A DNA stretch of 38,203 bases, from positions 1 to 38,203 of the forward strand of contig JAPYOG010000290.1 of NCBI GenBank assembly GCA_028278785.1, in the 5' to 3' direction. A program made the position numbers and the translations under genes. The number at the start of each line of letters is the position of its first letter. Position 1 is the first letter of the stretch. Shown here in pieces: positions 1 through 38,203 of the stretch. The DNA is from Candidatus Poriferisocius anaerobius (GTDB taxonomy: Bacteria; Actinomycetota; Acidimicrobiia; Acidimicrobiales; Bin134). Under the pieces are notes generated by a model that did not search any database, was not told where the DNA came from, and was given only the letters and a program-made list of their open reading frames with translations.

Positions 1-1
1 G

Positions 2-697
<696 letters not shown>

Positions 698-1307
698 GCC
701 ACAAGAACACTCCGCAGGCTCCGCCCACCACGAATACGAGGAACGGGGCCAACACCCATTGGCGGGCGCCGAACAGCTTGTCGATGGCCTCGACCGGCCA
801 GGCAGCGGCCAGCAGGCCGATCACCACGGCCAGGACGTTCAGCGTCACATGGCGTGGCGTGGCGGGCATCTCGACTCGGCCGAAGCATCCGCAGGGTTCC
901 GCCGATCCCGACCGGACCATTGCTGCGGCCACCACGGTGAACCCGGCATAGAGCGTGGCGAGGGCAGTGGCGGGAACGATGCCGCCCACGATGAAGGCGC
1001 ATACTGCCACCATGAGTTCAACCACCCCCAGGAGCCGCACGGCCCACGGCCGGTGATAGAGATGAAGCCGGGCGAGCGCGGCCGACGCCGATTCGGGGGC
1101 AACCGTCTTTGAGGCGCCCGCAGCCCCCAACAGGACCGCGGCAATCAGATAGACCGCGGCCGCATACTCCATGGGCTATCTCGTGAAGCGGCGCAGGGCG
1201 TGCCTATGGGTGAGCACCCCTTGGGGGCAGCCGCCCGGGGTGATCCAGTTCCGGATGTTCCAGCACAGGCTCCAAGAAGCCCTCAGTCCGTTGTCCACGG
1301 TGTATGT

Positions 1308-1748
1308 CTAGCGCGCTCCCACCCCGGCTGCGGGTTCGGCAAGCGAGCAGTAGGACGCGTGGGAGCGTTGGAGGTGCGTCGGCAGCCGTCGGAGCTGGGC
1401 GTGGTTCAGCGGGGGAAGCCGGCGCCGAACCGCATAGCCGGAGTGTCCTTCAGCGGCAAGGCGGAACATCACCAGCCGGTGCAGGGTTTTGTGGATGCCG
1501 CCGCTGTTTCCCGATTTGGGGCTGATGCCGAGCTGGAGGGAGGCATCGGCCACGGGCAGCTCGAACCCCTCGGGAGAGCTGTCGAACTCGTCGGCGACGT
1601 AGCGCATGAGCCATGCGGCGGTGGGGCCGATGACCCCCAGCCAAAACCGCTCCACATACTGTGATCGGGGGTCGTGTCCGCTCTGTTCGGTGATCAAATC
1701 ACACCAGGGTTCAATCCACAGCGAAGAAGGCAGCAAGAGGGATGTCAT
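1308..1748 (-). CDS. Conserved actinobacterial hypothetical protein
   Basis: A 146-residue soluble protein with no signal peptide or membrane segment. The central block RFWLGVIGPTAAWLMRYVAD, followed by a short region that looks like a winged-helix (SLQLGISPKSGNSGGIHKTLHRLVMFRLA) and a basic RRRLPPLNHAQLRRLPTHLQ stretch, resembles small uncharacterised proteins I associate with Actinobacteria. The layout suggests a nucleic-acid-binding protein, but this is inference from composition only. It is on the same strand as the downstream MauE-like gene, 135 bp away, so co-transcription is possible. No function is assigned. Confidence 0.6.
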   Translation of the reverse strand: MTSLLLPSSLWIEPWCDLITEQSGHDPRSQYVERFWLGVIGPTAAWLMRYVADEFDSSPEGFELPVADASLQLGISPKSGNSGGIHKTLHRLVMFRLAAEGHSGYAVRRRLPPLNHAQLRRLPTHLQRSHASYCSLAEPAAGVGAR

Positions 1749-1863
1749 GGGAGGATCGTTTCTGCCGGCAGTTGCCGGCGATATGCTGAGGGGAAGATTT
1801 CAATGTGTTCTAGTCATGTTCATGTGCTTTGTCAATAGGATTTCGGCTGTGGGCGTCTTGGGG

Positions 1864-1914
1864 TTGGTGAAATCGGACTAACTCGGTAGGATTTATGGGG
1901 AATACATTCCCCAT
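1864..1914 (+). promoter_or_regulatory. Promoter with perfect palindromic operator
   Basis: A -35 TTGGTG (1864-1869), a 17-bp spacer and a -10 TAGGAT (1887-1892) form a well-spaced housekeeping promoter. It is followed at 1895-1914 by ATGGGGAATACATTCCCCAT, whose 9-bp arms are perfect inverted repeats around AC. The palindrome covers the expected transcription start, a position typical of repressor operators. It precedes the rhodanese-ThiF gene at 1947. No regulator gene is adjacent, so the binding protein is unknown. Confidence 0.65.
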
Positions 1915-1946
1915 GAGACCCCAGCATTGTCGAGGTGACCGCTGCC

Positions 1947-3110
1947 ATGCCGACGTTCAGAGAGCTGCTCAGGCAAGCCAAAGCTGAGATCCGAGAGACC
2001 GATCCGGCCGGCGCCCACGCCATGCTGGCCGCGGGGGCGGTGCTTTTGGACGTGCGAGAGCCAGACGAGTTCGAGCAGGGGGCGGTTCCCGGAACGGCAC
2101 ACATTCCCCGCGGCAACCTCGAGGCCAATGTGGAGACCCGCCTGCCCGACAAGGGCGCCCCGGTGGTGGTCATGTGCGCGGGCGGGGTGCGCTCGGCGTT
2201 TGCCGCCAAGACCCTCCAGGACATGGGCTATCGCGACGTGGTGTCCATGGACGGCGGTTTCAACCGCTGGAAGGACGAGGGCCGGGACTGGTCTCTGCCG
2301 GCCATGCTCGGCCCGGAGCAGCGCAATCGCTACCACCGCCACCTGCTGTTGCCCGAGGTGGGGGAGGAGGGCCAGCTCAGGCTTTTGGAGGCCAGGGTTC
2401 TGTGCTTGGGCGCCGGCGGGCTGGGCTCTCCCGCGGCCCTGTATCTTGCCGCCGCGGGAGTGGGCACCATCGGCATCGTGGACATGGACGCGGTGGACGC
2501 CTCCAACCTCCAGCGCCAGATTCTCCACAACTTCGACCGGGTGGGCGAGCGCAAGGTCGACTCGGCCAAGAAGACGCTCAATGCCCTGAACCCGGATGTG
2601 AACGTGGTGGCCTACGACGTGCGGCTGGGCGCCGACAACATCGTCGACATCATCAAGGACTACGACGTGATCGTGGACGGGGCCGACAACTTCCCGGTGC
2701 GCTACATGCTCAACGACGCCTCGGTGAAACTGGGCATACCCGTTGTCCATGGATCGATCTTCCGATTCGAGGGCCAGGTCACGGTGTTCGATCCCCGCAA
2801 CGGCCCAACCTACCGCGACATGATCCCCGAGCCGCCTCCCGCCGAGATGGCCCCGAGCTGCGCGGAAGCCGGAGTGCTCGGAGTGCTCCCCGGCATAGTG
2901 GGCTCGATCCAGGCGCTGGAGGCCATCAAGCTCATCCTGGGCCACGGCAACACGCTGGTGGGACGGCTGCTGGCCTTTGACGCCAGCGAGATGTCGTTCC
3001 GGGAGTACAAGCTGCGGCCCGATCCCGACCAGCCCGTCACCTGGGAGAACCGCGACAAGATCCAAGTCGTCGAGCTCGACGGCCTCTGCGCCCCCGCCCC
3101 GGTCGCCTAG
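1947..3110 (+). CDS. moeB: Rhodanese-ThiF fusion: sulfur-carrier protein adenylyltransferase/sulfurtransferase
   Basis: The protein (387 aa) activates the C-terminus of a small sulfur-carrier protein (MoaD/ThiS type) by adenylation and can supply persulfide sulfur. Residues 20-118 are a rhodanese domain with active-site loop CAGGVR (Cys77). Residues 122-360 are a ThiF/MoeB E1-like domain with the nucleotide-binding GAGGLGSP (155-162), DNLQR-like NLQRQ, and the presumed catalytic Cys305 in SCAEAGVLG. The rhodanese domain is N-terminal, whereas in classical MoeZ it is C-terminal. The two Zn-binding CxxC pairs of MoeB are absent: TYRD stands at 288-291 and QPVT at about 362-365. ATG 1947 is chosen over GTG 1935 because GAGGTGA lies 8 nt before it. 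No moaD or thiS is nearby, so the partner is unknown. Confidence 0.85.
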   Translation: MPTFRELLRQAKAEIRETDPAGAHAMLAAGAVLLDVREPDEFEQGAVPGTAHIPRGNLEANVETRLPDKGAPVVVMCAGGVRSAFAAKTLQDMGYRDVVSMDGGFNRWKDEGRDWSLPAMLGPEQRNRYHRHLLLPEVGEEGQLRLLEARVLCLGAGGLGSPAALYLAAAGVGTIGIVDMDAVDASNLQRQILHNFDRVGERKVDSAKKTLNALNPDVNVVAYDVRLGADNIVDIIKDYDVIVDGADNFPVRYMLNDASVKLGIPVVHGSIFRFEGQVTVFDPRNGPTYRDMIPEPPPAEMAPSCAEAGVLGVLPGIVGSIQALEAIKLILGHGNTLVGRLLAFDASEMSFREYKLRPDPDQPVTWENRDKIQVVELDGLCAPAPVA

Positions 3111-3481
3111 CCCCCGGTGTCCTCGGGCTGGGCGACCTCCTCCTGGGCCTCGAGTTCTCGGCGCAGCAGCGCCACCTCCTCCATGAGTATCTGGATTCGC
3201 TGCTCGGTGCGGCTCAGCTCTGACGAGTACTGCACCAGCACGATCAGCACGAAGCCGAGGGCGGCCATGAACACCAGCGACGGGGTGTAGTCCACCCCGA
3301 GCCAGCCGCCTGCGGTGTCGACCATGTCGGGGGCGGCGGCCAGCACCAGCATCAACGCCGAGGTGACCGTCCACAGAAGCCCGTATTTGGAGCCCATTCC
3401 CCCTCGCCGCTGGAGCTTCAAGATGACGGCCACCACCATCGCGGCCAGCAGAGCGGAGACGATTCTGGCGGTGATGCTCAT
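3107..3481 (-). CDS. DUF2304 small membrane protein
   Basis: A 124-residue protein with three membrane segments (about 4-22, 35-52 and 65-85) and a C-terminal charged helix rich in Glu and Arg that is probably coiled coil. Length and layout match DUF2304, usually found beside dolichyl-phosphate-mannose-synthase-like GT2 enzymes. That partner is present immediately upstream (43-bp gap), so the two probably form a two-part polyprenyl-phosphate sugar transferase. GAGGG lies about 9 nt before the ATG. The stop codon overlaps the end of the convergent rhodanese-ThiF gene by 4 bp. Confidence 0.82.
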   Translation of the reverse strand: MSITARIVSALLAAMVVAVILKLQRRGGMGSKYGLLWTVTSALMLVLAAAPDMVDTAGGWLGVDYTPSLVFMAALGFVLIVLVQYSSELSRTEQRIQILMEEVALLRRELEAQEEVAQPEDTGG

Positions 3482-3524
3482 GGCCTGCCCTCAACCGGGC
3501 CGGCGGCAGATTTGGCGGCAATTG

Positions 3525-4229
3525 TCATGTTCGACCTCCGATGAAGACTGCGAGCAGGGTTCGCACATAGTGGAATGCCAAAGCCGCCCCCCGAGCGGAC
3601 GGCTCGCCTCCTTGGCGGGGCGCCATCGCCACCGGCACCTCTTCGATGCAGAGCCCGGCCCGAGCGGCCAGCGACAGACCCAGGAGGTTGTCGAGGTAGC
3701 CGGCGGGAAGCTGCTGTGAGAACAGCTCCACCCCCGGCCTCGACAGTGCCCAAAACCCCGAGGTTGGATCGGTGAGCACAACCCCGCGGCGCAATCGCAG
3801 CACTCGGCTGACAATCCCCATGGCCACCCGGCGGGTGCGCGACACGGCATAGGCGACGGGGGAGTCGGGGTGGAACCTGCTGCCCAGCACCAGATCGGCC
3901 CCCGAGCGGCAGGCGGCCAAAAGGGCGGGTATCTCGCTGGCGATGTGCTGGCCGTCGGCGTCGAGCACCACCGCGTAGTCCCACTGGCGGCTGGCCGCGT
4001 AGCGGAACCCCAGCCGCAGGGCGGCGCCGTATCCCATGTTCACCGGCAATCGCAGCACCACAGCGCCCCCCGACGCGGCTGCGCCGGCGGTGGCGTCGCT
4101 GGATCCGTCGTCCACCACCACGATCTCCACCGCCCCCGTGCAGGCCTGCTGCACTTCTGCAACCACTGCGCCCACGGTGAGTGCCTCGTTGTAGGCCGGG
4201 ATCACGACGATCAGCCCGGGGGCGTCCAC
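3525..4229 (-). CDS. Family 2 glycosyltransferase (polyprenyl-phosphate sugar synthase type)
   Basis: A 234-residue GT-A fold enzyme that should transfer a sugar from a nucleotide sugar to a polyprenyl phosphate or glycan at the cytoplasmic membrane face. The N-terminal VVIPAYNEA, VVVDDGSSD, NMGYGAALRLG and the metal-binding DADGQH are clear GT2 motifs. DPTSGFWALSR and the C-terminal region match DPM1/WcaA-like enzymes. It has no membrane segment and likely relies on the neighbouring DUF2304 protein. The start is set at GTG 4229 because TATGCT lies 6 nt upstream, fitting leaderless transcription; TTG 4235 is the alternative. The donor sugar is unknown. Confidence 0.88.
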   Translation of the reverse strand: MDAPGLIVVIPAYNEALTVGAVVAEVQQACTGAVEIVVVDDGSSDATAGAAASGGAVVLRLPVNMGYGAALRLGFRYAASRQWDYAVVLDADGQHIASEIPALLAACRSGADLVLGSRFHPDSPVAYAVSRTRRVAMGIVSRVLRLRRGVVLTDPTSGFWALSRPGVELFSQQLPAGYLDNLLGLSLAARAGLCIEEVPVAMAPRQGGEPSARGAALAFHYVRTLLAVFIGGRT

Positions 4230-4235
4230 CGCCAA

Positions 4236-4241
4236 AGCATA
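4236..4241 (-). promoter_or_regulatory. -10 box for leaderless GT2 gene
   Basis: TATGCT on the minus strand ends 6 nt before GTG 4229, placing the transcript start at or next to the start codon. It lies in the short gap after the stop of the upstream membrane protein gene. Confidence 0.45.
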
Positions 4242-4249
4242 GTGTCAGA

Positions 4250-5638
4250 TCAGGCGGCCACACCCGCCAGGGTCGCTCCCGCTGCGGCCAGCACCACTGC
4301 GGTCGCCGCCCAGCGGACACAGCGGTTGTCGAGCACCGGCACCAGCGCGGCGGCTGCGAACGGCAAGAGCGACAGCCCGTAGCGGGGATTCGTGTCGAAG
4401 TAGACCCCCAGCGTCAGGTAGCCGGCGATCATGGTCACCACCCCGGTAGCGGTCATCGCGGCAACGGACGCCCCTGCCAGAGCCCGGTGATTCGATCCCT
4501 TGGCTGTACACACCGCGACCGCGCCCAAACCTGCCAGCACCAGCAGGTTGAGGAGGTCGCCAAGGGGTTCCAGCAGGCTGCGCGGCAGGGTGTCGGGCAC
4601 AAATGGATCCCGCAGGGGAGTGAGCGCGGAGAACAGCTCGTCGCCGAGGTTGTCCCATTGGAAGCTGTCCACCCGATAGATGGCGTTGGTGGGCAACTGC
4701 TCGGCGGGAATGTGGCCCCGGGCATCCTGCACCGCCGACCACACCAGGATTGATGCGACCGCCAATGCCAAAGCGGCCCCCACAACCGCCCACCTGCTGC
4801 GGAGTTGGCGCGTGGTCAGGTTGTCGCGCCGCTGCCAGGCCCGCAGCGCCAGGTACGCAGCGGCTGCTCCCACCGCCACCGAGTTGGTGAACTTGAGCCA
4901 TACCGCGACCAGCGACGCCAGCGGGAGCAGCCATCCCGGCGCCCGGCCGGCGTCCCATCGCAGCGCGGCGGCGAGCACCAGCGCACCTCCCAGCAAGGCG
5001 GTGGCGTCGGGGTTGATGATCGAGGACTCGTGCAGCACGGTGGGCGACACCGCCAGCGAGCCGATCAGCAGCGCCTTGACCCAGGTTGACGCCCCCAGGC
5101 CGGCGAGTGCGTGCCAGACAACGGCGGCCGCAGCCCCGAGCCAGAGCATTCCCACCAGCCGGGCCCCAGTCGCCGGGCTGCCCACGCCGGGCGCAGCCTC
5201 GATCACCATGCCGCCCACCGCAGTAGCGGTGTAGTACACCGGCGGGTGGGGCGACGCCGTGTTGAGCCCCGAGTTGGGGAATTGGCCGGGAGTCAGCTCC
5301 GGGGATTCGCAGGGGGGCAGATGAGCACGGGGGACGCTGTCCGGGTTGAGGGTTTCGATTCCCCTCTCGCCGGTCAGGTGCAGCCAGTCGCCCAAGGCGT
5401 CGATCCCCAGCCGCAGCGGATAGTCGATGCCCCGGCAGGCCGCCTCCCGCATCGCCTCTTGGCCGATGGAGTCGCCGTGGCGGGGCACATGGAACGGCGA
5501 CTTCAAGGCGTAGTCCATGTGCTGGAGCTCGTCGATGTGCGACAGCGCGGGGTGATCGCGCACATGCAGCGCCACCAGCACCGCCAATGCCACCAGCAGC
5601 GCGGCGAGGGCAACGCGGTCCCGGTTCTGAGCAAACAC
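4250..5638 (-). CDS. Polytopic GT-C-like membrane protein (paralog of divergent neighbour)
   Basis: A 462-residue integral membrane protein with about nine to ten hydrophobic segments. After the first segment comes a periplasmic loop with HVRDHPALSHIDELQHMDYA. An acidic DE pair in the first loop is typical of GT-C glycosyltransferases that use polyprenyl-phosphate sugars, and the HxDExxH pattern also recalls DUF2142 proteins. Other conserved blocks are HPPVYYTATA, NPDATALLGGALVL, WLKFTN and PRYGLSLLPFAA. All recur in the divergent gene starting at 5683, so the two are paralogs. GTG 5638 has TACCCT 6 nt upstream. A role in surface glycan assembly fits the GT2, DUF2304 and rhamnose neighbours. 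The enzymatic call is inference. Confidence 0.72.
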   Translation of the reverse strand: MFAQNRDRVALAALLVALAVLVALHVRDHPALSHIDELQHMDYALKSPFHVPRHGDSIGQEAMREAACRGIDYPLRLGIDALGDWLHLTGERGIETLNPDSVPRAHLPPCESPELTPGQFPNSGLNTASPHPPVYYTATAVGGMVIEAAPGVGSPATGARLVGMLWLGAAAAVVWHALAGLGASTWVKALLIGSLAVSPTVLHESSIINPDATALLGGALVLAAALRWDAGRAPGWLLPLASLVAVWLKFTNSVAVGAAAAYLALRAWQRRDNLTTRQLRSRWAVVGAALALAVASILVWSAVQDARGHIPAEQLPTNAIYRVDSFQWDNLGDELFSALTPLRDPFVPDTLPRSLLEPLGDLLNLLVLAGLGAVAVCTAKGSNHRALAGASVAAMTATGVVTMIAGYLTLGVYFDTNPRYGLSLLPFAAAALVPVLDNRCVRWAATAVVLAAAGATLAGVAA

Positions 5639-5682
5639 CCCCTAAGGGTAGACACAGGCCCATGTGCGTTAGCGTGCCGGTC
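5639..5682. promoter_or_regulatory. Divergent promoter with two leaderless -10 boxes
   Basis: This 44-bp gap separates two head-to-head paralogous genes. On the minus strand TACCCT (5645-5650) lies 6 nt before GTG 5638. On the plus strand TAGCGT (5670-5675) lies 7 nt before GTG 5683. The -35 regions must overlap or lie within the opposite gene, so the two promoters probably interfere or are co-regulated. Confidence 0.55.
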
Positions 5683-7599
5683 GTGGATCGGACGACCATG
5701 GTGGGCGGCGTGTGGGCAAGGCTTGCCTCGGTTCCCAAGGCCGATTGGGCCGTTCTGGTCGGCGTGCTGGCGGTGGTCGTGTCCATTGTGGCTTTGCAGG
5801 TGCGGGACCATCCCCAGTTCTCTCGAGTGGACGAGCTCCAGCACTACGACTACGCGCTGAAATCGCCGTCTGCCGGTGTGCGAATAGGCGAGCAATACGG
5901 ATTGGAGGCCATGCGGGCAGTGGCCTGCCGGGGAATCGACCTGCCGGGCTGGGCGCCGGGCACACCGCGGCTGTCGGAGTGCGGCGACCCGCTGCCCGAC
6001 CCGACCCGGTCGCACTCGAATGGCTACAACACCGCGTACCTGCACACACCGGCCTATTACACGGCGACGGCCCTGGTCGGGGAGGCAGTGCTGCGGCTTC
6101 CCTGGGTGGAGAGCTCTTTGGTGGCGTATCGACTGGTGGGATCGGCCTGGCTGGCCGCCGGCCTGCTGCTGGTGTGGTATGCGCTCGGCTTGGTGAATCT
6201 GGGGGTCTGGGGTCGGGCGGCATTGGTGGGCCTGCTGGGAGTCTCGCCGGTTGTGGTCCACGCGTCGGCCCTCATGAATCCAGACGCCACCGCCATCCTG
6301 GGCGGGGCGCTGGTGTTGGTGGCGCTGATCAAATGGGAGACGGGGAAATGGCCTTGGTGGTCGATGACCGCCGCGACCGCGCTCGCAGTGTGGCTCAAGC
6401 CGACCAATGCTGCTGCGGCAGGGGTTTTGGCGGCGTACCTGGTGCTCCGGCTCTGGCAGGAACGCAGGAATCCCCTCGCAGACCAGTTACGACAAGGGGA
6501 CCAGTTCCGACAGGGGGCGGGTCAACGGGTGAAGGCGGCTCTCAGCTCCGCTCTCGTGACCTTTGCAGCGGTTTTGGGCTGGCGACTGTGGCAGAGCCAC
6601 CGCCAACTGGACGAGGAGAACGACCTTCCCATCCACGCAGACGAGCGATTCGACGATTTCCAATGGACCTCCCTTGACGACCAGCTCCGAGCTGTGGTCA
6701 CACCATTTCGAGATCAGTGGATACCCGAGGGCTTGCCCCGCAGCGTGCTGGCGCCCCTCAGCGGCATCGCCGACCTCGGGTTGCTTGCGCTTCTGGGAGC
6801 AGCGGTGGCGGTCACTGCGGCCAAGTCGGCCCACCGAGCCCTGGTGGCCGGTGTGTTTGCGGCAATGGCGGGAATGGGAGTGGTGACGATGGTCTCGTTC
6901 CACTTGGCGCTGGGGCGCGACTCGCTCGCCCCGGGGAGGTATGGCCTCGCGATCCTGCCGTTTGCCGCAGTGGCCGTCGCCCCCGTGGTGCGCCGCCACC
7001 TGCTTGCCAAGCTGGTCATAACGGCACTGGCCTGCGCTACCGCGGGCGCCATGCTCTACGGGGTGGTTTGGCACGGACCCAAGCCCGCCATCGCGGTCTC
7101 GCCCGACAGCGACACGTCTATGGGCGTCTGGTGCTCGACCACGTCCACATCTTATTTTTGGCGTTGGAACGAGGTGGAGGACGCAACCGCCTATCACGTC
7201 AGCTTCGACGGGTGGGCGTGGCAGGCCCATGAGGGCACGACTTTGAGCCTGTCCGGCCAACCGGCCGACACCGAGGCCGTGCTCTATGTGCAGGCGGGCA
7301 GCACAGACGCATGGGACAGCGGGCCCTCCGCAAGCAGAGCATGCCGCACCGCTCCGGCCGGAAAACCCGAGGCGACCTGCACTGCAACCCCGGCGTCGTT
7401 CACCTGGCAGTGGCATCCGGTGGACGACGCCACCCGGTACCGGGTCAGGTCGGATCCGGACCACCCCTGGTTCGAGGTCGACTGGCTCGCGACCACCGTC
7501 CACAGAGCCCCCGTTGCCGGTGACGTGCTGTATGTGCAGGCGGGTAACCCCGACGGGTGGAACCTCGAAGGCACGGCGGAGGCAGTCTGCCTCCCATGA
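5683..7599 (+). CDS. Polytopic GT-C-like membrane protein with two C-terminal FN3-like modules
   Basis: This 638-residue paralog of the divergent gene at 5638 shares VRDHPQFSRVDELQHYDYAL, GYNTAYLHTPAYYTATA, NPDATAILGGALVLV, WLKPTN and GRYGLAILPFAA. Unlike its partner, it carries about 170 extra residues after the last membrane segment. These form two similar modules: one from WCSTTSTSYFWRWNEVEDATAYHV to ACRT, and one from TCTATPASFTWQWHPVDDATRYRV to AVCLP. Each contains a VLYVQAG(S/N)xDxW motif and a Cys near each end. They look like fibronectin-III-type beta sandwiches, possibly extracellular and disulfide-linked. An imperfect 18-bp tandem repeat at about 6481-6517 encodes DQLRQG/DQFRQG. GTG 5683 fits TAGCGT; ATG 5662 and ATG 5698 are alternatives. 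Sugar transfer is inferred. Confidence 0.7.
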   Translation: MDRTTMVGGVWARLASVPKADWAVLVGVLAVVVSIVALQVRDHPQFSRVDELQHYDYALKSPSAGVRIGEQYGLEAMRAVACRGIDLPGWAPGTPRLSECGDPLPDPTRSHSNGYNTAYLHTPAYYTATALVGEAVLRLPWVESSLVAYRLVGSAWLAAGLLLVWYALGLVNLGVWGRAALVGLLGVSPVVVHASALMNPDATAILGGALVLVALIKWETGKWPWWSMTAATALAVWLKPTNAAAAGVLAAYLVLRLWQERRNPLADQLRQGDQFRQGAGQRVKAALSSALVTFAAVLGWRLWQSHRQLDEENDLPIHADERFDDFQWTSLDDQLRAVVTPFRDQWIPEGLPRSVLAPLSGIADLGLLALLGAAVAVTAAKSAHRALVAGVFAAMAGMGVVTMVSFHLALGRDSLAPGRYGLAILPFAAVAVAPVVRRHLLAKLVITALACATAGAMLYGVVWHGPKPAIAVSPDSDTSMGVWCSTTSTSYFWRWNEVEDATAYHVSFDGWAWQAHEGTTLSLSGQPADTEAVLYVQAGSTDAWDSGPSASRACRTAPAGKPEATCTATPASFTWQWHPVDDATRYRVRSDPDHPWFEVDWLATTVHRAPVAGDVLYVQAGNPDGWNLEGTAEAVCLP

Positions 7600-7651
7600 A
7601 CCCGATCTGGGCTCTTCTGCTCGAGCAGCGTCGCCAGCCGGCAGGGGGCCG

Positions 7652-7657
7652 TACACT
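7652..7657 (+). promoter_or_regulatory. -10 box of the rhamnose operon
   Basis: TACACT lies 9 nt before ATG 7667. It is the only clear promoter-like element ahead of the four rml genes. The intervening GAGGGGCGA could also act as a weak ribosome binding site. Confidence 0.4.
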
Positions 7658-7666
7658 GAGGGGCGA

Positions 7667-8749
7667 ATGAAGGGGTTGATCTTGTCGGGCGGCGCGGGCA
7701 CGAGGCTGCGCCCGCTCACCCACACGCGGGCTAAGCAGCTAGTGCCAATCGCCAACAAGCCGGTGCTGTTCTACGGCATCGAGGACATGGCCGCCGCCGG
7801 GATCTCCGAAATCGCCATCGTGGTGGGCGACACCCACCAAGAGATCCGGGAGGCGGTGGGCGACGGGTCGCGCTTCGGGGTCGACGTTGACTACATACGA
7901 CAGCAGGCGCCGCTGGGATTGGCCCACTGCGTACACATCGCCTGGGACTTCCTGGGCGACGACTCCTTCGTTATGTACCTGGGCGACAACATGCTGGAGC
8001 AGGGGCTGGCCGAGTTCGTCGAGGAGTTCGAGGCGCAGCAGGAGCAGAGCCCCGATCCGAGCCGGGCGCAGATCCTGCTCGCCCCGGTGGAGAACCCGTC
8101 GGCGTTCGGGGTGGCCGAACTGGGTCCGGGCGGCGATGTGGTGAGTCTCGTGGAGAAGCCCGCCGACCCGCCCTCCAACCTGGCTCTGGCGGGGGTGTAC
8201 ATCTTCGACTCCGCCATCCACGAGGCGGTCCGGGCCATCGAGCCTTCGGCCCGGGGCGAGCTGGAGATCACCGACGCCATCGAATGGCTCATTCGCAGCG
8301 GCCATCGGGTGAGCCATCGGCTGCTGGACGGCTGGTGGATAGACACGGGCAAGAAGGATCCGCTGCTGGAGTGCAATCGGCTGGTGCTCGACACCGTGGT
8401 CCGGCGAGTGGAGGGCGCGGTGGACGGCGCATCCAGGGTCGAGGGGCGGGTGGTGGTGGCGCAAGGGGCCGAGATCGTCAACTCCACGGTGCGGGGCCCG
8501 GCGGTGATCGGCGCTAACACCCGCATCGAGAACACCTTCATCGGCCCTTACACATCCATCGGCGACGAGTGCGCGATCACTGACACCGAGCTGGACCACT
8601 CGGTGGTTCTGGAAGGCTGCCGGATCGAGGGCGCAAATCGGATAACCGACTCCCTGATCGGCCAGCACGTGCAGGTGACCCGCTCATCGGAGCGCCGCCA
8701 GGCCTCCCGGCTCATGCTGGGGGACCACTCCCATCTGGAATTGGGATAG
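7667..8749 (+). CDS. rmlA: Glucose-1-phosphate thymidylyltransferase, long form
   Basis: This enzyme makes dTDP-glucose from dTTP and glucose-1-phosphate, the first step of dTDP-L-rhamnose synthesis. The 360-residue protein starts with the nucleotidyltransferase signature GLILSGGAGTRLRPLTH, followed by KQLVPIANKPVLFYGIE, YLGDNML and VEKP. After about residue 240 it carries a left-handed beta-helix with hexapeptide repeats (for example VVVAQGAEIVNSTV and VIGANTRIENTFIGPYTSIG). This marks it as the long StrD-like form rather than the roughly 290-residue RmlA. It heads a co-directional cluster with rmlC, rmlB and rmlD. ATG 7667 matches the family N-terminus. Confidence 0.94.
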   Translation: MKGLILSGGAGTRLRPLTHTRAKQLVPIANKPVLFYGIEDMAAAGISEIAIVVGDTHQEIREAVGDGSRFGVDVDYIRQQAPLGLAHCVHIAWDFLGDDSFVMYLGDNMLEQGLAEFVEEFEAQQEQSPDPSRAQILLAPVENPSAFGVAELGPGGDVVSLVEKPADPPSNLALAGVYIFDSAIHEAVRAIEPSARGELEITDAIEWLIRSGHRVSHRLLDGWWIDTGKKDPLLECNRLVLDTVVRRVEGAVDGASRVEGRVVVAQGAEIVNSTVRGPAVIGANTRIENTFIGPYTSIGDECAITDTELDHSVVLEGCRIEGANRITDSLIGQHVQVTRSSERRQASRLMLGDHSHLELG

Positions 8750-8789
8750 GGTCCATGTCGACTGGTGGCAGCTCCTTCGGCAATCGGGG

Positions 8790-9371
8790 ATGGCGACAGT
8801 GGCCGAAGTAAGACCTTGTGAGGCGATTGCCGGCGTGTTCATCGCGTCCCCCGCCATCCATGGTGACGAGCGGGGCGTCTTTGTGGAGACCTACCGGCGG
8901 GAGTGGATTCCCGGGGCGCGAGAGATGGTCCAGGCCAACCGGGGCGACCGGCGGGCGGGCTCGGTGGTGGGCCTGCACTACCACCTGCACCAGGCGGACT
9001 ACTGGTACGTGCCGGTCGGCTGTGCCCGGGTGATTCTCCACGATCTGAGGTCGGGATCGCCCACCGATGGGCGCACCGTGGCGCTGCCCCTGGGCGCCGA
9101 GCCCACAGGAGCCAACCGCCACCGGGGGGTCTACATTCCGCCAGGGGTGGCCCACGGGTTCGCGGCCTTGTCGGACATGACCATCACCTATCTCGTGGAC
9201 GGCTACTACAACCCGGACGACGAGCTCGGAGTGGCCTGGGACGACCCCCGGATAGGCGCCGACTGGGGGGTGGAGAGCCCAGTCTTGTCGGCGCGGGACC
9301 AGGCCAATCCCCGCCGCTCGGAGATCGCCGATCGGCTGATTCCCCGGTTTGGGCCATCGGACCCGACATGA
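8790..9371 (+). CDS. rmlC: dTDP-4-dehydrorhamnose 3,5-epimerase
   Basis: A 193-residue cupin-fold epimerase that converts dTDP-4-keto-6-deoxyglucose to dTDP-4-keto-rhamnose. RmlC landmarks are present: DERGVFVETYR near the start, GLHYHLHQADYWYV with the catalytic His, HRGVYIPPGVAHGFAAL, and DGYYNPDDELGVAWDDPRIGADW. It lies 40 bp after rmlA. Its last codons (DRLIPRFGPSDPT-stop) are part of a 59-bp tandem duplication whose second copy lies just before rmlB. The sequence at its stop, ATGA, would once have given a start-stop overlap with the next gene. Confidence 0.93.
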   Translation: MATVAEVRPCEAIAGVFIASPAIHGDERGVFVETYRREWIPGAREMVQANRGDRRAGSVVGLHYHLHQADYWYVPVGCARVILHDLRSGSPTDGRTVALPLGAEPTGANRHRGVYIPPGVAHGFAALSDMTITYLVDGYYNPDDELGVAWDDPRIGADWGVESPVLSARDQANPRRSEIADRLIPRFGPSDPT

Positions 9372-9431
9372 GAGTCTCGGACGTCCCGCACCGCCTGATT
9401 CCCCGGCTCGGGTTGCCGGGTCCGACATGAG
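9336..9431 (+). repeat. 59-bp imperfect tandem duplication spanning the rmlC stop and rmlB start
   Basis: Segment 9336-9372 (CTGATTCCCCGG ... GACATGAG) recurs at 9395-9431 with a constant offset of 59 bp. The first copy encodes the rmlC tail DRLIPRFGPSDPT plus an ATGAG stop/start overlap. The second encodes a near-copy, HRLIPRLGLPGPT, ending at the true rmlB start. As a result, ATG 9368 opens a 20-codon mini-ORF that ends with TGA overlapping the rmlB ATG (9427). Translation may be relayed from rmlC through the mini-ORF to rmlB. Confidence 0.8.
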
Positions 9432-10389
9432 GATCCTGGTAACGGGGGGCGCCGGGTTCATCGGCTCCAACTACGCGCGGTGGGTGCTGTCCAACACCGA
9501 CGACTCCGTGGTTGTGTACGACGCCCTCACCTATGCCGGAAACCGCGAGAATCTGCGCGAAGTCCGCGGCTGTTCCCGACTGGCCTTCATCCAGGGCGAC
9601 GTTTGCGACCGAGACGGGTTGGCCGAGGCAATGGCGGGCTGCGATGCGGTGGTCCATTTTGCGGCGGAGAGCCATGTGGACCGCTCCATCGTCGGGCCCG
9701 ACGCCTTCGTGCGCACCAACTGCGGCGGCACCAATGTGGTGTGCGACACCGCACGGCTGCACGAGCTGGACAAGGTGGTCCACGTGTCCACCGACGAGGT
9801 GTACGGGTCTATCCAGCAGGGCTCGTTCACCGAGTCCGACCGGCTGGCGCCCCGCTCGCCCTACTCGGCGTCCAAGGCCGGGGCCGACCTGATCGCACTG
9901 GCCTATCGGGAGACCTTCGGCCTGCCGGTTGCCATCACACGAGCCACCAACAACTTCGGCCCCTACCAGCACCCGGAAAAGCTGGTCCCCCTCTTTACCA
10001 CCAACCTGTTGGACGGGCTGGCCGTGCCCTTGTACGGCGATGGCTTGAACGTGCGGGACTGGTGTCATGTGGACGACAACTGCACGGCCATCGACTTGGT
10101 CCTGCGCCGGGGGCAGCCGGGGGAGATATACAACATCGCGGGGGGAAACGAGCTCGCAAACCTGGATCTGACACTCCGCCTGCTGGCGCTGTGCGGCCGG
10201 GATGAATCGCTCATCCGCCACGTGGACGACCGATTGGGCCACGACCGGCGCTATTCGGTGGACGCGTCCAAGATCGGTGAGCTGGGGTGGTCGCCGAGCC
10301 GCTGCATGGAAGAGGCCCTGGCCGCCACCGTGGACTGGTATCGGGAGAACCGCTGGTGGTGGGAGCCCCTCAAGAAAGCCGCAGCATGA
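9427..10389 (+). CDS. rmlB: dTDP-glucose 4,6-dehydratase
   Basis: This 320-residue SDR-fold enzyme uses NAD to make dTDP-4-keto-6-deoxyglucose, the second step of rhamnose synthesis. It shows the Rossmann motif TGGAGFIGSN, DALTYAGNREN, FAAESHVDRS, STDEVYG (catalytic Asp-Glu), YSASK (catalytic Tyr-Lys), TRATNNFGPYQHPEKLVPLF and DWCHVDDNC. ATG 9427 is the family-typical start (MRILVTGGAGFIG). The upstream ATG 9368 in a different frame belongs to a duplicated copy of the rmlC/rmlB junction. It lies between rmlC and rmlD on the same strand. Confidence 0.95.
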   Translation: MRILVTGGAGFIGSNYARWVLSNTDDSVVVYDALTYAGNRENLREVRGCSRLAFIQGDVCDRDGLAEAMAGCDAVVHFAAESHVDRSIVGPDAFVRTNCGGTNVVCDTARLHELDKVVHVSTDEVYGSIQQGSFTESDRLAPRSPYSASKAGADLIALAYRETFGLPVAITRATNNFGPYQHPEKLVPLFTTNLLDGLAVPLYGDGLNVRDWCHVDDNCTAIDLVLRRGQPGEIYNIAGGNELANLDLTLRLLALCGRDESLIRHVDDRLGHDRRYSVDASKIGELGWSPSRCMEEALAATVDWYRENRWWWEPLKKAAA

Positions 10390-10402
10390 GGGGCGCGGGG
10401 CT

Positions 10403-11248
10403 GTGAGGGTCTTGGTCGCCGGCGCAGCCGGGCAGCTCGGCCGAGATGTGGTGGCGCAGTTCGCGGCTTCGGGCCATGAGGTCACCGCCGCCGGCCACAG
10501 AGACCTGGATGTCTCCCGACGCGACCAGGTGCTCGGCGCTGTGGGCTCTGTGCGGCCCGACGTGCTGGTCAACTGCGCGGCCTATACCGCAGTCGATGCC
10601 TGCGAAACCGATGCCGGGCGGGCCTTCGGGGTCAACGCCTGGGCAGTGCGCCACCTAGCCGAGGCCTCCCGCAGGTTTGGCGCGCATCTGTGCCACGTCT
10701 CCACCGACTATGTGTTCTCCGGCGACAAAGGCGAGCCCTATCACGAGTGGGACCAGCCCAGCCCGCTGTCGGTGTACGGCGCCAGCAAGCTGGCCGGGGA
10801 GCGGGAGGCCGGTGAGTCGGCCACCGTGGTGCGGACCTCGTGGCTGTGCGGCAGGGGCGGCGCCAACGTGGTGGGCGCGGTGTTGCGGATGGCCGCCGAC
10901 GGCGGGCCGATGAGGTTCGTGGACGACCAGCGGGGCTCGCCGTCGTTCACCCGCGATGTGGCCGCGGTCATCGAGCGGCTGTGCGCGGACCGCCGTCCCG
11001 GCCTTTACCACGTTGCCAATCAGGGCGAGGCGACTTGGTATGGGTTCGCCCGGGAGATCATGGTCGCCGCCGGCCACGACCCCGAACGGGTGGCGCCCAT
11101 CACCACCGCTGAGCTGTCACCGCCCCGCCCGGCCCCGCGTCCGGCCAACTCGGTGCTGGAGAACCGGGCGCTGGCTTTGGCCGGCCTGGCCGTCCCGCCC
11201 GACTACCGCGAGCCCTTGGTCAGGCTGGTGGGCCAACTCTCGGCGTAG
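10403..11248 (+). CDS. rmlD: dTDP-4-dehydrorhamnose reductase
   Basis: This 281-residue SDR-type reductase completes dTDP-L-rhamnose synthesis. Features are the N-terminal GAAGQLGRDV, VNCAAYTAVDACE, STDYVFSG, YGASK (catalytic Tyr-Lys), VRTSWLCG and DQRGSPSFTRDVA. The GTG at 10403, with a G-rich Shine-Dalgarno-like stretch just before it, gives the standard N-terminus VRVLVAGAAGQLG. It starts 13 bp after rmlB and ends the cluster. The four enzymes make the pathway complete here. The SpoIID-family gene converges on it 7 bp downstream. Confidence 0.94.
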   Translation: MRVLVAGAAGQLGRDVVAQFAASGHEVTAAGHRDLDVSRRDQVLGAVGSVRPDVLVNCAAYTAVDACETDAGRAFGVNAWAVRHLAEASRRFGAHLCHVSTDYVFSGDKGEPYHEWDQPSPLSVYGASKLAGEREAGESATVVRTSWLCGRGGANVVGAVLRMAADGGPMRFVDDQRGSPSFTRDVAAVIERLCADRRPGLYHVANQGEATWYGFAREIMVAAGHDPERVAPITTAELSPPRPAPRPANSVLENRALALAGLAVPPDYREPLVRLVGQLSA

Positions 11249-11255
11249 AGCAGGC

Positions 11256-14200
11256 TCATATCGCCCCTGAGCGGATGTGGGGCTCACAGGCGTCCTCGGC
11301 CTCTTTTGCCGCTTCGCCGAGGGTTGCCGGCCCCGAGCGGCAGTTCAGCATGAACAGGGGCTGGTAGAGGGCCTCCAGCTTTTCAGAGGCGGTGGCAAGG
11401 TGCTCAAGGGCCCGTTGGCGGGCCACCGCGGCCCGCCGAGTGCGGGGCAGCGCGCAGATGTCGGCCACACCATCGAGGTCGCTGTCATAGGCATAGGTGA
11501 TCGGGCCTCCCAGGCTGAAGTTGACGCAGAAGTCCCGCCCGTTGATGATCCCGGAGAAGAACAGCCGCTCGTCCTCGACGTAGTGGTCTTCACCGGCGTC
11601 TGCCCTGGAAGTCTGGGCTCCGGCAGCGCCATTGGGTGAAGCCGACCCGCCTGGGGAATTGACGGGGAAGTCCCGGTACTGCTGGCACTCGTCTTCGGCC
11701 TCTTTGTCTGGTTCGCCGAAGGTGTCGGGCACAGAGCGGCATTCCTCGGCAAAGCGGGCGATGAAGATCGCCTGCTCCAGGAACGCCAGCTCCTCGATGG
11801 TCTTCTGGTGGGCCACCGCCACTCGGCGAGTGCTGCGGAGCGAGCACACGTCGGCCACTCCGTCCTTGTCGTTGTCGAGGGGGTAGGTGGCAGGCCCGCC
11901 CAAGCTGGAGTTCAAGCAGAAGTCCGGTCCGTCGACCACGCCCGAGTAGAGCCTCGCGTCGTCGGGGGCATCAGCGGGAACGGGAGGTTCTATTGCGCCG
12001 CCGGGACTCCAGGCCACAGAGGCTGCGGGGACGGTGAAGCTGAACAGCGTGGACAAGAGCACGGGCCTGCCGCTCTCACGAGCCGCAGTGTGTATTCGGG
12101 CTCGGAGCCGGCTGCCGGTGACGGTGACGGTTCGGGAGGTGCCGGTGATCCGGATCCGCGCTTTGTCCAGCCTGCCCGAAGCCCCTGCGCCGCCATCCAC
12201 CGCCATGCCGATGAGGTGGCCCACCGCGGTGTCTGGGTGGTCATTCAGCCACCCGTTGAACTCCGCTGCGGTATAAGACCTGCTCCAAGAGGCATTCGGG
12301 TTGTCTTGATGGGCGTCGAGAGGATCGGGTTTGGCGCTCAGATAGGGAAGATCGGTGGCGAACACATAGCCGCTGCGCTCGGTTTGACCGCCGTTCGACG
12401 AAGAGTAGAAGGCTCTGATGGGCGCGCCGCCGTGGAACAGCACCTGCCCGGCAGTGCTCTCCACCGCTTGGAGCCAGGTTGCAGCATCGGCGTGCTTCTC
12501 CCGGGTGTCGCCAGCGTAGGCCTGGTCCCAGGTGCTGGCATAAAGGTCGAACGGCCGCCCCCAGGAGTCGGAAGCCCGCCGCTCCCGCAGGGTGGCGGTG
12601 GCGTAGCTGCGGGCCGCGATGGCCTGGGCCTGGTGGGCTGCCAGCGGCCAGTCCATCGGGGTTTCGGCGATGCCCCGGAGGTAGCGCTCCATCGGCAGGG
12701 AGTCCACGATCACATAGAACTGGCCCGGATCTCCGCCGGTGGGCACCAGGTTGATGCGGCCGTGGGAGTAGGAGCGCCCGGTGTTGGACACCCTCACCGA
12801 CGTGCCGGTGGCGAAGTGGAGTTGGGCGGTCCGGCCGGCACAGCCGCTCCCGCACGCATCGGCGCCGTTGTACCTGACATGCCAGTGCCCCACATGGCGG
12901 ACGAAGGTGACCGGGGTGCCTGGGGCCACTCGGATCTCGCCCTGGCCGTCGATGGTGATGCGGTTGGCGCCCTGGGGGATCAGCGTGGTGCTCGTGGTGG
13001 TGGACAGGTGGATCCCGATGGAGTCCTCGGCATGTGCCGGCGCAGGAGGGACGTCGGGCGCCGGGGTCGTCGGGAGGCCTGGCGCCGCGGCGGGCAGCGC
13101 GCCGTGGGGGTCATCGAGGAATTCGGCGATTGTCAGCGAGTCGACCGTGATGTGGAACCGGCTTGGATCCCCGGCCACGGCCACGAGGTTGATGCGCCCG
13201 TGGGAGTAGGAGCGCCCGGTGCTGGACACGGCCACCGACGTGCCGGTGGCGAAGTGGAGTTGGACGGTCTCGCCGGCACAGCCGCTCCCGCACACATCGG
13301 CGCTGCCGAATTGGATCCTCCACAGGCCGTCGACCCTTGTCACTGCTATGGGGGATCCCGCCGGCGCCCGGACCAGCCCCTGTCCTGCGTGGGGGATGTC
13401 TGCGTCGTCCACGGTGATCCGGTTGAGCCCTTCGGGGGTGAGCGTGGTGGCCTGCGCGGTGGCCAGCAAGATCTGCACCGAGCCTTCAGCCGGCTCGGCG
13501 GCGCCCTGCGAGCCTCCGGGATCGTTGTGGGGGTCATCGAGGAATTTGGCGATTGTCAGCGAGTCGACCGTGATGTGGAACCGGCTTGGATCCCCGGCCA
13601 CGGCCACGAGGTTGATGCGCCCGTGGGAGTAGGAGCGCCCGGTGGTGGACACGGCCACCGCGGTGCCGGTGGCGAAGTGGAGTTGGGCGGTCTGGCCGGC
13701 GCACCCCCCGGGGCAGAGGTCGGCGCCGTTATAGCTGATATGCCAGCGGTCTTGGTGGCGGGAGAACGAGACTGGGGTTCCCGCCGGGGGACGGGCCGCG
13801 TCTTCGCTGCCGACCGGGATGTTCTGGTTCTCGACGGTGATCCGGTTGAGCCCTTCGGGGGTCAGCACGGTTGAGCCTGTGGTGGCCAGCAAAACCCGGG
13901 GCGAGCCGTCGGCCGTCGTCGGGATGGCCTCAGCGCCCGGAGTCTGCGCCGGGTTGGGGGAGGTGCTCGGAGCGGGGTCGGGGCGACCGTAGTTCTCCAC
14001 GAGGTTTGCGCCCTCGTAGTAGAAGCCCAGTATCTCCGCCGCGCTGTGCCCGGCCTCGGATCTAGCTCGGGCCCCCCACTGGCTCATTCCCACACCGTGG
14101 CCCCAGCCGCGGCCGTTGAAGGAGATTGCCGCTGCGGGATCAACTATGAGCACCGGTGAGGGGTCGGCGCTGTCTTGAGCCGACGAGGGGTCGGCGGCCA

Positions 14201-14285
14201 GCACAGCAGTCGCCGCCAACAGCGCCTGGGCGAGGAGGTGGCTTGTGCGAGGGCGGTTCAAAACCGACGACCGCTGACAGTGCAT
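11256..14285 (-). CDS. Secreted SpoIID/LytB-domain protein with tandem modules and calcium-loop-like C-terminal repeats
   Basis: A 1009-residue exported protein. Residues 1-36 are a signal peptide ending near SSAQDS. The SpoIID-associated motif GRGWGHGVGMSQWGA is at 58-72, before the rest of the domain. Three related modules follow (about 130-251, 270-392 and 424-536), each with a CxxxC-type pair (LCPGGC or ACGSGC) and QLHFATGT, GRSYSHGRINLV and VDSL. Only the third continues into the SpoIID core (about 525-750: MERYLRGIAETPMDWPLAAH, QAQAIAARSYA, SSNGGQTE). Two C-terminal repeats (about 778-867 and 908-1000) contain DNDKDGVADVC and DSDLDGVADIC, similar to Ca-binding thrombospondin-3 loops. 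SpoIID proteins act on peptidoglycan as lytic enzymes or amidase enhancers. The exact activity here is inferred. Confidence 0.85.
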   Translation of the reverse strand: MHCQRSSVLNRPRTSHLLAQALLAATAVLAADPSSAQDSADPSPVLIVDPAAAISFNGRGWGHGVGMSQWGARARSEAGHSAAEILGFYYEGANLVENYGRPDPAPSTSPNPAQTPGAEAIPTTADGSPRVLLATTGSTVLTPEGLNRITVENQNIPVGSEDAARPPAGTPVSFSRHQDRWHISYNGADLCPGGCAGQTAQLHFATGTAVAVSTTGRSYSHGRINLVAVAGDPSRFHITVDSLTIAKFLDDPHNDPGGSQGAAEPAEGSVQILLATAQATTLTPEGLNRITVDDADIPHAGQGLVRAPAGSPIAVTRVDGLWRIQFGSADVCGSGCAGETVQLHFATGTSVAVSSTGRSYSHGRINLVAVAGDPSRFHITVDSLTIAEFLDDPHGALPAAAPGLPTTPAPDVPPAPAHAEDSIGIHLSTTTSTTLIPQGANRITIDGQGEIRVAPGTPVTFVRHVGHWHVRYNGADACGSGCAGRTAQLHFATGTSVRVSNTGRSYSHGRINLVPTGGDPGQFYVIVDSLPMERYLRGIAETPMDWPLAAHQAQAIAARSYATATLRERRASDSWGRPFDLYASTWDQAYAGDTREKHADAATWLQAVESTAGQVLFHGGAPIRAFYSSSNGGQTERSGYVFATDLPYLSAKPDPLDAHQDNPNASWSRSYTAAEFNGWLNDHPDTAVGHLIGMAVDGGAGASGRLDKARIRITGTSRTVTVTGSRLRARIHTAARESGRPVLLSTLFSFTVPAASVAWSPGGAIEPPVPADAPDDARLYSGVVDGPDFCLNSSLGGPATYPLDNDKDGVADVCSLRSTRRVAVAHQKTIEELAFLEQAIFIARFAEECRSVPDTFGEPDKEAEDECQQYRDFPVNSPGGSASPNGAAGAQTSRADAGEDHYVEDERLFFSGIINGRDFCVNFSLGGPITYAYDSDLDGVADICALPRTRRAAVARQRALEHLATASEKLEALYQPLFMLNCRSGPATLGEAAKEAEDACEPHIRSGAI
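13111..13660. repeat. 423-bp-spaced near-identical DNA repeat inside the SpoIID gene
   Basis: Segments 13111-13237 and 13534-13660 are identical except for two bases over 127 bp, and similarity continues for about 40 bp more. The offset is 423 bp, or 141 codons, matching the protein modules. A third, more diverged copy lies near 12690-12840. The flanking parts of the modules differ much more, which points to recent duplication or gene conversion of this section. Confidence 0.85.
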
Positions 14286-14403
14286 AGAACATCCAAAACA
14301 AGGTGGCCGCCCGCCGAGCCATTCTCCCAGCCTCCGCTGCGCTCATCAAATACCCCGCTCGACAGGGCATCTCGTGCCGCCGGGATATTTGCACTCAGGG
14401 CAC

Positions 14404-14452
14404 TTGTGTCAAGCGCTTTCACATTGTAATATAGGCAAATAGATTGTAATAG
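14404..14452 (+). promoter_or_regulatory. Promoter with two phased ATTGTAATA repeats
   Basis: ATTGTAATA occurs at 14423-14431 and 14443-14451, exactly 20 bp apart, so both face the same side of the helix. TTGTGT (14404-14409), a 17-bp spacer and TAATAT (14427-14432) make a plausible promoter for the gene at 14515. The local AT-richness contrasts with the flanks. Regulator unknown. Confidence 0.4.
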
Positions 14453-14514
14453 CCACAAAATTATCGCACCCACTGCTCAGGGCGCCTTCACGAATTGAAA
14501 AGGAGAAGCACAAG

Positions 14515-14886
14515 ATGGCGTCGATTCTGATAGTGGTGCAGGTCACCGGGGTTGGGGTCTCGATGTTCTTGCTGGGTTTGCTGTACCCTCAACTGCGAAA
14601 CCGCTGGTACGGGCGGCGGCTCGCCCGTGTCAAGGCGGTCGGGCCCCAGGGCGAGGAAGTGACCAGAGACGACATCCGCCGCGAGCTTTTGCGCGATCCG
14701 GTCGCCGCCGAGTTGTTCCTCGATGACGACACTCCTGAGGATGTGCAGCGGTATCTGTACCTGGAGGCCGAGCGGCGGGCGATGCTGCGCAAGTGCAACC
14801 GGCTCGACGACGATGAAAACGACTTGTTCGCACCGCCCCGCCGGCCGGGCCCCGACCCTGGTTTCCGGGGCTGCAACGAGTTGTAG
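14515..14886 (+). CDS. Small single-pass membrane protein, unknown function
   Basis: A 123-residue protein with one N-terminal membrane segment (about residues 4-26) and a charged cytoplasmic tail rich in Arg, Asp and Glu. The tail contains VTRDDIRRELLRDPVAAELFLDDDTPEDVQRYLYLEAERRAM and then a Pro-rich end. A strong ribosome binding site AAGGAGAAG precedes the ATG, and an AT-rich promoter region with phased repeats lies upstream. It is flanked by SpoIID (divergent) and nadA (convergent). I do not recognise the family. Confidence 0.6.
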   Translation: MASILIVVQVTGVGVSMFLLGLLYPQLRNRWYGRRLARVKAVGPQGEEVTRDDIRRELLRDPVAAELFLDDDTPEDVQRYLYLEAERRAMLRKCNRLDDDENDLFAPPRRPGPDPGFRGCNEL

Positions 14887-14910
14887 AAGCTCTGGCGCCC
14901 GTATGGACCG

Positions 14911-16005
14911 CTAGGTGATGGCCAGCATCCGGTCGAGGGCGATGCGGGCATCGGCGGCAACCTCGGGATCGACGGTGATGCGGTTGCGAACCTTGCCCTC
15001 CGCCAGGCCCTCCAGCGTCCAGGCCAGGTGGGCGGCGTCTATGCGGAACATCGTCGAGCACGGGCAGATGAGCGGATCTAGCGATACCACCGTCTTGTCG
15101 GGTGTCTCGCGGTTGAGCCGGTTCACCAGATGGATCTCGGTGCCCACTCCTATAACCGAGCCGGTCGGCGCAGCGGCCACGGCCTTGATGATGTGGTCGG
15201 TGGAGCCAACCTGATCGGCCAGGGTACACACCTCCCGGCTGCACTCCGGGTGTGCCACCACGATGCCGCCGGGGTACTCGGCCCGGAACGAGGCCACATG
15301 GTCGGGCTGGAACCTCTGGTGTACCGAGCAGTGCCCCCTCCACAGCAGCAGCACCGACTCCTTGCACTCGGCCTCGGTAAGGCCGCCCAGATCGAAGCGG
15401 GGGTTCCACACCGCCATGTCGCTCTCCCCGTAGCCCATGTCGAACCCCGTGTTGCGCCCCAGGTGCTGGTCGGGAAAGAACAGCACCTGCCCGCCCCGCT
15501 CCAGCGCCCAGGCGAGCACCGCCCGGGCGTTGGACGACGTACACACCGCCCCGCCGTGGCGGGCCGTGAATGCTTTCAGGCCGGCAGACGAGTTCATGTA
15601 GGTGATGGGCACCACCCGGCCGATGTCGGTCACCCGGCCCAGCTCCTCCCATGCCTCTTCCACCTGCTCGATGTCGGCCATGTCGGCCATGGAGCAGCCC
15701 GCGTTCAGGTCGGGCAGCACCACCTGCTGGTGTACGCCGGTGAGGATGTCGGCCGACTCGGCCATGAAGTGTACGCCGCAGAACACGATGAACTCGGCTT
15801 CCGGGCGCTGCTGGGCCAGCACCGACAGGCGGAACGAGTCGCCCCGGGCGTCGGCCCAGGCCATGACCTCGTCGCGCTGGTAGTGATGCCCGAGAATGAA
15901 CAGCCGGTCGCCCAGAGCCTCCTTGGCGCGGCCGATCCAGTCCGCCAGCCGCTCGGGCGATGCCGTTGTGTACCGCTCGGGGAGCGGCCGCTGAACGCGC
16001 AACAT
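14911..16005 (-). CDS. nadA: Quinolinate synthase
   Basis: NadA condenses iminoaspartate with dihydroxyacetone phosphate to quinolinate in de novo NAD synthesis. The 364-residue protein shows ILGHHYQRDEV, CGVHFMAESADIL, the first cluster-ligating Cys in AGCSMAD, ITYMNSSAGLK, HPECSREVC and the C-terminal CPCSTM. These three Cys regions match the 4Fe-4S cluster of long-type NadA. ATG 16005 is preferred because GGAGG lies 11 nt upstream; GTG 16023 would add six residues. No nadB or nadC is seen in the window. It is divergent from uvrC. Confidence 0.94.
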   Translation of the reverse strand: MLRVQRPLPERYTTASPERLADWIGRAKEALGDRLFILGHHYQRDEVMAWADARGDSFRLSVLAQQRPEAEFIVFCGVHFMAESADILTGVHQQVVLPDLNAGCSMADMADIEQVEEAWEELGRVTDIGRVVPITYMNSSAGLKAFTARHGGAVCTSSNARAVLAWALERGGQVLFFPDQHLGRNTGFDMGYGESDMAVWNPRFDLGGLTEAECKESVLLLWRGHCSVHQRFQPDHVASFRAEYPGGIVVAHPECSREVCTLADQVGSTDHIIKAVAAAPTGSVIGVGTEIHLVNRLNRETPDKTVVSLDPLICPCSTMFRIDAAHLAWTLEGLAEGKVRNRITVDPEVAADARIALDRMLAIT

Positions 16006-16225
16006 GATTTTGAGAACCTCCACGAGGTATGGGGAACTCCGATTGACGGCCGGTGGGGGCAGCCGGGTCGCCTCGCCACGGGGATGTCGGCCTCAGAGTT
16101 TGATATGTCGCTGGATACCCGGCCAGCGTGGGCTGCAATCATACCCTGGCCGCACGGGGAATCCAAGAGGAGCACACAGCCGGTGCTGCGCCGGGCCCAG
16201 AGCAGCCCTGCCGCGGCTCGGCTCA

Positions 16226-16231
16226 TAGGAT
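16226..16231 (+). promoter_or_regulatory. -10 box ahead of uvrC
   Basis: TAGGAT lies 9 nt before ATG 16241, giving a leaderless or nearly leaderless start. The divergent nadA gene begins about 220 bp upstream. Confidence 0.4.
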
Positions 16232-16240
16232 AAAGGCGCC

Positions 16241-17945
16241 ATGCTGACCCGCCCGCCCACCGGCGCCATCCCCGACACTGCGGGCTCCTACCAGTTCAAA
16301 GACCGCCACGGGAGGATCATCTACGTGGGCAAGGCCAAGAACCTGCGGTCCCGGCTCGGAAGCTATTTTCAGAACCCGGCGCACTTGCCGGCGCGCACCG
16401 CGCAGATGGTGGCCCAGGCTGAGTCGGTGGAGTGGATCCAGGTGGACACCGAGGTCGACGCCCTGCTGTTGGAGCACAGCCTCATCCAGCAGCACCAGCC
16501 CCGGTTCAACGTCCGCTATCGGGACGACAAGAGCTATCCGTTCCTGTGCGTGACCATGGCGGACGAGTGGCCCCGCGCCATGGTCATACGCGGCCGCAAG
16601 AAGAAGGGCAACCGCTATTTCGGCCCGTACGGGCACGCCTACGCCATCCGGGAGACCCTCGACCAGCTTCTGCGCACGTTCCCCGTCCGCACTTGCAGCG
16701 ACAGCAAGTTCAACCACCATGCCCGCCTGGGACGGCCGTGCCTGCTGCTGCATATCGAGAAGTGCGCGGGGCCGTGCGTGGGCATGGTGGAGCGAGGCCG
16801 CTACAACCAGATGCTGGAGGACTTGCTGGCCTTTTTGGACGGCGACACCGATGAGGTGGTCAAGCGGCTGGAAGGCGATATGGCCGAGGCCGCAGCCGCT
16901 TTGGAGTTCGAGCAGGCCGCCCGATGCCGGGATCGGCTGGCCAGCGTCCGCAAGGCCATCGAGAGCCAAGAGATGGTGGGAGGCCGCTCGGAGGACTACG
17001 ACGTGGTCGGTCTGGCAGACGACGAGCTGGAGGCTGCCTGTCAGGTTTTCTATGTTCGCAAGGGACGAGTGATGGGACGCCGGGGGTTCATCGTGGACAA
17101 GGCCGGTCCTATCAGGCGCCCCGAGTTGCTGGGCAGGGTGTTGGAGCGGCTGTATTTCGAGGATAACCCGCTGGGCAGCCCCAAACAGGTGCTAGTGCCC
17201 GACTTGCCCGAGAACCAAGCGCTGTACGAGGAGTGGCTGCGGCACCAGCGGGGGTCGAGGGTGGCCATCTCGGTGCCCCAGCGGGGGGCAAAGCGCAAGC
17301 TCCAGGAGACGGTCGCCCGCAACGCCGCCGACGCCTTCGCCCGGCACCGCCTCAAGCGCAGCACCGACCACAACAGCCGGGCTCGGGCGCTCAACGATCT
17401 CCAGCGATACCTCGGCCTGCCCGAGGCGCCTCTGCGGATCGAGTGCTACGACATGAGCCACTTCCAGGGGTCCGACTATGTGGGCTCCATGGTGGTCATG
17501 GAGGACGGCCTGCCCCGCAAGTCGGAATACCGCCGGTTCAAGGTGCGAACCGTGGCCGGCAACGACGACGGCCGACCTGGGCCTGGACGGCGAGATCTTT
17601 CCCGCCGGGCTGGCCAAGGAGTTCGAGCTGCTGTTCGTGCCCGGCCGGCCCGACCCGGTGGAGATTCCCCGGCCCTCGGAGAGCCTGTACTTGTTGCAGC
17701 GCATCCGCGACGAGAGCCACCGCTTCGCCAACGACTACCACCGCCAGCTCCGGGGCAAGCGGATGACCCGATCCTCGCTGGACGGGATCGCGGGCCTGGG
17801 CCCCGCCCGGCGGACTCGGCTGGTGAAGGAGCTGGGAGGGGTGCGGGCGGTGGGGAAAGCGCCGCTCGAAGACCTGCTGGCGCTGGGCTGGCTTCCCGAC
17901 GCGGTGGCCCATTGCGTCTACGAGAAACTCCACGGTCCCGGGTAA
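16241..17945 (+). pseudogene. uvrC: Excinuclease ABC subunit C with internal deletion and frame change
   Basis: UvrC makes both incisions in nucleotide excision repair. The first 443 codons are normal: GIY-YIG nuclease domain (AGSYQFKDRHGRIIYVGKAK, residues about 15-35), Cys-rich segment, UVR motif near 205-240, and the start of the RNase H-like domain (IECYDMSHFQGSDYVGSMV). After VAGNDD (codons end at 17569) the homologous protein continues in another frame from 17571 (DLGLDGEIFPAGLAKEFELLFVPGRPDPVEIPR), through DESHRFANDYHR and the C-terminal HhH motifs, to 17945. By family comparison about 55-75 residues are missing, including the DGGKGQ-type segment with a catalytic Asp. The remaining frame after 17569 is out-of-frame nonsense ending at 17956. 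This is either a real null allele or an assembly deletion. Confidence 0.88.
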
Positions 17946-17953
17946 CAGCGCAT

Positions 17954-17959
17954 TAGCCT
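17954..17959 (+). promoter_or_regulatory. -10 box for leaderless rapZ
   Basis: TAGCCT lies 6 nt before GTG 17966, just after the uvrC stop. It would let rapZ be transcribed independently of the damaged uvrC. Confidence 0.5.
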
Positions 17960-17965
17960 GAAGCC

Positions 17966-18838
17966 GTGGCGGAGTTCGTGGTGATCACCGGAATGTCGGG
18001 CGCAGGCCGGTCGCAGGCTGCCAACCACTTCGAGGACTTGGGCTGGTATGTGGTGGACAACCTGCCCCCGGCTTTGCTGCCCAAGGTGCGGGAATTCGCC
18101 GACACCCCTGCCAACGGCATCTCCCGAGTGGGCTTGGTGCTCGGCCTGAACCTCTACCACGATGAGGTGGCCCCCGCGCTGGCCGCGCTCAAAGAATCAG
18201 CTGCGGGCTCGGTGCGGATACTGTTCCTGGACGCATCCACACCGGTGCTGGTGAAGCGCTTCGAGAGCACCAAGCGCCGCCACCCGTTCGCCGGCGACTC
18301 GCCGATGGGCATGTCCGACGCGATCGAGGCTGAGCGGGATGCGCTGGGCTATCTCCGCGGCGAGGCCGACGTGGTGGTGGACACCTCCGAGTACAGCATC
18401 TACCAGCTCAATCATTTCATAGACGAGGTGTTCGACCTGGACGCGGGGCCGGAGTCGGTTACCACCCGGATCATGTCGTTCGGCTTCAAGAACGGCATTC
18501 CGCTCGACGCCGACCTGGTTCTGGACTGCCGATTCCTGCCCAACCCCTACTGGGTGGAGGAGCTTCGCGCCCTCACCGGGCAAGACCAGGCCGTGAGGGA
18601 CTTCTTGCTCACCGGGCAGCCTATGGCTGAAGCCTTCCTCCAGAAGACCGAGGACCTGCTCAAGATGCTGGTGCCCGCCTATGTGACGGAGGGAAAGTCC
18701 TACTTGACCATCGCCTTCGGCTGCACAGGGGGCCGCCACCGCTCGGTCTTCGTGGCCGAGGAGATCGACCGCCGCCTGGCCCGAGATCCCGATCTCGGCG
18801 TCCACCCCTTCATCTCCCACCGCGACCTGGAGAGATAG
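17966..18838 (+). CDS. rapZ: RapZ/YvcJ family nucleotide-binding protein
   Basis: A 290-residue P-loop protein of the RapZ family. In E. coli RapZ is an RNA-binding adaptor controlling glmS; in Gram-positive bacteria the homologue has GTPase/ATPase activity and unclear targets. The Walker A-like GMSGAGRSQA is at 8-17. DNLPPALLP, LFLDASTPVLVKRFESTKRRHP, DTSEYSIYQL, MSFGFKNGIPLDADLVLDCRFLPNPYW and IAFGCTGGRHRSVFVAE are all diagnostic. GTG 17966 is set by the family N-terminus and by TAGCCT 6 nt upstream. The stop lies in the first unit of a 36-bp tandem repeat. Confidence 0.94.
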   Translation: MAEFVVITGMSGAGRSQAANHFEDLGWYVVDNLPPALLPKVREFADTPANGISRVGLVLGLNLYHDEVAPALAALKESAAGSVRILFLDASTPVLVKRFESTKRRHPFAGDSPMGMSDAIEAERDALGYLRGEADVVVDTSEYSIYQLNHFIDEVFDLDAGPESVTTRIMSFGFKNGIPLDADLVLDCRFLPNPYWVEELRALTGQDQAVRDFLLTGQPMAEAFLQKTEDLLKMLVPAYVTEGKSYLTIAFGCTGGRHRSVFVAEEIDRRLARDPDLGVHPFISHRDLER

Positions 18839-18918
18839 CTCAGCGCCATCTCCCACCGGGACCTGGAGAGATAGCTCAGCGCCATCTCCCACCGCGACCT
18901 GGAGAGGCAGCTCAGAGC
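18811..18918. repeat. 36-bp tandem repeat, three copies, at the rapZ 3' end
   Basis: Units start at 18811, 18847 and 18883 (CATCTCCCACCGCGACCTGG ...). The first unit holds the last rapZ codons (ISHRDLER) and its TAG stop, and each of the first two units would encode ISHRDLER-stop. The second unit differs from the first by one base; the third is diverged at its end. The array overlaps the last bases of the convergent desaturase-family gene. Confidence 0.9.
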
Positions 18919-19919
18919 TTGGCGCTGGTGTGAGACCGGTGGGGCTGGCCGGCGCCTTGGGGGGTTCCGTCGTGGAAAGTGCCGAGCAGCTCGTCCAGCG
19001 GCGATTCGAGTCCGCCCATGTTGTACTTGAAGAGCTTGTGGTGGATCTGGTGGTGGAAGTCGCCCAGCTCGAAGCGGGCCTGGCGCCGGCTGCTCGGCCC
19101 AAGCAGCAGAGCGTCGTAGCCGGTGTGCGACAGCGGCGCCCCGAGGCCATGGTGCATGGACATGAAATACATGTGAATCGGGTGCGAAGGCACCAAGAAC
19201 AAGAGCAGAACGTCGGAGAACAGAGCGATGTGCTCGATGGGATGCATCGAGAGCCCCGACCACGGTCCCACGTTCACGTTGCGGTGGTGCCAGGAGTGGA
19301 TGCGCCGATACGCCGGCCCCAGATGCAGCAGCCGGTGGTGGACGGAGAAGTACAGGATCGACCACCAGGGGATGATGGCCAGGAACACCGCGAACCAGAC
19401 GGGGTTGTCGCTGAAGGAGATCGACGGTGCGTGCCCGTTGGCGTAGGCCCACAGCAGCAGCGACTCGAAGCCGGTCCAGATAAGCGGGGCCGGCACCAGC
19501 GTCAGGAAGGTGTTCTCCCGAACCTGGTTCCCGAGCAGGAACACCCTCTTGCTCTGGCCGAACGGCCGGGTGTCGTAGCGCAGGGAGTCGCCCTGGCGCC
19601 GCAGCGTGTAGTACCACACATGGAGCCCCCCGGCGACGAGCGCCACCAGGACCAGGTTGCGGAGCCACACCTCGAACATCCAGCCGAGCTGGAAGCTCTT
19701 GGCGCGCTCGGGCGAGGGCATGAACCAGGCCCAGATTCCAAAGGAGACGGCCAGCATCAAAAAGCGCGGCCTCAGCGGAAGCCAGGTGCGGGCCAGGTGC
19801 TTGGCTATGGCGCCGGGGCGTGGGGGCCAGTGCAAAAACGGCGCAGAGCGCAGCGGAAGCTCCGGCGTGTAGTTCCATCTGACAGCACTGCGGCCGGTGG
19901 GCGCAGAGGACGCGCTCAT
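18912..19919 (-). CDS. Sterol desaturase/fatty acid hydroxylase family membrane protein
   Basis: A 335-residue integral membrane di-iron enzyme of the fatty acid hydroxylase superfamily, which hydroxylates or desaturates lipids such as sterols, carotenoids or fatty acyl chains. The histidine boxes are complete: HHRLLH, HSWHH, HPIEH, HHGLGAPLSH and FHHQIHH. About five hydrophobic segments precede and interleave with them. It lies on the opposite strand to rapZ and gap, downstream of an acyl-CoA synthetase gene (123-bp gap) that may supply its substrate. The lipid substrate cannot be told from sequence. Confidence 0.88.
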   Translation of the reverse strand: MSASSAPTGRSAVRWNYTPELPLRSAPFLHWPPRPGAIAKHLARTWLPLRPRFLMLAVSFGIWAWFMPSPERAKSFQLGWMFEVWLRNLVLVALVAGGLHVWYYTLRRQGDSLRYDTRPFGQSKRVFLLGNQVRENTFLTLVPAPLIWTGFESLLLWAYANGHAPSISFSDNPVWFAVFLAIIPWWSILYFSVHHRLLHLGPAYRRIHSWHHRNVNVGPWSGLSMHPIEHIALFSDVLLLFLVPSHPIHMYFMSMHHGLGAPLSHTGYDALLLGPSSRRQARFELGDFHHQIHHKLFKYNMGGLESPLDELLGTFHDGTPQGAGQPHRSHTSAKL

Positions 19920-20042
19920 ACACCGACCGCCGAGGCAGCATCCCGAAGCTGCCGGCGACTCTCCAGGCTTGCCACCGAGGGCAGCTTATGTTTGGGGAGC
20001 TATCGGGTTCAAGCATGAGAACATCTGGGCGAGCCAGTCCGG

Positions 20043-21545
20043 TCAGACCTCGGCGAGGAGTTCGCGGAGGCGGACTTTGAGGATTTTGCCGGTGGCGGTG
20101 CGAGGGAAGCCGTCCACAGCGATGAACTCGTCGGGAACCTTGACCTTGGCCAAGCGGGCACGGCACCAGTCGAGGAGCCCGTCGAGCCCCCCACCTGGGT
20201 GAAGGGCGACGAAAGCCACCGGGCGCTCGCCCCAGTCTGGGTCGGACCGCCCCACCACCGCTGCCTCCGAGACGGCCGGATGCAGGTGGAGCACGGCCTC
20301 GATCTCGCTGGGGTAGATGTTGACCCCGCCGCTGATGAGCATGTCCTTGGCTCGGCCCGCGATGTAGAGATAGCCGTCGTCGTCGAATCGCCCCAGATCC
20401 CCGGTTCGCAGCCATCCGCCGACCAGAGCCTCGGCGGTCTGGCCGGGGTCGCGCCAGTAGCAGGCCATCGCCTTCTCGCTCTTCACCCAGATCTCGCCCA
20501 CCTCTCCCGGAGCTGTGAGGGCGCCGCCCTCGTCACGGAGCTCGATGCGGACGCCGGGCACGACCCGACCGCACGAGCCGAGCAGCTCGGGGCGCCCGGC
20601 CATGGCCAGGTCGTGGTCCTCGGGCAAGAGCCCGGTGAGATTGGAAACGCACTCTGTGATGCCGTAGCTCTGGTGCATACCGCAGCCGAAGCGCTCTCGA
20701 GCCTGCCGGATGAGCGGCTCGGCTGCGGGGGCGGCCCCGTAGACGATGAGCCGGAGGCTGGAGAGGTCGGCGCCGTCGAAGCCGGGGTGGTCGAGGAGGC
20801 GGCGGATCTGCGCGGGGACGAGCACCGATACCGTCACCCGGTGCTCGGCGACCGCGGTGAAGAACGATTCGGGTGAGAATGAGCCCAACACCACGTGGGT
20901 CTGGCCGTCAGCCAGCATGGAGCACACCCGAGCGCCGGCGGCGGTGTGGTGCAACGGCGTGGTCGACAAGCACACGTCGTCGGGGCGAAACCTCTGCACC
21001 AAGGCCATGGTCATCCCGTTGAAGGCCAAACCCCGCTGGGTGAGGCACACCCCTTTCGGGCGCCCGGTGGTGCCGCTGGTGTAGAGGATCAGCGCTGTGT
21101 CGTCTTCAGCCGCGCGGTCCAGATCGGCGAACGGCGCCGACCTCAGCAGCTCCTCGTAGGCATCGGCGTCTGCGTCGACAACCGGGCCGGCAGCGCCGAT
21201 CGCCCCCAAACGCCGGGCGTATCGACCGCTTGCCACTGTGAGTCGAGGTTCGGCGCTCGACAGGATGAATGCCAGCTCGGGGTCGGTGAGCTGAGTGTTC
21301 AGAGGCACGGCCGCCGCGCCCAGGTAGGCCGCCGCCAAGTAGACGTCGAAGAAGACCAGCCCGTTGTCGGCCATGAGCGCCACCCGGTCGCCCGGGCCCA
21401 CTCCCGCGTCTTCAAGCCCGGTCGCCAACCGGCGAACCCGGTCCCTCAGCTCCGAGAACACTGCTGAGGGCCCTCCGGCGACCGCTGCCGCAGTCCTTTG
21501 GGGATAGAGCGCCGCATCACGCTCCAACAGGTCAACAACCCGCAT
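20043..21545 (-). CDS. AMP-dependent acyl-CoA synthetase/ligase (class I adenylate-forming)
   Basis: A 500-residue ANL-superfamily enzyme that activates a carboxylic acid with ATP and joins it to CoA. Motifs appear in order: LYTSGTTGRPKG (P-loop), YGITE, GWLRTGDLG, IAGRAKDMLISGGVNIYPSEIE, and the C-terminal catalytic Lys in PRTATGKILK. Length and motif spacing are normal, so the enzyme should be active. It is followed on the same strand by the hydroxylase-family gene, suggesting a shared lipid pathway. The acid substrate is unknown. The start (MRVVDLLERDAALYPQRTA) is family-typical. Confidence 0.9.
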   Translation of the reverse strand: MRVVDLLERDAALYPQRTAAAVAGGPSAVFSELRDRVRRLATGLEDAGVGPGDRVALMADNGLVFFDVYLAAAYLGAAAVPLNTQLTDPELAFILSSAEPRLTVASGRYARRLGAIGAAGPVVDADADAYEELLRSAPFADLDRAAEDDTALILYTSGTTGRPKGVCLTQRGLAFNGMTMALVQRFRPDDVCLSTTPLHHTAAGARVCSMLADGQTHVVLGSFSPESFFTAVAEHRVTVSVLVPAQIRRLLDHPGFDGADLSSLRLIVYGAAPAAEPLIRQARERFGCGMHQSYGITECVSNLTGLLPEDHDLAMAGRPELLGSCGRVVPGVRIELRDEGGALTAPGEVGEIWVKSEKAMACYWRDPGQTAEALVGGWLRTGDLGRFDDDGYLYIAGRAKDMLISGGVNIYPSEIEAVLHLHPAVSEAAVVGRSDPDWGERPVAFVALHPGGGLDGLLDWCRARLAKVKVPDEFIAVDGFPRTATGKILKVRLRELLAEV

Positions 21546-21628
21546 CAGGCCAACAAGGGCTCATGGCGCCATCAGTATGGATGTGCAGAGTGGGGGCATA
21601 GATGTGCATTGCAGCCGCGGCCCTACGT

Positions 21629-21634
21629 TAGTCT
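21629..21634 (+). promoter_or_regulatory. -10 box for leaderless gap operon
   Basis: TAGTCT lies 7 nt before ATG 21642 and is probably the promoter for gap-pgk-tpiA. Confidence 0.5.
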
Positions 21635-21641
21635 CAGCACC

Positions 21642-22652
<1,011 letters not shown>

Positions 22653-22660
22653 GCACCGAG

Positions 22661-23773
22661 GTGCTGCCCACCCTTGAAACGCTGAGCGAGTCCCTCGGCG
22701 GGCTGGACGGTAGCCGAATACTGCTGCGGGCCGATTTCAACGTGCCGCTCGGCCCTGGGGGCGAGATTGCCGACGACTTCCGCATAAAGGCCGCTCTGCC
22801 CACCATTCGGTGGCTGACCGGCCAAGGGGCAGCGGTCACGGCATGCAGCCACTTGGGCCGCCCCGCCGGCAAGCCCGACCCCCGGTACTCGCTGGCCCGG
22901 GTGCGGGCCCGGCTGGCCGAGCTTGCGCCCGGCGTGGAACTGCGGGAGAACTTGCGCTTCGAGCCGGGGGAGACCGGCAACGACGACCGGCTGGTCCAGC
23001 AGCTTGCCGACGGCTGCCACGGCTACGTGAACGACGCTTTCGGGGCGTCGCATCGGGCCCACGCCTCCATCGTGGGGCCGCCCCTCCATCTGCCCAGCGC
23101 CGCCGGGCGCCTGTTGTCCAAAGAGGTCGAAGTGCTGCTCGGGTTGCGGGCAAATCCCAAGCGGCCGTTCGTCGCGGTGCTGGGCGGGGCCAAAGTCAGC
23201 GACAAGCTGGGGGTGATCCACGCCTTGCTGGAGACCGCCGATGAGGTGGTGATCGGCGGAGGCATGTGCTTCACGTTCCTGGCCGCATTGGGCCACAGCG
23301 TGGGCGACTCGCTCCTCGAGCCCGACCAGATCGAGGCCTGCGCCCGGCTGCTGGGCGCCGGGGCGCCCATCCGGCTCCCCTCCGACATCACCACTTTGGC
23401 CCCGGGGGAGCGGGTGGTGCAGGCCGGGGTGGATCTGCGCCCCGGCTGGCGGGGCCTGGATATAGGCCCGGGCACCGCAGCGGAGTTCAGCGACGTCATC
23501 GCCGGGGCGGGCACAGTTCTGTGGAACGGGCCCATGGGCCTGTTCGAAGATCCCCGGTTCGCTGCGGGGACCAAGGTGGTGGCCCAGGCGCTGGCCGACA
23601 GCCGGGCCTTCACCGTGGTGGGCGGAGGCGACAGCGCCGCCGCGGTGCGCCAATTCGCGCTCGATCGGGACATGAACCACGTGTCCACCGGCGGCGGGGC
23701 GTCGTTGGAGCTGATAGAGCGGGGCGACCTGCCCGGCTTGAAGGCGCTGAGGGAATCCGCCGACAACCCATGA
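22661..23773 (+). CDS. pgk: Phosphoglycerate kinase
   Basis: A 370-residue glycolytic kinase making ATP from 1,3-bisphosphoglycerate. LLRADFNVPLG, CSHLGRPAGKPDPRYSL, YVNDAFGASHRAHAS, VLGGAKVSDKLGVI, GGGMCFTFLAA, NGPMGLFEDPRFAAGT and GGGDSAAAV all match. The protein is slightly shorter than usual (about 390-400). GTG 22661, 9 bp after the gap stop, gives a normal N-terminus; the frame extends upstream over the gap end but that part is unlikely to be translated. Its stop lies just before the tpiA ribosome binding site. Confidence 0.95.
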   Translation: MLPTLETLSESLGGLDGSRILLRADFNVPLGPGGEIADDFRIKAALPTIRWLTGQGAAVTACSHLGRPAGKPDPRYSLARVRARLAELAPGVELRENLRFEPGETGNDDRLVQQLADGCHGYVNDAFGASHRAHASIVGPPLHLPSAAGRLLSKEVEVLLGLRANPKRPFVAVLGGAKVSDKLGVIHALLETADEVVIGGGMCFTFLAALGHSVGDSLLEPDQIEACARLLGAGAPIRLPSDITTLAPGERVVQAGVDLRPGWRGLDIGPGTAAEFSDVIAGAGTVLWNGPMGLFEDPRFAAGTKVVAQALADSRAFTVVGGGDSAAAVRQFALDRDMNHVSTGGGASLELIERGDLPGLKALRESADNP

Positions 23774-23784
23774 GGAGCACGGCA

Positions 23785-24561
<777 letters not shown>

Positions 24562-24608
24562 AGGGCGAGCGCGGGCACACGGTTGGGTCCGCAGGGCAGC
24601 CGAGCGGG

Positions 24609-24614
24609 TAGGAT
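24609..24614 (+). promoter_or_regulatory. -10 box for leaderless secG
   Basis: TAGGAT lies 8 nt before GTG 24623, in the gap after tpiA. secG may therefore have its own transcript as well as read-through. Confidence 0.5.
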
Positions 24615-24622
24615 GACTCGCT

Positions 24623-24853
24623 GTGACCATTGCTCTTGTGGTGATCGATGTGGCGTCTGCGTTGGGCCTGCTGCTTCTGGTGCTGTTGCACAGCGGGCGG
24701 GGCGGCGGCTTGTCGGACATGTTCGGAGGCGGCTTCGGAACGCAGGCCGCAGGATCGACGGTTATCGAGAAGAACCTGGACCGCCTCACGATTGTGGCCG
24801 CTCTGATCTTCTCGTTCTCCACTCTGGCACTGGCCCTGCTGCTGGACACCTAG
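24623..24853 (+). CDS. secG: Preprotein translocase subunit SecG
   Basis: A 76-residue membrane protein, the small non-essential subunit of the SecYEG channel. It has two membrane segments (about 3-23 and 56-74) joined by a cytoplasmic loop with HSGRGGGLSDMFGGG and VIEKNLDRLT, as in actinobacterial SecG. The GTG start is supported by TAGGAT 8 nt upstream and by the first membrane segment starting immediately. Its place after tpiA is the common actinobacterial order. Confidence 0.92.
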   Translation: MTIALVVIDVASALGLLLLVLLHSGRGGGLSDMFGGGFGTQAAGSTVIEKNLDRLTIVAALIFSFSTLALALLLDT

Positions 24854-24860
24854 TCGTCGG

Positions 24861-25967
24861 GTGGATTTCGCGCTCACCCCCGAATTGCTGGATCTGCGCC
24901 GCCGGGCGCGGGCCGTGGCCGCCGACGGCGTGGCCCGTTTCGGACGCTCCAACGACTCCTGGATAAACGGCTATTCCAAGCAGTTCGCCAGGATCATGGC
25001 CGATGAGGGCTGGATCGGGATGGGGTGGCCCACGCGTTACGGGGGACGGGCTCGGCCTCCCATCGAGCGGCTGATCGTGGCCGAGGAGATGATCAGCGTG
25101 GGCGCTCCGGTGGCGGCCATGTGGTTCGCCGACCGACAGATGGGCCCAGCGCTGATCGCGTACGGGAGCGAGCGGCAGAAGGCCGAGTTCCTGCCCCGAA
25201 TGCTGTCGGGGGAGTCGACCTGGTGCATCGGCATGAGCGAGCCCGATGCCGGCTCGGATTTGGCCTCCGTGGGCACTCGGGCGGTTCGCGACGGCGACTG
25301 CTTCGTGATCGACGGCCAGAAGATCTGGACGAGCTTCGCCAACCTCGCCGATTACTGCTATCTCATCTGCCGCACCGACGACAAGGGCCCGCCCCATCGG
25401 GGAGTGAGCGAGATCATCGTGCCCATGGACACGCCGGGCATAGAGGTGCGCCCCATCACCGACATGATCGGCCACCGCCACTTCTGCGAGATCTACTTCA
25501 CCGGGGTGCGGGTGCCGGCCGAGAACCTGGTGGGCGCGGAGGGCGACGCCTTCAAGCAGACCATGGCCCAGCTGGCCCACGAGCGCGGCGGGATCGACCG
25601 CCTTGCGTCCAATCGGGCGCTGTTCCTCCATGCCCGGTCCGTGGCCGACTGGGACGATCCCCTGGTCCGCCAGCAAGTCGCCCGCTTGGAGGCCGAGTAC
25701 CGGGTGGGCAGGCTGCTCGTGTACCGCGAGGCGCTGGGCCAGGCGCCTGCCGGCTTCAGCGCCGCCACCAAGGCGTTCTGCACCGAGCACCAGCAGCGGG
25801 TGGCCCAATTCGCCGCCGCCAGTCTGGGCCCGGCCGCGCTGCTCCAAGACGAGTGGACCCAGGCGATCTTCTACGCCCCCGCCTACACCATCGCCGGCGG
25901 CACCTCCAACATCATGCGCAACATCCTCGGCGAGCGGGTCTTGGGACTGCCCCGCGAACCCCGCTGA
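24861..25967 (+). CDS. Acyl-CoA dehydrogenase family protein
   Basis: A 368-residue FAD-dependent acyl-CoA dehydrogenase, oxidising an acyl-CoA thioester to its enoyl form. The central domain shows GMSEPDAGSDLASVGTRA and the IDGQKIWTSFANLADY substrate/flavin loop. The helical C-terminus ends with IAGGTSNIMRNILGERVLGLPR. It starts 8 bp after secG at GTG 24861, so it may be co-transcribed with it. Its TGA stop begins a 12-bp tandem duplication. The substrate class (fatty acid, steroid or branched) is not evident. Confidence 0.9.
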   Translation: MDFALTPELLDLRRRARAVAADGVARFGRSNDSWINGYSKQFARIMADEGWIGMGWPTRYGGRARPPIERLIVAEEMISVGAPVAAMWFADRQMGPALIAYGSERQKAEFLPRMLSGESTWCIGMSEPDAGSDLASVGTRAVRDGDCFVIDGQKIWTSFANLADYCYLICRTDDKGPPHRGVSEIIVPMDTPGIEVRPITDMIGHRHFCEIYFTGVRVPAENLVGAEGDAFKQTMAQLAHERGGIDRLASNRALFLHARSVADWDDPLVRQQVARLEAEYRVGRLLVYREALGQAPAGFSAATKAFCTEHQQRVAQFAAASLGPAALLQDEWTQAIFYAPAYTIAGGTSNIMRNILGERVLGLPREPR

Positions 25968-25988
25968 GACAGGGGATGAGACAGGGGA
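25965..25988 (+). repeat. 12-bp tandem duplication starting at a stop codon
   Basis: TGAGACAGGGGA occurs twice in perfect tandem (25965-25976 and 25977-25988). The first TGA is the stop of the acyl-CoA dehydrogenase gene. The duplication doubles the stop-codon region between two convergent genes. Confidence 0.9.
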
Positions 25989-26027
25989 GATGGAAGCACC
26001 GAGCGCCGCCGGCGCCGCTCCGCCCGC

Positions 26028-26855
26028 TCAGGGCTGGGTGCTGTCCGCCAGAAAGCCGATCAGCGGCGCGGTGCTGCCGCCGTCCACAAGCAGATCTGTG
26101 CCGGTCACAAACGAGGCGCCTGCCGAGCACAGGAATTCGATTACGGAGGCTATCTCGTCGGGCTGGCCCACTCGCCGGAGCGGTGTCATCTCGATGATGT
26201 CCTGCATCAGCGGCTGGAGGGCAAGCTCTTGTCGGCCCATCGGCGTCTCGATGATGCCCGGCGAAAGCGACATGATTCGAGCCCCCTTGGCCCCCCACTC
26301 CGAAGCCCTTCGCAGAACCTCCTGGCGCACTGCCCATTTCGACCAGACGTAGGCGAGGTCGGGCTGATCGACTCCGGCGGCCACTGCGTCGGCCAGAAAC
26401 CCCTCGGCCAACGGCTCGGCCATCAATGCCGCTATCTCGGTCTGGCCGCCGTCTAGGAGGTGCCCGGCCTGCGATGCCACGACTACCGCAGCAGTCTCCT
26501 CGTTGGCCAGCGGGGCCAGCGCGTCGAGGAGCCGCACAGTGCCGAGGAGGTTCACCTCGAGAATGCGCGAGGCGTCGGCCATGGTCGGGCTCAGGCCCGC
26601 GGTGTGGGCCACCGCCCGCAAGCACCCCTGCTCGGCGACCGCGGCGGCAATCTGCTCGCCGCTGCGGGCATCGGCGAGATCCACCGGCACGGGCACCACT
26701 GTGCCCAGAGCACCGAGTTCCCGGGCAGCGGCCTCGGTGCGGGCGGCGCCGACGTCGGCGCAGATCACAGCATCGCCGGCGGCCAGGAAACGGGCGGCAC
26801 AGGCTGAGCCCATCCCCCCTGCTGCTCCGGTGACGACGCTTGTGGGACGGCTCAC
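26028..26855 (-). CDS. Short-chain dehydrogenase/reductase (SDR)
   Basis: A 275-residue NAD(P)-dependent oxidoreductase. [14 protein letters not shown] is the cofactor-binding glycine motif, with an Asp (CADVG) after strand 2 that would favour NAD. The catalytic Ser is in VVVASQAGH and the Tyr-Lys pair in YVWSK, with a longer than usual stretch between them. [10 protein letters not shown] and [13 protein letters not shown] match the classical SDR C-terminus. GTG 26855 is selected because TAGTCT lies 7 nt upstream; starts further upstream would add an atypical Cys/His-rich leader. It converges on the acyl-CoA dehydrogenase gene. Substrate unknown. Confidence 0.87.
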
Positions 26856-26862
26856 GACGCCG

Positions 26863-26868
26863 AGACTA
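26863..26868 (-). promoter_or_regulatory. -10 box for leaderless SDR gene
   Basis: TAGTCT on the minus strand lies 7 nt before GTG 26855. It fixes the SDR start and is divergent from the katG promoter region. Confidence 0.5.
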
Positions 26869-26977
26869 CTCAGCAGAGCACCGCGATGCGCGCCGCAGTG
26901 AGCTTTGCACAGTCCAAGCATTAGGATGGTTTTTTTGAATCAACCGCCAGCCGACCGACACATCAAAGGAGAGTCCA

Positions 26978-29161
<2,184 letters not shown>

Positions 29162-29258
29162 GCGCAGTGCGGCGGTGGACGCCGGCGGCACTCCCGCACA
29201 GAGTTGGGCGCCCGACGCGATAAGGTTCCCTCTGCGCCGGCAGGCCGTCGGCGTCCAC

Positions 29259-29343
29259 GTCGGAGTGGCGGAATTGGCAGACGCGCTAGCTTGAGGGGCT
29301 AGTGCCCAATATGGGCGTGGGGGTTCAAGTCCCCCCTCCGACA
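29259..29343 (+). tRNA. tRNA-Leu (anticodon GAG)
   Basis: The 85-nt sequence folds as a class II tRNA. The acceptor stem pairs GTCGGAG with CTCCGAC. The anticodon stem CTAGC/GCTAG encloses the loop TTGAGGG with anticodon GAG. A long variable arm (GCCC/GGGC) and a T-arm GGGGG-TTCAAGT-CCCCC follow. CCA is not encoded. It reads Leu CTC/CTT codons. The accessory-looking region of the window starts just after it. Confidence 0.95.
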
Positions 29344-29405
29344 CTGACGGGGTGGTGTTCCCGCCGCACGCATGGACCGTGCCCGAACCTCGACACCGGC
29401 GTCTG

Positions 29406-29411
29406 TAGAAT
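29406..29411 (+). promoter_or_regulatory. -10 box for leaderless cupredoxin-fusion gene
   Basis: TAGAAT, close to the consensus, lies 8 nt before ATG 29420, supporting that start over the ATG at 29372. Confidence 0.5.
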
Positions 29412-29419
29412 CCCCTGCC

Positions 29420-31108
29420 ATGGATGAGTTGCCAGTTTCTGGCCGTGGTTTTCGACTGCTGCTCGGCGCGGTCGTCTTGTTGGTTTTGGTGGTTGTCGTG
29501 CAGGCGGTCTTGTTGATCGTGCTGGCAGTTGGCGATTCGGAGGGGGAGGGTGGTTCGGCTTCCCCGTTGGGAGTGCCCCCTGCCGTTCCCCCCATTCCGG
29601 TCAGCGCAGCCGCGGTCGGCGGTGAAGCGGGCGCGCCTGAGGAAGCGGGGAATCCCGTTTCTGTGTTGTCGGGGGCGGTTCACTATGTCACCTATCTGGC
29701 CGAGCAGGGTTTTGTTCCTGAGCGCTTGGAGGTCGAGGTTGGGGAGACGGTGGTGTTTGTGAATGCGTCGGGCGCGGATTTCTGGCCGGCTTCAAATATT
29801 CATCCGACGCATGAGATTCTGCCCGCGTTCGATTCGCTGGGGCCGGTTCCGGCGGGGCAGGCATGGGAGTTCGTGTTCGATGAGGCGGGCCAGTGGCAAT
29901 ACCACGACCATCTGTACCCGCCCGAGGGCGGTGTGGTCATCGCTGTTGAGGCCGTTGCCGCCGAACCCGGCGCCGGAGAGGGGTTGGGAGAGGCTGTGGA
30001 TGGGGAGGCCGGCAGCGGCGATCTCGGCCCGCGGGGCGAGCTGGGGCCGCTGGTGATCGAGATGCCCGATGTTGAGTTCGCCGAGCTTGCCGGGGACGCG
30101 GCTGACCGCTATTCGGGGATCTATGCCGACGACGGTGAACTCGAGCGGGTCGTCGAGGAGTTCGGGCCGTCGAACGCTCTGAGGATTCTCAAAGCCATCG
30201 AGCTCGAGACCAGCGGAGACTGTCACAACCGTGCTCACGATGCCGGACGGATTGCCTATGAGCTGTTCGGACCCGCAGCGTTCGCGCTGGCGTCCCATGA
30301 GTGCCAGTCGGGCGGTTTCCACGGTGCGACCGAGGCGCTGTTCGCGAGCCGCGGCACCGCGAGCCTTGCCGAGGATGTGGCTGTTTTGTGCTCAGATGCC
30401 CCTAACCCGTTTATCCGCCACCAGTGCCTGCACGGGATCGGGCACGGGATCATGGCCTGGTCGAACTACGAGCTGCACCAGTCGCTGGAGTTGTGCGACG
30501 CGATTGCCGCATCGCTGGACCAGCAGTCCTGCTACTCGGGGGTGTTCATGGAGAACGTGGTCGGAGGGCTCAGCGGCCTCATGGGCCACACCACCGAGTA
30601 CCTGCGCCCCGACGACCCCGTCTATCCGTGCGACGTGGTGGCCGACCGGTACCGGGCCGACTGCTACTTCTACCAGACCTCTCACATGGTCCGAGTGCTC
30701 GATTACGACATGGCCGCGGTCGCCCAGACCTGCACCGAGGCCCCGGCGGGCTCGGCCTATCACTGCTTCGGGTCATACGGTCGAGATGCCGCATCCTTCG
30801 CCCAGAACGACCCCGCTGCCTCGATCGAGCACTGCAAGCACGCCCCGACCGCTGATCTGAACGCGGCATGCACGCGCGGGGCCGTGCAGAACGGCTTCTG
30901 GGAAAAGCCCGGAGCGCCGCGGGCGGTGCAGTACTGCGCGCTGTTGGACAGCGACCCCCAAAGTCATCCGGTGAGTCGGGAAGTCTGCTACCAGACCATC
31001 ACCGACAGAGCACGCGACGTCTTCGGAACAGCCGAGGAGTACGAGCAGTTCTGCGCTCAGCTACCAGCCGACCGCCACGCCGCTTGCCGCCAAACACTCG
31101 GCTTGTAG
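29420..31108 (+). CDS. Membrane-anchored cupredoxin fused to a Cys/His-rich domain of unknown function
   Basis: A 562-residue protein with one N-terminal membrane anchor (about 12-37), so the rest should be outside. Residues about 85-177 form a cupredoxin-like domain (FVPERLEVEVGETVVFVN, FWPASNIHPTHEILPAFD, WQYHDHLYP); His128, His131, His162 and His164 are candidate copper ligands. An acidic linker leads to about 300 residues rich in Cys and His: 16 cysteines and motifs CHNRAHDAGR, HECQSGGFHGATEAL, RHQCLHGIGHGIM, CYSGVFMENV and YHCFGSYGRD. Repeated HG/GHG next to Cys suggests metal or haem binding, or a disulfide-rich enzyme. I do not recognise a named family. TAGAAT lies 8 nt before the ATG. 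Confidence 0.72.
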   Translation: MDELPVSGRGFRLLLGAVVLLVLVVVVQAVLLIVLAVGDSEGEGGSASPLGVPPAVPPIPVSAAAVGGEAGAPEEAGNPVSVLSGAVHYVTYLAEQGFVPERLEVEVGETVVFVNASGADFWPASNIHPTHEILPAFDSLGPVPAGQAWEFVFDEAGQWQYHDHLYPPEGGVVIAVEAVAAEPGAGEGLGEAVDGEAGSGDLGPRGELGPLVIEMPDVEFAELAGDAADRYSGIYADDGELERVVEEFGPSNALRILKAIELETSGDCHNRAHDAGRIAYELFGPAAFALASHECQSGGFHGATEALFASRGTASLAEDVAVLCSDAPNPFIRHQCLHGIGHGIMAWSNYELHQSLELCDAIAASLDQQSCYSGVFMENVVGGLSGLMGHTTEYLRPDDPVYPCDVVADRYRADCYFYQTSHMVRVLDYDMAAVAQTCTEAPAGSAYHCFGSYGRDAASFAQNDPAASIEHCKHAPTADLNAACTRGAVQNGFWEKPGAPRAVQYCALLDSDPQSHPVSREVCYQTITDRARDVFGTAEEYEQFCAQLPADRHAACRQTLGL

Positions 31109-31167
31109 CCGATGGAGGTTTCCCGCACGGCAAGGCGGCCGTCCCTGGGCCAAGGGGGAGCCTCAGG

Positions 31168-31824
31168 TCAGGGGCCGAGGGCCGTGATGGGGGTGACCTG
31201 GACGCCGTCGGGGCGGGTATAGGCGAAGCCCAAAGCGGTGATGACCACCATGGCGACAAGCTGTTCGGCGCGGTCAGCAGCCACCTTGTCGCGCACGCGT
31301 CGCAGCGACTGGGCCGCGGCCTCGATCGCGTCGCCGCCCCCCAGCTTGACCTCTACTGCAAGCCACCTCCCGTCGGGCACCTCGACGATGGCGTCGGCTT
31401 CGGTGCCCGCAGCGTCGCGCAGCTGGAAGATGCGCCCGTCGTGGGGCTGCGCTAGGACGCGCAGATCCCTCACAACGAGTGACTCGAACAGCAGGCCGAG
31501 TGCGGACATATCGCCCATCAGCCGCTCGGCATTGGCGCCGAGAGCGGCAGCCGCTAGCGATGGATCGGCCAGATGCCACTTGGCCGACTTCCGCAACGGT
31601 GCCCGAGAACGCAGGCGGACCGACCACGCGGGCTGTTCTTCGACCACGAATATCCGCCGCAACGCGTCGAGGTAGGCGCGAACCGTGTGGCGGTGCAGCG
31701 GATCCGGCTCCGCATCCGCGCCCAGCGTGCTCATGCTGGCTTCGGTCGCAACGTTTCGCGCCAGCGACTGGAGCAACCGCTCCACACCGGCGGGACTTCG
31801 CACGGCGCCATCGCCGACGAGCAC
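31168..31824 (-). pseudogene. 3' fragment of a DUF4143 AAA ATPase gene
   Basis: The 218 codons match the C-terminal half of the widespread AAA ATPase plus DUF4143 family. Visible are the DUF4143 helical part (GVERLLQSLARNVATEASMSTLG, VRAYLDALRRIFVVEEQPAW, KWHLADPSLAAAALGA, LFESLVVRDLRVLA) and the nuclease-like end (FQLRDAAGTEADAIVEV, WLAVEVKLGGGDAIEAA). The N-terminal ATPase with Walker motifs is absent; just upstream, two in-frame stops (TAG TAG) interrupt the frame. It is therefore a truncated remnant. The residual reading frame may still be translated. Confidence 0.78.
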
Positions 31825-31939
31825 GCTCGGCTTCGAGTGCTGCTACTACATGAGCCTTCGATCCGCTCGAAAGCCTCTTCGGTCGGCGGCGGCCCCCGTG
31901 ACCAGACAGCCATCACCATTTCCGACCCCGAGGTTGAGA

Positions 31940-32223
31940 ATGCCTGTGTGAACCGGTGCAAGGCATGGCAGCGCACCAAGTACGACGGCGGCTGGGGCGC
32001 CATCACCTGGCCTGCCGAATACGGCGGCCGGGGACTGAGCGGCATCCACGACGGTATCTTCAAGGAGGAGGAGGCCAAGCGGGTGTCGGCCACCGGGGTG
32101 TTCGCGGTGGGCATCGGCATGACCGGCCCCACCATCATCGCCCACGGCACCGCCAGCCAAAAGGAGCGGTTCCTGCCCGCCATGCTCAAGGGCGAGGTGG
32201 TGTGGTGCCAGCTTTTCTCTGAG
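31940..32223 (+). pseudogene. Fragment of an acyl-CoA dehydrogenase gene
   Basis: About 95 codons match the N-terminal domain of an acyl-CoA dehydrogenase: WQRTKYDGGWGAITWPAEYGGRG, IFKEEEAKRVSATGVFAVGIGM, GPTIIAHGTASQKERFLPAMLKGEVVWCQLFSE. Similarity stops abruptly where PGAGSDLA should follow, and the first residues are also missing. It is a different subfamily from the intact gene at 24861, so it is not a local duplicate. The reading frame runs on by chance into the next fragment. Confidence 0.75.
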
Positions 32224-32286
32224 TCGGTGGCCGGGTCTTTTCTCATCCCAGCCCTCGGGTGCCTCTTCGGTGTACATGATCCCGGC

Positions 32287-32654
32287 GGTCAGAAGGTGTG
32301 CGACGCCAAGCGCCCGATGAGGATCGTCATGCGATCGGGCGTGCCCTTTGCCTTCGCCGGACTGTGGTCAGTGTGGACCGATCCCGAAGGCAACCGCATT
32401 CCGTCGCGCACCATCATCACCACCGCGGCAAACGAAGTGCTCAAGCCGATCCATCATCGGATGCCGGTTATCCTGCCGAAGAGGCGGAGGGCCTCTGGCT
32501 GGACACCCACCTCGACGACAGCGACGCGTTGGCCCAACTTCTCGAGCCATCCTCCGCCGACGCTATGGAAGCCTATGATGTATCCCGCTTGGCGAACTCG
32601 GCGTCCAACGACCTCCCCGAGGTAACCGCGCCGCTGCCTCAACTCCCCTTCTAA
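32287..32654 (+). pseudogene. Frameshifted 3' fragment of a SRAP (YedK/HMCES) gene
   Basis: SRAP proteins crosslink to abasic sites in single-stranded DNA. The fragment carries GVPFAFAGLWSVWTDPEGNRI, TIITTAANEVLKPIHHRMPVILP with the active-site His, then a loss of one base after 32477. Homology resumes in the next frame as EEAEGLWLDTHLDDSDALAQLL and VSRLANSASNDLPEV up to a stop at 32654. The N-terminus with the catalytic Cys2 is absent. It adjoins the acyl-CoA dehydrogenase fragment directly. Confidence 0.78.
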
Positions 32655-32659
32655 ACTGG

Positions 32660-32665
32660 TAGTTT
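32660..32665 (+). promoter_or_regulatory. -10 box for leaderless four-TM protein gene
   Basis: TAGTTT lies 6 nt before ATG 32672, immediately after the stop of the SRAP remnant. Confidence 0.5.
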
Positions 32666-32671
32666 GGGCCT

Positions 32672-33232
32672 ATGCGGTTGGAACGGGCTGTGGGCTATGG
32701 CGCGCTGGTCAGCACCGGCGTACTCATTGCCCACGCATTCGGCTATCTGATCGCCTATTCCAGCGCTGCCGACCGCAGCATTGCTCTGGCCGGACACGCC
32801 TACTTTGGCCCGACAGCCTGGGTGATCATCCCGCTGGCCTCGCTGCTCATCGCCGCGGTGGTGGTCCGGGCCGCAGCTCGCAGCGCGGTCGCCGGGTTCC
32901 GGCCGGGAGTGGTGTCGGCTGCTGTTATGGCCGGATTCTTCGCACTCGAGGTACTGGAGCGCGTACCCGCCGGTGAGCACCATGCCGCGTTCACCGAGCC
33001 CGGCGTGGTAGTCGGCCTGATCCTGTCGCTTCCAGTGGGATGGGTGCTGGCCAAGCTCGCCCGAAGCATCGAGCGCATTGTCGAGGCCATCGTCAACAGC
33101 TCCCGGCGCCGGTGGTCCCGCCAGGTGGTGCTGGCCGCCCTAGTCGAGGCACTGGCGGCAAACATTGGGCGGTTCTTCAGCCTGCTTCCCTCTCCCCGCG
33201 GTCCTCCCGGGCTGCGTGTTCTGACCATCTGA
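32672..33232 (+). CDS. Four-TM membrane protein, unknown function
   Basis: A 186-residue protein with four membrane segments (about 8-28, 46-68, 78-96 and 110-128) and a basic cytoplasmic C-terminus. HAFGYLIAYSS in segment 1 and ERVPAGEHHAAFTEPG in the last outer loop supply several His residues. It starts 18 bp after the SRAP remnant with its own leaderless promoter and lies 31 bp before the lipoprotein gene, so the two likely share a transcript. A role in metal handling with the lipoprotein is inferred from position only. Family not recognised. Confidence 0.65.
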   Translation: MRLERAVGYGALVSTGVLIAHAFGYLIAYSSAADRSIALAGHAYFGPTAWVIIPLASLLIAAVVVRAAARSAVAGFRPGVVSAAVMAGFFALEVLERVPAGEHHAAFTEPGVVVGLILSLPVGWVLAKLARSIERIVEAIVNSSRRRWSRQVVLAALVEALAANIGRFFSLLPSPRGPPGLRVLTI

Positions 33233-33263
33233 CCTGAACACGCCCCTAAGAGAGGAGCCCAAA

Positions 33264-34115
33264 ATGAAATCAACTCGCTATGCGCGGGGGCTGGTCGGCC
33301 TGCTGGCCATTCTCGGCTTGCTGGCCGCCGCCTGCGGCAACGACGACACTGTGGGACCGGCGCCGACGACCGACCCCACAATCGCCCCCGAGACCCCGCA
33401 ACCCACTGCCAGCCATTCTGACGAAATGGCCATGGAGGAAACCGACGACGATCACGACCGCGATCGCGGACACGACCACACCACTCTGATGGAGGTGGGC
33501 TACGAACCGGTGCCCACCATCGAGCTCAAAACCCACCTCGACCCCGCATCGGGCGTCAACCTCGAGATCATTACGACTGGCTTCACCCTGGCGCCTGAAA
33601 GAGCCTCGACCGACCCGGTCGACGGAGAAGGGCACTTCCACATCTATGTGGACGGGGTGAAGCTCAGGCGGACGTACGACCATTGGGCCCACGTCGGTCT
33701 CAAGGAGCCCGGCGACTACGAAATCCGAGTGGAGATGTCGGCTAACAACCACGCCCCGCTAGCGGTGAACGGAGAAATCCTCGATGCCACCGCCGTGGTG
33801 ACCATTACCGGTGCTGCTGAGGATTCTGAACCCATGGAGATGGAGGACAGCGTGGGTACCACCATCGAGCTAGAGGTGGTTGGCGGCAAACCGGTGGACG
33901 GGGTGCAGCGCTTCGGGGTCGACGCCGGAGACGACGTCACCATCGTCGTGAACGGCGATACCACCGACGAGCTCCACTTCCACGGCTACGACTTGGTGGT
34001 GCCCTTCGCTCCGGGACAGCCCGGCACCATCACTTTCGAGGCCAACATCCCCGGCATCTTCGAGGTGGAGACCCACCACCACGGTGATCTGGTGATGGAG
34101 CTCCAAGTGGGATGA
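33264..34115 (+). CDS. His-rich lipoprotein with cupredoxin-like C-terminal domain
   Basis: A 283-residue exported lipoprotein: N-terminal signal with a lipobox ending LLAAAC (Cys24). A low-complexity linker follows with the metal-binding-looking DDDHDRDRGHDH (61-72). A first beta domain (about 85-182) contains GHFHIYVDG and YDHWAHVGLKEPGDY. The second (about 198-283) resembles cupredoxins: DELHFHGYDLVVPFAPG, FEANIPGIFEVETHHHGDL and ELQVG. AGAGGAG lies 7 nt before the ATG. It sits between a four-TM protein and the remnant of a polytopic membrane protein. Copper or another transition metal is the likely ligand; this is inferred from the domains. Confidence 0.8.
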   Translation: MKSTRYARGLVGLLAILGLLAAACGNDDTVGPAPTTDPTIAPETPQPTASHSDEMAMEETDDDHDRDRGHDHTTLMEVGYEPVPTIELKTHLDPASGVNLEIITTGFTLAPERASTDPVDGEGHFHIYVDGVKLRRTYDHWAHVGLKEPGDYEIRVEMSANNHAPLAVNGEILDATAVVTITGAAEDSEPMEMEDSVGTTIELEVVGGKPVDGVQRFGVDAGDDVTIVVNGDTTDELHFHGYDLVVPFAPGQPGTITFEANIPGIFEVETHHHGDLVMELQVG

Positions 34116-34128
34116 TCCCGTTGCGACC

Positions 34129-34560
34129 ATGCTGAATGCCGTGCCAGCCCACGGGGTGGGGGCGCGGGGCGACTTACCCCTGCCGTTCTACCTGTTCGGC
34201 ATCGGCGCGGCTGCGGGCGCCTTTCTCAGGGTTGACTACCCTGACCCCCCGCATCGACCTGCTGGCCGTGCTGTTGGTGCTGCTGGGCGGCACCACTTTC
34301 GACTCGCTGGCCAGCAGCACCCTGTGGCCCGATCTGGTCGGCACCCCCCGAGGCTGGACCTCCACCGGCATCAACACCGCAGGAATGATCGTCGTCATTG
34401 CGATCATGGCCGCGCTCTACTACCTGGGGTCGCTGGCCGTGGGCTGGTTCACCGAGCAGCCAGCCTCCGAAGTAGCCCGGCGCTTCGCCCACTCCCTGGT
34501 ACCCACGACAACAACCACACGCCGCCTGACTCCCGCAAACCCACTCCAACAAACAGGTGA
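34129..34560 (+). pseudogene. Remnant of a polytopic membrane protein with internal deletion and frame change
   Basis: The first 30 or so codons (VPAHGVGARGDLPLPFYLFGIGAAAG) match the start of a large multi-pass actinobacterial membrane protein family that begins HG(L/V)GxxxDLPLP. At about 34213-34222 homology jumps to the next frame: APFSGLTTLTPRIDLLAVLLVLLGGTTFD, SSTLWPDLVGTPRGW and VARRFAHSLVP, which belong near the C-terminal end. By my recollection of the family, well over 200 residues are missing in the middle, and the part after HSLVP is replaced by unrelated Thr-rich sequence. Neither frame makes a full protein. The intact gene probably worked with the lipoprotein 13 bp upstream. Confidence 0.65.
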
Positions 34561-34689
34561 CACATCATCACCGGACGAAGTTCACAGCGAGCCGCGAGTC
34601 TCACGTCGTAACCGATCAGGCTGCGGCCCAAATGGATAAGGCAGTCGCTCTCGTTTTAGACCATCAGTGACATGTTGCGGGCTTCGCCA

Positions 34690-36093
34690 CTATCCAACCT
34701 GGTGTGTGGGGACCCGTAAACCTTCTGGGTCCGCGGTCTGGCGGGTTGTTTCGGAGGTTCTCCACTCTTCGGCCAGGGCCTCGGCGTGGAACTCGGTGAT
34801 GATGTTCGCCAAGCCCATCCCGGGGAGGGCTTCGCGGAACTCGCCGGGGGTTATGTAGAAGAACTCGCGGCGCAGGTTGACGAGGTTGACGCGCTTGTCA
34901 GCGAAGTGGCGGTGGAGCCTGGTTTCGAGATCGACGGCGTCCTCGGCGAATACGAGGGCGTGGAGGTCGTAGCCGAAGGGCACCGAGGCGTCGCCCAGCT
35001 CCTTGACGCGGTCCATCGGTTCGAGGCGTCTCGTCATGCCGATCTTGACCATCCGCTCGCCGAATGAGCCGATGTTGGAGATGACGTACACGTATCCTGC
35101 CCTGATGTTGGCCGCCCGGTAGTCCACGGTCTCGATGGCGCTGTCGAGTTCCTGGAGCTGGACTTCGAGCGCGGCGATGTCCTCGGCGCTGCCGCTGGAA
35201 GCGCGCAGTGAGGCGAGAGTCTGCTGGTAGTGGGCCTGCTCCTTGCGGAGGCGCTCGCGCTCGGCTTCGATCTCCTTGCGGGCTTTGGCCTCTTCTCTGA
35301 GCCGGGACCGTTCCTCTTTGGCCGCCTCTTTCTCCTCTTCCTTCTTGGCGAGCCAGTCGGCGACCAGTTCGAGTTCGAGGCGGCGCGTTCTGTGGTAGTC
35401 GGCCGCAATGGAGATCTCCATGGGCTGAGCGCCGAGCCGGTCGATGATGCGTCGCGACTGGTCGATCTTGTCGAGGGCGGCGTCGAGGCGGAAGGGGCGC
35501 ATCTTGTCCACGAGGGCGGCGGCCTCGCTGTTGTAGGCGCGCAGCAGCAGCTTGGATGTGTCATTTATCATCTTGCGGCCCTTGGCGGCGCTGTTGTTGA
35601 CATGCCACTCGGCGGACGTGGTCGTGACTGCCGTCTTCTCCTTGACCATCTCCTTCATGCGCGCCCGAATGGCCTTGAGCCGGTCGGCGTAAGCTGCGGC
35701 GTCCTCAAGGGCGTGCCGGTACTGGTACACGCCGACCTCCTGGAGCATGACCGTGTCCTCGGTGGCGATCACCTCCTCTCGCAGCTCTGCAAGATACTCG
35801 CCCGCCTCGACAGCCTCGGTCCGCGCTCGGGCGGCCTCTGCCTCGGCCTGTACTCTGGCGGCGTCGGCCTCGGCCTTTGCGGCAGTGAGCTGGTCGATGA
35901 GCTCGCTCATCTCGTCCACGGTGGCTTGCAGGCCCTGGGGAGTCGCCAGCTCGGCGAGCTGGGAGACGGCGGTGTGGAGCTGCTCGATGTCGGCGAGCAT
36001 CTTCTTGCGCCCGCCGAGCCGCGGGTAGTCGCGCGTCCGCACGGTGTCCAGAACATTGGCGATGCGGGGACCCCGAGGGGCAGCGTCGGTCAT
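34690..36093 (-). CDS. DUF4041 and T5orf172 (GIY-YIG-like) domain protein
   Basis: A 467-residue soluble protein. A coiled coil (about 60-115, AAKAEADAARVQAEAEAARA) precedes a DUF4041-like region (about 100-240). A long charged coiled coil follows (245-295). The end (333-420) is a T5orf172 domain related to GIY-YIG nucleases: GYVYVISN, MVKIGMTRRLEPMDRVKEL, EDAVDLETRLHRHF and NLRREFF. The pair DUF4041-T5orf172 is typical of phage and mobile-element proteins of unknown role. ATG 36093 is chosen because TAGCAT lies 8 nt upstream and the residues before it look non-coding. Length appears complete. Nuclease activity or a defence role is possible but unproven. Confidence 0.85.
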   Translation of the reverse strand: MTDAAPRGPRIANVLDTVRTRDYPRLGGRKKMLADIEQLHTAVSQLAELATPQGLQATVDEMSELIDQLTAAKAEADAARVQAEAEAARARTEAVEAGEYLAELREEVIATEDTVMLQEVGVYQYRHALEDAAAYADRLKAIRARMKEMVKEKTAVTTTSAEWHVNNSAAKGRKMINDTSKLLLRAYNSEAAALVDKMRPFRLDAALDKIDQSRRIIDRLGAQPMEISIAADYHRTRRLELELVADWLAKKEEEKEAAKEERSRLREEAKARKEIEAERERLRKEQAHYQQTLASLRASSGSAEDIAALEVQLQELDSAIETVDYRAANIRAGYVYVISNIGSFGERMVKIGMTRRLEPMDRVKELGDASVPFGYDLHALVFAEDAVDLETRLHRHFADKRVNLVNLRREFFYITPGEFREALPGMGLANIITEFHAEALAEEWRTSETTRQTADPEGLRVPTHQVG

Positions 36094-36101
36094 GGCCGGG
36101 T

Positions 36102-36107
36102 ATGCTA
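36102..36107 (-). promoter_or_regulatory. -10 box for leaderless DUF4041 gene
   Basis: TAGCAT on the minus strand lies 8 nt before ATG 36093 and decides the start of the DUF4041 protein. Confidence 0.5.
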
Positions 36108-36211
36108 TCGCCCTCGCCGGTTTGCAGTCCATTGTCACACCCCAATTCAACGCACAGAGCTCCGCATGGGAACGCCGTGGACCATGTAGTAAACGGAGGC
36201 CAGGCTCAGTA

Positions 36212-36568
36212 GGTTGGGAGCTGAATGTCGAATGTGCCAACCAAGAATGTTCTAACCCAGGCTCTTTGGACCCAGGCAGGGAATCAGCGATCCACATCGT
36301 TCGTCATGTCTCTGGGTGGGCATGCGTAAATCGTCAGCCGTTGGATGCGAAAAGTCTCCATGGCTTCTCGGGTGCTCCGGTCGTGGTCAATTCATCGCCG
36401 TCGAACAACTGGTGGATCGTCGGGATGGTAACGGGCTACATAGACACACAAGAGAAGAAAGGAGTATCCAAGTCCCATAATCGGATCAACATTTTCTTCA
36501 ACGCGGGATTTACCGTATGCATACAAGCAAGCAGAATCGTTCAAGCCATTAGAAGCGAAACTGACTGA
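36212..36568 (+). pseudogene. 3' remnant of a trypsin-like peptidase gene
   Basis: About 118 codons, of which the later part resembles the C-terminal half of a serine-protease fold. HGFSGAPVVV carries a GxSGxP-type active-site Ser, followed by WWIVGMVTGYID and NAGFTVCIQASRIVQAI. The domain with the catalytic His and Asp is missing and no credible start is present. Base composition is AT-richer than the left of the window, as in the RDD gene that follows. It is called a fragment; the family match is tentative. Confidence 0.5.
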
Positions 36569-36687
36569 TCCCACACGGCTCAAAATGCGCTTCACAGACC
36601 CAATGGCCACGATGCACAACAGCCCCGCTTGTTTGCGCGGGACGGTGAGATGGGTGCATTTGCTTCTATGGAGTTTGTCAACAGGTC

Positions 36688-37764
36688 CTAGAGTGCAGGT
36701 TCCCCTAGGTCTGTTCCAGGCAATTCAGCCGATGTTCTGGATTTTGTTTCCCCGTCATCAGGAATGCTTATGGTCCTCACGAGCAGATCGACGATCCCTT
36801 GGCCGCGTGGGTGCTCTGACCGGATCAATGTGATGCTGAATCCGCCGACAATCAGCCCGAGGAGGACAACGACGATTGCTGTGTAGGCGGAGTAGTAGTG
36901 TATGTCGTTTTCGCGGGAAATGGACTCTATCGATTCCAAATAGAAGAGAGCGAAGATCGCCAACGCGGGAGCGGTGGCAACAAGTGTCCTGAATGAAGCG
37001 TAAGGCAAACTCAAGCTTTCGCCGGAGCTTTGCCTTATGACCTTGACCTTGCAAACCCGCTGTCCCACCGTGCCCCCGAACACAGAAGTTCCAACCGACT
37101 GATAAACAAAGCAGACCAGGGCGGCAACAATCCATGGATATAATGGCGGGCTGCCTTGATCCCCTTCAACATAGAAGGAGGCAAAGATTCCCACGGTTGC
37201 AATAGCAGCAATTGACAGGAGTATCCACATTGCAAAGTCAATTACCCAGGGAAATGCAGAAGCCCGAGGAGGATATTCGCCGCCTTGAGGGTCAAATGTA
37301 TGAGAGACAGCGTTGAGTATGGTCGTCGACGACAGCAGCCACGCCATAGACGCAAGAAGCGAAGAAACGGCCACCATAGCAGATATGTCACGAGCCGTTC
37401 CCGGCGGCAGCGCCGGCAATACAAGGGCAGAGGATGAGAATATGAGAGCCAAACCGGTAAGCACACACTTCCGCAACCCGATTTCGGCCAATGACATCTT
37501 CTTGTGAAACTTTTGCAGCATAGCTGCACACAACATGACAATTACGCTGAAAACCAATTTGTCCAATCGACCGAAGAGCGTGACATAGTCCACAAAGTCG
37601 CGATGAAGCCAAATGATATAGACGAAGAGATACGCGGACATCACGACAGCAATCACGACCGGCATGGGATGCTTCCTGAAACCCTTCCAACCCACGCCCT
37701 TAGGGTCTAGGTCGTACCGTGTCCTCTGTCGCAGACGCCAAGCCAAATCAGCTACGGCTGACAT
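36688..37764 (-). CDS. RDD-family membrane protein, AT-rich
   Basis: A 358-residue protein with about eight membrane segments. The first half (segments near 34-55, 66-85, 100-120 and 127-147) has no family I recognise. The second half looks like an RDD domain: FVYQSVGTSVFGGTVGQRVCKVKVI, then LPYASFRTLVA and the end RGQGIVDLLVRTI. RDD proteins are poorly understood; some are ion exchangers. Its base composition is near 50% GC, well below the rest of the window, which suggests recent acquisition. ATG 37764 overlaps a TAGGAT, so either the start lies further inside or the promoter is elsewhere. A strong hairpin lies just upstream. Confidence 0.75.
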   Translation of the reverse strand: MSAVADLAWRLRQRTRYDLDPKGVGWKGFRKHPMPVVIAVVMSAYLFVYIIWLHRDFVDYVTLFGRLDKLVFSVIVMLCAAMLQKFHKKMSLAEIGLRKCVLTGLALIFSSSALVLPALPPGTARDISAMVAVSSLLASMAWLLSSTTILNAVSHTFDPQGGEYPPRASAFPWVIDFAMWILLSIAAIATVGIFASFYVEGDQGSPPLYPWIVAALVCFVYQSVGTSVFGGTVGQRVCKVKVIRQSSGESLSLPYASFRTLVATAPALAIFALFYLESIESISRENDIHYYSAYTAIVVVLLGLIVGGFSITLIRSEHPRGQGIVDLLVRTISIPDDGETKSRTSAELPGTDLGEPAL

Positions 37765-37779
37765 CCTAGCCGAATGCCG

Positions 37780-37808
37780 GGGGGTCTGTCAAAAACTGAC
37801 AGACCCCC
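37780..37808. terminator. Perfect 12-bp hairpin, possible bidirectional terminator or attenuator
   Basis: GGGGGTCTGTCA (37780-37791) pairs perfectly with TGACAGACCCCC (37797-37808) around the loop AAAAC. There is no clear T-run on either side. It lies 16 bp upstream of the RDD-family start, so it could insulate the gene from upstream transcription or sit in its leader. Confidence 0.45.
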
Positions 37809-37871
37809 TCTCACGAAAAGGGGGGAAGCTCAGGTCTGACGGCTTTCGGACTCTTCGGTCGTGCATTGGGG

Positions 37872-37928
37872 TTGCGACCGGTTGGATGCGGTTTACGACC
37901 GGCGCTGCGGAGGGTTGCGACCGGTCGC
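37872..37928 (+). repeat. Three helically phased TTGCGACCGG repeats
   Basis: TTGCGACCGG (37872-37881), TTACGACCGG (37893-37902) and TTGCGACCGG (37915-37924) are spaced 21 and 22 bp apart. The third extends into the perfect palindrome GCGACCGGTCGC (37917-37928). The spacing of two helical turns suggests an array of regulator sites. Confidence 0.6.
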
Positions 37929-38046
37929 GGCAGGTGCCGTGGTGCATGATGGCGGGCATGAGCAAGGTTCTTGGCCATCTGCGGGCAGTGGGTTGCGGCA
38001 GTGCTGCTCGTGTTGGCGGGCCAGGGATGCGGGCTGTGATAGATGT

Positions 38047-38079
38047 ATATTTCTCAGATCGACTCTGGCATATTTCTCA
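38047..38079 (+). promoter_or_regulatory. Two ATATTTCTCA direct repeats, probable operator
   Basis: ATATTTCTCA is present at 38047-38056 and 38070-38079, 23 bp apart; the second ends one base before ATG 38081. Such repeats over the promoter of a helix-turn-helix gene suggest autoregulation. Confidence 0.5.
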
Positions 38080-38080
38080 T

Positions 38081-38203
38081 ATGGGCTCTGTCGAAGTTCT
38101 GACAGGTCTGGGACCGGTGTTCTCGACCCGGGAGTTCGAGCGGGCGGCCGGGGTGCGCCCGTCTTCGGCGTCGCGCGCACTGGGGGAGTTGGCGGCCGGG
38201 GGC
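38081..38203 (+). CDS. Helix-turn-helix protein, possibly AbiEi-type antitoxin, 5' part
   Basis: The first 41 codons of a gene that runs off the window. VEVLTGLGPVFSTREFERAAGVRPSSASRALGELAAGG has the spacing of an N-terminal winged helix-turn-helix, like those of AbiEi-family antitoxins in actinobacteria (VFxxxDL followed by a second helix and a small wing). AbiEi proteins repress their own promoter and pair with AbiEii toxins. Direct repeats immediately upstream fit autoregulation. With only the N-terminus visible, another winged-helix regulator is equally possible. Confidence 0.5.
   Translation, partial: MGSVEVLTGLGPVFSTREFERAAGVRPSSASRALGELAAGG

Follow-up and report, generated by a model that had tools for sequence, protein, structure and literature searches.

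A Cys/His-rich helical-repeat domain shared by several bacterial phyla and associated with proteins of copper handling and respiration

Deoxyhypusine hydroxylase (DOHH), a HEAT-repeat enzyme, is an example of a diiron centre housed in an alpha solenoid. Amicyanin, plastocyanin and purple cupredoxin hold type 1 copper in a beta-sandwich. In Bacillus subtilis, the CopC-CopD protein YcnJ carries an extra soluble domain that helps to assemble CuA (PMC13344008), and copper-insertion factors for cytochrome c oxidase are among the subjects of a review (PMC9145763). In EfeO, a cupredoxin is followed by an all-alpha, metal-binding M75 domain (PMC9174327).

Here we describe a gene from Candidatus Poriferisocius anaerobius, probably a marine sponge symbiont judging by the record names of its close relatives, in a window of 38,203 nucleotides (the whole stretch of DNA that was analysed). 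As in EfeO and EfeM, its product places an extracytoplasmic cupredoxin ahead of an all-alpha domain with conserved His, and some relatives follow the order of the YcnJ-type CopC-CopD-YtkA importers (PMC13344008, PMC12362106), namely CopC with the Cu(II)-site motif, CopD and an extra soluble C-terminal domain. In these relatives, however, the extra domain is a predicted disulfide-braced alpha solenoid standing in the place of YtkA, to which they gave no match, and in the window protein the partner is a cupredoxin rather than CopC-CopD. Unlike EfeO, the helical domain is a repeat solenoid with 14-16 Cys and has copper neighbours rather than iron ones; Pfam Peptidase_M75 matched neither the window protein (E<=1) nor 31 members (E<=0.01), the invariant motif is HGxxE (HxxxE spacing) and not the HXXE of EfeO, and EfeO 7wgu stood at rank 29 in the Foldseek list of the full-length model (query TM 0.12). 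The likeness to DOHH lies in the idea of metal ligands on the inner helices of an alpha solenoid, whereas the helical domain is exported and disulfide-rich, has no HE dyads among its conserved columns, and no HEAT model matched the window protein at E<=1. In layout the domain resembles the extra domain of YcnJ and EfeO, and it belongs to neither family.

The window gene and its protein

The reading frame is open and intact (Table 1), and an alternative in-frame ATG upstream at 29372 would give a product of 578 aa. Because orthologues occur elsewhere in the genus and the motifs hardly vary among 71 non-redundant members, the gene is not a chance reading frame. In the full-length AF2 model, the membrane helix is connected by a linker of low confidence to a beta-sandwich, which a second linker joins to an all-helical part. 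The first-pass annotation, made from the letters of the sequence, had described a membrane-anchored cupredoxin lacking the copper Cys and fused to a large Cys/His-rich domain, and its account of the protein was accurate: the count of 16 Cys, His128, His131, His162, His164 and the YHDHLYP loop are exactly as stated. The domain spans about 330 residues, and all the Cys lie between residues 268 and 556, with none in the cupredoxin.

Table 1. Features of the window gene and of one possible functional neighbour
Feature	Position	Strand	Details and basis
Coding sequence, 562 aa	29420..31108	+	TM anchor, linker, cupredoxin, linker, (very probably) disulfide-braced helical domain
Transmembrane anchor, residues 8-36	29441..29527	+	Helix in AF2 full-length model; hydrophobic run; conserved
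Cupredoxin domain, residues 86-178	29675..29953	+	Foldseek, amicyanin sequence match, conservation
New Cys/His helical-repeat domain, residues 227-559	30098..31096	+	AF2 pLDDT 92.5, pTM 0.89; no family, PDB sequence or PDB fold
C268-H269-xxx-H273 to C295, HxxxH pair and putative C268-C295 disulfide	30221..30304	+	H269 66/69, H273 69/70
H301-G-xx-E305, candidate metal-ligand pair	30320..30334	+	H301 69/70, E305 56/70
H338-G-x-G-H342-G-x-M345, candidate metal-ligand group	30431..30454	+	H338 71/71, H342 71/71, M345 53/71
M377-E378-N379	30548..30556	+	M377 64/71, E378 57/71, N379 53/71
His-rich cupredoxin-like lipoprotein, separate gene, possible functional neighbour	33264..34115	+	Weak NosZ C-terminal matches

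The cupredoxin part shares its beta-sandwich fold with the type 1 copper proteins, as seen in the Foldseek matches of the full-length model to purple cupredoxin 5fc9 (E 3.9e-4, target TM 0.78) and plastocyanin 1bxu (target TM 0.83), and amicyanin aligned to it by sequence (E 1.6e-4). In this alignment H128 pairs with the first of the type 1 His ligands in amicyanin; Asp163 takes the place of the Cys, and the Met and the second His are gone. None of the 15 aligned cupredoxin-fused members has lost any of the four His, and each has Asp or Asn at the type 1 Cys position. In contrast to type 1 cupredoxins, the window cupredoxin carries HPxH and HxH in place of the lost second His and Met; the His-Cys-His-Met set of type 1 ligands is absent from it, and a role as a blue-copper electron carrier was rejected on that account. 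Its HPxH and HxH appear closer to the type 2/3 His ligands of multicopper oxidases.

Within the window there is no adjacent copper gene except for an uncertain lipoprotein gene, which the first-pass annotation had correctly placed 2.2 kb downstream and whose notable similarities are confined to weak matches of its last ~85 residues to the C-terminal cupredoxin part of nitrous-oxide reductase (NCBIfam E 3e-5, PDB E 0.02). It is preceded by the gene of a 186-aa membrane protein (32672-33232). A tRNA-Leu(gag) gene (29259-29344) lies just upstream of the window gene, and the orthologue in genome G018, at 86% identity, has neighbours different from those in the window; for these two reasons, the window gene may owe its present place to an insertion near that tRNA gene. 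A DUF4143/AAA ATPase gene, which may mark a mobile region, adjoins domain genes in several genomes of the genus, namely in the window (31168-31824, shortened) and at loci L020 (621-1856), L018 (6054-7319) and L019 (4553-5809).

Fold and conservation of the helical domain

The claim that the domain has no recognised family held under profile search, in which no Pfam-A or NCBIfam family matched the window protein even at E<=1. Among 31 members, no Pfam match to the helical domain appeared at E<=0.01, and the one NCBIfam match, in a single domain member (E 0.009), was a chance one. No relative was found among PDB sequences, and Foldseek against PDB folds returned generic binding solenoids only (best E 4e-3, query TM <=0.32 among the matches listed). 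A known enzyme family was rejected, none being present in Pfam, NCBIfam or PDB sequences, and a literature search, with subscription papers mostly outside its scope, gave no description of the domain. A c-type heme was likewise discarded, as neither the window domain nor the conserved columns contain CxxCH; the CxxCH of locus L063 sits in a separate cytochrome domain.

The AF2 model of the domain is an alpha-hairpin solenoid in which long helices alternate with short ones. Conserved Cys lie at the ends of the short helices and near the starts of the long ones that follow, and four consecutive long helices carry the conserved His and Met, at offsets from the Cys that recur (H301, H342 and M377 all lie at Cys+6). 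Such a register is what a metal site common to neighbouring repeats would give, and it suggests that the invariant His could cluster into one site, a clustering read from the repeat register only.

Conservation was assessed in a wide set of 71 members under 90% identity and in a narrower alignment of 31 members, whose domain numbering plus 217 gives the protein numbering. In the latter, H52, H56, H84, E88, H121, H125, M128, M160 and most Cys are invariant; in the former, divergent as its members are, the five His H269, H273, H301, H338 and H342 are conserved at 96-100%. The Cys behave as pairs: C268 and C295 are both present in 52 members, both missing in 17 and single in none (p 1.7e-16, uncorrected for relatedness), and C438 and C449 both present in 63, both missing in five and single in none. 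Because the pairs are so strictly gained and lost together, which is strong evidence for pairing, the Cys of the domain are very probably structural disulfides. The Cys cannot be upheld as metal ligands, as had been proposed, for the pairs vanish together while the His mostly stay. Among the 17 members without C268/C295, 14 keep the five His, so the His are held by something other than the C268-C295 disulfide; in two others H269 is the sole difference, and L078 lacks H269, H273 and H301. Two features had been named in advance as speaking against a metal-loaded domain, namely Cys in simple disulfides and scattered His; the former is very probably the case, and the latter is not, the invariant His occupying set places.

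Fusion partners, gene neighbours and distribution

Homologous ORFs number 92 distinct ones in Actinomycetota, Chloroflexota and Patescibacteria, a few of which are gene fragments or stem from a single broken gene read in two frames, and two plasmid copies come from Gemmatirosa (Gemmatimonadota) and the cultured Kitasatospora purpeofusca. The distribution of the domain is wide but patchy: it occurs in 15 of 296 sampled genomes of Actinomycetota, 14 of 287 of Patescibacteria and one of 251 of Chloroflexota (the seed itself, further Chloroflexota loci coming from another search), and in only three of 296 sampled genomes for the window's own class. No phage matched the domain, and a phage origin was rejected for this reason. 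In some Patescibacteria genomes of about 0.8-1.1 Mb there are as many as 8 or 9 copies, a large share for genomes of this size, and many of them stand in tandem gene arrays. These arrays, tandem and diverging, contain up to 7 domain copies, for example at L074 (5 tandem copies), L113 (4508-15850) and L114-L116, and even there H273, H301, H338 and H342 are near-invariant.

The expectation that copper or respiratory partners would recur was borne out by both the fusions and the neighbours of homologues. Cupredoxin fusions occur in Actinomycetota, Chloroflexota and Patescibacteria and in both orders, several with Pfam Cupredoxin_1 above the curated cut-off. The cupredoxin is N-terminal to the domain in the window, L028, L033, L065 (Pfam E 9e-9), L067 (1e-9), L069 (1e-6) and, twice, L114, and accompanies two domain copies in L092/L113; it follows the domain in L093/L120, where it was read from the sequence of a protein wholly without Pfam match, and probably in L036, where the contig end cuts the gene. 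CopC-CopD precedes the domain in 15 non-redundant Actinomycetota members that form one clade (99% SH-aLRT); L020 matched CopC at E 8e-12 and CopD at E 2e-8, and the copper-site motif of CopC, with its N-terminal His and DGHxxxG, is kept in the 22 CopC fusions listed. Single fusions to a cytochrome c (L063, E 8e-9) and a peptidoglycan-binding domain (L080, E 3e-8) indicate that the role may extend beyond copper. The Gemmatirosa copy has a His/Met-rich segment, HNTPHDMPHAAAGGHASHEMH, ahead of the domain, while other members carry a TM anchor or lipoprotein signal only, and a fused copper domain is missing from many of the Patescibacteria copies. On the tree, which came from a quick search and has several long Patescibacteria branches, the cupredoxin label requires several changes, so that this fusion has probably been gained, or lost, more than once.

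A family-level search of 22 genomes found orthologues in other genomes of the genus at 86%, 69% and 55-58% identity and, close upstream, paralogues of ~31% identity inside ORFs of ~810-830 aa; the window genome, 84% complete, yielded no second domain copy. The operon of the genus comprises a CopC-CopD-domain gene, a membrane-anchored cyclophilin gene (E 1e-27 in L020) and then the cupredoxin-fused gene. In three related genomes, a Ser/Thr protein kinase gene (L131, 4367-6103; L132, 4004-5749; L133, 4997-6565) immediately precedes the CopC-CopD-domain gene; the family search for the kinase covered L131. On the Kitasatospora plasmid pKP058, the domain gene KPHV_86690 stands directly before a CtaG gene (PF09678, E 7e-74), of a protein type that serves copper insertion into cytochrome c oxidase, and near genes for a BlaI/MecI/CopY regulator, M56, CcsB (cytochrome c biogenesis) and CopD-YtkA. 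DsbA-like or thioredoxin/DsbD genes near domain genes of Chloroflexota and Patescibacteria (L033, L035, L115, L074) are in keeping with an exported protein rich in disulfides. P-type ATPase neighbours (L080, L120, L140) were dropped as evidence, not being specifically of the copper type by NCBIfam cut-offs.

Candidate functions

We would give about an even chance to the view, built on sequence comparison, that the helical domain is an extracytoplasmic metal-handling module, most likely for copper, because of the cupredoxin fusions in three phyla, the CopC-CopD fusions that keep the copper motif, and the Kitasatospora cluster. Under such a scheme, the TM helix would keep the module membrane-bound, copper would be captured by the His-only cupredoxin, and the helical domain, its repeats stiffened by the putative disulfides, would receive this copper, store it or hand it to an acceptor, either a CopD-type importer or cuproenzyme assembly; His and Met of successive long helices would form one or two metal sites, and the layout would be comparable to that of YcnJ with its extra YtkA domain and of EfeO with its Cup and M75 domains. 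Weighing against this view are the absence of any copper gene next to the window gene other than the uncertain lipoprotein gene, the many Patescibacteria copies in tandem arrays with no copper fusion, and the single cytochrome c and peptidoglycan-binding fusions. More tentatively, the inner helices with HxxxH, HxxxE, HxxxH and Met might build a di- or multinuclear copper centre, an undescribed class of metal site which several phyla could use as a plug-in for copper importers, cupredoxins and cytochromes and which could be arrayed in Patescibacteria.

The same ligands might instead serve a metal-dependent redox enzyme, with HxxxH, HxxxE and HxxxH of three successive long helices holding a mono- or dinuclear centre that exchanges electrons with the cupredoxin or a cytochrome c. 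The i,i+4 pairs of three adjacent helices together with the near-invariant Met of a fourth, the fusion in L063 and the precedent of DOHH would suit such an enzyme, yet we regard it as unlikely, since a fused cupredoxin devoid of the type 1 Cys in every aligned member would be a poor electron carrier, the CopC-CopD fusions suggest copper uptake, and the neighbours give no clue to a substrate. Nor do we find it probable that the domain is a surface-binding, disulfide-rich solenoid without metal, in which His and Gly are structural (helix packing, capping) and the copper fusions deliver or dock it on other proteins. The diverging arrays of small Patescibacteria genomes, where many copies lack a fused copper domain and could suit binding proteins, the many copies with a bare anchor or signal and the Foldseek likeness to binding solenoids all speak in its favour; it leaves the recurrent copper partners unexplained, however, and the His that persist in the arrays mostly stay where C268-C295 is lost. 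That the domain binds another metal or cofactor, iron or heme, much like EfeO in the uptake of ferrous iron, with the cupredoxin oxidising or gating that metal, seems to us quite improbable: the two-part layout does parallel EfeO (PMC9174327) and CcsB is encoded in the Kitasatospora cluster, but M75 gave no match at the E-values tried, HxxxE replaces HXXE, and no EfeU/EfeB-type genes were noticed near the loci read.

That one domain recurs in several phyla, either fused to copper and respiration proteins or encoded next to them, probably points to an unrecognised metal-handling part outside the membrane, and the cultured host Kitasatospora purpeofusca HV058 (KPHV_86690) makes the domain testable at the bench. 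If the copper reading is true, the new domain would lengthen the short list of extracytoplasmic parts known to handle copper and would offer a testable function for 'hypothetical' genes in several phyla, including the ultra-small Patescibacteria.
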